A DNA stretch of 64,000 nt, from contig NZ_DS022298.1 in NCBI RefSeq assembly GCF_000153805.1, forward strand, positions 256,616 through 320,615, given 5' to 3'. A program made the position numbers and the translations under genes. The stretch is from Synechococcus sp. BL107. GTDB lineage: Bacteria > Cyanobacteriota > Cyanobacteriia > PCC-6307 > Cyanobiaceae. This document shows, in pieces, positions 1 through 64,000 of the stretch; position 1 is the stretch's first letter; every line of letters starts with the position of its first letter. The notes under the pieces are model-generated. The model saw only the letters and a list, made by a program, of their open reading frames with translations. It made no database searches and was not told the DNA's origin.

Positions 1-356
1 CCAGCAGCCTGATTTATGTGTTCTACGTACAGCACATTTTTGAAAATAGCTACGCCAATCCAAGCCAGGGATGGAGCCCAATGCGTGGTGCATTAGAAGG
101 TTCGAGCTTGCTCGTTCTCCCACCGATACTTCAATGGTTTACAGCCAGCATCGGATTCCACAACATCCATCATCTCTGCGAGCGCATTCCTAATTACAAT
201 TTAGAAGCCTGTCATCAGCAGAATCAGCACCTCTTACAAAATGTGCCGACGTTGACACTAGGAACCATGCTGCAATGCTCAAAATTCCTCTTGTGGGACC
301 CTGCCAAAATGAGCCTTGCTGAAATTCCATCTCAAGATAAACTGAGTGCGATTTAG
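1..356 (+). CDS. Fatty-acid desaturase, C-terminal fragment (5' end outside window)
   Basis: The reading frame is open to the left edge, so only the last ~118 residues are present. The fragment contains HNIHHLCERIPNY, which matches the third histidine box (HxxHH) of membrane fatty-acid desaturases, whose histidines bind the di-iron centre. An upstream stretch (ENSYANPSQGW) precedes a hydrophobic segment, as expected near the C-terminal end of the family. It should act in the membrane on acyl-lipid chains. The regiospecificity (delta-9, -12 or -15) cannot be told from this fragment. The GTG at 18 is internal rather than a start. An AT-rich gap of about 140 bases follows, with no clear terminator. 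Confidence 0.85.
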   Translation, partial: SSLIYVFYVQHIFENSYANPSQGWSPMRGALEGSSLLVLPPILQWFTASIGFHNIHHLCERIPNYNLEACHQQNQHLLQNVPTLTLGTMLQCSKFLLWDPAKMSLAEIPSQDKLSAI

Positions 357-496
357 AAATTTTGAGGGAATCTATTTCAATTAATATTTAGAAATTTCCC
401 CCTTACCTGAATTTAATTTATAGCAAAGTTACCAAAATACTATTCTATTATTAGGAGTCAATATTTCCCATATTTCCACACTAATCCACCTCCTAG

Positions 497-1432
497 ATGA
501 CCAAAAACTTTCCTTCAATTCAGGACACATGGGCATGGCAATCCCATCAAATTAGATGGTCACTGATGGGAGATCCAACGGCACCGACGGCGGTGATATT
601 GATCCATGGCTTTGGGGCCAACACCAACCACTGGCGCTTCAACCAACCAGTACTGGGAGCGCAAACTCCCACCTACGCCATTGATCTGCTCGGGTTCGGG
701 GGCAGTGATCAACCCAGGGCCCGACTAAAGGATGAACCCGTCACAGCCGACGCGGTGCATTACGGCTTTGATCTCTGGGGCCAGCAGGTAGCCGACTTCT
801 GCGAAGAAGTGATCGACAAACCTGTGTTGCTGATTGGCAACTCCATCGGTGGCGTCGTCGCCCTACGAGCCGCACAACTGCTGGGAAGCCGCTGCCGCGG
901 CGTGGTGCTGATCGATTGCGCCCAACGGTTAATGGACGACAAACAACTGGCCACGCAACCGGCCTGGATGGCCTGGATTCGACCCCTACTCAAAACGATG
1001 GTGCGTCAGCGCTGGCTGAGCACAGCCCTCTTCCGCAATGCCGCTCGACCCGGCGTAATCCGCAGTGTGCTGAAGCAGGCCTATCCCAGCGACGCCAACA
1101 TCGACGACGCGTTGGTGGACCTGCTGTTTCAACCAACCCAACGCGATGGAGCTGCCGAAGCCTTCCGCGGCTTTATCAACCTCTTCGACGACTATTTGGC
1201 CCCAGAGTTGATGCAGCACCTGTCAATTCCGGTAGATCTGATCTGGGGAGAAAAGGATCCTTGGGAACCCTTACTGGAAGCCCAACGTTGGTGCGACAGC
1301 ATCAACTGCGTGCGCTCGCTCACAGTGATTCCTGAGGCCGGGCATTGCCCTCATGACGAGGCACCGGACGCCACAAATGAAGCGTTGCTCAAAACATTGA
1401 TGACCTCTATGCCTCCACTGACGACGTCATGA
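497..1432 (+). CDS. Alpha/beta hydrolase fold protein
   Basis: A 311-residue protein with the alpha/beta hydrolase layout. An oxyanion-hole HGFGAN motif lies near residue 38, the nucleophile elbow GNSIGG near residue 117 places the catalytic Ser, an acid is likely in the GEKDPWEP region, and the C-terminal His sits in EAGHCPHDEAP. Such proteins are common in cyanobacteria as esterases, lipases or haloperoxidase-like enzymes. The substrate cannot be inferred. It starts with ATG after an AT-rich leader. Its 3' end overlaps the convergent sulfotransferase gene by 26 bases, so the two transcripts would be antisense at their tails. Confidence 0.85.
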   Translation: MTKNFPSIQDTWAWQSHQIRWSLMGDPTAPTAVILIHGFGANTNHWRFNQPVLGAQTPTYAIDLLGFGGSDQPRARLKDEPVTADAVHYGFDLWGQQVADFCEEVIDKPVLLIGNSIGGVVALRAAQLLGSRCRGVVLIDCAQRLMDDKQLATQPAWMAWIRPLLKTMVRQRWLSTALFRNAARPGVIRSVLKQAYPSDANIDDALVDLLFQPTQRDGAAEAFRGFINLFDDYLAPELMQHLSIPVDLIWGEKDPWEPLLEAQRWCDSINCVRSLTVIPEAGHCPHDEAPDATNEALLKTLMTSMPPLTTS

Positions 1433-2093
1433 CACGCCAAAACTGCTGATCACTGAGTGCCCCAAAACTCCAAAGTGCCGCAAGACATTGATAGTCTTCA
1501 ACGAGAAATCGCTTGAGATTGTTAACCGCTGCAGCATCAAGATCCTGGCCAATCGCCCGCTTGGATGCATTGCTGCGTTCTCGCACTTCGGCCGCATCAA
1601 CACCCAGGATCCTGGTGCAATCTGCAGCCAAGGTTTCCTGACACACCACTCCCAAAATATTGGTAGGGATGACAACAGCCAAAAGAGGTCGACAGTAAAA
1701 AGAGATCGACTCGCGCAAATGATGCACAACATGAAAATCTCTTGCGACAGCCTGATTAAGCCGCCCATCAGACCAATACAAAGAACGGGCCATTGTTCCC
1801 AAACTCTTATAAGTGCTTAAAACCTTTCTTTCACCAGGAAAGCGGCGCACCTGATCTGGCAACGCATCATCAACTACGAGTTTGTAGCGCCACTCGAATG
1901 CGGAGAAGGCCCTATCAATCGGATTGCGAAGGCAAAAAAGATAATCACAAGTCGAATCTACGACGACACCATTGATGTGAGATTCAAAGAAGGAAGAGTA
2001 TTTTTCACTGATAACAAGTGAACGAGGGAGGAGCTTTTCAACTGTTGATCCCCCGCACTTACCAATATGTACAAACTGCAATCGCCGCTTCAA
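1407..2093 (-). CDS. Sulfotransferase-like protein (P-loop PAPS-binding type)
   Basis: A 228-residue protein. The N-terminal HIGKCGGSTVEK is the 5'-phosphosulfate-binding P-loop seen in the HxPKCAGT group of sulfotransferases. CLRNPIDRAFSAFEW at ~residue 54 matches the 3'-phosphate-binding strand-helix (RxPxxRxxSxxE). This group transfers sulfate from PAPS to carbohydrate or other hydroxyl acceptors. The acceptor is unknown. It is the first of four sulfotransferase-like genes in the window. It is monocistronic and convergent with the hydrolase to its left. The gene is somewhat less GC-rich than the neighbouring sigma-factor gene. Confidence 0.75.
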   Translation of the reverse strand: MKRRLQFVHIGKCGGSTVEKLLPRSLVISEKYSSFFESHINGVVVDSTCDYLFCLRNPIDRAFSAFEWRYKLVVDDALPDQVRRFPGERKVLSTYKSLGTMARSLYWSDGRLNQAVARDFHVVHHLRESISFYCRPLLAVVIPTNILGVVCQETLAADCTRILGVDAAEVRERSNASKRAIGQDLDAAAVNNLKRFLVEDYQCLAALWSFGALSDQQFWRVMTSSVEA

Positions 2094-2131
2094 AGCATGA
2101 GCCAGATATCTGGCCCAAGCTTAAAGAGGCT

Positions 2132-3130
2132 TCAGCAAGCGACATAGGCCTCCACCTGATCACTCACCCGACGTAAACCGGCCAAGCCATCACGTTCGAG
2201 GTTGCGAACACGATCGCGGCTCATCCCAAGGATGCGGCCGATACCCGTCAGGCTCATTGGGTCTTCACCATCCATCCCGAAGCGCATGCGCAGCACTTGT
2301 TCCTGGAGATGGGGTAGCTGGCCCAGCAAGCTGCGCAAATCGCCCTTGAGGCAATCCTCTTCCACTTGATCGCTGGGGAGCTCATTATCTCCGGAAAGAA
2401 GCTCCAACAATTCAGTATCGTCACCGTCACCCACCTTCATCTCCAGGCTCACAGGCTGACGGGCACGGCACATCAAATCTTTGACTTCGTCTTCAGGCAG
2501 ATCGACAAATTGGGCAAGCTCCGTCACGGTGGGGGTGCGACCCAACTCTTGACTGAGCTCACGCTGGCCCTTCTTGAGCTTGTTCAGCATCTCGGTGATG
2601 TGAATCGGCAGGCGGATCGTGCGGCTTTTCTCTGCGATGGCACGGGTGATGCCCTGACGAATCCACCAGTAGGCGTAGGTAGAAAACTTGTAACCGCGGG
2701 TGGGGTCAAACTTTTCAACGCCGCGAACCAGACCAATAGTGCCTTCCTGGATCAGATCCAGAAGTTCCATATTCCGTTTGGTGTATTTCTTGGCAACGCT
2801 CACAACGAGACGAAGATTGGCCGCCACCATCCGCTCCTTGGCGCGATGACCCTGCTGCAACTTCCGCTTGAGCTGAACAGTGCTGAGTTCAGCAGCCTTG
2901 GCGAGTTGATCGCGGGCGGGCTTGGCTCCATCCCTGCTCTCCAACTCGGCCTCAAGAGTTTCGATCTCCATCAGCTGCTGAACCTGACGACCAAGGGTGA
3001 TTTCTTGCTCATGGGTGAGCAAGGGCACTCGTCCAATATCCCGGAGATACGAACGCACCAGATCGACGTCAACACTGACGGTTCGGGTAGAAGTTGCTGG
3101 TTTTGAAGCAGCGGTAGCGACGGGTGCCAT
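2132..3130 (-). CDS. Group 2 RNA polymerase sigma factor (sigma-70 family)
   Basis: A sigma-70 protein of about 332 residues. It has region 1.2 (VRSYLRDIGRVPLLTHEQEI), a complete region 2 with the core-binding and -10-recognition helix (FDPTRGYKFSTYAYWWIRQ), region 3, and a C-terminal region 4.2 helix-turn-helix (GMSRDRVRNLERDGL). It lacks the long N-terminal region 1.1 of the principal sigma, so it is a group 2 (RpoD-like, non-essential) factor of the type cyanobacteria have in several copies. The ATG at 3130 (MAPVATAA) is preferred. An in-frame upstream start at 3178 would add 16 residues unlike the family. Confidence 0.9.
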   Translation of the reverse strand: MAPVATAASKPATSTRTVSVDVDLVRSYLRDIGRVPLLTHEQEITLGRQVQQLMEIETLEAELESRDGAKPARDQLAKAAELSTVQLKRKLQQGHRAKERMVAANLRLVVSVAKKYTKRNMELLDLIQEGTIGLVRGVEKFDPTRGYKFSTYAYWWIRQGITRAIAEKSRTIRLPIHITEMLNKLKKGQRELSQELGRTPTVTELAQFVDLPEDEVKDLMCRARQPVSLEMKVGDGDDTELLELLSGDNELPSDQVEEDCLKGDLRSLLGQLPHLQEQVLRMRFGMDGEDPMSLTGIGRILGMSRDRVRNLERDGLAGLRRVSDQVEAYVAC

Positions 3131-3182
3131 GGCGCTTCGTTGAGTTATGTAAAGCGTACCCCTAAGAAACGTAAACAAGCTC

Positions 3183-4643
3183 TCAGAAAGCAGAAGCCGC
3201 CAAGAATTGGGTAGAAATACCTGCTGCCTGACCCAGCTGCGGCAGGTTCAGCAGCAGCCACTGCGCCGTTTTCAAATAAATGAGCGTCCCGGCCACGTCG
3301 GTACACGTGGTGATGAACGGTGTGGACATCAGGGCTGGATCCAGGCCCATCCGGTCGAACAACAGCGGAAACGCCGCTCCAGCCGTTGCCGCCAGGGTGG
3401 TAATCGCCAGCAAGCTGATCCCCACCGACACCCCCACCAAGGCGCCCCCACCACGCCACCAGGCAAAGGGCAGCACCACAATCATCATCAATACCCCGAG
3501 AACGGCACCGGCCATCGCTTCCCGCAGCACCGCTTGCAGAGGCTTCAAAACCGAAATGCTTTGGGTGCTCAATCCACGGATCACCACGGTGGAACTCTGG
3601 GCACCGACATTGCCACCGGTGCCTCCCAATAAAGGAATGAACGCTGCCAAGAGCACCACTTGCTTCAGCACGGCCTCATTCGCTGCAATCACCTCCGAGG
3701 TGAAGAAACTCGCCACCACGAGCACCGACAGCCAAACAATCCGGCGGCGGGCGACGGTAAACAAGTTGCTGCTGAAGTAATCGTCTTCGTCGCCAGCTTG
3801 CACAGCACCAGCGGCGTAGAGGTCGCGGGTGGCCTCCTGCTCAATCACGTCGATCACGTCATCAACGGTGACGATGCCCACCAAGCGCTGCTCTGAATCC
3901 ACCACAGGCACAGCCAAAAAGTCGTAGCGCTGAATCGTGCGAGCCACCTTTTCTTGGTCGGTGTCGGTGGAAACGCTGAGCACATCACCCGTCATCACAT
4001 CACCAATGCGCGCCTTCAAATCCGCCGTCACCAAATCCCTGAGGGAGAGGATCCCCGTGAGGCAGCGTTCTGCATCGGTGACGTATAGGGAATAAATGGT
4101 TTCGGTGTCGCGAGCGCGACGACGCACGATCTCCAACGCTGTGGCAGCGGTTTGGTTCTCCTTGAGAGCGATGTATTCCGTCGTCATCAAACGACCAGCC
4201 GTTTCCGCCTCGTAGCCGAGCAATTGGGCTGTAACCCTGCGCTCTTCCGGGCTGAGCTCACTCAAGAGCTGACGAACCACTTTGGCGGGCAGCTCCTCCA
4301 ACAACCGTGCCCGGTCGTCTGGAGACATCTCCTCGACCACCTCGCGCATCTCACCGGAGCGCAACAGGCGCAATAGGCTCTGCTGGGTTGCGCTGTCGAG
4401 ATATTCATAAACACTGATTGCCTCATCCTTCCCGAGGAAACGAAACGCAAGGGCCTGAAGGTTGGTGGGCAAATTGCCGATCGCCTCAGCGATATCCACC
4501 GGCTGCACCGGCTTCAACAACAGCTTCACCGCGTCGTAGTTCCCGACAGACAGCATCGACTCCAGTTGTTGGCTGACCACTTCCGCCACCAACTCGAGCT
4601 CAACCGTGACGTTGCCGGCTTCGTGCCCCGCTGCCTCCGTCAT
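3183..4643 (-). CDS. mgtE: Magnesium transporter MgtE
   Basis: 486 residues with the full MgtE architecture: an N-terminal superhelical domain (about 1-145, rich in LxxLP and LL repeats), a CBS-domain pair (about 146-270, including VPVVDSEQRLVGIVTVDDV), then about five membrane segments from ~300 to the end. The CGxxGGN-type pore region is represented by LLGGTGGNVGAQSST in the second half of the membrane domain. MgtE is a Mg2+-gated Mg2+ channel of the plasma membrane. The CBS and N domains sense cytosolic Mg2+ and close the pore. The gene lies just upstream of the sigma factor on the same strand. Confidence 0.95.
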   Translation of the reverse strand: MTEAAGHEAGNVTVELELVAEVVSQQLESMLSVGNYDAVKLLLKPVQPVDIAEAIGNLPTNLQALAFRFLGKDEAISVYEYLDSATQQSLLRLLRSGEMREVVEEMSPDDRARLLEELPAKVVRQLLSELSPEERRVTAQLLGYEAETAGRLMTTEYIALKENQTAATALEIVRRRARDTETIYSLYVTDAERCLTGILSLRDLVTADLKARIGDVMTGDVLSVSTDTDQEKVARTIQRYDFLAVPVVDSEQRLVGIVTVDDVIDVIEQEATRDLYAAGAVQAGDEDDYFSSNLFTVARRRIVWLSVLVVASFFTSEVIAANEAVLKQVVLLAAFIPLLGGTGGNVGAQSSTVVIRGLSTQSISVLKPLQAVLREAMAGAVLGVLMMIVVLPFAWWRGGGALVGVSVGISLLAITTLAATAGAAFPLLFDRMGLDPALMSTPFITTCTDVAGTLIYLKTAQWLLLNLPQLGQAAGISTQFLAASAF

Positions 4644-4713
4644 GCTTCTCCGGCCGGGATTTCAAGTATGGCCGTTCATGCCGGTTAATCTTTCGAAATA
4701 TCCGGCTTTAGGC

Positions 4714-5187
4714 ATGACGATCAACATCAGTGGTGTTTCCGTAACGTCCCCAGACGGCTCCACCAAATCTCTCGGCGACTACGCGGGGAAGGTGCTGCTG
4801 ATCGTAAATGTGGCCAGCAAATGTGGTTTCACCAAGCAGTACGCCGGGCTTCAAGCACTGAATGAGGCCTATGCCGACAAGGGATTGGCTGTGCTTGGTT
4901 TCCCTTGCAACGATTTCGGCGCTCAGGAACCAGGAACGTTGGATGAAATCAAGAGCTTCTGTTCCGCCACCTACGGCGCAGACTTTGAACTCTTCGACAA
5001 AGTGAACGCGAAGGGAAGCACCACAGAGCCTTACACCACTCTGAACAAGACTGAACCCGCCGGAGATGTGGCCTGGAATTTTGAAAAGTTCTTGGTGGGC
5101 AAAGACGGAACGGTGATTGCCCGTTACAAGAGTGATGCCACCCCCGAGGCGCTTAAGGCTCCGATCGAGGCGGCGTTGGCCGCCTAA
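4714..5187 (+). CDS. Glutathione peroxidase family protein
   Basis: 157 residues, usual length for non-animal glutathione peroxidases. The peroxidatic residue is Cys, in NVASKCGFTKQY. The FPCNDFGAQEPG motif carries the conserved Gln, and WNFEKFLVGKDG near the end carries the conserved Trp and Asn. Cyanobacterial members reduce lipid hydroperoxides and may use NADPH or thioredoxin rather than glutathione. The ATG at 4714 (MTINISGV) is chosen over an upstream in-frame start at 4606, because the extra 36 residues are unlike the family and would overlap mgtE. The 3' end overlaps the convergent crcB gene by 35 bases. Confidence 0.92.
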   Translation: MTINISGVSVTSPDGSTKSLGDYAGKVLLIVNVASKCGFTKQYAGLQALNEAYADKGLAVLGFPCNDFGAQEPGTLDEIKSFCSATYGADFELFDKVNAKGSTTEPYTTLNKTEPAGDVAWNFEKFLVGKDGTVIARYKSDATPEALKAPIEAALAA

Positions 5188-5551
5188 CCCTCTGGCCAAC
5201 CCACAACCCAAGGGCTGCGGCGCCCAGTCCCAGCCCAAGGGTGAGACAGATGAGGCCTGAGGCCTCAAGAATCTTTCCAGCGCTGATCAATTGCATCGCC
5301 TCCAACATCCAGCTGCTGAAGGTGGTGAGGGATCCACAGAAACCAATCCCAATCAAGAGCTGACGACGTGGCGCTGCGGGCAAGCCGGCGAGCAAGCCGA
5401 GCAATGCAGCACCCAGCACATTCACCAGCAGATGGTGATCGGAGCCATGGAGCGCCACCTGCCAACGCAGTAGCGCTCCAGGAACAGCGCCAAGGGCCAC
5501 CAGGAACAACTCCTGCAGTTCTGCAGTTAACGAACGCTGCTGCTCAGGCAT
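5153..5551 (-). CDS. crcB: Fluoride channel CrcB/Fluc, second gene of a tandem pair
   Basis: 132 residues if started at the ATG at 5551 (MPEQQ). The protein has four hydrophobic segments and the Fluc signature [12 protein letters not shown]. The conserved Asn sits in [12 protein letters not shown]. It forms a small membrane channel that expels fluoride. Its start overlaps the stop of the upstream crcB gene by 8 bases, so translation is probably coupled. Its sequence differs strongly from the partner, as expected if the two form a hetero-dimer with opposite topologies. Confidence 0.88.
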
Positions 5552-5972
5552 AGCTCCCCAGGCCGTAACCAGCCCCTGCTGCGCACAGACCAAACACAAT
5601 CGAAGTCAGCGCTAAAACAAGCGACACGAAGGGGCGACCAGACCGCAATTCATTGAGAAGCTCCACGGCAAAAGTGGAGAAGGTGCTGAGGCTTCCAAAA
5701 AATCCCACCCCGATCAACATCGCAAGGCGTGGGTTGGCACTGCAGCTTTGAACAAGCGCCAACACCAAGCCCAAGCCGAAGCAGGCGATTACATTCACGA
5801 CAAACGTGCCCCAGTGCTTTTTGGGCACCATCGGCTCGAAGTGATTGACCGTTTTTAGGCGCAGCCAGGCACCGGGGATCGCCCCGAATCCGACCAGCAG
5901 CGCTTCAAGCGCGGAGCCAGCCACGGGGTTGATCCTCACCAAGTGGTTGGACGTGCAGCCAGTCATTGCCAT
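5544..5972 (-). CDS. crcB: Fluoride channel CrcB/Fluc, first gene of a tandem pair
   Basis: A Fluc/CrcB protein with [14 protein letters not shown], the conserved pore motif, and [12 protein letters not shown] carrying the Asn. It has four membrane segments. As listed it has 142 residues and overlaps the end of the upstream SH3-like gene by 68 bases. A GTG at about 5924 preceded by an AGGA-like site would shorten it by 16 residues and reduce the overlap to 20 bases, and may be the true start. With the following crcB it makes a paired-Fluc locus downstream of gyrB. Confidence 0.85.
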
Positions 5973-6212
5973 CCGCCGCCGACCAGCGCCGTAGCAAACG
6001 CAGTGAGGTTCCAGCCCTCAGGGTGCTGAGACGCGGCGCTACAGCCATCGGACTCAAACGCAGGGGCGCATCAGACGCCACGTGCAGATGACCACCAACA
6101 CCGACGCGACGTCGCACTTGCGGTTGCCGAAAATCTGCACCACCGGCTGGCATGGCTGCTGGGGCCATCAAGGCCACTCCCAGCAGCCAACTCCATCGCA
6201 ACATCGGACCCA

Positions 6213-6213
<1 letters not shown>
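5905..6213 (-). CDS. Small secreted SH3-like domain protein
   Basis: 102 residues. The N-terminus ([23 protein letters not shown]) is a clear signal peptide. The rest contains a short bacterial SH3-like pattern ([17 protein letters not shown], then [13 protein letters not shown], then DWLHVQPLG and RGWLRA), like the domains that bind peptidoglycan or proteins in the periplasm. Its ATG at 6213 shares a base with the gyrB stop (TGATG), so it is translationally coupled to gyrB. No specific function can be given. Confidence 0.6.
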
Positions 6214-8180
<1,967 letters not shown>

Positions 8181-8338
8181 TCAGAAGCTCTCAAGTCAGG
8201 AAACTGGGTTCTATGGGGCCGCAACGGGTCTGAACCACGATCTGACATTCTCAATTTTACACCGGGTGTCTACAGCGTCCTGCAGAGGCCTCTGAAGCGC
8301 TATCTCCAACTGGCCTCCACCCCCTTTGATCTGCGGCG

Positions 8339-9235
8339 ATGTCCACACAACCACTCGTGATCACCTTGCTAGGGCCCACCGCCAGCGGCAAAACCGCCCT
8401 CGCCCTTGAGCTGGCCGAACGGCTCGAACTGCCGGTGATCAACGTGGATTCCCGCCAGCTGTATCGGGAGATGGACGTGGGCACCGCCAAACCCACCGCC
8501 GAACAACAGGCCCGGGTAACGCACCACCTACTCGACCTGCGCAATCCCAACCAGCCGATCACGCTGCAGGAATTTCAAGCGGAGGCCACGTCCTGCATTG
8601 AACGTGAACTATCTGAACGGGGCGTCGCCCTACTCGTGGGCGGCAGCGGTTTGTACCTGAAAGCTTTAACGAGCGGTCTCAAACCGCCGGCCGTAGGTCC
8701 ACAACCCGAGCTGCGCAAGCAGTTCAGTGCTATGGGACAGGCCATCTGCCATCCGCTCTTGGCCGCCGCTGATCCAATCGCCGCAGCCAAAATTTCCCCT
8801 GCGGATGCGGTCCGCACCCAACGCGCTTTGGAGGTGCTGTACGCCTCAGGCCAACCGATGAGTGGCCAGGCCAGCGTGGAGCCTCCCCCCTGGCGAATTT
8901 TGGAGTTAGGGCTCGATCCCAGCAACCTGCGGCAACGGATCAACCAACGCACCGAACAGCTGTATCAGGACGGCCTGGTGGAGGAGACCCAACGCTTGGC
9001 CGACCGCTACGGAGCCGACTTACCGCTGCTGCAAACGATCGGCTACGCAGAAGCACTGCAAATCAACGATGGATCGATCACACGGGCATCGGCGATCGCC
9101 ACAACCTGCCAGCGCACGCGGCAATTCGCCAAACGTCAACGCACCTGGTTTCGGCGACAACACACTCCCCAATGGCTCAGCGAACAGGATCTGTTAACGG
9201 AAGCGATGACGCTGATCGAACAACACCTAGGCTGA
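8339..9235 (+). CDS. miaA: tRNA dimethylallyltransferase
   Basis: 298 residues. The P-loop GPTASGKT is at residues 12-19, followed by the substrate-binding [19 protein letters not shown] region and [10 protein letters not shown], both typical of MiaA. The C-terminal [13 protein letters not shown] motif is also diagnostic. The enzyme transfers a dimethylallyl group to N6 of A37 in tRNAs reading UNN codons. It is divergent from gyrB. It ends 56 bases before infC, with which it may be co-transcribed. Confidence 0.97.
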
Positions 9236-9240
9236 TCCAA

Positions 9241-9269
9241 GCAGACGTTGTGTTTTTAGTGTTGTCTGC
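9241..9269 (+). promoter_or_regulatory. Small stem-loop between miaA and infC
   Basis: gcagac at 9241-9246 pairs with gtctgc at 9264-9269 around a T-rich 17-base loop, starting five bases after the miaA stop and 22 bases before infC. No T-run follows, so it is not a standard terminator. It could be a leader structure of infC or a chance hairpin. Confidence 0.25.
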
Positions 9270-9291
9270 ACCTGTTCCCTTTTCCCTCTGA

Positions 9292-9945
9292 ATGGCTCCA
9301 CGTCCCCGTTTTGACCGTCGCGCTCCAGTAAGGGAGCTTCCAAACATCAATGACCGAATCAGTTACCCCCAGTTGCGGGTTGTTGATTCAGACGGCAGCC
9401 AACTCGGAGTGATCAGTCGGGAAGACGCGCTGGAAGTGGCCAAAGAGCGCGAATTGGATCTGGTGCTGGTGAGTGAAAAAGCCGATCCGCCGGTGTGCCG
9501 GATCATGGACTACGGCAAATTCAAATTTGAGCAAGAAAAGAAAGCCAAAGAAGCCAAGAAGAAGTCGCACCAGACCGAAGTTAAAGAAGTGAAAATGCGA
9601 TACAAGATCGATTCGCACGATTACGACGTGCGTATCGGCCAAGCACAACGCTTCCTCAAAGCCGGCGACAAGGTGAAGTGCACCGTGATTTTCCGTGGCC
9701 GGGAAATTCAGCACACCGCCCTAGCCGAGGTTTTGTTGCGGCGCATGGCGAAAGACTTGGAAGAAAAGGCGGAAATCCAGCAATCCCCCAAGCGAGAGGG
9801 ACGCAACATGATCATGTTTCTGACGCCTCGTAAGACCCCCCTCCTGAAAAAAGACGACAAGGATTCGAGCGTGCACCAAGCGATCCGCACCATCCCTGCA
9901 CCTCCACGGTCCACCGCCACCAAGGTGGCGGCCCCCCAGGCCTAA
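9292..9945 (+). CDS. infC: Translation initiation factor IF-3
   Basis: 217 residues. The N-terminal domain has [20 protein letters not shown]. The lysine-rich linker ([12 protein letters not shown]) follows, then the C-terminal domain with [17 protein letters not shown] and [12 protein letters not shown]. The C-terminal tail after about residue 178 is longer and more Pro/Ala/Thr-rich than in enterobacterial IF-3. The start at ATG 9292 ([10 protein letters not shown]) gives a normal length. An alternative non-ATG start cannot be excluded because infC often uses rare codons. It is not next to rpmI-rplT, which lie about 53 kb away. Confidence 0.96.
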
Positions 9946-9968
9946 TTAACCCTCGAGCAAAAGTTGCC

Positions 9969-9993
9969 AACCCTGGGATGAGTCCTCAGGGTT
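9969..9993 (+). terminator. Possible stem-loop downstream of infC
   Basis: aaccctg (9969-9975) and cagggtt (9987-9993) form a 7-bp stem with an 11-base loop, 24 bases after the infC stop. There is no T-tract, so termination activity is uncertain. Confidence 0.3.
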
Positions 9994-10065
9994 AATGCTG
10001 CTGCGCTCCTCACCCCTCAAGCCGTAGTCGGAGCCGTTGAGTTCGATTGATCTGATCGGCAGTTA

Positions 10066-10378
10066 TTCATAGCCCCTCTGTGGCGTCGACCCTCAGACAG
10101 ATCCTGGTCCAAATAGGACAAATCGAGCCCAGGCGCCGTTCTTGCAATAACTGCATCGACCGAGCCGGTATTCCAGAGGCCGCAAGCCGATTGACAACGC
10201 TGCGCACCCAGCCATTCACGCCAGATGCCTCAGGTAGCACGATAGCTACACGTGATTGAGTAAATATATCTCCTATATCGTCCAAGCTTGAAGCGGTGGG
10301 CGACCACCAACAGCGAAGTGGCACAGCTCCTGAGCTCAAATCGACCCAGTCGCCGCTTGGAGAGTTGGAGATTGTCAC
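10066..10378 (-). pseudogene. Dienelactone hydrolase family remnant (frameshifted and truncated)
   Basis: A GTG at about 10378 opens a frame reading WVDLSSGAVPLRCWW, then VAIVLPEASGVNGWVRSVV and NRLAASGIPARSMQLL. This resembles the N-terminal third of dienelactone hydrolase family proteins (VLPExFGVNxWxRxxADRLAAxGIPA). Near 10145-10155 the homology jumps frame: the next frame reads ARTAPGLDLSYLDQDLSEGR, the expected continuation. Similarity fades after RRHRGAM (about 10070). The Cys-nucleophile half of the enzyme is missing. The region between infC and the GntR gene therefore holds a decayed gene rather than nothing. Family assignment is from memory of the conserved pattern, not from a search. 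Confidence 0.6.
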
Positions 10379-10456
10379 AGGCTCTCGGACACACAAGCAA
10401 TTGTCACCAGCGGATTCGCTCCGTATGGTGGCCGCATTACAACCTGGCCCACCGGC

Positions 10457-11458
10457 GTGCGATTTCATATCCAGCAGGAAAGCGACATCCCCGCGTCGAC
10501 CCAGCTGTACAACCAAATCTGCTTCGCCATTGCTGCACGGCACTACCCGCCTGGCCACCGATTACCGAGTACGCGACAGCTGGCGATGCAGACCGGATTA
10601 CACCGCAACACGATCAGCAAGGTGTACCGCCAGCTTGAAACCGACGGTGTGGTGGAGGCCATGGCCGGATCGGGCATCTATGTACGCGACCAGCAGAAAC
10701 CGCGGGAAATCAAAACTCCACCCCACATCCGCAACCGCGGCGTCACCGATCTCGATCGGGAAGTGCGCAAATGCGTGGATGGTCTGCTGAACGCAGGCTG
10801 CACGCTGCAGCAGACCCGTGAGCTGCTCACCCGGGAAATCGACTGGCGGCTGCGCTGTGGCGCCCGGGTGTTGGTGAGCACGCCCCGGGAAGACATTGGT
10901 GCTTCGATGCTGATCGCTGAGGAATTGGAGCCCTGCCTCGACGTGCCCGTGGAAGTGGTACCGATGGAGGAATTGGAAAACGTGCTGGAAACCTCCAGTA
11001 ATGGAACGGTGGTGACCAGCCGTTACTTCCTCCAGCCCGTGGAGGAGCTGGCCAAAAAACACAGCGTGCGGGCTGTGGCGGTGGATCTCAACGATTTCCG
11101 CAATGAGCTGGCCATGCTGAAGGAGCTACGCCCCGGCAGTTGCGTGGGCCTGGTGAGCATCAGCCCCGGTATCTTGCGGGCCGCCGAAGTGATCCTGCAC
11201 TCGATGCGCGGCAACGACCTTCTGCTGATGACGGCCACTCCAGATGTAGGGAGTCGTCTGTTGGCGCTGTTGCGCGCCTCCAGCCACGTGCTCTGCGATC
11301 GCCCCAGCTTGCCCCTTGTTGAACAGAGCCTGCGCCAAAACCGATCGCAACTGATGCGAATGCCGCAACTGCACTGCGCCGAGAGTTACCTCAGCACCGA
11401 TACGATCGATTTACTCCGCAAGGAGATCGGCCTGCAAACCCCCGCGACCGCCAGCTGA
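10457..11458 (+). CDS. GntR-family transcriptional regulator
   Basis: 333 residues from a GTG start. The N-terminal winged helix is plain: PASTQLYNQICFAIAARHYP, then GHRLPSTRQLAMQTGLHRNT, then VYRQLETDGVVEAMAGSGIY. This is the GntR (YtrA/MocR-like) signature. The remaining ~250 residues are not a MocR aminotransferase domain. They have alternating alpha/beta character (VLVSTPREDIGASMLIAEEL, GTVVTSRYFLQPVEELAK), like a periplasmic-binding or response-type effector domain conserved in picocyanobacteria. The target is unknown. The next gene, cysE, starts 9 bases downstream, so the two may be co-transcribed. Confidence 0.85.
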   Translation: MRFHIQQESDIPASTQLYNQICFAIAARHYPPGHRLPSTRQLAMQTGLHRNTISKVYRQLETDGVVEAMAGSGIYVRDQQKPREIKTPPHIRNRGVTDLDREVRKCVDGLLNAGCTLQQTRELLTREIDWRLRCGARVLVSTPREDIGASMLIAEELEPCLDVPVEVVPMEELENVLETSSNGTVVTSRYFLQPVEELAKKHSVRAVAVDLNDFRNELAMLKELRPGSCVGLVSISPGILRAAEVILHSMRGNDLLLMTATPDVGSRLLALLRASSHVLCDRPSLPLVEQSLRQNRSQLMRMPQLHCAESYLSTDTIDLLRKEIGLQTPATAS

Positions 11459-11467
11459 CCCCCGCCG

Positions 11468-12214
11468 ATGCTTGATCAGATCCGAGCCGATCTCGCCATC
11501 ATCCGCGAGCGCGATCCGGCTGCTCGCGGTTGGCTGGAGATGCTGTTTTGCTATCCAGGCCTCCACGCCATCAGTCTGCACCGGTTCAGCCATCGGCTTT
11601 GGCGCAGCCGCTTGCCGCTCAAGCTCCTGGCCCGCTGCATCAGCCAAGTGGGGCGTGCCCTAACCGGCATCGAAATTCATCCCGGTGCACGCATCGGCCA
11701 CAGTGTGTTTATCGACCACGGCATGGGTGTAGTGATCGGGGAAACCGCGGAAATCGGGCACCGATGCCTGCTGTATCAGGGCGTCACCCTGGGTGGAACC
11801 GGCAAAGACCATGGCAAGCGCCATCCCACGTTGGGGGAAAACGTTGTGGTGGGAGCAGGGGCCAAGGTGCTAGGGGCGATCACGATCGGGCCCAACACCC
11901 GCATTGGCGCTGGCTCAGTGGTAGTGAGAGATGTGGAAGAAGACTCCACCGTGGTGGGCATCCCCGGCCGGGTGATCCACCAAAGCGGCGTCCGTATCAA
12001 CCCCCTAGCCCATTCCGCCCTCCCCGATGCGGAAGCAAATGTAATCCGCAACTTGATGGAGCGAATCGACGAGCTGGAGACCACGGTGAACGCCCTAAGA
12101 AGCTGCCTCGATGACGTGGCAACAGATTGTGCTCTGCAAGACGACCATGGTGGCGAGGCACAAAGCCTCAAAGACAGGGAAATCCTTGAATTTCTCGGGG
12201 AGAGCAGCGGGTGA
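11468..12214 (+). CDS. cysE: Serine O-acetyltransferase
   Basis: 248 residues. The N-terminal helical part ([18 protein letters not shown]) is followed by a left-handed beta-helix of hexapeptide repeats ([20 protein letters not shown], then [10 protein letters not shown]) with the catalytic [11 protein letters not shown] and [12 protein letters not shown] motifs. It makes O-acetylserine, the carbon skeleton for cysteine synthesis and sulfide assimilation. The C-terminal ~70 residues form a predicted coiled coil ([16 protein letters not shown]) beyond the usual end. The stop overlaps the next gene by 4 bases (GTGA), so a sulfotransferase-like protein is translationally coupled to this sulfur-assimilation enzyme. 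Confidence 0.95.
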
Positions 12215-13065
12215 TCATCGATCACACCCTGAAGATCGTGCTGCTGCATGTGCCCAAATGTGCGGGCACCAGCCTCCGCCAAGCCTTTTTGGAGGATGGG
12301 CAAGACCGAGACGTGGTGAGCTTTTTCGATTTCGAATACAACCCTGTACTGCATCGCCAGGTGGACAAAGCCCACCTTCCGTTAATGGATCTGCGCCATT
12401 TCCCGGAATGGCGGTTTCTCAAGCGGTATGCGGTGATCGCCTGCATTCGGCATCCCTATGAACGCTTGGCCTCGGCGTGTCGGGAGTTTCTCCGACAAAA
12501 CAGTCGAGACACAGAAGTGCAGATGCGCACGCAACTCCCCAACCAAGAACAACGGTTGGCTTACCTGCGACGACTTCCCGCAGCGATGGACGCCCACGAT
12601 TTGCGGTGGGTGCATGGCTTCCCAATCCACTGGTTTACCCACTACGGCAAGAGAGCCAAGGTGCAACATCTGATCCGATGCAGTGATCTAGCTGAAGATC
12701 TCACCGACTTGGGTGCACGGCTGAAGTGGCCAAAGGGCCTACGCACCAAGCTGGCGGCCGTAGGAGCTGGGGCGGGTCGCCGCCAAACGGCGGATCTTGA
12801 TGATCTCAGCCACGACCCAAACCTCCGGGCCATGGCCAACCTGCTGCACAGCAACGACTTTCGCTGCTTTGGCTTTGCGCGCAGCGAGGCCTACTTTGAG
12901 GATCCAGATCTGGCCGACCACGTGCAGCAGTGTCTGCGGTTGGGGCCATCCCACGAGCTGCCACTCACCAACCTCACTCCCCAAATGCGCTGGTATTACG
13001 GCCGCAGCAGCAACCGCAATGAGCCGGTGTTGCAGCCGATCCGAAGCAGGAGGCAGCGGCGATGA
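12211..13065 (+). CDS. Sulfotransferase family protein (HxPKCAGT type)
   Basis: 284 residues from a GTG overlapping the cysE stop. [14 protein letters not shown] is the PAPS 5'-phosphosulfate loop, and [17 protein letters not shown] is the 3'-phosphate-binding segment, as in the Sulfotransfer_2 family that modifies glycans. The acceptor is unknown. The C-terminal ~50 residues are basic. It overlaps the following glycosyltransferase by 4 bases (ATGA). The order cysE - sulfotransferase - glycosyltransferase makes a glycan-sulfation role likely, by context only. Confidence 0.8.
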
Positions 13066-14594
13066 CATTAATGCTCACCCTGCTCTGCCGGGATGAGGCC
13101 GACATCCTCGAGAGCATGCTGCGGTTTCATCTCGATCAGGGAGTGGAGCTGATCATTGCCACCGACAACGGTTCAATGGATGGCAGCTTGACCCTGCTGC
13201 AACGCTATGAACGGATGGGGAAGCTGCGGCTGATCCAAGAGCCAGACCACAGCCACGATCAAGCGGTGTGGGTGACGCGAATGGCACGGATGGCGGCGGA
13301 CCTGGGCGCCGACTGGGTGATCAACAGCGATGCCGATGAATTTTGGTGGCCAACCCAGGGCAATCTCGCCTCCACTCTGGCGGCGCTGCCGAGCTCAGTT
13401 CAGGCCGTGACTGTGGAGCGCACGAATTTTCTACCTCCAGCACGAGACGCCAAGGATCAACGCCCCTTCCACCAGCGCCAGGTGCTGCGGGAACGCATTT
13501 CGCGCAACAGCCTGGGGGAACCACTTCCCCCCAAGCTGATTCATCGCGCCGATCCGAACGTCACGGTGAGTGATGGCAACCACGGCGCCACGGTGAACGG
13601 CGAACGCCTGAGCACGATCAGTAACGGCGGCATTGAAATCCTGCATGTGCCGATTCGCAGCTACCCCCAACTCGAACGAAAGATTCGCCAAGGCTCCGAA
13701 GCCCTCGAACGCAACCGCCGCATTGGGCCTGGGGTTGGCCACAGCTGGCGCAGCCTGTATAACACCCACCTCAAAGCCGGCACCCTTCTCGCTTACTACG
13801 ACGGCCTCCGCCCCGATGAGGCAACGCTCACCGCCCAACTGGCCAGCGGCGAGCTGATCGACGACCGGAGGCTTCAGCGCAGCCTGGGCGACCAAATCCC
13901 ACGGGTGGCTGTGATCACGCCCTACTACAAAGAGCCCTTGGCCCAACTGCAGCAATGCCATCAGAGCGTGCTGGCCCAAAGCGAGCCCTGCCTGCACGTG
14001 CTGGTGTCCGACGGACACCCACGCCCACGCATCAACAAATGGAACGCTGAGCATGTGCGACTCCCCCGCAGCCATGGGGACATTGGCTCCACCCCCCGGC
14101 TGATTGGCTGCTATCACGCCATCGGGTTAGGGGTGAATGCCGTCGCCTTCCTCGATGCCGACAACTGGTACGGACCAAACCACATCGCTGATTTGCTGGC
14201 ATCCATGGACAAGGAGAAAGCCGATTTTGTTTCGAGTGGCCGAACCCTCTGCCGCCTCGATGGCTCAGAGATGGGGCCGTGCCCCCTCACCGATCCAGAA
14301 CGGTTCATTGACACCAACACGATGCTGTTTGGTCGACAAGCATTCCAGTTACTCCACCATTGGGTACTGATGCCGAGCTACGGCCACCTCATCGGTGACC
14401 GGATCATGCTGAACCACGTGCGGCGCTCGAATCTCAAACGCCATCACCTCAATCAAGGCTCAGTGTTTTACCGCTGCGCCAAAGAAGGGCTCTACCGCCA
14501 AATGGGTGAGGTGATTCCAGAAGGAGTTCAGCCCCGCCCTAATTACGAGGCATCGTTCCGTCAGTGGGAGGCCGATGGTCAGCCGCCGCTTTGA
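13062..14594 (+). CDS. Two-domain glycosyltransferase (GT-A / family 2 type)
   Basis: 510 residues that appear to hold two GT-A-like modules. The first (1-270) begins [17 protein letters not shown], then has [10 protein letters not shown] and [10 protein letters not shown] (DxD type), as in the Glyco_tranf_2_4 group. The second (from ~290) begins [18 protein letters not shown], with [10 protein letters not shown] and [10 protein letters not shown], as in classical family 2. The fusion suggests sequential addition of two sugars to one glycan. The gene overlaps the upstream sulfotransferase by 4 bases and the end of secA (opposite strand) by 16 bases. Confidence 0.8.
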
Positions 14595-17392
14595 GGTGCA
14601 GCAGGCTGGAACATGAACATCGAATAGATCACATTGCGGCGCATGTTGGTCATCATCTCGAGGAACATGTCGTAACCCTCGTTCTTGTATTCGATCAAAG
14701 GATCTTTCTGTCCATAGCCCCGTAGACCCACGGATTCCCGAAGCGCATCCATCGCCTGGAGATGTTCGCGCCAAAGGGTGTCGATCTGCTGAAGGATGAA
14801 GAAGCGCTCGGCCTCTCTCATCAGGCCTGGGCGTTGCTGCTCAATCTGACCTTCTTTGAGGTCGTAAGCATTGCGCAATTGCTCCTGAAGGAAAGCCTTG
14901 AGCTCGTCCATCCCCAAACCATTCACTTGTGCAGGGGTGAGATCTTCAAGCAAGTAAATGAATTCCTTCACCTTTCCCACCAACTGATCCAAATCCCATT
15001 CCTCAGGGGGTAGATCGGGATTCACGTAAGCCTCCACGATTTCATTCATCGTTCGTTCGCCATAGCCAATCACCTGCTTCTTCAACGCACGGCCGTCCAG
15101 CACACGGCGACGTTCGGAATACACAGCACGGCGCTGATTGTTCATCACCTCGTCGTACTCGAACACTTGCTTCCGGATGTCGTAGTAGTACGTCTCAACT
15201 TTTTTCTGGGCACCTTCCAGGGAGCGAGTCAGCATGCCCGACTCAATCGGCATGTCTTCCTCCACCCGGAATGCATTCATCAAGCCAGCCACGCGCTCAC
15301 CACCAAAAATGCGCAAAAGGTTGTCGCCTAGCGATAGGAAAAAGCGCGTGGAACCGGGATCACCCTGACGTCCAGCACGACCGCGAAGCTGGTTATCTAC
15401 TCGGCGCGACTCGTGTCGCTCGGTACCAATGACGTGCAGCCCGCCGGCATCGCGCACACGGGCCTCCTCCTCCTTCACGACCGCGTCGTATTCACCCCGT
15501 ACCAGAGCAATCGCTTCCCGCAGCGATTGGATCTCGGCATCTTCGGTTGGGGCCTTTTCGGCCGCCGTGGCAATCCTCTCCTCAAGATCAAGCACGCTGA
15601 GGGCGCGATCGCCCCATGCCTTCACCAAATCTCGCGCAAGTTGAGCAAGAACTTGATCTGTGGACTCCGAAAGCTCACAGGGATAAAGGCTGGCTCCGGC
15701 CCGGGGCGATGCCGTTGCAGACGTCTCAGAGAACCCAGTAGCAGAGGCTGAATCCTGGACAGGAAGGGATGGAAGCGGACCATCTTCTGGCTTGACTAGG
15801 CGACCGAGCAACACCTCTCGCAACTTGAGGCGGGCCATGTAATCGCTGTTCCCACCAAGAATGATGTCCGTACCACGGCCCGCCATGTTGGTGGCAATCG
15901 TGACGGCACCAGCGCGGCCTGCTTGAGCCACGATTTCTGATTCCCGTTCCACATTTTCGGGTTTGGCATTAAGCAAGTTGTGGGGAATATCTTGTTCTGC
16001 CAGCAGGCTGCTCAACAACTCACTCTTTTCCACCGATGTGGTACCCACCAGCACCGGACGCGCTTTTTTGTGGATCTCGGCAGTTTCGTTGGCAACAGCC
16101 CGCCACTTCGCCACTTCAGTTTTATATACCTGATCAGCCCAGTCTTGACGTGCGCGAATGCGATTGGTCGGAACAATCGTGGTCTGCAATTTGTAGGTCT
16201 TCTCGAACTCCACTTCCTCTGTTTTGGCGGTGCCGGTCATGCCCGCCAATCGCGGATAGAGAAGAAAGAAGTTCTGGTAGGTAATCGAAGCGAGAGTTTG
16301 CGTTTCCGGTTGAATCTGAAGCTTTTCCTTGGCCTCGATCGCTTGGTGCTGGCCATCACTCCAACGACGGCCTGGCATCACACGACCGGTGAATTCATCA
16401 ACAATCACCGCTTCGTCATCCCGAACTATGTAGTTCACATCCTTCACAAACAACTCCTTCGCCTTCAGGGCGTTGGTGATGTAGTGGGCCCAGGGGTCCT
16501 GGGGGTCAAACAGATCCTGGACACCCAAAGTTTTCTCGGCTTTGGCAAAGCCTTCATCCGTAAGAGTGCAACTGCGCTGCTTCTCATCCACTTCGTAATC
16601 ACCCTCAGGATCGATACCGTCTTTACCCATCTCGGCAGAGCGCTCAAGGGAGGCAGCCAATTGGGCAGCTTGTTGGTATTTCTCCTGCTCACGCTCGACC
16701 TGGCCAGAAATGATTAAGGGTGTACGCGCCTCATCAATGAGGATTGAATCCACCTCGTCAATCACGCAAAACTGAAATTCGCGTTGAACCACTTCACTAA
16801 TATCCGCGGCCATATTGTCGCGGAGGTAATCGAAACCCAACTCCGAATTTGTGGCATAGGTGATATCGCAGGCATAGTTGCGGCGTCGCTCCTCCGGGCG
16901 CATGTCCTGCTGGATCAAACCAACTGATAAACCCAGAAAACGGTGGACCTGCCCCATCCACTCAGCATCACGACGGGCCAGATAGTCGTTCACAGTGACC
17001 ACATGCACACCACGACCGGTGAGAGCATTGAGGTAGCTAGGCAACGTAGCGACAAGAGTTTTGCCTTCGCCGGTTTTCATCTCAGCAATCTGACCCTCAT
17101 GCAGCACCATGCCGCCAATCAATTGCACGTCGAAGTGACGCATCCCGAGAACACGCTTTCCGGCTTCTCGAACAACAGCAAACGCCTCAGGGAGAATCTC
17201 ATCAAGGATGAGCCTTTGATTCACAAGCGTGCCGGCATTGGCAAGACGTTCTTGAAATGCGGCCGTACGTCTACGTAAATCGTCGTCGCTCAGGGGAGCA
17301 ATTTCCTCTTCGAGAAGAGTGATGTCGGAAACAAGCGGCTGGTAGCGCTTCAGCTTGCGGGCATTGGGGTCACCCAGCAGGAGCTTGAGCAT
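14579..17392 (-). CDS. secA: Preprotein translocase ATPase SecA
   Basis: 937 residues. NBD1 has [14 protein letters not shown] (Walker A) and [16 protein letters not shown] (Walker B). The preprotein cross-linking domain follows, then NBD2 with [13 protein letters not shown] and [15 protein letters not shown], and the helical wing/scaffold. Between NBD2 motifs there is an insertion of about 125 residues (around 560-685, low-complexity Ser/Ala at its start, then helical) of the kind seen in cyanobacterial and plastid SecA. The C-terminal Cys-rich zinc motif of proteobacterial SecA is absent. It drives Sec-dependent export at the plasma and thylakoid membranes. It marks the last core gene before the AT-rich island. 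Confidence 0.98.
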
Positions 17393-17458
17393 GGTCTCGA
17401 CGACTACCAGAAAGTCATGCCAGCCTACTGACGAAGGACTGCAAACCAGAAGACTGAC

Positions 17459-18190
17459 ATGCCTGCTCGACTGCCGGACTTCTTAGGGATAGGAACCCAA
17501 AAAGGGGGAACAACGAGTTTGCACGAATGGCTATGCGGACATTCCCAGATTTATTTGCCTGACTGCAAGGAAGTGCACTACTTCGATTTGAACCATGAAA
17601 GGAATGAAAGTTGGTATAAAAACCATTTCATAGACGCCAGAGAGGATCAAAAATGCGGTGAAATAACGCCATTTTATTTATTTCACCCAAACGTTCCATC
17701 AAGAATACACAAACTATTGCCGAAAGTTAAAATGATTGTATTGCTAAGAGATCCAGCAGAGAGAGCAATATCACAAATTTTGCATGCTAAAAGAAAGGGA
17801 TTCGAAACACTTTCACCAGAGGAAGCCATAGCAAGAGAACAAGAAAGGCTCCAACAAGGAGGCATATGGAGCCTCCAAAAACATAGTTACATAGGAAGAA
17901 GCAGGTATTTAGAACAACTAGACAGATATGAGAAATTATTCAAAAAAGATCAAATGCTTATATTAAAAAGCGAAGACCTATTCGAAAAACCAGCCCAAGA
18001 ATGGATAAAAATAACCGAATTCTTAGGGATTAGATCAGACTTAAGGCTCCCAAGCATGCCAAAGGCGAATGAAGGAGTAAGCATGAATGAGAAATTAAAA
18101 CAAAGGCTTCGAAGAAAGATTCGCAAAGAGTTACAAGCTACAGCCGATGGCATAAAAGAACGATACGGCTTTGAGTGGACATGGAATTAA
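17459..18190 (+). CDS. Sulfotransferase (AT-rich, island)
   Basis: 243 residues. [17 protein letters not shown] is the P-loop for the PAPS 5'-phosphosulfate, and [18 protein letters not shown] the 3'-phosphate site, as in the Sulfotransfer_1 or heparan-sulfate N-deacetylase/sulfotransferase-like group. CKEVHYFDL after the P-loop is also typical of that group (KExxYF). The gene is strikingly AT-rich with AGA and AAA codons, unlike secA 66 bases away, and marks the left end of the accessory island. The acceptor is probably a surface carbohydrate, by context with glycosyltransferases and a sulfatase. Confidence 0.88.
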
Positions 18191-18249
18191 GTGAATTGAA
18201 TAGAAAGAAAACATAAAAGCTATTATATATTTTCAAATTAATTCATAAT

Positions 18250-19260
18250 CTATAAACTTGCCTCAACTTTATCTAACGCCAAAGAAACGCTGTCTTGCAT
18301 GGCCGATAAGGAATATCTAGAACGAACTTCAGCAGACAATAAAGTCAGGTTTCGAAAGACTCTATCTGGATTCTGACAAAGAGATAGCTCAAAGTCTTCA
18401 ACAGAATTGACGAAATCTGCCCAATCACCAAAAGCAACTTCAGATGCCATAGAAAACTCTGAACCTAAGTTAAAAAGTTCACGACCACCCAAACCAGAAT
18501 AACCAACAACAGCGCAACCACAGGCAAGAGCTTCAGCTACAGGCAAGCCGAATCCTTCAGGATGGCCAAAGGAGAGAAAAAGAAAACTTTCAGACATAAG
18601 TTCAATAACTGAAGTATGAGCAAGACCGTCAATGGGCTTAATGGTCCAACCAGAAAGCAATGATCGTTCTCTCAAAATAGAAGCGACCACGGAGCCATCA
18701 AGGAGATTCTTACGAGGCATATAGACAATCTGGCGCTTCTTGTTAGAAATGGAAGGGAGACCACCGAGATCGAATCCATTAATAATCAACGAAACACGAT
18801 TGCTTCCAGGAAGAACAAACTCAGAGAGAAACTTGTAATCGTGTTGAGACACACAAAAAACCTGAAGAATCGACTCATGACGATACAATGACAATGCAAT
18901 ATTTGGCTTTAGAAAAGAAGTATCGCCGGAAAGACCAAAAGTATATGATAAGTTTTGATTAAATATGACAGATGGAAAGCCTGCGGCGTATTTAAAAATT
19001 GTAGTCAAGAAAGTCTCTGGAAAGATAATGACATTATGAGTACGTGATAGAGAGGAATCGCGTAACTTAACCCACTCAGAAAACGAAATTGTATTAACAT
19101 TACTGCTAAACCAACCAGGATGGAAATCAGCAGACTCTTGAATAATTGTTGCCTTACGTCCGCAGGCAACAATAGACTCAGCAAGTCGATGCATCTGCTT
19201 TACGCCGCCAATCGGACGAGTAATATCGGGATGGAGAGCTAACCAGTAATGAACCGACAT
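18250..19260 (-). CDS. Glycosyltransferase, family 1/GT4-like
   Basis: 336 residues. The C-terminal half holds the GT-B donor-site pattern: FGHPEGFGLPVAEALACGCA, followed by VVGYSGLGGRELF. This is the E-x7-E type motif of GT4 enzymes. The N-terminal half begins YWLALHPDITRPIGGVKQMH, an acceptor-side loop with GG. It would add a sugar to a surface glycan. The start at 19260 overlaps by 12 bases, head to head, with the divergent sulfatase gene as listed. A later sulfatase start would remove the overlap. AT-rich. Confidence 0.8.
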   Translation of the reverse strand: MSVHYWLALHPDITRPIGGVKQMHRLAESIVACGRKATIIQESADFHPGWFSSNVNTISFSEWVKLRDSSLSRTHNVIIFPETFLTTIFKYAAGFPSVIFNQNLSYTFGLSGDTSFLKPNIALSLYRHESILQVFCVSQHDYKFLSEFVLPGSNRVSLIINGFDLGGLPSISNKKRQIVYMPRKNLLDGSVVASILRERSLLSGWTIKPIDGLAHTSVIELMSESFLFLSFGHPEGFGLPVAEALACGCAVVGYSGLGGRELFNLGSEFSMASEVAFGDWADFVNSVEDFELSLCQNPDRVFRNLTLLSAEVRSRYSLSAMQDSVSLALDKVEASL

Positions 19261-20730
19261 AAATTAAAAGAAAAAATGTGGGAAAAACTAATAGGAAAAT
19301 CTAAGGGGAAACAATATACAAATAAAGACAGAACAAACTTAATATTAATCACATTTGATCAATGGCGAGGTGACTGGGGAGATCCCATGAAACCGGTAAC
19401 AGAACTGAAAGAATTGAAGGCCTTAGCAGAAGAAGGTCTAATAATAGAGAGATGCTATACAAGCAGCCCACAATGTGTGCCGGCAAGAATAAGTTGGTTG
19501 ACGGGTATGAGACCAAGTGAATCTGGAGTTACATATAACAGGCCATTAGATTTGCCAGGTAGCGCACCATCAATGATACGTGAACTAAAAGATTTAGGGT
19601 GGCATACAGCGATAGTAGGAAAAACACATTGGAGCAACCATAACATTGAATGTGACTTAAGAGAAAACAAAAAGAGGCTTAGTGATTTAGGATTTATAGA
19701 ATCAAGAGAAATTGCAGGACCGCGGGCCTTACAAAAAGTAAAATGTGACATAACAGACGATTGGGAAAAGACAGGAGTGTATAAAGCTCACATTAAAGAC
19801 CTCGCTGAACGCTATAAGAATGGATGCAATGAAGCTGCATGGCAGGTTAGAGAAAGTGTTCTTCCTAACTCACTATATCCAGATATTTGGATTGCAAGTA
19901 AGGGTATAGAAATGCTTCAGAAAATGCCGACTAAAAAGCCATGGTTTCTGTGGATTAGTTTCGTAGGCCCGCATGAACCATTTGACACGCCAAAGCCATG
20001 GAAAGGAAGAAATAACAACGAACAACTCCCAAGAGTAATTAAGAATAATGGCTGGATTGACAGATTAGAAACGACATGTGAGACAAAAAAAATCAGGGAT
20101 CTATGGAAAGAAAAATTAAAAAAAGAACATACTGACGCACTTAGACTTGACTATGCGGATCATCTACAATTATTAGATGATCAATTAGGTAAGATTATAG
20201 ATATCGCGAAAGAAAGAACAGACTACAAAAATACAGCAGTAGCAATAACATCAGATCATGGCGAGATGCTAGGAGACCATGAGATGCTCTACAAATCAAC
20301 ATTCTTGGAGCCAAGCGTAAGAGTGCCATTTATATATAGTCCACCGCAAAAGACGAATCAAAGTCACAAAAATATAAGATTGCTTAAGCCAATAGGACTG
20401 ACAGAACTAATAAAATTCACGATTGATGGCTTACATATAGGCGGAAAAAGCAAACATATAGTTAGGAATTGCAAATGGCAAAATTACGCAATTTCCGAGT
20501 ATGGCAAAGAATTCATGATAGTTAAAGGCAAAATTAAAGTTGTCTACACAAGCGAAGGTAAAGCAATATGGGCAACTGACCTAGAAAAAGACCCGGAAGA
20601 GAAAAATAATATACTCGAAAACAAGAATATATCAGTAGCATGTAAAATATTTAGACAGAATAGGATTGCAATTAGGTATGCTCGTCGACGAAAGAAAAAG
20701 GGATGGTGTAAAATTGAATACAATAAATAG
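19249..20730 (+). CDS. Sulfatase (type I, formylglycine-dependent)
   Basis: 493 residues. The N-terminal LILITFDQWRGDWG supplies metal-binding Asp residues. CVPAR at residues 76-80 is the C-x-P-x-R signature whose Cys is converted to formylglycine. SDHGEMLGDHEML at about 345 gives the later Asp-His metal ligands. There is no signal peptide, so it probably acts in the cytoplasm, perhaps on sulfated precursors or as a related phospho-/sulfo-hydrolase. The substrate is unknown. The ATG at 19276 is an alternative start that would avoid overlap with the divergent glycosyltransferase. The gene is very AT-rich with Lys-rich composition. A sulfatase next to sulfotransferases suggests local turnover or editing of a sulfated glycan. 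Confidence 0.85.
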   Translation: MNRHKLKEKMWEKLIGKSKGKQYTNKDRTNLILITFDQWRGDWGDPMKPVTELKELKALAEEGLIIERCYTSSPQCVPARISWLTGMRPSESGVTYNRPLDLPGSAPSMIRELKDLGWHTAIVGKTHWSNHNIECDLRENKKRLSDLGFIESREIAGPRALQKVKCDITDDWEKTGVYKAHIKDLAERYKNGCNEAAWQVRESVLPNSLYPDIWIASKGIEMLQKMPTKKPWFLWISFVGPHEPFDTPKPWKGRNNNEQLPRVIKNNGWIDRLETTCETKKIRDLWKEKLKKEHTDALRLDYADHLQLLDDQLGKIIDIAKERTDYKNTAVAITSDHGEMLGDHEMLYKSTFLEPSVRVPFIYSPPQKTNQSHKNIRLLKPIGLTELIKFTIDGLHIGGKSKHIVRNCKWQNYAISEYGKEFMIVKGKIKVVYTSEGKAIWATDLEKDPEEKNNILENKNISVACKIFRQNRIAIRYARRRKKKGWCKIEYNK

Positions 20731-20748
20731 GATACTTCCAGATTCAGA

Positions 20749-21534
20749 TTACTCAAACGTGCGATCAAATCTTGGCCTAATGGAGGAATGGGGATTGTTG
20801 GTAAGCCAAATAGAAGAAGTACGAAAGGTATCTACATCGCCATTCAAATAGTCAAGAAATCTAGATAATTCAGATGAAGGATAACGACCATGAATAATAT
20901 AGGCGGGTGAGCCACGACCAATAATCCAAGGCTTGGTGGTTCGAACATTAAACTCGTCGGGTAGAATAAATAGACTTAGTGATCGATTGGAAATAGCTTT
21001 CCATAAGACAGAACGAAAGGACGCCTGATCCCAACTCTGATTAAAGCTAGTAAAAAGTAAGTCGTATGATGCAAGCCAATCAGTAACTAATTGACGAAAG
21101 GATGGAGAATTATTAAAAAATAACACTCCGGTGTTTATCTCTGGAAAAAAATCAGGAACAGAAGCATCATTCCAGCCCGGTGGATGACGAACAGGAGCGT
21201 AACAGGCTGCAATATCATAGAATTTCAAAATATTGAAGGTTAAATCAATTGAAGATGATATGAAGGCATCAGTATCGAGAAAAAGTATTTCATCATAGGG
21301 TAAATGCAACAGCGGCGAGATCTTATCTCGATAATTAAAAACTGGACAATCGTGTTGATATATATTTTCGAATACCAAGTCATGATTAATTGATAATGCA
21401 TATTCGAATAAATCAGTGAACAAACAGAAAGGAATAGTCGGAGAGTTAACTTTAGAAAGCCTAGCGTTAAAGAAGGCCTCATCGATATAGGCTTTTCCGG
21501 TAGCAATATAAGTAATACATCTTGAATCCGACAT
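20749..21534 (-). CDS. Nucleotide-diphospho-sugar transferase-like protein
   Basis: 261 residues. ILFLDTDAFISSS at about residue 84 is a DxD sugar-nucleotide/metal motif. DFFPEINTGVLFFNNS is the FNxG-like segment of GT8/GT77-type transferases. It probably uses a nucleotide sugar to extend a glycan. It ends 18 bases from the convergent sulfatase gene. It begins 11 bases after the TPR gene upstream on the same strand, so it is likely part of an operon with it. Confidence 0.65.
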   Translation of the reverse strand: MSDSRCITYIATGKAYIDEAFFNARLSKVNSPTIPFCLFTDLFEYALSINHDLVFENIYQHDCPVFNYRDKISPLLHLPYDEILFLDTDAFISSSIDLTFNILKFYDIAACYAPVRHPPGWNDASVPDFFPEINTGVLFFNNSPSFRQLVTDWLASYDLLFTSFNQSWDQASFRSVLWKAISNRSLSLFILPDEFNVRTTKPWIIGRGSPAYIIHGRYPSSELSRFLDYLNGDVDTFRTSSIWLTNNPHSSIRPRFDRTFE

Positions 21535-21545
21535 GATTCAGATAT

Positions 21546-22616
21546 CTAAGCTACGATATTAACAGAAGGCCAATCTGTAACGAAGGAGAATTGTGACGAC
21601 ATGGTTGACAAGTTATCAATTAATTTGATAAGTGATGGATTATCAGAGTCAAGATCACGTGCGCGACTAGCATAAGACTTGGCTAAGATGATGTCATGAC
21701 GGATGCAAGCAAGATTTGCAAGATTAAATAAGTGCTTAAAAGAATAGCCTTTTAAATTTGCTGCACAACCATAACAGATTTCAGCATAATGAAAAAGCTT
21801 CAAACCTATATAAGCATCAGCAGCTACCTCGTATACATCACCAATCAAATCAGATTTACAATTACCATAAATAGCAGTACAAGTTTTTAGAGCTAAATTA
21901 AAATTTTTCGACAATACTGCTTGCTCTGCCATCTTCAACTGATCACGGTGAAGTTCATGTGAAGTCGATTGAGGAATATTCTTTAATAAAGTTGACTCAT
22001 TCTTATCAAGAACTTTTGCGGTTAGCTTGGAGGTCGTTCTTTTCACTTCATCTGGAGTAAAAGCCATTAGTAGGGGGTCGGCAAGTGACCAAGCTGAATT
22101 ACTCGCTGATTCGATAATAGATTGAGATAAATTTACTTTTTGAAGAGAATCTAATAATCTATTTTTATTGGTTATTGCATCAATAAAATTGGGATTAATA
22201 TTTAATATCTCATCCAATAACAAAAGTGACTCGTCGAAACGTTTAAGATCAATTAATAGATTGGCGTAATTATTCTTTGTGGCCAAAGATTCAGGTGAAA
22301 GCTTTAAAGCTTTCAAAAGTAGAGGTTCTGATCGTTCAAAGTCGCCTAACCTGCGACAAGTAACGCCGAAGAGAGAATAATAAGACTCATCTTCGGAAAA
22401 GCATGATTCAATCTCAATTAGCAAGTTATATGCTTCCTGGTAATTACCAAGACTAAAATAAGAACTAGCTACAATTTTTGCTGCAATAGGTTCTAGAGTC
22501 GAAACAAGTGAGGATGATATCCAAGTTGAAATTACTGACTGATGGTCACCACCTCTGAAATGTGAAATGAGTGTAGAGACTAAATTTGACAAAGCAGCAC
22601 TATTCGATAGATCCAT
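21546..22616 (-). CDS. Tetratricopeptide-repeat protein
   Basis: 356 residues with several TPR-like helical pairs (SYFSLGNYQEAYNLLIEIES, then CRRLGDFERSEPLLLKALKL, then NYANLLIDLKRFDESLLLLD). No catalytic domain is visible. It sits between two glycosyltransferase genes on the same strand. It may be a scaffold or a diverged relative of the neighbouring TPR-glycosyltransferase whose catalytic part is lost. AT-rich. Confidence 0.6.
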   Translation of the reverse strand: MDLSNSAALSNLVSTLISHFRGGDHQSVISTWISSSLVSTLEPIAAKIVASSYFSLGNYQEAYNLLIEIESCFSEDESYYSLFGVTCRRLGDFERSEPLLLKALKLSPESLATKNNYANLLIDLKRFDESLLLLDEILNINPNFIDAITNKNRLLDSLQKVNLSQSIIESASNSAWSLADPLLMAFTPDEVKRTTSKLTAKVLDKNESTLLKNIPQSTSHELHRDQLKMAEQAVLSKNFNLALKTCTAIYGNCKSDLIGDVYEVAADAYIGLKLFHYAEICYGCAANLKGYSFKHLFNLANLACIRHDIILAKSYASRARDLDSDNPSLIKLIDNLSTMSSQFSFVTDWPSVNIVA

Positions 22617-22644
22617 TAAAGCACATGAGTATGAAGAGCATCAA

Positions 22645-24378
22645 CTAGTTATTTGACCTTGCAGAAGCAAATAGCCATTGAGAAGTCTTCTGGAGAGCAG
22701 AATGCCAACCACCAGTGTCATCTTGACGAGCAATACCTACTGATGGATACCAGTAAGAATTGGTTTGATTCTGGTCACTTAACCAACGCCAGTCAAAATG
22801 CTTACTAAGAAGACACATGGTAGGTATATTTAAGGAGCCAGAACCATGAATTGTAGTATTGGCTACGCTTACGACTACATCACATGCAGCAACTTGAGAC
22901 ATCCAAGTGTCCATATCCTTTAGAGAGTCTATGCGAGCATCATGAATAATATCGATGCCGGAGTTTTTCCAATCATATATTGTTTTAGATGTTTAGCCAT
23001 ACTGCAAATCGACAAAACGAAAACCCGGATGTTTAAGTAGAAAGTTCTTGAAAAGATCTTGATTCATAGATTTTTCTTCTATGCGCTTTCCCCTTCCGCC
23101 ACCACGCCAACTAACTCCGACTAAAAAATCCTTTTTGACGCCATGCTTCAAATACTCCGTACGAAACTGATTTGTAAGAGTTGAATTAGAGATTAAAAAA
23201 GGTACCTTGGGCGCAAAATGGTCTATAGAAGTGAAACGCTTACTACAAATGGAGCCAATAGCCGACTGAAAGTCAAAATTGGATGACGAAAGGGTCCCGT
23301 CTTTAATATCTGCAGGTGTGTAGAGAACGAATTTTCCAGCAGTAATCTCAGAAGAAAAAGAACGATGAAGGATCGGAGCTAGTCTAATGGATGTTAAAAG
23401 ACCTATTAGAGCAAACTCCTCGAACAACAAAGGAATGAGCGATACAAACATTATTACGTCTCCAATTGCTTGTTCTTCAAGCAAAAGGAGATGCTTTCCA
23501 ACACCACACTGACCGGTCCATAATGGTAATTGATCAGAAGTAAAGGGCTTAATTAACGCTCGTTGCCATTTTTGAGTGCCATCCGCAGGACAGCGTAAAC
23601 CGTATTCAAATAACGACCATCCACGCTCAAAATTACCCGATTGGAGCAAAAGAGATGAGCAATTCCAACTATGTACATCAACTAAATGCTGTAATTTGTA
23701 CCTATCATCAGCGAGAATACCAGGAGCGAAAGATGCACGCTTCATTGCTAAATCGTAATACTTAGCAGAGGAAACATGATCACATAACATCCTATAGTAA
23801 TTAGCGATTGCAAAATACAAAGCTATTGCGTCAACATCACTGCATTTATCAATTGAATCAAGAACTAAGTACTCAAATTCTGATTTAAGAGATTTTAGGC
23901 GATTATTAAATGAAGGTTCACTCAATAAAATCAAAAGATTTTTAAGCAGAGAAGGAGTCGCTCCGACATGATAAAGAGCTCTTGAAAGCAAAGATGAAGC
24001 CCAATGGTATAATTTAAGGTCTATAAGCCTATCCAAAACATACGAGTAAAATAAAGGCAATTCGGAAGGATATTTTTTTGGATCTGACAAACAAACATGA
24101 AGTCCAAGTAAAAAGAGACCCAAAGATTTAGTTGGATTTACACTGCTACACAAATTCGCATAATTCCCAATGATACCAATATGTAGAGGATAGAAATCTA
24201 ATCCTTTTTTATACACAACAGTTGCTTTATCAAATTCACCCTTCTCTCTAAGAAGTGCGCCATAGTTCTGATATAGTCTCCAATCCTTAATATCTTGATC
24301 GAAGGCCCTGCTATACTGAATTAATGCTTCATCAATATTGTCCTGCCTATGGGCTGCGAGAGCAAGAGAAAGACCCAT
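22645..24378 (-). pseudogene. TPR-glycosyltransferase interrupted by an in-frame TAA
   Basis: Two open stretches, 24378-22993 and 22992-22645, lie in one and the same frame, separated only by a TAA at 22995-22993. The first gives 461 residues: TPR repeats, then a GT-B-like domain with ERGWSLFEYGLRC and LLLLEEQAIGDVIMF. It ends FRFVDLQYG. Directly after the TAA the frame continues TSKTIYDWKNSGIDIIHDA, then VANTTIHGSGSLNIPT and DWRWL, the expected C-terminal end of cyanobacterial TPR-glycosyltransferases (OGT-like/ADP-heptose-type). Intact length would be about 577 residues. The TAA is most simply a recent nonsense mutation of GAA, CAA or AAA. It could also be read through or be a sequencing error. 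Confidence 0.75.
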
Positions 24379-24413
24379 GAGTTTTTAACTAGTTTAACAT
24401 CATCGTCAATATA

Positions 24414-25604
24414 ATGAAAATACTCATTCTTCATCCTAATTTTCCAGGCCAATTCAAGCATTTATGCAGCTTCTTTGAAAATAAAGGTCATGACGTGAGA
24501 TTTATATGCCAAACACACTACGGAAGGCGAATCAAAGGCATCAAATTAATTGCAGTAAAGCACCCTATGGGACACGAGCACTACATAAAAATATCAAAAA
24601 GTGAAAACAAGCGTGTCTCGTTAAGAGCTGACTATTACAGATCAGCTTTTGTAAAATTAAATGAATCAGGCTGGAAACCTAATTTAGTCATTAGTCATAC
24701 GGGATGGGGTTGTGGGGTTCACGTCAAGGAAATTTGGCCTGACACAAAATTAATAGGATACTTCGAATGGTGGTTTTCTCCGGATTCAGAATTAACTCAG
24801 GTAATGAGAAGTAATCCCTATCTAAAATCAATTGCAAAAGATTTTCAAGAACTATGGAAGCGAAACATTCATATGGCATTTGAAATGACTTTAGCAGATT
24901 ATATTGTTGCACCTTCAATATGGCAGAAAAAACAATTACCCGATAGCCTGATAGACAAATGCAATGTCATTTATGATGGAGTAAATGAAAACGTTTTTCG
25001 ATATGACCCTAAACAAATTAGTCCGATTCCAAAAATTACATATGGAACACGAGGAATGGAGCCAATGAGATGTTTTCCAGAATTTATCAAATCTTTGCCT
25101 GCACTAATAGAAAAGTGGCCGGACTTGACTGTAGAAATTGCTGGCTTGGATCAAATTTGCTATGGAGGCAAGAGTCCAAAGAATGGAAGTTGGATGCAGT
25201 GGGCCAAAAATTCTTTAAGCGAAACAGGAATCAGCGACAATATTAAATGGGTAGGGAGATTAGAATATGATGACTATGTTAAGTGGCTACAAAGCAGCTG
25301 GTGCCATGTGTACTTAACGCATCCATATGTTATGAGCTGGAGCTTGCATGAAGCATATTTATGCAATACGCCAATAGTAACTAATAAATCATTGGCAGTT
25401 GAGGAATTATTCGACGACAATGATAATATTGAATTTTGCGTAGATTTGGAAGGTGAAAACATTATTGAAGCGATTAACATGCAATTAAGAAATCCGAATC
25501 GGTGGAAACTGTCCTCCAACAAGAGAAAGGGAAATCTCTCACTACAAACTAATATGAAAAAATGGGAGAATGTTGCAGAAATATTAGTGGCACAGCAAGC
25601 TTGA
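24414..25604 (+). CDS. Glycosyltransferase, GT4 family
   Basis: 396 residues. The N-terminus MKILILHPNFPGQFKHL is typical of the Glyco_trans_4_3 group of GT-B enzymes. The donor-binding half has YGTRGMEPMRCFPEF, WVGRLEYDDYVKWLQSS and HPYVMSWSLHEAYLCNTPIV, where the later Glu binds the nucleotide sugar. It is probably involved in polysaccharide or glycoprotein assembly. It is divergent from the TPR-glycosyltransferase with only 35 bases between. AT-rich. Confidence 0.85.
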   Translation: MKILILHPNFPGQFKHLCSFFENKGHDVRFICQTHYGRRIKGIKLIAVKHPMGHEHYIKISKSENKRVSLRADYYRSAFVKLNESGWKPNLVISHTGWGCGVHVKEIWPDTKLIGYFEWWFSPDSELTQVMRSNPYLKSIAKDFQELWKRNIHMAFEMTLADYIVAPSIWQKKQLPDSLIDKCNVIYDGVNENVFRYDPKQISPIPKITYGTRGMEPMRCFPEFIKSLPALIEKWPDLTVEIAGLDQICYGGKSPKNGSWMQWAKNSLSETGISDNIKWVGRLEYDDYVKWLQSSWCHVYLTHPYVMSWSLHEAYLCNTPIVTNKSLAVEELFDDNDNIEFCVDLEGENIIEAINMQLRNPNRWKLSSNKRKGNLSLQTNMKKWENVAEILVAQQA

Positions 25605-25730
25605 CTGGCTTTGGTCGGATTTAGAAGAAGACTAAGGGCAGTTTGCGAGCATTTCCACAATTATTGACGCATATGGATCAATTGAGTTAATATCTGGCTG
25701 GTCTAGTGTGGCCCTCTTCCAAATTACTCA

Positions 25731-27086
25731 ATGGCTTTTTTAATTACTTCCGCTGGTAGCGTTACCAACGGCACAACTGGCGGGGATCTCTTCACCGCAC
25801 AAAGCGGCGCCGTTGCAAATTCGACCATCAATGGTCTTGCTGGTGCCGATACGATCAGTCTCGAGCAAGGTGGTACTGCTACCAACCTAGATATCGATGC
25901 CGCCGGTGGTATTGATAAAATTGTCATTAGTGGTGCAACGATCTCCGCAGGTAGCATTCTCGGTGGTGCTGGTGGGGACACACTCACTCTCTCTACCGTC
26001 GTCGTTGCAGCATCAACCGATCTGAAGACCGGAGATGGAGATGACACTCTTACGATGAGTGCTACTTCGTTCAAATCTTCACAACTTTACTTCGGCGGCG
26101 GTTCAGATACCGCGCAAATCAGAGCAGTTGATTTCACCGACAGCCTAATCGGCTTTGGTGCAGGCGCCGATGAAGTAACAGCCTCGACGATTACTACTAA
26201 TTCGGCAACCATCCTTGGCGGTGGTGGAGCTGACAAGATGACTATTTCCGGAACAGGTAATAGTCACCTCCTCATCAACATGGACTCCTCAGTCAATGGT
26301 GGTGGAGCTGACACTTTAACTTTCGAAGATGACCTTGGTGCAGACAGCACCATTAAAGGTAAGGGAGGTAAAGATGTTTTGACTGTCAGCGGAGTATCAG
26401 TATCTTCTCAAGTTCTTGGTAACGCTGGCGCTGACAACATCACAGTCGGTGGCACCATGGCCGGTACTGCCTTAGTTGGTGGTGGATCTGGTAACGACAG
26501 CATTACTTTGTCCAATACCTTGGCCGCTGGTTCCACTGTTCAAGGTGGTGGTGGAGCTGATTCCATCGACTTCGGTGGAGACGCTGACGCAGCAGCCTAC
26601 GTTTATGGTGGCAATGGTGCTGACACCCTGAAACTCAATGATGCTTTCTCATCTAATGAGGGCAAGGTTGGTTATGCAGCTTTCACTGAATCCACAATCG
26701 GTGGTTATGACCAAATTGATAACGCTGCGACAGTCAGTGGTATCGATTTCAAATTCGATAACCAAACAACCTTCGTTACTGCTGAAGCTGTCAAAGACAC
26801 CAGCAAGGATCTCGATGCGACTGTCACAGACGGCACTTTCGTCAACGCTGACTTTGGAACCGCAGGTCTTACTGCACGTGTAGGTGTTTTGGATGCAACT
26901 GTAACCACCCAAGGTTCCGTTGCAATCTTCGAAGGATCAACGGGTGATTACTTCATGTTCATTCAGGGCGGCACAACTGGTACCTCTGATGACTTTGTCG
27001 CTGACATTCACGACACAATCACAGGTGTTGCCGGTGGTTTAACCCTTGGTGACAACACCGTTGACATCATCTACGCTAACAACTAA
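25731..27086 (+). CDS. Secreted beta-solenoid repeat protein (RTX-like; type I secretion substrate)
   Basis: 451 residues, no signal peptide, almost no Cys, very Asp/Gly/Ser/Thr-rich and acidic. About residues 25-310 hold twelve or so repeats of ~20-24 residues with the core [ILV]-x-G-G-x-G-A-D-[ST]-[IL] (e.g. LGGGGADKM, QGGGGADSI, YGGNGADTL). This is a variant of the calcium-binding GGxGxD motif with one per coil. The C-terminal ~100 residues contain FMFIQGGTTGTSDDFVADI, a pattern common at the end of cyanobacterial surface proteins exported by type I systems. It likely forms a cell-surface layer or adhesin. The HlyD/ABC module to its right is the obvious exporter. A strong terminator follows. 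It is more GC-rich and acidic than the glycan genes around it. Confidence 0.82.
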   Translation: MAFLITSAGSVTNGTTGGDLFTAQSGAVANSTINGLAGADTISLEQGGTATNLDIDAAGGIDKIVISGATISAGSILGGAGGDTLTLSTVVVAASTDLKTGDGDDTLTMSATSFKSSQLYFGGGSDTAQIRAVDFTDSLIGFGAGADEVTASTITTNSATILGGGGADKMTISGTGNSHLLINMDSSVNGGGADTLTFEDDLGADSTIKGKGGKDVLTVSGVSVSSQVLGNAGADNITVGGTMAGTALVGGGSGNDSITLSNTLAAGSTVQGGGGADSIDFGGDADAAAYVYGGNGADTLKLNDAFSSNEGKVGYAAFTESTIGGYDQIDNAATVSGIDFKFDNQTTFVTAEAVKDTSKDLDATVTDGTFVNADFGTAGLTARVGVLDATVTTQGSVAIFEGSTGDYFMFIQGGTTGTSDDFVADIHDTITGVAGGLTLGDNTVDIIYANN

Positions 27087-27122
27087 TTAATAATCCCATA
27101 GGATTATTTGTTAGTTTTCTAT

Positions 27123-27151
27123 CCCTCTCCGTTTCCGGAGGGGGTTTTTTT
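27123..27151 (+). terminator. Rho-independent terminator of the beta-solenoid gene
   Basis: ccctctccg (27123-27131) pairs with cggaggggg (27136-27144), nine pairs including one G-U, around a four-base loop. It is followed at once by seven T. It lies about 36 bases after the stop. This is the clearest intrinsic terminator in the window and fits a highly expressed surface protein. Confidence 0.85.
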
Positions 27152-27838
27152 ATGGGTAAAATTTATATGCCCCTAATTTATTCATTTTGTTGCCATGGGT
27201 CATACCACTCAACCGATATGTAATATGACAAGCAATACTCGATGCCTCTTCAACGAAACATTCTATTGTGTCACCAATAATTACCCCTTAATCAATATAA
27301 TATAGTCAACATTCCTCATGCCATTGATTTTCTGCACTAATTAGGTCAATGGATCTCCCATACTCGCTTGATACATGGAGGTTTGCGTCATTTTTATGAA
27401 GAGCAAACTCTAGGCGAGGGCTCGAATCCTCTTCCAATCGCAACCTGAAAGAACTGAGAAATTGCGACAACAATAACAAATCTAATTCAACTTAAAATTA
27501 TACTAGCAACACATCCAATAGTCTTCTGGGACTTATATATATTGAATCAGGTAGTGAATAAAACAACTGCCTGCCATAAATGAAATCTATAATTTAAGCA
27601 TAATGAATAGGTAGCAATTTAATAGCAAAGCAAAACTACTATCCCCTGAGACAGTAAGAAAGATTGATGAAAAGAAATTTCAAAGCTTTGGCTATAACAT
27701 CAAATACAAAAGCGAAGAATAGAAAAATAAGAGCAAGATTTTTCCGTTAAATTCTTAAAAATAGACTTAACAACAGGTTAATCCAATCAATTATTCAAAA
27801 TAAAAAAATTATCTGCGCAATCTTTTCTGCAGCAGTAT
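27152..27838. other. AT-rich intergenic stretch without a gene
   Basis: About 690 bases with stops in all frames and no supportable ORF. It separates the secreted protein from the exporter operon, which is convergent with it. Two items stand out: a short tRNA T-arm-like sequence at 27415-27442 and a perfect palindrome at the right edge. Confidence 0.6.
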
Positions 27839-27864
27839 GTCTTATTTGCTTAAGCAAATAAGAC
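27839..27864. repeat. Perfect 26-bp palindrome downstream of the exporter operon
   Basis: gtcttatttgctt is followed directly by its exact reverse complement aagcaaataagac. It sits 12 bases beyond the ABC-exporter stop. There is no T-run on the minus strand, so it is not a canonical terminator. It may be a 3'-end stabilising hairpin or a dimeric protein-binding site. Confidence 0.8.
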
Positions 27865-27876
27865 AGCAAGATTCAT

Positions 27877-30843
27877 TCAATTTCCCTGCTGATCAAAAAG
27901 TGCAGCATATCTTTGATTTAAATTCATTAATTGCTGATGTGTGCCTTCCTCAACTAACTTTCCAGAATCCATTACAAGTATATGATCGCTATTACGGATC
28001 GAGCTCAGGCGATGAGTAATAAACAGTACAGTTCTGCCAGAAGCCCAATCCTGAAGGTTTAAGCAGAGTTGTCTTTCAGTGCTGTAGTCAAGAGCACTTG
28101 TAGCTTCATCCATAACCAAAAGTTGAGGATTAGCAAGTACAGTTCTAGCAATAGCGATGCGTTGCCTTTGACCACCACTCAAATTGCTGCCTCTTTCGGC
28201 TAATGGTGTTGCATAACCTTGACCTAAACTCATAATAAACTCATGAGCACAGGCAATTTTAGCTGCCTCAATAATTGAATCATTTGTGGCTTGTGGATCA
28301 TTCAAAGCAATATTTTCAGCAACTGTACCTTCAAAAAGTAGTGAATCTTGTGGGACAATTCCAATTTGCCTTCTCAAACTTGAAAGATTAACTTTGGAAA
28401 CATCATAATTATCAATAAAAATTCTACCTTGATCGGGTGAATAAAGTTTGGGGATAAGCTTAGTCAAAGTACTTTTTCCACTACCACTTTGGCCTACAAT
28501 GCCAACAAAACTGCCGGCCAAAAGATTTAGGCTTACATCATCAACTTGGTAAGGACCTTTGTCCGCAAAGCGAAAGCTGACACTTTCAAATCGGATATTC
28601 CCAGAGATCGGAGGCATAGAGATTTGAGCAACATCCTCAGCTGCTGAAAGTTCAGGATTCTGATCTAATATGTCACTAAGCCTCTCCATAGATAACTGCA
28701 CTTTCTGAAATCCTTGATACAACCCAGACAATTGCAGTAATGGCGAGGTGACTTTTCCACTAATAATTCTGAAAGCAATCAACATACCGAGAGTTAATTG
28801 ACCTTCTAGTACTAATCCCATTCCTATCCACAAAACAAGTAACGAACTAAATTGATTTAAAAAGCCACCGATCTCTCCGGAAGTAGCACCTAGGGCTGTA
28901 GCTTTAAATCCTTCAGAAACAAAATGTCTATATCTATCTTGCCATTTCCAACGCGCAGTAAGCTCGAAATGCTGCGCTTTAACAGTCTGTATTCCTCCCA
29001 ATACTTCAATAAGATGACTTTGGGTTCTTGCTTGAGCCACAGCACGTTTACGGATAAGATTTTTGTATATAGGAGCAATCAAAAATACCATCAAAACATA
29101 AATCGGAAGCGTACTTAACGCAACAGCCGTAAGGAATGGCGAGTAAACGAGCATTACAGCTAAATATAAAAGCGCAAAAATAATATTTAAAACAGAAACT
29201 AAAGCAGTTCCGGTAAGAAAACCGCGAATCGTATTTAATTCACCTAATCTTTGCGAAAGCTCACCTACTGGTCTTTTTTCAAAGTAAGAAAGTGGAAGAG
29301 CTAATAAGCGATCAATAACAGCAGTTCCTAAAGTCAAATCCATTCTGTCAGTTGTATCGACAAAGATATATGTTCGGAGAGCCGTAAGAAGGCCCTGAAA
29401 AAGAGCAAGTAGTATCATTACAGAACCTAAAACATTTAAACTGCTTAGATTTCCTTGTGTTAAAACTTTATCAATTATTTGCTGAATGAGCAAAGGAATC
29501 ATGAGTCCAAATAGTTGCGCAAACAAAGAAGCTGCAAATACTAAAATTAAGGACTTCCTATATTTTGAAATTAAGGGTGTAAACCAACTCCATCCGAAGC
29601 GAGATCTAGGCGTAGTTCCAATCCTACGTGGAAGAGCAAATCGCAATGTATCCCCTAACTTGTCTTGAAGATCTTTTTCGGTTATAGAAATTAGACCCTT
29701 ATGAGGATGACCTAGAATAATATTCTTACCACTATTAGAGAAAAGCACAACAGGTATCTCTTCAAGCAAAAATATTGCAGGAGCCTCAATGCTAAGAAAA
29801 TACTTTTTGTCTACATTTGCAAGTTGACAATTAAGGCCAAGGACTTCTTGAAGGCTAGCCATTAATTCTAAAGTGAGGGGTTTGTTCCTTCGAAAATGAC
29901 CTTCAACTAATTTAGAAATAGAGTCTCTACGGAATGGCACCTCTTGTTGAAGTGCTACCATCTCACTAATTGCTAAAATCTCCTCAAAAGATCCAACACC
30001 CTTCACAAAAGGATACTTATCATCAAGACCTTGATTATCTGCCTCAAGAATTCCTAACTGCTGCAATGATTTACTTGGATTCTCTATAAACAGAGAATCT
30101 TGATTATTTGAGGAATCAGAACTCAAAGGAGGGCTTAAATCAGGATGGTCTAGTAGACCAACCAATCGGTATGGAAATTTAAAACCCTCTCGTGTCGGTA
30201 AAGATTCTCCTGGCAATACCCTATATCCAGGCGGATAATTAGGGACACCGTCGCTGCTCATAATCCAGACAACATCTGAAGGGCAATCAGATGAAGGTTT
30301 AAACGCAACTCCTGGTTCAATTGATTGAGTCCAAGACTTCTGATTGGCAAGATCATCCAATCTTGATTGCCATCCTTCCAGTTGGTAAAAATTATGATCT
30401 GCGGAGGCTTTTATAACATCGTAAACTTCATGCAGATTTTTAATCTCTGAAAATTTCTTCTGAAAAGGAATACTTTGTTCGAATATTTTGACAAAAATGT
30501 CAGACGGTATTGATAAAAGAAGGGAATCTTCGGAAGCTATTATCCATTCACAAGGTGAAGCACGAAGCAGCGATATCCAACCAATTAATTGACCTGATCC
30601 TCGCAAGTCTATAGTCTTTGATCCATCAGAAGTTTGAGCTAAAAGACGAACTTTTCCCTGAATAACAATATGAATATCCTCAGGGAGCGTGTCAGGACGA
30701 AGAATGCGCTGCCCAAGTGAACATCGCAGAATTTGAGATTTCGAAAAAAGAGCCTTACAGTGTTCTTGACTTAGAGATGAGAATGGTGGCTGTTGACTCA
30801 CAGCTTTTACAATGAGTTCGAGGCTGCCGAGAGAAGAATTCAT
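27877..30843 (-). CDS. Type I secretion ABC exporter with N-terminal cyclic-nucleotide-binding-like domain
   Basis: 988 residues. About 15-130 is a cNMP-binding fold (LSQEHCKALFSKSQILRCSL, then DIHIVIQGKVRLLA, then LRGSGQLIGWISLL). About 290-400 is a degenerate C39-like domain (EVPFRRDSISKLVEGHFRR) without the catalytic Cys, so it docks rather than cleaves. About 425-700 is the six-helix membrane domain. The nucleotide-binding domain has Walker A GQSGSGKST (~785), signature LSGGQRQR (~888) and Walker B LLVMDEATSALD (~908). The layout resembles HetC and other HlyB-like exporters of cyanobacteria. It should form the inner-membrane part of a type I system with the HlyD adaptor; TolC is not in the window. 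It is last in the operon hlyD - parvulin - exporter. AT-rich. Confidence 0.92.
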   Translation of the reverse strand: MNSSLGSLELIVKAVSQQPPFSSLSQEHCKALFSKSQILRCSLGQRILRPDTLPEDIHIVIQGKVRLLAQTSDGSKTIDLRGSGQLIGWISLLRASPCEWIIASEDSLLLSIPSDIFVKIFEQSIPFQKKFSEIKNLHEVYDVIKASADHNFYQLEGWQSRLDDLANQKSWTQSIEPGVAFKPSSDCPSDVVWIMSSDGVPNYPPGYRVLPGESLPTREGFKFPYRLVGLLDHPDLSPPLSSDSSNNQDSLFIENPSKSLQQLGILEADNQGLDDKYPFVKGVGSFEEILAISEMVALQQEVPFRRDSISKLVEGHFRRNKPLTLELMASLQEVLGLNCQLANVDKKYFLSIEAPAIFLLEEIPVVLFSNSGKNIILGHPHKGLISITEKDLQDKLGDTLRFALPRRIGTTPRSRFGWSWFTPLISKYRKSLILVFAASLFAQLFGLMIPLLIQQIIDKVLTQGNLSSLNVLGSVMILLALFQGLLTALRTYIFVDTTDRMDLTLGTAVIDRLLALPLSYFEKRPVGELSQRLGELNTIRGFLTGTALVSVLNIIFALLYLAVMLVYSPFLTAVALSTLPIYVLMVFLIAPIYKNLIRKRAVAQARTQSHLIEVLGGIQTVKAQHFELTARWKWQDRYRHFVSEGFKATALGATSGEIGGFLNQFSSLLVLWIGMGLVLEGQLTLGMLIAFRIISGKVTSPLLQLSGLYQGFQKVQLSMERLSDILDQNPELSAAEDVAQISMPPISGNIRFESVSFRFADKGPYQVDDVSLNLLAGSFVGIVGQSGSGKSTLTKLIPKLYSPDQGRIFIDNYDVSKVNLSSLRRQIGIVPQDSLLFEGTVAENIALNDPQATNDSIIEAAKIACAHEFIMSLGQGYATPLAERGSNLSGGQRQRIAIARTVLANPQLLVMDEATSALDYSTERQLCLNLQDWASGRTVLFITHRLSSIRNSDHILVMDSGKLVEEGTHQQLMNLNQRYAALFDQQGN

Positions 30844-30855
30844 ATTATTTAAAAT

Positions 30856-31500
30856 TTAATCTTTTATAGATTTTAAATGATCGTAGAGATAATCTGACAT
30901 GCCGTTCAACCACAAGTCAAATTGACGCTGCAAGATTCGTTGATCAAGGGCAGGACTACGAACACAAGGAATAAAATCAATCAACTGCAAAATTGCAAAC
31001 ATATTCCCTACAGAAAGAGGCTTTGTTGTTTGACCCACTTTCAATTTTTTTAAAAAGATTTGTATTCCTGAGGGAAATTCTTCCATATTCTGCAATTCAA
31101 AAGCTCCACCCTTGAACCGTTCGCTACCTTCACCATACAACATAGATAACTGCTCAAAAGTAGACTCTCCCATGCTTAATCGATGGTAGAGCTCAAAGGC
31201 GAGACCTTGATTTGAGACCCGAATTAATCTACATGAAGCCTGATCTAAACTATCTTTACACTCTAAAAACAATTGATCGAGACGATGTCCCCAGAACTCT
31301 CTAGCCCATAACAAGTGACCCTGATTGGAAGGATATTTTTGATTAATTCTTTGTCTAATAAACAATCTCAGAAAGGTTTTAAGCATATCCACATCGTCAA
31401 GTAGATGGTGACACGGAAAAATTTGTTCCAGAATAATTTGATTACATTCATTGTCAATCCATTCTGCTGGGGTAGGGTCTAAGATAAAATTAGAATCCAT
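30856..31500 (-). CDS. Parvulin-like peptidyl-prolyl isomerase of the type I secretion operon
   Basis: 214 residues from the ATG at 31500 (MDSNFILDP), four bases after the hlyD stop. Residues ~110-185 fit a rotamase/PpiC domain: FELYHRLSMGESTFEQLSML, then SERFKGGAFELQNMEEFPSG, then LKKLKVGQTTKPLSVGNMFA. The N-terminal half is helical, as in SurA/PrsA-type foldases. There is no signal peptide, so it acts in the cytoplasm on the substrate or on the exporter complex. It begins 12 bases from the ABC gene and is clearly co-transcribed. A longer ORF from 31557 overlaps hlyD and is less likely. Confidence 0.72.
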   Translation of the reverse strand: MDSNFILDPTPAEWIDNECNQIILEQIFPCHHLLDDVDMLKTFLRLFIRQRINQKYPSNQGHLLWAREFWGHRLDQLFLECKDSLDQASCRLIRVSNQGLAFELYHRLSMGESTFEQLSMLYGEGSERFKGGAFELQNMEEFPSGIQIFLKKLKVGQTTKPLSVGNMFAILQLIDFIPCVRSPALDQRILQRQFDLWLNGMSDYLYDHLKSIKD

Positions 31501-31504
31501 TACA

Positions 31505-32719
31505 TTACTGTTGTCGAATACTTTGGACGCTATCAGCTTGATCGACAAGCATGTCACTAAGAAGACTTATAACTCGTTTATCTCGCAATTTTAAATTAGT
31601 AGTAATGGACATTCCTGATTTCAAAGGAACTTTCATCGAATTGGAAATTAAATATGAATTTGAAAGCCTAAGCTTTACTGGGAAACGATAAAAATTCTGT
31701 TCAGTTTTGGGTTCTAGTGCATCAGCAGCGATTTGACTCACTGTAGCTGCGATATCGCCATATCTTGTAAAGGGAAATGCATCAACACGTACTTTAGCTT
31801 CTTGTCCAACTTTGATATAGCCAATATCGTTGTTAGGAACATATACTTCAGCGTATAGGCCTTTCTGAGGAACAATAGAAACAATTCTTTCGCCAGCAGA
31901 CATCACACCATCTGCGCTTGCTTGAGGGTCAAACACAATGCCTGATACTGGGGCATTGACGTTTTGGTACTGAAGTTGTAACTCAGCGGCTTTTAGTCTT
32001 GTTTCCATCTCATTAATAGATTTTGTAGAGCTTAACTGAATCTGCTCAACTTGATTATTTAATTGGTTTTGTTGTTCTAAGAGCTCACCTAATTGATTCT
32101 CAAGCTGAAAGAGTTCATCTTTTTGTTCTAAATACTGAAGACGTTGAAACCCCCCTTCTTCTACAAGGGTCTCCATTTGCTTCAGAATCATTGATTTAGT
32201 TTTAATGCGTCTTTTAAGAACTTCTACTCTGCTTAACAACATTGCCTCCTGGCTATTAATAGTAGAGACTTGAGACTTCAATTCTTTTTTCTCAATAGCA
32301 ATAACTCGTACAAGCATTTCTTGTTCTTGTTTAGCTTGACGCGTATCAAAGCGAAGTAGCAATTGGCCTTTCTGAACGTTATCTCCATCGTTAAATAAAA
32401 CTTCAGCTACCTTTCCGCCAGCTGGTGTTTTCACTTCGATAGTTCCACCAATAGATTTTAATTGGCCTTGAACAGTGACGACTTCGTCAATTCTAAAAAA
32501 GATACCAACTAATAGAGCTGTACCTCCGAGTGCCAGCATAAGCGCTGTAAGCCCTTGAGCCCAAGCTGGAGTTTGTCGAAGTACTAAAGATCTATTTCGA
32601 GCTAACCATTTATTCGCTGCATCACCGACTTGCTGCTTGACAGTGAGCTTAGATCGAACATTTGAATCATCTGCAGATGATTGAGAAGTATTTTCGGTGA
32701 TTAGGGGCTTCTTCTCCAT
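31505..32719 (-). CDS. HlyD-family membrane fusion protein (type I secretion adaptor)
   Basis: 404 residues: a cytoplasmic N-tail, one membrane helix at ~54-75 (WAQGLTALMLALGGTALLVG), a barrel/lipoyl half-motif (GGTIEVKTPAGGKVAEVLFN, then GDNVQKGQLLLRFD), long coiled coils (~110-250), the returning lipoyl half (YQNVNAPVSGIVFDPQASAD) and a C-terminal beta domain. This is the adaptor joining an ABC exporter to an outer-membrane channel. First gene of the three-gene operon. About 260 bases of AT-rich DNA separate its start from the tRNA-Gly gene on the same strand, and the operon promoter should lie there. Confidence 0.92.
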   Translation of the reverse strand: MEKKPLITENTSQSSADDSNVRSKLTVKQQVGDAANKWLARNRSLVLRQTPAWAQGLTALMLALGGTALLVGIFFRIDEVVTVQGQLKSIGGTIEVKTPAGGKVAEVLFNDGDNVQKGQLLLRFDTRQAKQEQEMLVRVIAIEKKELKSQVSTINSQEAMLLSRVEVLKRRIKTKSMILKQMETLVEEGGFQRLQYLEQKDELFQLENQLGELLEQQNQLNNQVEQIQLSSTKSINEMETRLKAAELQLQYQNVNAPVSGIVFDPQASADGVMSAGERIVSIVPQKGLYAEVYVPNNDIGYIKVGQEAKVRVDAFPFTRYGDIAATVSQIAADALEPKTEQNFYRFPVKLRLSNSYLISNSMKVPLKSGMSITTNLKLRDKRVISLLSDMLVDQADSVQSIRQQ

Positions 32720-32978
32720 TGCTTAACCACAGCTTGGCAATATCATACTTTGCTTTAAAACGAAAGCCAAGTATTGAAAGAACCTAAATATAGGATTCAC
32801 TATAAAGCATCGAGGCTTGGAAGTACAATAAAATCCATCTCGAGGAGCAACTAGGTGATGCTCTCTTCGCAAAATAAACATATTTACGCTTGTGAAACCT
32901 TGTCGATAATTACAGATTGAAGAATGCTCATTTAATTCGTACAAAAATGATTCCTAGCGAATTAATAAAAATAAATAA

Positions 32979-33050
32979 AGCGGATGAAGAGATTCGAACT
33001 CTCGACCCTCTCCTTGGCAAGGAGATGCTCTACCACTGAGCTACATCCGC
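32979..33050 (-). tRNA. tRNA-Gly (anticodon GCC)
   Basis: The minus strand reads a full cloverleaf: acceptor GCGGATG/CATCCGC, D arm GCTCAGTGGTAGAGC, anticodon arm TCTCC-TTGCCAA-GGAGA (GCC), T arm GAGAG-TTCGAAT-CTCTT and discriminator U. CCA is not encoded. It marks the right boundary of the AT-rich island, whose T1SS operon begins downstream of its 3' end. Confidence 0.97.
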
Positions 33051-33111
33051 AATCGCATGAACCCTTGGGTTCCTGTCGCTAAGCCAGCATGCACCACCAA
33101 GGTGCCTGAGG

Positions 33112-33597
33112 TCAATCCAAAGGCGGCAATGCAGCCATCAATGAACCCATTTCCAACGCCTCCAAGCCATAGGACCAGCCCAGATTGCTTTTAATACCAG
33201 CCCGCTCCAAGGCCTGTTGCATGGTGTCTGTGGTGAGCACGCCAAAGATCACAGGAATGCTGGTGTCGCGAGCAACCGCAGCGATGCCTTTACTGGCCTC
33301 CCCCACCACGACATCGAAGTGGGGTGTATCACCGCGAATGACCGCACCAAGAGTGATCACCACTTGATAGCGACCGCTTCGAGCCAGCTGCTGGCAAACC
33401 AGGGGGAGCTCAAAAGAGCCAGGCACCCAAGCCACATCGAGTTGGGAACTTGTGGACGATGTATCAACGCCATGGCGAGCCAAGCAATCAAGGCATCCGC
33501 TCAGCAACTTGGCTGTAACGAGATCATTGAAGCGGGCTACCACTACTGCGATGCGAAGACCTGCTGTATTGGTAAAACGACCTTCGAAAGTTGCCAT
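33112..33597 (-). CDS. ribH: 6,7-dimethyl-8-ribityllumazine synthase
   Basis: 161 residues from the ATG at 33597 ([10 protein letters not shown]). Family motifs: [17 protein letters not shown], then [13 protein letters not shown], then [14 protein letters not shown] with the catalytic His region, and [12 protein letters not shown]. It makes lumazine, the riboflavin precursor, in the penultimate step of riboflavin synthesis. It follows psbZ by 7 bases on the same strand, and this psbZ-ribH pairing is typical of marine Synechococcus. A start at 33714 would overlap psbZ and is rejected. Confidence 0.96.
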
Positions 33598-33604
33598 ATG
33601 GGTT

Positions 33605-33793
33605 TTAAACGACGAAGAAGCTGACACCCCAGTTGAGTAGAACCAGAGCAACCCAGGCTGCACTACCCAAAAGAATAAGGCGATTGGAGCGACCGCTGTC
33701 TTCGTTCGAAGCAAACAGCACTGGCACTGCGACGATCAACGCGAAAGAAACCACCACAAGGGCCAGAACGGTGAGAGTGTTAAGGAACTGCAT
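33605..33793 (-). CDS. psbZ: Photosystem II protein PsbZ (Ycf9)
   Basis: 62 residues: [20 protein letters not shown], then a polar loop ([12 protein letters not shown]), then a second membrane helix ([20 protein letters not shown]). The length and the two-helix hairpin with this loop are those of PsbZ, a PSII core subunit at the CP43 side that affects antenna coupling. It lies within a longer ORF reaching 33976, whose extra N-terminus is unlike the family. The upstream 71 bases to the divergent glycosyltransferase gene must hold its promoter. Confidence 0.96.
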
Positions 33794-33864
33794 GGATCGG
33801 CGGGACGTTTGATAATTGTCACACGAAGAGACGATCCCCTGGTGGAAGAGAGACCAGCCGTCAT

Positions 33865-34674
33865 ATGAGCAAGCAGCCCAAGGTGAGCTTTCTAATCCCC
33901 GCCAAGAACAGGCCCCACGAACTGAAAGCAGCGCTAGGGAGCTGCCTTGCACAAAGCTTTGAGGATTGGGAAGCACTTGTGGTGGATGACCACAGCGATT
34001 CCAGCGACCTTGCTTCCGTAGTGAACGCGTTTCAAGATGATCGGCTGAGATTTCACCGATTGGACGACCTCAACCGTGGGGTATCAAGCGCGCGCAATCA
34101 GGCCATTGCCATGGCCCAGAGTGACCGTTTCATCACCCTCGATAGCGACGACCTCAACCATCCCCACCGGGCTGCACGCTGCTTTCAGCTGCTCAATCCC
34201 AGCAACCCAGCACTGATTTACACACGCGTGCGTTTGTTCAGCAGTGCTCGACCTGAAGGACGACCCAAACCTGTTCTTCAACCCTTCTCATCCGCACTCT
34301 TTGAGATGGTGAATTTCATCACCAACCCTGGGACTGCTTTTACCCGCAAGGCATTTGAGGCCGCAGGCGAAGGATTCCGTCCGGACTTAACCATGGCTGA
34401 GGACTATGACCTGTATCTCCGAATGGCACGCACTGGAGTGAATATCCAAGCGGTGGACGAAGAGCACGTGAGTTACCGCAAGCACGCCCAAGCAACGACA
34501 GCCAACCGCGATGCAGACCTACATGCAGCGATCATGCGCGTGCGTGCACTCAATAAAGTCACTCCATTTCCCCTCGAGGCCATCCGTGCCCATGCTCTAC
34601 CTGAGCTAAGCAGCAATCTGCTGAATGATGCCGCGCAGCGTGCGCTCTGGACCGATGACCGCTGGACAACCTGA
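33865..34674 (+). CDS. Glycosyltransferase family 2
   Basis: 269 residues. VSFLIPAKNRPHELKAALGS and VVDDHSDSSDLA form the UDP-sugar-binding half. ITLDSDDLNHPHRA is the DxD motif, and DLTMAEDYDLYLRMARTG the catalytic ED segment. A soluble inverting GT-A enzyme. A sulfotransferase-like gene follows after five bases, so the two are surely co-transcribed. Base composition is near core, unlike the island to the left. Confidence 0.9.
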   Translation: MSKQPKVSFLIPAKNRPHELKAALGSCLAQSFEDWEALVVDDHSDSSDLASVVNAFQDDRLRFHRLDDLNRGVSSARNQAIAMAQSDRFITLDSDDLNHPHRAARCFQLLNPSNPALIYTRVRLFSSARPEGRPKPVLQPFSSALFEMVNFITNPGTAFTRKAFEAAGEGFRPDLTMAEDYDLYLRMARTGVNIQAVDEEHVSYRKHAQATTANRDADLHAAIMRVRALNKVTPFPLEAIRAHALPELSSNLLNDAAQRALWTDDRWTT

Positions 34675-34679
34675 AACCG

Positions 34680-35300
34680 ATGTCCTCAACGCCTCGCCTC
34701 TTTCTGATCGGTTTCAACAAATGTGGAACCACCTCCTTCCACGACTATTTCAAAGCCAACAAAATTTCTTCAGTGCACTGGCGCGCCAACACCCTCGCCC
34801 TTGCCCTGCACAAAAACAAAGCAGAAGGCTTACCGCTGCTCACAGGGGTCGAGCAATGGACGGCTTACACCGACATGATTTGCATCCCAGGATCCCCTTG
34901 GGGCGAAAGCAACAGCACGAACGCACCGCTGATTGAAGGCTGCCGCTGGTTCAAGGCCTTGCATCGCGGTTACCCCGATGCACTCTTCATCCTCAACACC
35001 CGAGATCCATTCCATTGGGTGCGGTCTCGGCTAAAGCACGACGAGGGAAAATTTGCCGAGGCTTATCTGAAAGCCTTAGCCCCCCAGGGGGTCCGCAACC
35101 GTCGACAGTTGAAACAACGCTGGCTGCACGACTGGTATGAACACCACGCGGAGGTGATGACTTACTTCCAAACCCATGCCCCCACACAACTTCTGGTGTT
35201 TCACATCAGCGAAAGCTCAGAACGACAGCTCAACCGTTTCCTCATGCCTCATTTCGACATCGAGGCGGGACACTTTCCCCATCACCACAAATCGGCATAA
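34680..35300 (+). CDS. Sulfotransferase-like protein
   Basis: 206 residues. LFLIGFNKCGTTSFHDYF is the P-loop and ILNTRDPFHWVRSRL the 3'-phosphate site. FNKCGTxS with NTRDPxxW is found in a bacterial subgroup of sulfotransferases including ones near surface-polysaccharide genes. The acceptor is unknown. Coupled to the upstream glycosyltransferase, which suggests glycan sulfation. The 3' end overlaps the convergent GT8-like gene by 19 bases. Confidence 0.78.
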   Translation: MSSTPRLFLIGFNKCGTTSFHDYFKANKISSVHWRANTLALALHKNKAEGLPLLTGVEQWTAYTDMICIPGSPWGESNSTNAPLIEGCRWFKALHRGYPDALFILNTRDPFHWVRSRLKHDEGKFAEAYLKALAPQGVRNRRQLKQRWLHDWYEHHAEVMTYFQTHAPTQLLVFHISESSERQLNRFLMPHFDIEAGHFPHHHKSA

Positions 35301-36127
35301 AGCGGTAGCTGGGGCAAAGACACCTGTTGAGACAAGCCCTGCTGCAACATCAACCAATAGCGATCCGGTTTCTCCAACCGTTCGGGCGGCAGACGATCTG
35401 GAATGGCACCGGCGGAGAGATGCACGATGGCCTTCTTGTCTCGAACATCTGGCAGGCAATAGGCCATGGGATTACTGGCGACGTCGTGCCATGGAGAGCT
35501 GCTTTGGCGTGCACGCATCCAGCTCAAGACGTTGTATTGACCCGGGAGGAACTGAACCTGCCCTGACAACAGGGCATTTAAAGAGCACTGTTCACGAAAG
35601 CGGCATAGAGCTTCATGCTGCAGGTAGTAGTCGACCACCTGCTCCGGGAGCAGCACCTCATTGAGCGAAACGCTGTCAAACAGCAGGATGCCTGCATTGA
35701 AGTAGTGATACGGCCCCTCCAATCCGAGCACCAAGGTTCGATCAGGCATTGGCCGGCCATGGGAACAGGCGGCCAATGGAGTGGTTCCGCCGAGCGGAAG
35801 TTGCTCCAAAGTCTCCAAGCCCGCAACACAGAGCGTGTCGGCATCGACGTAGAGATATCGGCCCGGCTCACGCTGTTGGAGAGCTTCGATGCAGAAGAAA
35901 TAGGGCTGCAGATCAGCCGGCAAACGGTGCAAGGCCGACTCAGTGGCGATCCTCTGATGGCGACAAGGACACTCAAAAGAAGCAGCAATTCCCTCCAGCT
36001 GGTGCATGCGCTGGTCTGCTGGTGTCACCAACACCACGGAGCTGAAGCGGTGGTGCAACAAATAGGAGGTCAACGCCACTGCGGCCAGCGGCTCAAAGCC
36101 CTGATCAAGGGCTAGCAACAGATGCAT
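35282..36127 (-). CDS. Glycosyltransferase family 8-like
   Basis: 281 residues from the ATG at 36127 ([16 protein letters not shown]). [14 protein letters not shown] is the DxD motif. [13 protein letters not shown] is the FNxG segment. [20 protein letters not shown] is the D/EQ-x-LN-x-L motif of GT8 retaining transferases. The C-terminal IVHLSAG resembles the usual HxxG UDP-binding end. It completes a three-gene glycan group with the convergent glycosyltransferase and sulfotransferase. Confidence 0.82.
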
Positions 36128-36169
36128 GCAAGCGACGACAACCCCCGTATTCTCGGACCAATCGCAAAC

Positions 36170-38905
36170 ATGCCCTTGGCCAAACAGGATCCCCTGACCC
36201 TGCAGGGCAGCTTGTTTGGCGCGCCGGAACTTGCAGAGCATTCAGCCCAGAACGAACCGCCAAAGCGGAAACAAACCGATGCGGACATCAACAATCAAGA
36301 CCTCACCGATCAAGACCTGAGCGACGACGCTCTAGCGCGCCCTCGCCGTAAGACCAGCAGCTCAAAACCATCTGCAGAGCTGACTCAAGACGATGAAATT
36401 GATAAAACCAAGCCCGAAGACAACAGCACCGACGTACCAGCCTGGGCCCACCACAGCCAATTGGAGCCAGAGCAGCTCACGCCAGTGCTGCGCCACTACG
36501 TAGAACTGAAGATGGCACACCCGGAACGGGTGCTGCTGTATCGGCTGGGCGACTTTTTTGAATGCTTCTTTGAAGACGCAATCACCCTGTCGAGGGAGCT
36601 GGAGCTCACCCTCACTGGGAAAGATGCAGGCAAAGCGATCGGGCGCGTGCCGATGGCCGGCATTCCCCATCACGCCGCCGAGCGCTACTGCAGCGATTTG
36701 ATTCGCCTCGGGCATTCCGTGGCCCTCTGCGATCAGCTCGAAACCACCCCGGCCAAAGGCGCCCTGCTGAAGCGGGGCATCACCCGCGTGCTCACCCCCG
36801 GCACGGTGCTCGAAGAAGGCATGCTCAGTGCCCGACGCAACAACTGGCTTGCCGCGGTGGTGGTGGAGCCGGCTAACAAACACCAACCCTTCCGCTGGGG
36901 ACTCGCCCAGGCTGATGTGAGCACCGGCGATGTGCAGGTGTTGCAGCGGGAGGGCAGTGATGGCCTTCATCAACACCTGGCGCAACTGCAGGCCTCCGAA
37001 CTGCTTTGGAGTGGCGACGATCCAGCGCCGGCCTGGTGCCCGGATCGTGTCGGACTCACGCCGATGAGCAGCACACCCTTCAGCCGCCCCGAAGCGGAAG
37101 CTGCGTTGCTGGAGCATTACAACTTGGCGAGCCTCGATGGAATCGGCCTACCGGACGTACCGCTCGCCCTGCAGGCAATCGGGGGATTACTTCAATACGT
37201 CGGCGACACCCAACCGCTTGAGGACAACGCCTGGGTTCCCCTGGACGTGCCCGCCATCGTGCACAGCGGAGACACGCTGGTGCTGGATGCCCAAACCCGC
37301 CGCAATCTGGAACTCACCTCCACCCAGCGGGATGGACTACTGCAAGGGTCGTTGCTCTGGGCCATCGACCGCACCCTCACCGCCATGGGCGGCCGTTGCC
37401 TACGCCGCTGGATCGAAGCCCCACTGATGGATCGTGCTGCGATCCAGCAACGCCAAACCGTGGTGAGCAGCCTTGTGAAGAAAAGGCCCCTGCGCCAAAT
37501 GCTGCGCCGACTGCTACGCCCCATGGGGGATCTCGAACGATTGGCAGGACGCGCTGGAGCTGGCCATGCCGGCGCCCGCGATCTGGTCGCCATCGCCGAT
37601 GGGCTGGAACGAATTCCAAAACTGGCCGGTCAACTCAAAGGCCAGCTCACAGATGGGCCTGCATGGCTCAACGCGCTGTTTGATCCGCAACCACAGCTGC
37701 AGGACCTCGCCGCAAGCGTGAGTCACACCCTTATGGAGGCGCCGCCGCTCTCTCTCAGTGAAGGGGGTCTGATTCACGACGGCGTCGACCCCTTGCTGGA
37801 CGGCCTCCGCAACCAACTCGATGACCAAGACGCCTGGCTCGCTCAACAGGAACAACAGGAGCGACAGATGAGCGGGATCAGCACCCTGAGGCTGCAACAC
37901 CACCGCACCTTCGGCTACTTCCTCGCCGTGAGCAAAGCCAAGGCAGCAACGGTGCCAGACCACTGGATCCGACGACAAACGTTGGCTAACGAAGAACGCT
38001 TCATCACCCCCGATCTGAAAGAGCGGGAGGGACGCATTTTCCAATTGCGCTCCCGTGCCTGCCAACGCGAGTACGAGCTGTTCGTGCAACTGCGGGAGCA
38101 GGTGGGAGCCATGGCCACGTCCATCCGTGAAGCCGCCAGAGCCGTGGCCGGCCTCGATGCCCTCGCTGGCCTGGCGGACGTGGCCGCCACAAGCAACTTT
38201 GCTGCGCCCGAACTCACCAACAGCCGTGAGCTGACTCTCTCGGCAGCTCGGCATCCCGTGGTGGAACAGCTCCTCGTAGAAACCCCCTTTACCCCAAACG
38301 ATGTAGCCCTGGGGAATGGCACCGATTTAGTCGTGCTCACTGGGCCGAATGCCAGTGGCAAAAGCTGTTATCTACGCCAAATCGGTCTAATCCAACTGCT
38401 GGCTCAAATCGGCAGCTGGGTGCCCGCCAGACAAGCGCGCGTCGGCATTGCTGATCGCATCTTCACCCGGGTTGGCGCCGTCGATGATCTTGCCGCTGGC
38501 CAATCCACCTTCATGGTGGAGATGGCTGAAACCGCCAACATCCTGCATCACGCCACAGAACGCTCCTTAGTGCTGCTCGATGAGATCGGCCGGGGTACCG
38601 CCACCTTCGATGGCCTCTCGATCGCTTGGGCCGTGAGTGAGCATCTCGCCGGTGATCTACAAAGCCGCAGCGTGTTTGCCACGCACTATCACGAGCTCAA
38701 TGCCTTGGCTGGTGAACGCGAAAATGTGGCCAATTTTCAAGTCTTGGTGGAAGAAACCGGAGACGACCTGCTGTTCTTGCACCAAGTGCACCCCGGTGGC
38801 GCCAGCCGCAGCTATGGCATAGAAGCGGCACGACTTGCAGGAGTACCGGTTGCAGTGGTGCAGCGGGCCCGGCAGGTGCTCGATCAACTCGGGGCTGAGG
38901 CCTGA
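36170..38905 (+). CDS. mutS: DNA mismatch repair protein MutS
   Basis: 911 residues if started at the ATG at 36170 (MPLAKQDP); a start at 36122 would overlap the divergent GT8 gene. Domain I begins only near residue 105 ([16 protein letters not shown], the mismatch-contacting Phe region). Before it lies a charged, probably disordered extension starting with LTLQGSLFG, which looks like a beta-clamp-binding motif. The core and clamp domains follow. The ATPase has Walker [16 protein letters not shown], then [15 protein letters not shown] and [14 protein letters not shown]. It recognises mismatches. No mutL is nearby. Confidence 0.96.
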
Positions 38906-38993
38906 GCAAGCAGAGAATCTCAACTCACCACAACGCCATCAAACCATCGGTTTTCAAACGGCATTGGCCACTTGAAACCTCTCTAGGGGCAAG

Positions 38994-39473
38994 ATGAAAG
39001 ACCCTGGAGATCGGCACGTGCCCCCAATCCGGTTGGTTCACCACGCACCAGGTGCCCCCGGCCTGCGTTTCCTTGGACTAGGACCAAATTTCATCCCAGC
39101 CCGCGCTCTGCTCAAACTGCAGCGTTTGTTCGATCGCCATGCCGTCTGGGCCCGCGGCAGAAGCTTCGCTCAGTTGCGCAGACTGCTATCGGGTAGTGAT
39201 GCGGTGGTGAGCCTCTGGCGTGGAAAGCGACTCGTCGGCTTCGGGCGAGCCACCTCAGACGGCTTCAGCCGGGCCGTGCTTTGGGACATTGTCGTGGCCG
39301 GTGATCTGCACGGTCATGGCCTCGGGCGCCGCGTCGTTCTTGAGCTGCTTCATGCCCCGGCCGTGGTGGGCGTCGAGCGCGTGTATTTAATGACCACCCA
39401 CAGTGCAGGCTTCTACCGCCAACTGGGCTTCAAGGATGCGGACCCACAGCAGTTAATGCTGCTTCGTCACTGA
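38994..39473 (+). CDS. GNAT family N-acetyltransferase
   Basis: 159 residues. LVGFGRATSDGFSRAVLWDI, then HGHGLGRRVVLELL is the acetyl-CoA pyrophosphate-binding (Q/R-x-x-G-x-G) motif. VERVYLMTTHSAGFYRQLGF is the C-terminal GNAT strand-helix with the Tyr. The acceptor cannot be inferred. A GTG at about 39018 is a possible later start. Ends 10 bases from the convergent uvrB. Confidence 0.85.
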   Translation: MKDPGDRHVPPIRLVHHAPGAPGLRFLGLGPNFIPARALLKLQRLFDRHAVWARGRSFAQLRRLLSGSDAVVSLWRGKRLVGFGRATSDGFSRAVLWDIVVAGDLHGHGLGRRVVLELLHAPAVVGVERVYLMTTHSAGFYRQLGFKDADPQQLMLLRH

Positions 39474-39483
39474 ACGCCGAAAA

Positions 39484-41523
39484 TCAACGACTTCCCGCCA
39501 TCTTTTGGCGCAGCTGCTTCACCCGATCGCGCAGGTTGGCTGCCTCTTCAAAGTCGAGCTTCTTGGCAGCATCTTTCATCTTGCTTTCGAGTTGATCGAT
39601 CAGCTCCGGCAAGGCCTCGAGCGCCAAGCCCGCATCGGCGTCGTTCTCCAAGGCGCGAACCGCTTTTCCTGCCACCTCCACAAGATCGGCATCGGGGCCG
39701 TCTTGCTTCAACTTCCTGGATAGTTCTAAGAAGCTCAAAATTGAGTTACTCGCCTTCTTCCCTGCAGCCGTGGGCACGATGTTGTGCTCCTCGTTGTAAG
39801 TCTGCTGGATCTTGCGCCGTTTCTCGGTGACATCAATCGCCTTGAGCATCGAATCGGTCATGTTTTCGGCGTAGAGCAGCGCCTTTCCCTCCACATGGCG
39901 CGCCGCCCGACCAATCGTCTGAATCAGGGAACGCTCCGCCCGCAGGAAGCCCTCCTTATCGGCATCCAAAATTGCCACCAACGACACCTCGGGGAGATCC
40001 AAGCCCTCCCGCAGCAGGTTCACCCCCACCAGCACGTCGTATTCGCCGAGCCGCAAATCTTGGATGATCTCGATGCGCTCAATCGAGTGAATCTCGGAGT
40101 GGAGATAGCGAACACGGGTTCCGTTCTCGGCCAAATAATCGGTGAGATCTTCTGCCATCCGCTTGGTGAGGGTGGTCACCAACACCCGCTGATTCTTGGC
40201 AGCACGATCCCGAATTTCGCCCAATAAATCATCCACCTGGCCGGTGGTGGGGCGCACCTCAATCAACGGATCCAGCACCCCAGTGGGACGTATCACCTGT
40301 TGCGCCACTTGACCGGTGCTCACCTCCAATTCCCAATTGCCTGGCGTTGCACTCACAAACACTGTTTGGCGGGCTTTCTCCCAAAACTCTGCGCCCTTCA
40401 ACGGCCGGTTATCGGCGGCACTGGGCAAACGAAAGCCGTGGTCGACCAACACCTTTTTTCGGGCCTGATCGCCGTTGTACATCGCCTGCAATTGCGAACA
40501 GGTGACGTGGCTTTCATCCACGATCAACAGCCAATCATCGGGGAAGTAATCAATCAGGCATTCGGGCGGTGTGCCCGCCTCTCGACCCGCCAGATGCCGG
40601 GCGTAGTTCTCCACGCCATTGCAATAGCCAACCTGGTCGAGCATCTCCAGGTCGTATTTGGTGCGCTGCTCAAGCCGCTGCGCCTCGAGCAACTTGCCTT
40701 CACCATTCAAAAAATCAAGCCGATCTCTCAGTTCCGTCCGAATCGCCTTGATCGCATCATCCAGGCGATCTTTCGGCGTCACGAAGTGCTTCGCCGGGTA
40801 GATGTTCACCTCTTCGAGGCTTTGCAATATTTCCCCGGTAGTGGGGTCGACGTAGCGGATTGCCTCCACCTCATCGCCAAACAATTCAATGCGCACCAAC
40901 CGGTCGTCGTAGGCGGGGCCGATCTCCAGCACATCCCCCTTCATCCGAAAGCGGCCCCGGGCTATTTCGGTGTCGTTGCGGCTGTACTGGTTGTTCACCA
41001 GCTCCCGCAGCTGGCCGCGAATGTTGAGGGTGGCACCCACCTCAAATTTCACCGCCGCCTTGAGGTATTCACTCGGAATCCCCAGGCCATAAATGCAACT
41101 AATCGAGGCAACCACGATCACATCGCGTCGCTCAAATAAGGAGCGGGTGGCGGAGTGACGCAGCATGTCGATCTCTTCGTTGATCGACGCGGTTTTGGCG
41201 ATATAGGTATCGCTAACCGGAACGTAGGCCTCCGGTTGGTAGTAGTCGTAGTACGAAATGAAGTACTCAACGGCGTTCTCGGGGAAGAACTCCCGCAGCT
41301 CATTGCAAAGCTGAGCCGCCAATGTCTTGTTATGGGCCAACACCAGGGCTGGTCGCCCGGTCTGGGCGATCACGTTGGCCATCGTGAAGGTTTTGCCCGT
41401 GCCCGTCGCGCCAAGCAGGGTCTGATAGCGCTCGCCACCATTCACCCCATCCACCAGTTGGGTGATCGCCGTGGGTTGGTCCCCTTTCGGGGAATAGGGC
41501 GCCGTGAGATCGAAGGCGGGCAT
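39484..41523 (-). CDS. uvrB: Excinuclease ABC subunit B
   Basis: 679 residues. [16 protein letters not shown] is Walker [15 protein letters not shown] the damage-probing beta-hairpin, [10 protein letters not shown] the DEAD-type box, then [18 protein letters not shown] and [13 protein letters not shown] as helicase motifs V and VI. The C-terminal [17 protein letters not shown] is the UVR domain that binds UvrC. It is part of nucleotide excision repair with UvrA/UvrC. Confidence 0.98.
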
Positions 41524-41594
41524 GAACGGGCGAGCCTTAATGCCGGCTGGTCAGGTTAAAGCCACCAACAGGGGCATGGTGGTTCAAACGACCC

Positions 41595-42005
41595 TCAGGC
41601 CAGCGCTGCCCGGATCAGCTCCACATCCCCCAAACCGAGCAAACGAATGAACACGGTGCTCAACACGCCGTAGGCGACGGCCCCCAACACAGCACTGGAC
41701 AGGCCATTTTTCAGACGGAACCCATCAATCAACGCCGCCGCCAGGCTGAACAAGATCACCGTGATCAGCCAATTGAACAGCCAGCTCACCGGCGCCAGCA
41801 ATCCGCCCAGGCTGGCCACAGCCCACGGCAACGCCAACAGCAGCTTTAACGGAACGATCAGCAGGGTCCCCAACAAGCCAATCAGCGCTGCAGAGCCGAG
41901 GGCCGTTGAAAAACTTGAAAGTTCCACCCCCAATGGCATCGCCGCCACAAGGAGAAGCACCAAGGCCCGAACCGGCCACTGCAACAGCCAGCCAATCGGA
42001 CCCAT
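41595..42005 (-). CDS. Phage-holin-IV-like (DUF360/PF04020-type) small membrane protein
   Basis: 136 residues with about four hydrophobic segments (VRALVLLLVAAMPLGVELSS, then ALIGLLGTLLIVPLKLLLAL, then LFNWLITVILFSLAAALIDG, then VLGAVAYGVLSTVFIRLLGL). The spacing and the conserved Asp-Gly-Phe near the third helix match the phage holin family IV proteins found widely in bacteria as housekeeping membrane proteins, not true holins. Function unknown. Between uvrB and the ycf23-like gene on the same strand. Confidence 0.65.
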   Translation of the reverse strand: MGPIGWLLQWPVRALVLLLVAAMPLGVELSSFSTALGSAALIGLLGTLLIVPLKLLLALPWAVASLGGLLAPVSWLFNWLITVILFSLAAALIDGFRLKNGLSSAVLGAVAYGVLSTVFIRLLGLGDVELIRAALA

Positions 42006-42043
42006 GGAGCTCCTTCAACCGTTGAAGCCAGGCTAGGCGCGGT

Positions 42044-42802
42044 TTAGACGCTGACCCGCACGGAAGAACTGAGGGCTTCCCGCAAGCCCCGCACCACGGC
42101 CACCATCGCCAGCTCATCGTTGAGGCGGTTCACCGCAGACCCAACACCAACACCAGCGGCACCGGCAGCGATCGCCATCGGCACCGTGATGGCGGAGAGC
42201 CCTGAAGCGCACAGCACTGGCACTGTCGACACACGACTGATGCTGTGGGCTGCGGCCAAGGTGGGAGCCGCCTTTTCGATCAGGCCAAGGCTGCCGGCAC
42301 TGAACGGCTTAGCGCTGGTACCGCCTTCGGTCTGAATCAGATCCGCACCGGCCGCTACCAAATCGATCGCCAGCTGCTCTTGTTCGTCCATTGGCAGCAC
42401 GTGGGGCACAGTGACACTCAGAACCACCTCAGGAAGAAGTGAACGGGTGCGACGGGTGAGCTCGAGCACCTCCGCTGCACCAAAAATCCGGCCCTCGGGA
42501 TAGAACGCATCGAAGTTGCCGATCTCCACCATTGCAGCACCTGCCTCAACAGCTGCGGGGAAGAGTTCAGGCTCCACCGATGACACACAAACCGGCACAC
42601 CACCGGACGCTTCGATGGCCAAGGCAACCAAGGCAGGATCACAGGCCACATCGATGAGGTCGGCCCCGCCATGGCCGGCAGCACCCGCCACACGACCGAT
42701 GCTGGCGGCATCAAAATTCATCAGGCCGGCGATCACCTTGAGGGTCGATCGCTGCTCGAGGCTGCGCTGTAGAGCGACGGGCAGTTGCTGAAGACGGGAC
42801 AT
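42044..42802 (-). CDS. Ycf23/DUF561 family protein
   Basis: 252 residues from the ATG at 42802 (MSRLQQLPVAL). It has a TIM-barrel-like pattern of repeated beta strands: LKVIAGLMNFDAASI, then ADLIDVACDP, then VCVSSVEPELFPAAVEAGAA, then VEIGNFDAFY and GADLIQTEGGTSAKP. The family is conserved in cyanobacteria and as plastid ycf23, without a firmly known function. A longer ORF from 42964 overlaps tilS and is less likely. It is divergent from tilS with a 33-base gap. Confidence 0.85.
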   Translation of the reverse strand: MSRLQQLPVALQRSLEQRSTLKVIAGLMNFDAASIGRVAGAAGHGGADLIDVACDPALVALAIEASGGVPVCVSSVEPELFPAAVEAGAAMVEIGNFDAFYPEGRIFGAAEVLELTRRTRSLLPEVVLSVTVPHVLPMDEQEQLAIDLVAAGADLIQTEGGTSAKPFSAGSLGLIEKAAPTLAAAHSISRVSTVPVLCASGLSAITVPMAIAAGAAGVGVGSAVNRLNDELAMVAVVRGLREALSSSVRVSV

Positions 42803-42835
42803 GGGACTGGACAGCGATGCCCTAATTCTCACACC

Positions 42836-43849
42836 GTGGAGGAAAGTCGCCTCCAATTGTTGTCCTGGACCCCCTGGCATCACCGGCTGCACCAACGGCT
42901 GCTCACATCCCCAGACCTGCTCCCCCAGGGCAAAACACTGGTGGTCGCGGTGTCGGGTGGCCAAGATTCGATGGCGTTATTGGGCCTGCTGCGGGATCTG
43001 ACGGCAGTGCACCACTGGACATTGGTGCTGTGGCACGGCGACCACCATTGGCATCCACACTCCAGCCAAATCGCCTCAGCGCTGAAACAGTGGTGTGACG
43101 ACCAAGGCCTAGCGCTGCAGGTCGAGACTGCCCCAGAGGAGCTGCCCCAAACGGAAGCCGATGCACGCAGCTGGCGCTACCGCTGCCTCACGCAGCTGAC
43201 CAACGCCAACGGAGCGGATGCGGTGACCGGTCACACCGCCAGCGATCGGGCGGAGACCCTGCTTCTGCAGGCCAGCCGCGGCAGTGATTTGGCCGGCCTC
43301 GGCAGCCTGCGCGCGGTGCGACCCCTTCAAGCCCATGCTCCGGAGGAAGCCCAGCTGCGCCGTCCACTCTTGGGTTTCAGCCGCAGCGAAACAGTTCAAA
43401 TTTGCAGCGATCTACAGCTGCCGATCTGGAACGACCCTGGCAACCAATCCACGGATTTCGCCCGCAACCGAATCCGCCACGAGGTGATGCCTGTGCTGGA
43501 GGAGCTCAACCCCGGCTGCAGCCGTCGCCTCGCCGACCTTGCTGAACGAATGTCCCAACTGCGGGACACACAACAAAATCTGGCGGCTTTAGCCCTCACA
43601 ACGCTGCAAAGCAACGAAGGACTGGATCGCAAAGCCCTGGGGCTGTTGCCCCAGCCGACGCGACGGCAACTGTTGGCCCAATGGCTGAATCAGCAAGGCG
43701 TTCCTGGACTGGATGCACCAACCCTGGAACAGCTAAGCCATCGGCTTCGTCAAGCAGCCCCAGCTGGCGAAGCCCACCTTCCGAAAGGCTGGATCCTTAG
43801 CTGGCAGGGCTCTGATCTGATCCTGCAGCCGCCCGCAGCAGGGCATTAA
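42836..43849 (+). CDS. tilS: tRNA(Ile)-lysidine synthase
   Basis: 337 residues from the GTG at 42836. LVVAVSGGQDSMALLGLL is the PP-loop (SGGxDS). LVLWHGDHHWHPHS and AVTGHTASDRAETLLLQ are the other N-type ATPase motifs, and NRIRHEVMPVLEELNP is the classical TilS segment. It converts C34 of tRNA-Ile(CAU) to lysidine so that it reads AUA. The C-terminal substrate domain is short. The 3' end overlaps the convergent cobH by 53 bases. An ATG at 42785 is in frame but would overlap the divergent gene. Confidence 0.95.
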   Translation: MEESRLQLLSWTPWHHRLHQRLLTSPDLLPQGKTLVVAVSGGQDSMALLGLLRDLTAVHHWTLVLWHGDHHWHPHSSQIASALKQWCDDQGLALQVETAPEELPQTEADARSWRYRCLTQLTNANGADAVTGHTASDRAETLLLQASRGSDLAGLGSLRAVRPLQAHAPEEAQLRRPLLGFSRSETVQICSDLQLPIWNDPGNQSTDFARNRIRHEVMPVLEELNPGCSRRLADLAERMSQLRDTQQNLAALALTTLQSNEGLDRKALGLLPQPTRRQLLAQWLNQQGVPGLDAPTLEQLSHRLRQAAPAGEAHLPKGWILSWQGSDLILQPPAAGH

Positions 43850-44447
43850 CGGCCGCAGCCACGAGTCCTGCACCGCCACGGGTGCCCTCCAGCCGAATCT
43901 GCGCCAAATCACTGTGAGCCAGATGGCGCTTGCTCTCAGGCACCCCAACAAACCCCACTGGCATGCCAATCACGAGGCTGGGCCTTGGTGAACCTTCCTC
44001 CACTTGCTTGAGCAACACCTCCAATGCTGTGGGAGCACTGCCAATCAGCACCAAAGGGGCAGGTTGCACAGCAGCGAGCTCCTGCCAGGCCAACCACAGC
44101 CCTGCCGCCGTTCGCGTCGACCCTGACGGAGCAAAGGATGGGGCCCACTCGAGCACCGTGCGCACGGAAGCGCCCAACGTGCGCTGCGCCATCGGCCGAA
44201 TCGCCGCGGCCGCCATCTCCGTATCCGTAAGAATCACCGCACCAGCTTGCAAAGCCGACAAGCCAGCCTCACAGGCGCCCTCACTAAAGCGCAGCAACTC
44301 AGCAATGGAGGGATCTCCACTGCTATGCACAAGGCGCTCCAACACCTCCTGCTCCAACGGCTGCAACCCGGTGTCTCCCAGCAACGCGCGAATCCTGCGG
44401 ATGCTTTCGGTAAAAATCGGGTGGTCTTGGGCCATCCCGGCCATCAT
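43797..44447 (-). CDS. cobH: Precorrin-8X methylmutase
   Basis: About 216 residues. DHPIFTESIRRIRALLG is the usual N-terminus of CobH/CbiC. GAVILTDTEMAAAAI is the conserved T-D-x-x-M segment, and GMPVGFVGVPESKRHL with GTRGGAG completes the pattern. It migrates the methyl from C11 to C12 to give hydrogenobyrinate in corrin-ring synthesis; marine Synechococcus make cobamides of this type. The exact start is uncertain (ATGs at 44465, 44447, 44444 and 44435). It is divergent from holA with almost no gap. Confidence 0.92.
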   Translation of the reverse strand: MMAGMAQDHPIFTESIRRIRALLGDTGLQPLEQEVLERLVHSSGDPSIAELLRFSEGACEAGLSALQAGAVILTDTEMAAAAIRPMAQRTLGASVRTVLEWAPSFAPSGSTRTAAGLWLAWQELAAVQPAPLVLIGSAPTALEVLLKQVEEGSPRPSLVIGMPVGFVGVPESKRHLAHSDLAQIRLEGTRGGAGLVAAAVNALLRAAAGSDQSPAS

Positions 44448-44453
44448 CGACCC

Positions 44454-45419
44454 ATGCCGATCCATTTGATCTGGGGAGATGACGCCGCAGCGCGGGATCG
44501 GGCCATCGATGGCTTGATCCAGAGCCGCGTGGATCCCAGCTGGAGCAGCCTCAACCTCAGCCGCCTCGATGGCGCCGAAACGGGCCAAGCCATCCAGGCG
44601 CTGGAAGAAGCACGAACCCCGCCTTTCGCCACAGGAGAACGCTTGGTGCTGCTGCAGCGCAGCCCCTTTTGCAACGGCTGCCCAAGCGAACTCGCCGACC
44701 GCTTCGAAGCCGCCCTTGAGCTGATTCCCGATAGCAGTCATCTCGTGCTGGTGAATCCCAGCAAGCCGGATGGACGGCTGAGAACCACGAAAACGCTGCA
44801 AAAGCGGATCAAACAAGGTCTGGACTTGGAGCAAAGCTTCCCCTTACCAACGGCTTGGGATGGGGCTGGGCAACGGCAGCTGGTGCAACGCACCGCAGAC
44901 GCTTTATCGCTCACGGTGAAACCAGACGCCATTGATGCCCTGGTGGAAGCGATCGGCACCGACAGCGCCCGATTGGAATCAGAGCTGCGGAAACTCTCCC
45001 TGCGCACCACCACAATCACCGCCGCCCTCGTGACGGAACTCGTGGGGGGGCGAGCCACCAATGCCCTTGCGGTGGGTGATGCCCTTCTAGATGGCAATGC
45101 GGGTGAAGCGATTGCCCGCTGGGATGCCCTGATCGAAGCGGGGGAGCCGGCCCTCCGCATCGTGGCCACCCTCACCGGCCAGATCCGAGGCTGGCTTTGG
45201 GTGAGCCTGCTCGAGCAACAGGGCGAACGCGATGTGGCCGTGATTGCCAAAGCTGCCGGCATTGGCAATCCCAAACGGATCTATGTGATGCGGAAGCAGC
45301 TGCAAGGCCGCCCACCCAAACGGTTTTTATCGCTGCTGGGACGACTTTTAGAGGTGGAGGCGCTACTCAAGCGGGGTGCCCTTCCGGGCAATGCCTTTCG
45401 AGACGGACTGCTGGGCTAA
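44454..45419 (+). CDS. holA: DNA polymerase III subunit delta
   Basis: 321 residues from the ATG at 44454 (MPIHLIWGDDAAARDRAI). The start resembles the delta N-terminus with a nucleotide-binding-like fold. EARTPPFATGERLVLLQRSP is the segment leading to the clamp-opening helix. The C-terminal collar domain (ALLKRGALPGNAFRDGLLG) is typical. The subunit loads the beta clamp with delta' and gamma/tau; dnaX is 12 kb away in this window. The ORF is open further upstream, overlapping cobH, but that part is unlike the family. Followed by lysC after 45 bases. Confidence 0.88.
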   Translation: MPIHLIWGDDAAARDRAIDGLIQSRVDPSWSSLNLSRLDGAETGQAIQALEEARTPPFATGERLVLLQRSPFCNGCPSELADRFEAALELIPDSSHLVLVNPSKPDGRLRTTKTLQKRIKQGLDLEQSFPLPTAWDGAGQRQLVQRTADALSLTVKPDAIDALVEAIGTDSARLESELRKLSLRTTTITAALVTELVGGRATNALAVGDALLDGNAGEAIARWDALIEAGEPALRIVATLTGQIRGWLWVSLLEQQGERDVAVIAKAAGIGNPKRIYVMRKQLQGRPPKRFLSLLGRLLEVEALLKRGALPGNAFRDGLLG

Positions 45420-45464
45420 TAGCCGCCACAGTGAGACAATCCCCTGCTGTTAGAGACCGCTGAA

Positions 45465-47270
45465 ATGGCCCTGCTGGTGCAGAAATTTGGCGGCACCTCC
45501 GTCGGCAGTGTCGAACGCATCCAGGCTGTGGCTCAGCGGATTGCCCGTTGCCGCGAAAACGGAGATGACGTGGTGGTTGTGGTGTCCGCCATGGGACACA
45601 CCACCGATGAGCTCACTGGGCTGGCGAACGCCTTAAACGCCTCTCCCGCTCAGAGGGAAATGGACATGTTGCTAGCCAGCGGTGAGCAGGTGTCTAGCGC
45701 TCTGCTCGCCATGGCTCTCCACAGCGAAGGTGTCGCTGCGGTATCGATGACGGGGCCTCAAGTGGGCATCGCCACGGAATCCACCCATGGCCGAGCCCGC
45801 ATTCTTGAAATCCGAACCGATCGAATCCGCAACCGCCTTAGCGAAGGGAAAGTGGCGGTGGTCGCCGGCTTTCAAGGCACCAGCACCAGCAGTGATGGCA
45901 TTCATGAAATCACCACCTTGGGCCGAGGCGGATCCGACACCTCAGCTGTTGCTTTAGCCGCAGCCCTGGGTGCCGATGCCTGCGAGATTTTCACCGATGT
46001 GCCCGGTGTCCTGAGCACGGATCCACGCAAAGTTGCGGATGCCCAGCTGATGGACAGCATCAGCTGTGATGAAATGCTCGAACTCGCCAGCTTGGGCGCC
46101 TCGGTGTTGCACCCTCGCGCTGTGGAGATCGCTCGAAACTACGGCGTGAATCTCGTGGTGCGATCCAGTTGGAGTGATGCTGCCGGCACCCGACTCACCA
46201 GCCGCACGGCTCGCCCGATTGGCCATGGCGGTCTGGAACTCGGAAGCCCCGTGGACGGGGTTGAGCAGGTGGATGGTCAAGCGATTTTGGCGCTGTCGCA
46301 AATACCCGATCAACCCGGCATTGCCGCCCGCCTGTTCGAAACCCTTTCGGATGCTGGGATCAATGTGGATCTGATCATTCAGGCCACCCATGAAGGCACC
46401 AGCAACGACATCACCTTCACCGTGAACGAGCCAGACTTGAACCAGGCCCGTGAGGTGACGCAAATCGTCCTCAACAGCCTGGGGGGTGAACTCTCCTCAG
46501 AGGGCGGCCTCACCAAACTGAGCATTCGTGGCGCCGGGATCATGGGGCGCCCCGGCATTGCAGCAAGCCTGTTCAATTGCCTATGCCAGCAAGGGATCAA
46601 CCTGCGCCTGATTGCCACCAGCGAAGTGAAGGTGAGCTGCGTGATTGCATCCAGCTCTGGACGCAAGGCTTTGCAAGCCGTACGTGAGGCCTTTGAAGTG
46701 GAGGACTCGCAGGTCGCCATCAATCCCCCCTTGAGCGGCGAAAACGAACCCGAAGTTCGCGGTGTTGCCCTCGATCGCGATCAAGTGCAACTGTCCGTAC
46801 GTCACGTCCCCGATCGCCCTGGTACCGCTGCTGCCCTCTGTTCTTCATTGGCCGACAACGGCATCAGCATCGATGCGATTGTCCAATCGGAACGTCAACA
46901 CGCCGATGGCTCCCGCGACATCAGCTTCATCCTGCGCAAAGAAGACCGTGCCCGGGCTGACGTTGCTCTCGCTCCCCTGCTCGCCCAATGGCCTGGCGCT
47001 GCTTTAGAGGACGGCGATGCGATTGCACGGGTGAGTGCTGTTGGTGCTGGGATGCGTGCAACCGCCGGCACCGCAGGACGGATGTTTCGGGCCCTCGCCG
47101 ACGCTCAGATCAACATTGGCCTCATCGCCACCAGTGAAATCCGCACGAGCTGTGTGGTGGCAGAAGACAATGGCGTCAAAGCCCTGCAAGTGGTCCATGC
47201 CTGCTTCGGGCTGGGTGGAGACAAACGGCATCAAGCGCAGGGCACAGCCTCACCGCTTGAAAAGACCTAA
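45465..47270 (+). CDS. lysC: Aspartokinase with duplicated ACT pair
   Basis: 601 residues. The kinase domain has MALLVQKFGGTSVGSVERI and TLGRGGSDTSAVALAAALGA. It is followed by four ACT-domain units: IPDQPGIAARLFETLSDAGI; IMGRPGIAASLFNCLCQQGI; VPDRPGTAAALCSSLADNGI; RATAGTAGRMFRALADAQI. The doubled regulatory pair is characteristic of cyanobacterial LysC and responds to lysine and threonine. It phosphorylates aspartate, the first step toward lysine, threonine and methionine. asd and dapA of the same pathway lie about 4 kb downstream on the other strand. Confidence 0.97.
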   Translation: MALLVQKFGGTSVGSVERIQAVAQRIARCRENGDDVVVVVSAMGHTTDELTGLANALNASPAQREMDMLLASGEQVSSALLAMALHSEGVAAVSMTGPQVGIATESTHGRARILEIRTDRIRNRLSEGKVAVVAGFQGTSTSSDGIHEITTLGRGGSDTSAVALAAALGADACEIFTDVPGVLSTDPRKVADAQLMDSISCDEMLELASLGASVLHPRAVEIARNYGVNLVVRSSWSDAAGTRLTSRTARPIGHGGLELGSPVDGVEQVDGQAILALSQIPDQPGIAARLFETLSDAGINVDLIIQATHEGTSNDITFTVNEPDLNQAREVTQIVLNSLGGELSSEGGLTKLSIRGAGIMGRPGIAASLFNCLCQQGINLRLIATSEVKVSCVIASSSGRKALQAVREAFEVEDSQVAINPPLSGENEPEVRGVALDRDQVQLSVRHVPDRPGTAAALCSSLADNGISIDAIVQSERQHADGSRDISFILRKEDRARADVALAPLLAQWPGAALEDGDAIARVSAVGAGMRATAGTAGRMFRALADAQINIGLIATSEIRTSCVVAEDNGVKALQVVHACFGLGGDKRHQAQGTASPLEKT

Positions 47271-47306
47271 GGCCCGATTACAAAGGAGAACCATCAACGT
47301 TCCGAC

Positions 47307-48083
47307 TTGAACGGCGATTTCCAGCAGACCTACCAAGCGGCAGAGCGCGCCTACGGCGGGGAAGATTACGAAACGGCGCATCACCTTGCCAGCGGTCTCC
47401 TCAAGCAATTGGAAGCTGAGATGAAAGCTGACGACGAGCTAGTCCGCGATGCAGTGCTCGGTTGGCAGGCCTTTGTGACCCTTCTGCTCGGCCACATCGA
47501 ACTGCATGGCCGACAACGACCTGATCAGGCAGCGGAGTATTACCAGCTCACCCTGGACTGCCAGCCCCAAGACACCCTGGCGGACTTGGCAAGACAGGGC
47601 CTCCAACGCAGTGAGAGCGCTCAACAAGAGTCTTTCAACACCAACGTTGACGAGCTCGGGGCGTCACCCCCAACCACTGACGAATCCTTCGCGGGATCGT
47701 TGCCATCAATGCTGCAAGATCCCTTTCTCAACAACGCTGCGCCCGCAACAACCCCTGGCCCAAGCCAATCCACGGCCATGCCATGGCTCACCGAGAACAG
47801 CTCCCTTCCACAAGCCAGGGAAACGCCTGCGCCTGCGCCAAAGCGCATGGCTAAGCCAGTTCACTCGAAACCGGAACTCTCAGAGCCGGTAACGACTCCA
47901 AACGACGAGCCACATCATCAGGAGCAACCTTTGCCTTTGCTCATCGCCGAAGAAAGTGTTGAAAGAGCCTGGTTAAGGGTCTCCATCACGACCGACAAAA
48001 CAAGGGTTGACTCAATCCCCATGGATCAAGCCAAACCCTCATCACGATTGAAGCGTTTATGGCAGGGCCTAAGCCGCAGCTGA
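47307..48083 (+). CDS. Conserved TPR-like protein with disordered C-terminal half
   Basis: 258 residues from a TTG. The first ~110 residues are helical and TPR-like (QQTYQAAERAYGGEDYETAH, then QAAEYYQLTLDCQPQDTLAD). The rest is Pro/Ser/Thr-rich and likely disordered, ending in a basic tail (SSRLKRLWQGLSRS). Function unknown. An AAGGAG lies 18 bases upstream of the TTG, a long spacing, so the start is uncertain. The 3' end overlaps rnj on the opposite strand by 15 bases. Confidence 0.65.
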   Translation: MNGDFQQTYQAAERAYGGEDYETAHHLASGLLKQLEAEMKADDELVRDAVLGWQAFVTLLLGHIELHGRQRPDQAAEYYQLTLDCQPQDTLADLARQGLQRSESAQQESFNTNVDELGASPPTTDESFAGSLPSMLQDPFLNNAAPATTPGPSQSTAMPWLTENSSLPQARETPAPAPKRMAKPVHSKPELSEPVTTPNDEPHHQEQPLPLLIAEESVERAWLRVSITTDKTRVDSIPMDQAKPSSRLKRLWQGLSRS

Positions 48084-50141
48084 ACGACGGCGGCGAGTGC
48101 GTCCAGCCGGCATCTCTTGCTCAGGCTCAGCTGTTTTCTCTACCTTTGCTGCCACCTTCGTGGCCACAGCGGTCGTGGCAGCAGGCGCAGCTACAGCAAC
48201 AGCGGGTGTTGCAACAGCCGTGGATGTTGCGACATCCGACGAGATGACGACAGACGCCGTTTTAGAAGGCGCGGCCACTGAGCTGCCATTCGCACGCACC
48301 GGTGCCGGTGGAGCACCATTGCGACGGACAACACCACGACCTGCACCACCACCGCGGTTACGGGAGGCAGGACGATCATCCGGCTCTGCATCGGCACGGC
48401 CCTTGTACTTAGGAGTTCCACCGGGGGCTGGTTGAACCAAGCACAGGATCAAGGGCTCCACCTGCAGTTCGCGACGCATGCGACGGCCGAGGCCCACCTC
48501 GACCTCGCGTTGAACACCCATCCAATCCACTTCAGGGGCCTTATCGCCGGTATTGCGAGAGAGCTGTTTCCAACGATTTTCCAGCACCCAGGTGATTTCT
48601 CGCTCAGTCCACAGCGACATCTTGCGGGCATCCGCCGTTGTGACCACACCGCGCAGGTTCACCCGGGGCGGTGCCACCATCGCGCCATCGGTACTGATCG
48701 CAGACAAAATCGTGACAACGCCGTCTTCTGCCAACTGCTGACGTTCCTTCAGAACGCGGGCATCAACGATGCCGTTGCGGGATTGATCGAGCAGTTCGAT
48801 ACCAGCTTTCACCGGATCTCCCTTTCTCAGGGATTCAGGGGTGAGTTCGACCACATCGCCGTTCTCAATAATCAAAGTGTTATTGACGGGCACTCCCATG
48901 GAATGGCCTGTTTTGGAGTGCTGCACAAGCATCCGGTGCTCCCCATGGACGGGAACAAAGAACTTGGGCTTGGTGAGAGCGAGCATCAGCTTTTGGTCTT
49001 CCTGGAAGCCGTGGCCAGACACATGAATGCCTTCGCCCTTGCCATAAACAACCTTGGCGCCAAGCATCATCAGCTTGTCGATCGTGTTCACCACAGAGAT
49101 GGTGTTCCCAGGGATCGGGCTAGCAGAGAAAATGATCGTGTCGGTGGTTTTCACCTTCACTTGCGGATGATCACCACGCGAAATCCGGCTTAGAGCAGCA
49201 AGGGGCTCACCCTGGCTACCGGTCATCAGCAACAACGTTTCACGATCAGGCACATCATTGATTTGCTTGATCGGTACAAACAGCTCATCGGGCGCCCGCA
49301 TGTAGCCCAATTCGCGGGCTTTAGCGATCACATTGAGCATGGAACGGCCCAATAGTCCGACCTTCCGGCCATTTTTCATCGCCAGCTCAAGAATCATCGA
49401 CACACGATGAATCGAGCTCGCGAAGGTGGTGACGATCACCCGACCATCGGCATTGGCAATGTGACGGTCGAGGTTGGGAAACACCGAGCGTTCTGGAGGA
49501 CAGAAACCAGGCACCTCGGCATTGGTGGAATCACTGAACAGGCAGAGAACACCCTTTTCGCCGTAATGGGCGAGGCGAGCCATATCAAAGTGCTCACCAT
49601 CCACCGGCGTGTGGTCGAACTTGAAATCACCGGTGAAGATCACCGTGCCCACCGGTGTGGTGATCGCCAGCGAAAAGCTGTCGGCCATCGAGTGGGTGTT
49701 ACGGATGAACTCAACAGAGAAATGCTGCCCCACCTTCACCACATCGCGGGGAGCGACGGTCTGCAGCGTGGTGCGGTCGGTGACGCCCGCCTCATCCATC
49801 TTTCCGGTGAGCATCGAAAGGGCCAGTCGGGGCCCATAGATCACGGGGATGTTGAAGTGCTTGAGGTGGTGGGCAATCCCACCGATGTGGTCTTCATGGC
49901 CATGGGTGACGATCATGCCGCGAATGCGTTTCTGGTTCTCACGCAGAAAGCTGGTGTCGGGCAGAACCACGTTCACCCCATGCATTCCATCACTGGGGAA
50001 TGCCAATCCGGCATCCACCAGCATCAGGTCGTCGCCGTACTCGAACACACAGGTGTTCTTGCCGATCTCATGCAGACCCCCCAGGGGGATGACCCGTAGG
50101 CAGGGCTCTTGTTCTTTGCCGGATCTCGCGTTGTAAGCCAT
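48069..50141 (-). CDS. rnj: Ribonuclease J
   Basis: 690 residues. The metallo-beta-lactamase domain has THGHEDHIGGIAHHL (HxHxDH, two zinc ions), the beta-CASP region follows, with VHGEHRMLVQHSKTGHSMGV as motif C. Beyond the catalytic part (~555) lies a tail of ~130 residues, rich in Arg-Gly then in Val/Ala/Thr, ending GRTRRRRSAAA. It would interact with RNA or partner proteins. It degrades and matures mRNA and rRNA by 5'-exo and endo activity. It follows dapA by 51 bases, so asd-dapA-rnj is likely an operon, as in other cyanobacteria. Confidence 0.96.
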   Translation of the reverse strand: MAYNARSGKEQEPCLRVIPLGGLHEIGKNTCVFEYGDDLMLVDAGLAFPSDGMHGVNVVLPDTSFLRENQKRIRGMIVTHGHEDHIGGIAHHLKHFNIPVIYGPRLALSMLTGKMDEAGVTDRTTLQTVAPRDVVKVGQHFSVEFIRNTHSMADSFSLAITTPVGTVIFTGDFKFDHTPVDGEHFDMARLAHYGEKGVLCLFSDSTNAEVPGFCPPERSVFPNLDRHIANADGRVIVTTFASSIHRVSMILELAMKNGRKVGLLGRSMLNVIAKARELGYMRAPDELFVPIKQINDVPDRETLLLMTGSQGEPLAALSRISRGDHPQVKVKTTDTIIFSASPIPGNTISVVNTIDKLMMLGAKVVYGKGEGIHVSGHGFQEDQKLMLALTKPKFFVPVHGEHRMLVQHSKTGHSMGVPVNNTLIIENGDVVELTPESLRKGDPVKAGIELLDQSRNGIVDARVLKERQQLAEDGVVTILSAISTDGAMVAPPRVNLRGVVTTADARKMSLWTEREITWVLENRWKQLSRNTGDKAPEVDWMGVQREVEVGLGRRMRRELQVEPLILCLVQPAPGGTPKYKGRADAEPDDRPASRNRGGGAGRGVVRRNGAPPAPVRANGSSVAAPSKTASVVISSDVATSTAVATPAVAVAAPAATTAVATKVAAKVEKTAEPEQEMPAGRTRRRRSAAA

Positions 50142-50192
50142 GAAAAAACGTAAGTGGAAAAACTGTTTGCGTAAGCCGTTAAGCCGGATCCG

Positions 50193-51101
50193 TCAGGTCT
50201 GACGAAGGGCAGACAGGGCAATGGACAAGTTGGTTTTCATGGCTTCAGGTAAGGAGGACAAAGGAGGACGAGGAGCACCGACAGACCACCCATTGATCTC
50301 GAGGGCAGCTTTGACAGGGATGGGATTCGTGGTGGCAAACAAGGCCTTAAACACAGGGATTAATTGCTCGTGCTGGGCGAGAGCAGCACCGACTTCGCCT
50401 TCGAAATAGGCATTAAGCATGGCCCGAATCTGCGGACCGGCCACATGACTCGCAACACTCACGACGCCAACAGCACCAACAGACAACATCGGCAAGGTGA
50501 GTCCATCATCGCCGCTGTAAATCGCGAGCCGTGAGCCGCAGGCCAAGCGCAGAGCGGTGACTTCCTCGGTGGTCCCGCTCGCGGCTTTGAAGCTGACGAT
50601 GTTGGGGCAATCCATCAAGCGAGCCACCGTTTCGGACTCGATATGACATCCCGTTCGTCCAGGAATGTTGTAAAGCATCAAAGGCAACGTGGGAGCCGCC
50701 TCCGCAATGGCGCGGAAATGACCTTCCAACCCCTCTTGCGGCGGCTTGTTGTAGTACGGAACGACGACCAAAGCGCCGTCGGCGCCAACGGCTGCCGCTT
50801 CTCGCGTGGCTTTCACGGCCTCAGAGGTGGAATTACTGCCAGTGCCCGCCAAAACCTGAGTCTCAGGACCAACAGCCTCTCGGACTGCTTCCAGCAACTT
50901 CAGCTGTTCATCCCAGCTGAGGGTGGGGGATTCACCTGTGGTTCCACACACCAATAGGCCATCCGATCCTTGCTCGACAAGATGACGGGCCAAACGAGCC
51001 GCCAACTGAAAATCAACCGCACCGCTGGAATCAAATGGGGTGACCATCGCCGTCACGATGCGGCCAAATGGTTGAGGGGAAAAGGAAGCGGAAAGAGTCA
51101 T
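50193..51101 (-). CDS. dapA: 4-hydroxy-tetrahydrodipicolinate synthase
   Basis: 302 residues. [34 protein letters not shown] (with the catalytic Tyr) and [14 protein letters not shown] (with the Schiff-base Lys) are the DapA motifs. It condenses aspartate semialdehyde with pyruvate, the first committed step to lysine and diaminopimelate for peptidoglycan. Its ATG overlaps the asd stop (TGATG), so the two consecutive enzymes of the pathway are translationally coupled. Confidence 0.98.
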
Positions 51102-52123
51102 CAGTTCTGAATCAGCAATTCGGCGATCTGGACAGCATTCAGAGCAGCTCCTTTGCGGATCTGGTCACCACAGAGCCAAAGCTCAAGGGCATTGGGATCA
51201 CTGATGTCTTGACGAATCCTGCCAATAGCAACGGGATCCCTTCCCGTCACATCCGTGGGCATCGGAAAACGATTGGCTGCCTGATCTTCGATGAGTTCAA
51301 CGCCAGGCGCCGCAGCCAACAGTTGCCGGGCTTCATCCACGGGAAAAGGCTGTTCGAATTCAATGTTCACCGCCTCAGAGTGGGCACGCAGCACGGGAAC
51401 ACGCACACACGTTGCTGAAAAACGCAAATCAGGCAGATCCATGATTTTGCGCGTCTCATTCACCATTTTCATTTCCTCTTCGCAATAGCTGTTGTCTTGC
51501 AAAGGGGAGTTGTGAAGGAACAAATTAAAAGCAAGGGAATAGGGGAGTACCTCACTACTGGGGACACCACCATCGAGCACCACGCGGGACAGGTCTTTGA
51601 GCTCGTCCATGGCGCGAGCTCCAGCGCCGCTGGCTGATTGATAGGTGCTCACCAAAACACGACGCAACGCTCGCTTCGCCGCGAGGGGAGCCAACGCCAA
51701 CGTGAGCAGAATCGTGGTGCAGTTGGGATTGGCAATCACCCCTTGATGCCCGTGGGCCGCCTGGGGATTGACCTCCGGAACCACGAGGGGAACGCCCTCC
51801 TCCATCCGAAAGGCACTGGAATTGTCCACCATCACAGCGCCCGCTCGGGTGATCGCTTCACGCCACTGACGTGACACCGAACCCCCCGCTGAGGCGAGAA
51901 CAAGATCAACGCCTTGAAAGGCTTCGGCCGTGACTTCCTCCACAACAAGGTGGCGGCCATTCCAAGTTTGCTCTTGCCCGGCGGAGCGGGCTGAAGCGAG
52001 CAAGTTCAACTCACCGACAGGAAACTGTCGCTCTTCAAGCAGGAGCAAAAGTTCCTGACCAACGGCACCACTGGCGCCAAGGACAGCAACATTGAGCGGA
52101 CGGTTAGGAAGGGTTGCTGTCAA
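51101..52123 (-). CDS. asd: Aspartate-semialdehyde dehydrogenase
   Basis: 340 residues. [19 protein letters not shown] is the NADP-binding loop, [18 protein letters not shown] carries the catalytic Cys, and [20 protein letters not shown] carries the catalytic His. It reduces aspartyl phosphate, made by LysC, to the semialdehyde used by DapA. It heads the asd-dapA-rnj operon and is divergent from tig across ~170 bases. Confidence 0.98.
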
Positions 52124-52291
52124 GCGGTAGTGCGAACGTCTGAACTGAAAACTGTTGGCTCAACTGATCGCTACCACCGGTATGTAGAGAGGGCGGTGCA
52201 TCAATTCATCACTCCTTCACCATACCGGGCAGGGGCTGGAGCGGCAGTTTCTTAAGCTGGTTTGCTGCCAAGAACTGCCGTCAACACAACC

Positions 52292-53635
52292 ATGAGCGCT
52301 GCCACCCTGAAGGTGTCCACCGAATCCCGCCCCAGCAGCCGATTGGCGGTGACGGTGACCGTGCCTGGGGAGCGCTGTACGGCCAGCTATGAAGAGGCCA
52401 TCACGAGCCTGAGCCGCAGCATCAACCTGCCGGGCTTCCGTAAAGGAAAAGTGCCTCGCTCGGTGTTGGTGCAACAGCTGGGTGGTGTCCGGATCAAAGC
52501 AACCGCCCTTGAAAAGCTGATCGATGGCGCCTGGCGCGACGCCATCAAGCAGGAATCGCTTGAGCCGATCAGCCAGCCCGATCTGAGCAGTGGCTTCGAT
52601 GGATTGTTGGAAAGCTTCAACCCTGGCGATGAATTGACGTTCACGCTGGAGGCCGATGTGGCCCCAACGCCAAAGCTCAAAAGCACCAAAGGCCTGAAGG
52701 CGGAATACGAAGCGGTTGCCTACGACGCTTCGCGGGTCGACAGCATGATTGAAGATTCCCGCAAGCAACTCGCCACCGTTGTTCCCGTCGAGGGGCGCGC
52801 CGCAGAAAAAGGTGATATCGCTGTTCTTGGTTTCAAGGGCACCTACAGCGATGACGGGTCCGAAATCGATGGAGGAAGCGCCGACTCGATGGACGTGGAT
52901 CTCGACAACGGCCGCATGATCCCCGGCTTCATCGAAGGCGTCATAGGCATGAAGGTGGGCGAGAGCAAGTCCGTCGATTGCCAATTTCCTGACGACTACC
53001 CAAAGGAAGATGCACGGGGCCGCAAGGCAGCCTTTGAGATTGAACTCAAAGATCTAAAAACCCGGGAGTTGCCTGAACTGGACGATGCCTTTGCTAAGCA
53101 AGCCAGCGAGCAGGACACGATGGCTGACCTCCGCAAAGATCTCGAGCAACGCCTCAAGGACGATGCAGAACGCCGCCAAACCAGCAACCGCAACGATGGC
53201 TTGGTGAAAGCGTTGGTGGAACAGCTGGAGGTAGAGCTCCCTGAAGCATTAATCCAGCAAGAAAGTCGCAACTTGGTGGAGCAAACAGCAGCTCAATTTG
53301 CCCAACAAGGCATGGATGTGAAATCGCTATTCACACCAGATTTAATTCGGAATCTGATGCAGAACTCCCGTCCTGAAGCCGAGGAGCGCCTGCGTCGCAG
53401 CTTCGCCCTCACCGCGCTGGCAGAAGCCGAAAACATCAAGTTGGACGACAGCGCCATCGACACCAAACTGAATGAGGTGAAAAAAGACTTGTCCGCTGAG
53501 GCCAAGGTGGATCCCGAGCGTCTTCGTCAGGCCGTGATGGACGATCTCATGCAAGAACAGCTGATGAGCTGGCTTGAAACCAACAGCACGCTCACGGAAA
53601 AAGCTCCAGAACCGGATTCAGACACCAAGAGCTGA
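52292..53635 (+). CDS. tig: Trigger factor
   Basis: 447 residues from the ATG at 52292 (MSAATLKV). The ribosome-binding N-domain carries the signature [12 protein letters not shown]. The PPIase domain (~155-245) has [17 protein letters not shown] and [20 protein letters not shown]. The rest is the helical chaperone domain. It binds nascent chains at the exit tunnel. It is followed by clpP and clpX in the conserved tig-clpP-clpX order. A start at 52262 would add 10 residues and is less likely. Confidence 0.97.
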
Positions 53636-53678
53636 GCTGCACCCATAGATTGTGTCCACTCAGTAGGACACGGATCGC

Positions 53679-54353
53679 GTGATCGACGCCCGCAGTCACC
53701 ACCCCATCCAAAATCGTTGGCGGTCCGAGATGCCCATCTCGGCCCCTGGCCCTTTGCCAACCGTTGTTGAGCAGTCCGGTCGAGGCGATCGCGCCTTCGA
53801 CATTTATTCGCGGCTGCTCCGTGAACGAATCATCTTTTTAGGAACCGGCGTTGACGACGCAGTCGCCGATGCCCTCGTGGCTCAGATGCTGTTCCTTGAA
53901 GCAGAAGATCCAGAAAAAGACATCCAGATCTACGTCAACTCCCCCGGCGGCTCAGTCACCGCAGGTTTGGCGATCTACGACACGATGCAGCAGGTGGCCC
54001 CTGATGTGGTGACCATTTGTTATGGCTTGGCAGCCAGCATGGGTGCCTTTCTCCTTTCTGGCGGCACCAAAGGGAAGCGTTTGGCTCTGCCCAATGCGCG
54101 GATCATGATCCACCAGCCCCTGGGCGGAGCCCAAGGACAAGCCGTTGATATCGAAATCCAAGCCAAGGAAATTTTGTTTCTGAAAGAAACCCTGAATGGA
54201 TTGATGGCGGAACACACGGGCCAGCCCCTTGCCAAAATTTCAGAAGACACTGACCGCGACTACTTCCTTTCCCCGGCAGAAGCGGTTGAATACGGATTGA
54301 TCGATCGGGTGGTGGACAGTTCCGGGGACGGAGGAATCGTTACGGACGGCTGA
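53679..54353 (+). CDS. clpP: ATP-dependent Clp protease proteolytic subunit
   Basis: 224 residues from a GTG at 53679; a later ATG at 53730 (MPISAPGP) is a plausible alternative giving ~207 residues. Catalytic Ser is in [16 protein letters not shown] and His in [14 protein letters not shown]. It forms the heptameric protease chamber partnered by ClpX, encoded next. Cyanobacteria have several ClpP paralogs, and the one adjacent to clpX is usually ClpP2. Confidence 0.96.
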
Positions 54354-54441
54354 CAGAACGCCGTCCGCTCTCGATGCTGAGGACCCAGGGCAATCCATTT
54401 GGTCGTGTCCTGAAGTTCCCAATTGAGGTGACCGGCGTTCG

Positions 54442-55794
54442 ATGGCCAAATTCGATGCCCATCTGAAGTGCTCGTTCTGCGGTAAATCGCAGGATCAAGT
54501 GCGCAAGTTGATCGCCGGTCCTGGCGTCTACATCTGCGATGAGTGCATCGATCTCTGCAATGAGATCCTCGATGAGGAATTAGTCGACAGCCAAGGCAAT
54601 CCCCGCACAGGCGCTGAACCAAGCCGTAAAGCAGCTCCTGCAGCCCGTAAGAGCAACAAGCCAGCACCCACCCTGGCCTCTATTCCCAAACCTCTTGAGA
54701 TCAAAAGCTTTCTCGACCAACAGGTGGTGGGTCAGAACGCAGCCAAAAAACTGATGTCTGTAGCGGTATACAACCACTACAAACGCTTGGCTTGGCAAGG
54801 AGATGGGCAGGGAGAAACGGAAGAAACCGCCACTCGCCTGCACAAGAGCAACATCCTCCTCATTGGTCCAACCGGTTGCGGGAAAACTCTGCTCGCCCAG
54901 ACCCTGGCGGAGATGCTCGATGTTCCCTTTGCCGTTGCAGACGCCACGACCCTCACGGAAGCGGGTTACGTCGGAGAAGACGTGGAAAACATTCTCCTGC
55001 GGCTCCTGCAAAAAGCCGACATGGATGTGGATCAAGCCCAGCGCGGCATCATTTATATCGACGAAATTGACAAAATCGCACGTAAAAGCGAAAACCCTTC
55101 GATCACCCGTGATGTATCAGGGGAAGGCGTTCAGCAAGCCCTCCTCAAAATGCTTGAGGGAACCGTGGCCAATGTTCCTCCACAGGGTGGACGCAAGCAC
55201 CCTTATCAAGACTGCATCCAAATCGACACCAGTCAGATTTTGTTCATCTGTGGTGGTGCTTTTGTTGGCCTAGAAGATGTGGTTCAAAAACGCATGGGGC
55301 GAAACGCGATCGGCTTCATGCCGCCCGCCGATAGCCGCGGCCGCAATCGAACCAACCGCGATCTCCAAGCCGCGCAGGTGTTGCGCAATCTCGAGCCGGA
55401 TGATCTCGTGAAATACGGACTCATCCCTGAATTTATTGGCCGTATTCCAGTGAGTGCAGTGCTCGAACCTTTGGATGAGAAAACCTTGGAATCGATCCTC
55501 ACCGAACCACGCGATGCACTCGTGAAACAGTTCCGCACGCTGCTGAGCATGGACAATGTGCAGCTGGAGTTCGCTGATGACGCAATCACCGCCATTGCTC
55601 AGGAAGCACACCGCCGCAAGACAGGAGCCCGTGCATTACGAGGGATTATCGAAGAAATCATGCTCGATTTGATGTACGACCTCCCATCCCAATCATCTGT
55701 GAAAGACTTCACCGTGACCCGAGCCATGGTGGAAGAACACACAGGCGGCAAAATCCTTCCACTACCCAGCACAGATCAGCAGAAAACCGCTTGA
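54442..55794 (+). CDS. clpX: ATP-dependent Clp protease ATPase subunit ClpX
   Basis: 450 residues. The N-terminal zinc domain has CSFCGKSQ and ICDECIDLC. Walker A is [15 protein letters not shown], the pore loop [14 protein letters not shown], Walker [16 protein letters not shown], and sensor 2 [14 protein letters not shown]. It unfolds substrates for ClpP. Last gene of tig-clpP-clpX. An 8-bp inverted repeat lies downstream. Confidence 0.98.
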
Positions 55795-55830
55795 CGCCTT
55801 GGATCAAACTTACAAATTAAATAATAAGCA

Positions 55831-55860
55831 TGCAGAACACTAATTAAGCAAAGTTCTGCA
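55831..55860 (+). terminator. Inverted repeat downstream of clpX
   Basis: tgcagaac (55831-55838) and gttctgca (55853-55860) are exact reverse complements around a 14-base AT-rich loop, 36 bases after the clpX stop. No T-run follows, so it is a weak terminator candidate or a 3'-end hairpin. The rest of the ~180-base gap to the next gene is AT-rich with no visible gene. Confidence 0.4.
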
Positions 55861-55975
55861 AATCTACGCGGCAATTAATTTTATTTTTCTTTTAATCTTT
55901 TACTTAACAACCTCATCTCACGACCGCAGACCACCATCGGTTTGAAATAAGGTTGAACTTCACTCTTGCAAGAGC

Positions 55976-56611
55976 TTGGCCACTGCTGACCACCTCCAGG
56001 TTCCGCGTCGTCATGGCCTTTTCAACCATCACGGCATCGACCTTGGCGACGGCACTGTTGCCCATTATTTAGAGGGGCGCGAAATCCTGCGCAGCCCTAT
56101 CTCAGAGTTCAGTCAAGGGGAGGTAGTGAGTGTGATGGACCACACCGATGCGTCTCCTGCGGGAGTCACCGTGCGTCGAGCCATGAGCCGCCTGGGCGAG
56201 CAGAACTACAACCTGCTCTTCAACAACTGCGAGCACTTCGCCACTTGGTGCAAAACCGGACGCCATCGCAGTGTGCAGGTGGACTCCGTTGTGGATCGAG
56301 CTCGGAAATGGAGTCAAAAAATGCCGTCCGCCCTTCTCAGCGGACTGGATCTTTTAGTGCGACGTGGCGTCCTAGACGACAACACCCGACAGATCGCCAG
56401 TCAAGGACTCGCCAAATTGGATCAATTGCGCCAAACGTTGCTTCAAAAGCTCGAAGCCCTGTTGCAGCAAATTGGGTCCGACGGCAACAAGCAGCTTTTG
56501 CTCACAGGACAGAGCCTTGCCGATGAACTCGCTGCCGTGGAAGACCTGCAACGGAAAATTGATGCCCTTTTGAATCAACCCCGCAAGCTTCCGGGCTCGA
56601 AGGCTGAGTAG
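55976..56611 (+). CDS. LRAT-domain (NlpC/P60 superfamily) protein
   Basis: 211 residues from a TTG; no ATG or GTG is available between the upstream stop and the domain. The N-terminal half matches LRAT/H-REV107-like proteins: FNHHGIDLGDGTVAHY with the catalytic and second His, and LLFNNCEHFATWCKTG with the catalytic Cys in N-C-E-H-F. The C-terminal half is helical and coiled-coil-like (LDQLRQTLLQKLEALLQQI, then VEDLQRKIDALLNQ). Such enzymes transfer or hydrolyse acyl groups of phospholipids. It sits between clpX and dnaX. Confidence 0.75.
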   Translation: MATADHLQVPRRHGLFNHHGIDLGDGTVAHYLEGREILRSPISEFSQGEVVSVMDHTDASPAGVTVRRAMSRLGEQNYNLLFNNCEHFATWCKTGRHRSVQVDSVVDRARKWSQKMPSALLSGLDLLVRRGVLDDNTRQIASQGLAKLDQLRQTLLQKLEALLQQIGSDGNKQLLLTGQSLADELAAVEDLQRKIDALLNQPRKLPGSKAE

Positions 56612-56634
56612 CCTCGCCATAACGCTCGCGGCGC

Positions 56635-58545
56635 ATGAGTTCTACCTATCAGCCGCTGCATCACAAATATCGTCCGCAACGCTTTGACCAGCTTGTGGGG
56701 CAGGAAGCGATAACCGCCACCCTCGGCAATGCGCTGACCAGCAACAGAATTGCACCGGCTTATCTATTCAGCGGCCCACGCGGCACGGGTAAAACCTCTA
56801 GTGCGCGGATTCTGGCGCGCTCCCTCAATTGTCAAAACAGTGATGGGCCAACACCGGAGCCCTGCGGGACTTGCGATCTCTGCCGCACGATCGCTTCGGG
56901 TACAGCCCTCGATGTGATCGAAATTGATGCCGCCTCCAACACCGGCGTCGACAACATCCGGGAGTTAATCGAGCGGTCGCGCTTTGCACCGGTTCAAGCC
57001 CGCTGGAAGGTGTACGTGGTGGATGAATGCCACATGCTCTCCACGGCAGCCTTCAACGCCCTGCTCAAGACGCTGGAAGAACCACCTCCCCAGGTGGTGT
57101 TCGTGCTGGCCACCACCGATCCACAACGGGTGCTCCCGACCATCCTTAGCCGCTGCCAACGGTTCGATTTTCGACGGATTCCCCTCGATGCGCTGGAACA
57201 GCATCTGACTTGGATCGCCGAACAGGAATCCATCGCCATCCAACCCGAAGCCATCCACGTCGTGGCCCAACGATCCCAAGGTGGATTGCGCGATGCGGAA
57301 AGCCTGCTGGATCAACTCAGCCTGCTGCCGCCACCGATTGAAGCCAATGCCGTTTGGGATCTGCTGGGAGCGGTACCAGAACAAGAACTCCTAGCGCTGG
57401 CGCAGGCCATGACCAGCTCTGAGCCAGTAGCCCTGCTCGAGGCCACCCGCAACTTGCTGGACCGCGGCCGTGATCCTGGCTCTGTCCTACAGGGACTAGC
57501 AGGAGTGCTGAGGGATTTGGTGCTGATGGCTGCCGCCCCCAATCGTCCAGAGCTCACGGGGGTGTCGCCCCAGTTTCGCGATCAGCTGCCTGATCTGGCC
57601 AAAAGCATTGGACGGTCGCGGCTATTGCAATGGCAAGCGCAATTGCGCGGAGCGGAACAGCAATTGCGTCAAAGCGTGCAACCCCGCCTATGGCTCGAAG
57701 TGCTGTTGCTTGGGCTTTTGGCGGAACCAATCTCGCCCGCAGAAGCAACCGCACCAAGAACGCCCCAATCCAAACCAGTCTCTGCGGCACCCCCTTCTCA
57801 AGTTGCAGTCACTGCAACTGCATCTGCATCTGCGTCTGTACCTGCACCGACTCCAACGCCTACTGCAGCGACAGCCCCAGCTCCTCAAACCCCGTCACCA
57901 GCGCAGGTGAAAACACCGGAACTTCCCGCAGTGGCAGCGTCAACACCCACTCCACCCACGAGTGACACCAACCTGCCGGAGCTGTGGCAGCAAATCTTGG
58001 GCAGCCTGGAATTGCCCTCCACCCGCATGCTGCTGTCCCAGCAAGCGCAGTTGGTCCGTCTCGATGCCAATCGGGCGGTCGTACAAGTAGCCGGCAATTG
58101 GATGGGCATGGTGCAAAGCCGCGCCAGCTTGCTGGAGCAAGCCGTGGGCAAGGCCCTAGGCGGGTCACGCCAATTGATCATCGAAGCCAGCACTGGTGTT
58201 ATGCCCCCCCTCGCAGCGCCGCCTGCGCCCGTCGTGCAGCCCACTCCGACAGCCCCAGCTCCTCTTGAAACTGAGCGCCCTCAACTTCCCACCACAGCGG
58301 TTGTTCCAGCTGTCGTTGATGCACCAAAGCCCATCACACCGCTCGCCACAAACCAGTTAGCTCCATCCCACCCGACTCCACCCGAGCCAGTTCAGACCCA
58401 ACCATCGAGTGCCGGTATGCCTCCAGCACCAGCACAAAATTCTGCAAACACCAGCCCACCATCGGGTCTCGACCGGCAAGCCAAAAATCTGGCTGATTTC
58501 TTTAATGGCCAAGTCCTGGACGTGGATAGCGATGGAATCAACTAA
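56635..58545 (+). CDS. dnaX: DNA polymerase III subunit gamma/tau
   Basis: 636 residues. FSGPRGTGKTSSARILARSL is Walker A. A zinc module (CQNSDG ... CGTCDLC) follows, then YVVDECHMLSTAAFNALLKT as Walker B, and an SRC-type arginine finger in LSRCQRFDFRRI. Residues ~365-440 and 525-620 are low-complexity Pro/Ala/Thr/Gln linkers on either side of a compact domain that resembles tau domain V. It is the motor of the clamp loader with delta (holA). Its stop overlaps the convergent sialidase-like gene by four bases. Confidence 0.96.
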   Translation: MSSTYQPLHHKYRPQRFDQLVGQEAITATLGNALTSNRIAPAYLFSGPRGTGKTSSARILARSLNCQNSDGPTPEPCGTCDLCRTIASGTALDVIEIDAASNTGVDNIRELIERSRFAPVQARWKVYVVDECHMLSTAAFNALLKTLEEPPPQVVFVLATTDPQRVLPTILSRCQRFDFRRIPLDALEQHLTWIAEQESIAIQPEAIHVVAQRSQGGLRDAESLLDQLSLLPPPIEANAVWDLLGAVPEQELLALAQAMTSSEPVALLEATRNLLDRGRDPGSVLQGLAGVLRDLVLMAAAPNRPELTGVSPQFRDQLPDLAKSIGRSRLLQWQAQLRGAEQQLRQSVQPRLWLEVLLLGLLAEPISPAEATAPRTPQSKPVSAAPPSQVAVTATASASASVPAPTPTPTAATAPAPQTPSPAQVKTPELPAVAASTPTPPTSDTNLPELWQQILGSLELPSTRMLLSQQAQLVRLDANRAVVQVAGNWMGMVQSRASLLEQAVGKALGGSRQLIIEASTGVMPPLAAPPAPVVQPTPTAPAPLETERPQLPTTAVVPAVVDAPKPITPLATNQLAPSHPTPPEPVQTQPSSAGMPPAPAQNSANTSPPSGLDRQAKNLADFFNGQVLDVDSDGIN

Positions 58546-59765
58546 CCCAGCAGCATCTCTCCAAGGATGTCGGTTTCACGCAGGCTCAGATAGCGAATCG
58601 CCTGCCGCTCGGCCCAGGAGTAAGCCACATGCAACTCACCGGGGCGTCCCTCCAACAAAGTTGGATAGGCCAGCTGCCCATTGAGATCCCAGTTCATTGG
58701 TCCACAAAACCCAAAACCGGTATCAATGTCGCGAATCCATGGCCAGCTTTGGCCATCGTCTGCACTGATCGCAATCGATAAGGGCCATCGCGTGCGGGGC
58801 CAGCGTGCTTCGCCCCAAGCCGACGATGCATCAGGGTCGTTTGGATCTGGCAGGAAGCCAAACCGGTTGAAAATCAAGGCCAAACGACCACTCTCCAAAC
58901 GACAGGCCTGGATTGAACTGTTGTTGTTGGGTAAATCAGTGGACTGAGGCGAACTCCAACTCAGTCCTGCATCCTCACTAGTGCTGCAGTACACCCAATC
59001 CGCCAGTCGACTGCGAAGGAACTGGTGCAGCGTTGTGCCATCAGCTGAAGGAACAATCGAACCATGCACTCGCCCGGTGCTTTCAGGAACAGCAAAGGGG
59101 GACCCCATCGGAACCCCGGCGGCATCCAACTGCAACACCTCAGAGTGATCGTGGCCAAACGAGCCGCCCTGTTCGAGGCTTCTGTAGATCGGCAGCAACC
59201 AGGTGCCATCCGCCAATCGATGGGGAGGGTGACGACAAAAAGCAGGGGTTTCGATCAGATCTTTGGCCGCTGACCAGGCCTGACCCTCCCAACTCTCCGG
59301 ACGACCAAGGTCAATCACATCAATCTTGAGGGTCTGATGGCGGAGAACTGCTGTCCATTGCATCGAAAAACTGGACTGCGCCTCAGCCCAAGTCCGATCG
59401 GAAGGATCTCTCACCCGTTGGGCGGAGTGGATCAGATGCAAAACCCCATCTGAAAGGAAGAGCAAGGGGTTCTGCTCTGAACGCTCGAGATCCTGGGAGA
59501 TGCATTGAGGAACACCCCAACTCCCTTGTTCAGATGACAACAGGCTGAGATACACAGACATCCCTGCCGTGCCCTCTCCACCCCCCGCCATCCAGACGCA
59601 ACCCAAGAGATCTGGACGGATCCAACACAGCTGAGGCGCATGGTTTTGATCCCCCTTCGGCTCCAACAACGACCAAGCACCCAGCTCAAACGGGGTGACA
59701 AGAATCTGCCCCCAAGCCAAATCCCCGTGGCGATCAATGGCGTGGGCGAAGGCTGAAAGCATCAA
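58542..59765 (-). CDS. Sialidase-like (BNR/Asp-box) protein
   Basis: 407 residues. Two Asp-boxes (S-x-D-x-G-x-x-W) are visible: SEDAGLSW and SADDGQSW. An Arg-bearing segment CRHPPHRLADGTWLLPIYRS and HGSIVPSADGTTLHQFLRS fit the six-bladed propeller of the exo-alpha-sialidase superfamily. There is no signal peptide. Activity on sialic acid is not assured, as the fold is used by many glycosidases and lyases. Its ATG overlaps the stop of the processive glycosyltransferase gene by 4 bases, so the pair is translationally coupled. Confidence 0.75.
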   Translation of the reverse strand: MMLSAFAHAIDRHGDLAWGQILVTPFELGAWSLLEPKGDQNHAPQLCWIRPDLLGCVWMAGGGEGTAGMSVYLSLLSSEQGSWGVPQCISQDLERSEQNPLLFLSDGVLHLIHSAQRVRDPSDRTWAEAQSSFSMQWTAVLRHQTLKIDVIDLGRPESWEGQAWSAAKDLIETPAFCRHPPHRLADGTWLLPIYRSLEQGGSFGHDHSEVLQLDAAGVPMGSPFAVPESTGRVHGSIVPSADGTTLHQFLRSRLADWVYCSTSEDAGLSWSSPQSTDLPNNNSSIQACRLESGRLALIFNRFGFLPDPNDPDASSAWGEARWPRTRWPLSIAISADDGQSWPWIRDIDTGFGFCGPMNWDLNGQLAYPTLLEGRPGELHVAYSWAERQAIRYLSLRETDILGEMLLG

Positions 59766-61093
59766 GCCTGCACCGGTAACTCACCACCATGGCTGGTTTT
59801 TGCCCAAACCAAACGTTTCGGGAAGATCGACATTTTCAACGTGACCCAGGGAATCACCACAAACCAATGACCGAGATATGTAATTGCCACGAGCAAATTC
59901 CATAAACCAGGAGACGGAATCGGCGGACCCTGGTTCGCCCCGCGACAACCGCGTAAGTAGGCCAGCGCAGACACACTGAACGCCACGATTGACAACGGCC
60001 AATAGGTGGGGGGAGTCCGAGTGATCACGCTGGTGCTCAAATCAGCGAAGGACACCACTGGCAACCCGTACTGGAGCAAAAAGAAGCAGGCCAAATCCCA
60101 ACGCTGTCGAACACTGAGCTGGGACGACGTCAACGTTGGCCAGTAGTCAAAAAATCGCTGCAGGCCACCTTCTGCCCAGCGTTGCCGCTGCTTCCAGAGC
60201 GCCGACAACCCTGGAACCGCCTCCTCTTGGACCGGTGGATCCCAAAGGATCCCCACGAGGGCACCGTGGGTTAACAAGCGGAAACTGAGATCCAAATCAT
60301 CGGTGACGGTGTCTTCGTTGAACCCTCCGCTGGCCTCCAACATCGAACGTTTGATCAACTGACCATTCCCCCGCAGTTCAACAACCCCACCGCCCGTCAG
60401 GCGACCGGACTGAATGACGGCATCCAGTGCCATCTCCATCGCTTGGGATCGCGTCAGCCAGTTGCGATCGGCATCGATCACAGCTTTGCGCAGCTGAACT
60501 GCCGACCATCCGCCATCCAGGGCATAAGGGACGAGTCGCTCGAGCAGATCGTCCTGCAACTGGGCATCCGCGTCCAAAACCAACAACCACTCCCCTTTGA
60601 GCTGTCCAAGGGCCGTGTTTAACGCTCCAGACTTGCCGCCACCGGCATCGCGAGGCCGGTGAATCACGTTCAAGGTTGGGTGATTCGCAGCCAGGGCATC
60701 GAGCAGGGCTGGCGTTTGATCCAGGCTTCCATCGTCGATCACCCACGTGGAAAGTTGATCTGTTGGATAACGCAGAGCCGTGAGCCGCTCAACCAAACGG
60801 GCGACCACAGCCTGCTCATCCCGCGCTGCCACCACTACATCAAGCGTTGGGAACTCTCCAACCGGGAAGGGGGCAGAGGTTGGCGAATCCTGGGTGCTTG
60901 GCCCTCGCAACAACTCAGCACGGAGCACGGTGCGAAGGGCATAGCCCCCCAGCATCAGCGCGAGGCTGATGGCGGGCCAGAGCGAACGGGCGGGATCAAG
61001 CCAATGGGGTGCTGCACCAGCACAGCCGCAGGCGAACAAAAACGCTGCAGACTTCGCCCTGCGGTGATCACCAGTCGCAGCGGTTGAGGTCAT
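59762..61093 (-). CDS. Processive family 2 glycosyltransferase (cellulose-synthase-like)
   Basis: 443 residues. Membrane segments lie at ~35-55 and in the last ~100 residues. The GT-A part has VVVAARDEQAVVARLVE, WVIDDGSLDQTP, LLVLDADAQLQ (DxD), EDTVTDDLDLSFRLL (catalytic TDD) and LWKQRQRWAEGGLQRF (QxxRW). This motif set marks polymerising, membrane-embedded glycosyltransferases (BcsA/NodC/HasA type). The polymer is unknown. It is followed with a 4-base overlap by the sialidase-like gene. Confidence 0.9.
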   Translation of the reverse strand: MTSTAATGDHRRAKSAAFLFACGCAGAAPHWLDPARSLWPAISLALMLGGYALRTVLRAELLRGPSTQDSPTSAPFPVGEFPTLDVVVAARDEQAVVARLVERLTALRYPTDQLSTWVIDDGSLDQTPALLDALAANHPTLNVIHRPRDAGGGKSGALNTALGQLKGEWLLVLDADAQLQDDLLERLVPYALDGGWSAVQLRKAVIDADRNWLTRSQAMEMALDAVIQSGRLTGGGVVELRGNGQLIKRSMLEASGGFNEDTVTDDLDLSFRLLTHGALVGILWDPPVQEEAVPGLSALWKQRQRWAEGGLQRFFDYWPTLTSSQLSVRQRWDLACFFLLQYGLPVVSFADLSTSVITRTPPTYWPLSIVAFSVSALAYLRGCRGANQGPPIPSPGLWNLLVAITYLGHWFVVIPWVTLKMSIFPKRLVWAKTSHGGELPVQA

Positions 61094-61117
61094 GCACCGA
61101 TCTAGGTGGGCAGGACT

Positions 61118-62665
61118 CTAAGGGGACTGCACTCGCGCAGGGAGAGGTCCGTAGACAGTCCCCGGGTAGTAATGGCGCAGGATCCGTTCTGTGGGCCATC
61201 CCCGCCAAGCCAAATCGATGGCCCCTGCCTGAGACAGGCCTGCGCCGTGGCCAAAACCACCGCCTCGGATGAGCCAGCGATCCGAACCCTGGGGCTCAAT
61301 CACGAACAAGGTGCTCGGCAAACGACGCAAGGTGCGCCGAATCTGATCCAAGCGGAGAACGACAGGCTCCGACTCACCGGAACCAGCAATTTGCAACGCC
61401 AACACGCGACCACTCGCACCCCGCTGCAAGGCGTTCAGGCGCAACGGAGATTGCAACGCTTGAGCCGGAACATCAATGGCCTGGCGGATTTCATCAGCCG
61501 TGATCACACGACTCCAACGAAATAAGGGATGTTGTGATCCATTGGCTCCCGAGCGATCCATCAGCAAGGACGACACATGTTGAGGCCTTTGCAGCGGGAT
61601 GGTGTGGCGCTCCCGCCAACCCTCATCTCCATCGACCTTTGCCACCAAATAGGGCTGAGGCTGCATTGCCCAAGCTTCCGGGCCCGCTGCCATCACACCA
61701 CCGTTGGTGGCGTGATACACCGCACTAATCGGACGTCCAGCACGACTGAGCAATCGTCCTCGGGTGGCTGCAATCGCTTGCCGAACCGCTGCCCCCGCCA
61801 AGCGCGGATCGCTGTAGACCTGGCACTGGGTATCGCTGCAGAGGTGATAACCATCGATTTGGAAGCGATGGCTGTTGGCCAAAGCCCAGGTCCGAGCCAA
61901 CACGGTTTGGGCTTGCAACGCCGCAACGGGTGATGAGGCACCAATTTCATGGGGCACCACTCCTTCGAGGTATCGCTCAACAGCCACCTGCTCAATCAAT
62001 GTCCAACTGCCATAGGCATCCGGCTGAAGACGGAACGGTCCACGGAACACCCCACGGTTCCAACGCAAGCCATCGGGGGCTGTGATCTGCAAAGGGCCCT
62101 TGATCGGCTGCACACCCTCAGGGGTGTCCAGGGTCGGTTCAACCGTGGCATGAACACGACGCGTCCACTCCCGCACCGAGGTTCCGTCTGGAGCAATCGA
62201 ACCCTGAGGAGCCCAAACCTCCCAATCGTTGGGATGGGCCACAGACGCCGTCACCCCTAGCGCTCGCCAGCGCTGGGCCAAGCGCTCCGCCGATTCGAAA
62301 CTCGCAAACGGCCCAGCGATTCGTCGCGCCAACATCACCGGCTCTGGCAATGCCACCGATCGCCAGCGCACGGTGAAACTGGCAGCAGTCCAACTCCCAC
62401 CAGCCCCATCTTCAAGCGTGAGCGGAGCGCCGGCACTCGAGAGCTGAAGCGGCATCGCCGCTGGATGGGAACCGAGATGGTCCTCAAGGGCCACCCAAAG
62501 AACGGGCTCCGCCCGGGACAACTGCGGAGGGCGAGGAACCGGGCGATGGGTGGCCAGTGTCACAAGGGCCGGCACCTCATCGGATGCTGATGGGGCAGCC
62601 AGCTCCCTCGCCCCACAGCCGCAGGCGAGGCCAAGAAGCATCGAGAACGACAACAGCCGAATCAT
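61118..62665 (-). CDS. SpoIID/LytB-domain protein, exported
   Basis: 515 residues. The N-terminus [19 protein letters not shown] is a signal or lipoprotein-like peptide. The SpoIID domain begins [20 protein letters not shown], then [20 protein letters not shown], then [13 protein letters not shown] and [12 protein letters not shown]. The C-terminus has [20 protein letters not shown]. SpoIID-domain proteins cleave glycan strands of denuded peptidoglycan. In non-sporing cyanobacteria they probably act in cell-wall remodelling. It is divergent from rpmI. Confidence 0.92.
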
Positions 62666-62722
62666 CTACAAAAGGCGCACCGGGACGTATTGTTGTTGTT
62701 TGTGCCCCGTTCGAGCAGAGCA

Positions 62723-62920
62723 ATGCCCAAGCTGAAGACCCGCAAAGCTGCCGCCAAGCGGTTCAAAGCAACCGGCACTGGCAAGTTCCTTCGTCGTCGC
62801 GCCTTCCGAAATCACCTGCTGGACCACAAAACTCCAAAGCAGAAACGACACCTCGGCACCAAGGCCGTTGTTGATCGCACCGACGTTGAGCGCGTCACAT
62901 TGATGATGCCCTACGCCTGA
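62723..62920 (+). CDS. rpmI: Ribosomal protein bL35
   Basis: 65 residues from the ATG at 62723 ([15 protein letters not shown]), with [20 protein letters not shown] and a short C-terminus, a full-length L35. It is followed by rplT after 53 bases. In most bacteria infC precedes this pair, but here infC is at 9.3 kb. Confidence 0.97.
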
Positions 62921-62973
62921 GCAGAGACGCTCGCGCCCACTGTTCGTTCCACCTGATCTAATCCTTTCCCTGT

Positions 62974-63321
62974 ATGGCCCGCGTTAAAAGAGGCAACGTC
63001 GCCCGTAAGCGCCGCAATAAAATCCTGAGGCTCGCCCGCGGCTTCCGCGGTGGCAACGGCACCCAGTTCCGCACCGCAAACCAGCGGGTGATGAAGGCGC
63101 TTTGCAATGCCTACCGCGATCGCCGTCGTCGCAAGCGCGACTTCCGTCGTTTGTGGATTGCACGCATCAATGCAGCAGCTCGCATGAACGGCGTGAGCTA
63201 CAGCCGCTTAATGGGTGGTTTGAAAAAAGCGGATGTCCGGATCAACCGCAAGATGCTGGCGCAGCTGGCCGTCGCAGATCCCACCAGTTTCACAACCGTG
63301 GTGACTGCAGCGAAGAGCTGA
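62974..63321 (+). CDS. rplT: Ribosomal protein bL20
   Basis: 115 residues: [20 protein letters not shown], then [20 protein letters not shown], then [21 protein letters not shown] complete L20, which binds 23S rRNA early in 50S assembly. Co-directional with rpmI and with a TPR gene 9 bases downstream. Confidence 0.98.
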
Positions 63322-63330
63322 TCTAAATCT

Positions 63331-63846
63331 GTGAATTTGCTGCCCCAGACCTATCTACTGGGCCTGGTCGGCCTGCTCACCGTTGTTGCGGTGATCGTTG
63401 GCCGACAGCTTCTTCGCGTTCGTCGTGATGAAGCGCGTTTCGTTCAACTTGAACAAGCTGGTACTGCAGCCTCACGGCAGTCTGCAGACCTCTATGAGCT
63501 GGGTTCGGTTCAATTACGAAAACGCCTGTACCCCCAAGCAGCTGCAACGCTCAAGCAGGCCTTAAAAAGACTGAGCGACGAGCCCAATGAAGCGCGGGCA
63601 TTGATTGAAAACGCCCTGGGCTTTGCCCTTGCCGCACAAAAGGATTACGACAACGCCATCAAGCATTACAAATTGGCTTTAAGAGCGAAAGATGATTATC
63701 CAGTTGCAATTAATAATCTTGCCTTTGCGCAAGAAAAACTTCTCAAATACGAAGAAGCAATTGCACTTTATAAGAAAACATTAGAGCTCGAGCCTAATAA
63801 TTCAACAGCCAAAAAAGGCATCAAAAAGCTCGAAAAGCGTTCTTAA
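63331..63846 (+). CDS. Membrane-anchored TPR protein
   Basis: 171 residues from a GTG. One N-terminal membrane helix (YLLGLVGLLTVVAVIVGRQL) is followed by three TPR units (SADLYELGSVQLRKRLYPQA, then IENALGFALAAQKDYDNAIK, then AINNLAFAQEKLLKYEEAIA). Found next to rpmI-rplT in cyanobacteria; resembles the thylakoid TPR proteins implicated in photosystem assembly (Ycf37-like), but this is only a resemblance. Starts 9 bases after rplT. Confidence 0.78.
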   Translation: MNLLPQTYLLGLVGLLTVVAVIVGRQLLRVRRDEARFVQLEQAGTAASRQSADLYELGSVQLRKRLYPQAAATLKQALKRLSDEPNEARALIENALGFALAAQKDYDNAIKHYKLALRAKDDYPVAINNLAFAQEKLLKYEEAIALYKKTLELEPNNSTAKKGIKKLEKRS

Positions 63847-63867
63847 ATACCGTCTCATTAAACCGAC

Positions 63868-64000
63868 TTACCAAAGCGGTTGAATCGGCAATTCAGCCTG
63901 GCAAGCACTCGTTAGTGCCAAACGTCCTCCCAATCCAGAACTCGGATCAACGTCGTTGATCAAGCGTGGGGATTGCCAACCCGTTGGGCTAAAGCCCTGT
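63868..64000 (-). CDS. C-terminal end of an unrecognised protein (start outside window)
   Basis: The minus strand reads a stop at 63870-63868 and an open frame to the window edge: the last 43 residues include GFSPTGWQSPRLINDVDPSS, then GLGGRLALTSACQAELPIQP and a final LW. No motif is recognised. It is convergent with the TPR gene, with a 21-base gap. Confidence 0.5.
   Translation of the reverse strand, partial: QGFSPTGWQSPRLINDVDPSSGLGGRLALTSACQAELPIQPLW

What the first reader, a model, noticed from the sequence alone, without database searches (positions are those of the whole stretch)
22645..24378. TPR-glycosyltransferase split by one in-frame TAA
The frame before and after the TAA at 22993-22995 is identical, and the downstream 116 codons contain the family's conserved C-terminal motifs (VANTTIHGSGSLNIPT, DWRWL). 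A single-base change explains it. It may be a recent pseudogene, a phase-variable or strain-specific knock-out of a surface glycan gene, a read-through site, or a sequencing error.
Basis: seen in the sequence. Interest (0 to 1): 0.5.

Follow-up and report, generated by a model that had tools for sequence, protein, structure and literature searches.

The report
Broken sugar-transfer gene in marine Synechococcus
A gene that probably adds sugars to an exported surface protein of a marine cyanobacterium is cut short by one stop codon, and the same gene is broken by a different stop codon in another species of the genus, which suggests repeated loss of this step, though the evidence is from sequence alone.

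Summary
The minus-strand frame 24378-22645 is open except for one TAA at 22993-22995 (codon 462 of 578). It encodes a TPR plus glycosyltransferase protein in a low-GC island of what is inferred to be a marine Synechococcus. Among 16 near full-length matches in 400 family genomes, 14 run straight through; none ends at LQYG with a separate downstream gene. The 115 codons after the stop keep 21 of 21 residues invariant in 13 intact relatives, so the stop is probably young. A fold of an intact relative puts the stop inside the second Rossmann half of a GT9-like GT-B domain, so the product should be inactive.

New here: another finished genome of the genus (G147) carries a different single in-frame stop (TGA at an invariant Trp), 30 codons further on. 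In 82 alignments of neighbouring genes from the cassette there is no stop. The cassette joins type I secretion, an RTX-like protein, glycosyltransferases and sulfur-ester enzymes. Best reading: recent, independent losses of a glycosyltransferase, plausibly selected (for example by phages). Sequencing error is not excluded; read-through and phase variation are unlikely. A known kind of event; modest interest.

The parts
22645..24378 (-). interrupted TPR-glycosyltransferase gene, 578 codons including the internal and the terminal stop
22993..22995 (-). in-frame TAA, codon 462
22996..24378 (-). remaining 461-codon product: TPR part, first Rossmann half of the GT-B domain and the first strands of the second
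   Evidence: mapped on the model through the alignment
22645..22992 (-). 115 codons cut off (most of the second Rossmann half) plus the terminal stop; still strongly conserved
21546..22616 (-). TPR protein; its relative lies next to the TPR-glycosyltransferase in 13 of 13 compared loci (cut by a contig end in two)
20749..21534 (-). conserved protein of unknown family, found in 3 of 13 compared loci and in L069
19249..20730 (+). sulfatase-family protein (PF00884); found in 3 of 13 compared loci and in L069
18250..19260 (-). glycosyltransferase (PF00534, just over its cut-off); found in 9 of 13 compared loci
17459..18190 (+). sulfotransferase (PF00685), next to secA; found in 6 of 13 compared loci
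24414..25604 (+). divergent glycosyltransferase (PF12000 + PF00534); found in 13 of 13 compared loci, directly beside the TPR-glycosyltransferase in 12, nearby in L045
25731..27086 (+). RTX-like repetitive protein, 451 aa, 5 GGxGxD motifs, 22% Ser+Thr, no Cys, no Pfam match; found in 10 of 13 compared loci; candidate substrate (inferred)
27877..30843 (-). type I secretion-like ABC transporter with cNMP-binding domain; found in 9 of 13 compared loci
30856..31557 (-). PPIC-type peptidyl-prolyl isomerase (just over the Pfam cut-off); found in 8 of 13 compared loci
31505..32719 (-). HlyD-type membrane fusion protein; found in 7 of 13 compared loci

Best explanation
A recent nonsense mutation has inactivated a TPR-containing GT-B glycosyltransferase of a secreted-protein and surface-glycan cassette in a marine Synechococcus island. 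The intact enzyme most likely uses its TPR half to hold a protein, perhaps the RTX-like protein encoded two genes away and exported by the neighbouring type I system, and its GT9-like half to transfer a sugar in the cytoplasm before export. The TAA removes most of the second Rossmann half, which in GT-B enzymes binds the sugar donor (recalled), so the product is inactive and the glycan is missing or shortened; the rest of the cassette is open. An independent stop in the same gene of a second species suggests that losing this step is tolerated or now and then favoured, for example to escape phages. Shown: the stop, intact relatives, the position in the predicted fold, the second stop, the open neighbours. 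Inferred: enzyme activity, substrate, loss of function, selection.
For: Single TAA in an otherwise open 578-codon frame. 14 of 16 near full-length matches are uninterrupted; the other two, the window and G147, carry one stop each. The stops are independent: the window has W at the G147 site and G147 has D at the window's site. 21 of 21 post-stop and 41 of 42 pre-stop invariant residues are kept; 52 nonsynonymous sites at the 21 codons give a rough 95% bound of 0.058 neutral substitutions per site since the stop. The fold of an intact orthologue (mean pLDDT 87.4) has helices 2-262 (TPR) and a GT-B region matching GT9 structures over 289-577; the stop falls at its residue 462, the G147 stop at 492. 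One match only, the gene itself, for the lost part in this genome at E <= 1e-5. No stop in 82 alignments of neighbouring genes in 13 loci, nor in 7 more in L069. In a study of 34 phage-resistant Nostoc strains the four genes hit repeatedly were all glycosyltransferases and 13 of 16 such mutations were nonsense, as that paper uses the word (PMC12507012, passages).
Against: No reads, no expression data, no second genome of the species. The nearest orthologue is only about 41% identical, so there is no dN/dS test of recency. That both stops fall in this gene is weak statistically (0.169 squared = 0.029) and was noticed after the fact. Substrate and selection by phages rest on analogy only. A 461-residue product with a function of its own (for instance TPR binding) is not excluded.
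Confidence: 0.78

Rival explanations
1. Sequencing or assembly error: the gene is intact in the living strain.
For: Only one position is affected and what follows is conserved. Reads were not available.
Against: The genome is one contig, 99.93% complete. No stop inside the match in the 150 rows printed (of 383, my sum of the matches column) for a glycosyltransferase domain in 34 genus genomes, nor in the rows printed (of 189; not counted one by one) for the ABC domain in 5 genomes including this one; these controls see only the domain stretch. G147 has a stop in the same gene as well.
Confidence: 0.12
2. Programmed or leaky stop read-through gives a small amount of full-length enzyme.
For: The downstream frame is preserved at the level of intact orthologues.
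Against: 14 of 16 near full-length relatives have no stop; the two stops differ in codon and position; RNA after the stop is not unusually structured (z -0.95; G147 z -1.63, 12 of 200 shuffles at least as stable). The first in-frame ATG, GTG or TTG for re-initiation lies 26 codons on and gives an 89-residue fragment.
Confidence: 0.04
3. The truncated 461-residue protein is a working form, for example a TPR scaffold without catalysis.
For: The pre-stop part keeps 41 of 42 invariant residues; a separate TPR-only neighbour exists (21546-22616).
Against: No relative among the 16 near full-length matches is naturally that short; the cut leaves the second Rossmann half unfinished; the lost part is still well conserved, unlike an old adaptation.
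Confidence: 0.06

Closest known systems
Loss of surface glycosyltransferase genes in phage-resistant cyanobacteria (PMC12507012, PMC10811720; passages read)
   Same: Loss-of-function changes recur in glycosyltransferase genes of accessory surface clusters; nonsense changes (as the paper counts them) dominate among the repeatedly hit genes in PMC12507012.
   Different: There they arose under phage selection in Nostoc in the laboratory; here the cause is unknown, the host is a marine Synechococcus and the two cases are in different species.
FlmG of Caulobacter crescentus, TPR plus GT-B cytoplasmic O-glycosyltransferase (PMC7591256; start of abstract in the listing, and passages)
   Same: N-terminal TPR part, C-terminal GT-B part, similar length (596 residues against 568-588 in the 13 intact relatives as read here).
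   Different: FlmG modifies flagellins with pseudaminic acid; here the neighbours point to an RTX-like type I secreted protein, the donor is unknown, and sequence relatedness to FlmG was not tested.
GT9 structures: 3tov, heptosyltransferases WaaF (1psw) and WaaC (2h1h)
   Same: Same fold over the GT half: Z 16.1-17.7, rmsd 3.5-3.7 over 245-263 residues.
   Different: Those chains (322-344 residues) align with the GT half only and the TPR half is extra; none of the 8 Pfam families matched by the intact orthologue L002 at E <= 0.1 is a glycosyltransferase family.

Membership tests
Pseudogene by nonsense mutation | In-frame stop absent from intact relatives, removing a conserved part | tested here: met
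Pseudogene by nonsense mutation | Stop confirmed in reads of the strain, and loss of function | not testable with these tools
   no reads, no assays
TPR cytoplasmic protein glycosyltransferases (FlmG-like) | N-terminal TPR domain plus C-terminal GT-B domain | tested here: met
   intact orthologue L002 and its relatives
TPR cytoplasmic protein glycosyltransferases (FlmG-like) | Transfers sugar to a specific protein bound by the TPR part | not testable with these tools
   needs biochemistry
TPR cytoplasmic protein glycosyltransferases (FlmG-like) | Sequence homology to FlmG | not tested
   FlmG sequence not fetched
GT9 | GT-B fold of the heptosyltransferase type | tested here: met
GT9 | Match to a GT9 sequence profile in Pfam | tested here: not met
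   8 families for L002, all TPR; for the 13 members together only 25 of 36 matched families are shown, none a glycosyltransferase family
Phase-variable gene | Repeat tract or invertible segment at the switch | tested here: not met
   no repeat spans the stop; nearest is an imperfect 2 x 11-base tandem 46 bases away
Programmed read-through gene | Conserved stop position among relatives | tested here: not met

The most novel reading that the evidence does not exclude
This TPR-glycosyltransferase is a repeated loss-of-function target in marine Synechococcus: strains keep the whole secretion and glycosylation cassette but knock out this one transfer step, changing the sugar on an exported RTX-like protein that serves as a phage or grazer recognition point.
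Probability: 0.25. Interest if true: 0.55.

Novelty: new member of a known kind. Interest (0 to 1): 0.3.

Why it matters
Alone, one interrupted surface-glycan gene is ordinary. With a second, independent stop in the same gene of another species, and an otherwise open cassette, it points to a specific step whose loss can be tested for effects on phage adsorption or grazing. It also draws attention to a cassette in marine picocyanobacteria in which a TPR glycosyltransferase travels with an RTX-like protein and its likely export system.

Tried and rejected
These cover only the domain stretch and only the printed rows: 150 counted rows of 383 (my sum of the matches column) for PF00534; the printed rows of 189 for PF00005, not counted one by one. 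In one search only 3 first-look candidates per genome were scored, and the 400 genomes are a draw from a larger family, so more copies may exist.

A third apparent case, a TGA inside a distant paralogue match of G131, was checked and is that gene's natural end; likewise the stop near the end of the L075 match.

Slippage, repeats or inversion at the site: an imperfect 2 x 11-base tandem at 23041-23062, a 17-base direct pair and an 80% inverted pair with arms 806 bases apart were found, none spanning the stop. Structure after the stop: nothing significant.

Paper searches for this cassette or for a TPR glycosyltransferase with type I secretion in marine Synechococcus listed no paper that I could recognise as describing it; the library lacks most subscription journals.

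In the alignment G160 (L024) was left out because of ambiguous bases, so 13 of the 14 intact near full-length relatives are in A2. Start codons of several relatives in A2 were chosen by me to match the family's beginning, not taken from an annotation. Foldseek's own top rows are SPINDLY and OGT with low TM-scores.

Full report
Observation. The minus-strand frame 24378-22645 has 578 codons, with TAA at codon 462 (22993-22995) and its terminal stop at codon 578. The first 461 codons match TPR families in Pfam; the last 115 have no Pfam match on their own. The window lies in one 2,285,034-base contig.

Relatives. An intact orthologue (L002, 588 aa) searched against 400 genomes drawn from the family gave 19 matches in 18 genomes at E <= 1e-30; 16 are near full length. 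Fourteen of these run through without a stop; two carry exactly one: the window (TAA) and G147 (TGA). None of the 16 is naturally split at LQYG. L069, a contig labelled Gammaproteobacteria MAG with the same cassette, adds one more intact copy. In the genus, 10 of 34 genomes (the window's included) hold the gene at E <= 1e-8, so it is accessory, though many of those genomes are incomplete.

The second stop. In G147 the TGA (L003 2977-2979) stands where 13 of 13 intact aligned sequences and the window have Trp, in a motif that is mostly DMDxW. It is 31 alignment columns after the window's stop, or 30 residues in the intact reference. G147 has a sense codon at the window's site and the window at G147's, so the two stops arose separately. 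Both genomes are single-contig assemblies. A TGA noted in a third, distant paralogue was a natural end.

Age. Of columns invariant in 13 intact sequences, the window keeps 41 of 42 before and 21 of 21 after the stop; G147 keeps 42 of 42 and 20 of 20, its own stop left out. With 52 nonsynonymous sites in the 21 codons, seeing no change gives a rough 95% bound of 0.058 neutral substitutions per site since the stop. This is a loose bound, but it fits an event younger than the split from the other species sampled (inference). Mean identity to intact relatives after the stop (47.8%) lies in the range of the intact sequences themselves (36.5-48.8%).

Fold and consequence. AlphaFold2 on the intact orthologue with 13 aligned sequences gave mean pLDDT 87.4. 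Residues 2-262 are TPR-like helices. Residues about 289-577 align with GT9-type structures: 3tov Z 17.7 (rmsd 3.6, 263 aligned), WaaF 1psw Z 17.2 (3.7, 253), WaaC 2h1h Z 16.1 (3.5, 245). O-GlcNAc transferases appear through their TPR plus GT-B layout, with large rmsd. Through the alignment the window's stop maps to residue 462, just after a strand (453-457) of the C-terminal Rossmann half; the G147 stop maps to residue 492. In GT-B enzymes that half carries most donor contacts (recalled knowledge), so both products should be inactive (inference). In this genome the lost part matches only itself at E <= 1e-5.

Surroundings. The gene lies in a low-GC stretch: 36-46% in the 2-kb bins from 18001 to 34000, against 49.5-63% in the other bins of the window. 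I compared 13 loci of other genomes, several of them cut by contig ends. The TPR protein and the divergent glycosyltransferase were found in 13 of 13, the RTX-like protein in 10, the ABC transporter and the second glycosyltransferase in 9 each, the PPIase in 8, HlyD in 7, the sulfotransferase in 6, and the sulfatase and the unknown 261-residue protein in 3 each. secA was found in 7. The order differs in L045. Apart from a paralogue of the divergent glycosyltransferase in two loci, each neighbour matched as one piece, with no stop in 82 gene-by-locus alignments (one of these is a flanking gene; secA left out); seven more in L069 also have none. Many of these alignments do not cover the whole gene, so lesions near ends would be missed. 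This gene makes up 16.9% of the codons compared, so that both stops fall in it has a chance value of about 0.029; this was computed after the pattern was seen and is suggestive only.

Mechanism. The layout resembles FlmG, a TPR plus GT-B enzyme that glycosylates flagellins in the cytoplasm (PMC7591256, passages). The most likely role of the intact enzyme is to glycosylate a protein before export, and the RTX-like protein (22% Ser+Thr, five GGxGxD motifs, no Cys) is the natural candidate; a role in a surface polysaccharide is the alternative. Loss would leave the exported protein bare or with a shorter glycan. In Nostoc, four glycosyltransferase genes were hit repeatedly in phage-resistant strains, 13 of 16 such mutations being nonsense as that paper counts them (PMC12507012, passages; see also PMC10811720, passages). 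In marine Synechococcus, an island specific to one clade holds a glycosyltransferase and swmA, and two strains of that clade lack swmA and swmB (PMC7522525, passages). Phage selection is therefore plausible, but nothing here tests it; loss during culture would look the same.

Verdict. Observation confirmed; recent loss of function is the best reading (0.78). Sequencing error remains the main rival (0.12). Known kind of event; the added value is the independent second stop and the cassette.

Noticed in passing
L003 2977-2979 (G147:C1, inside 91469-93217): Independent in-frame TGA at an invariant Trp codon of the orthologous TPR-glycosyltransferase in another finished genome of the genus.
   Followed up: yes
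window 17459-32719: Recurrent low-GC cassette, near secA, joining type I secretion genes, an RTX-like protein, glycosyltransferases and, in some loci, sulfotransferase and sulfatase; I found no paper in the held library that I recognised as describing it.
   Followed up: partly
L069 1-11644 (PBRQ01000006.1): A contig labelled Gammaproteobacteria MAG carries eight neighbouring cassette genes (TPR-glycosyltransferase included); probably a picocyanobacterial contig that was misbinned.
   Followed up: partly
window 20749-21534: Conserved 261-residue protein without a Pfam or NCBIfam match, found in 3 of 13 compared loci and in L069.
   Followed up: no
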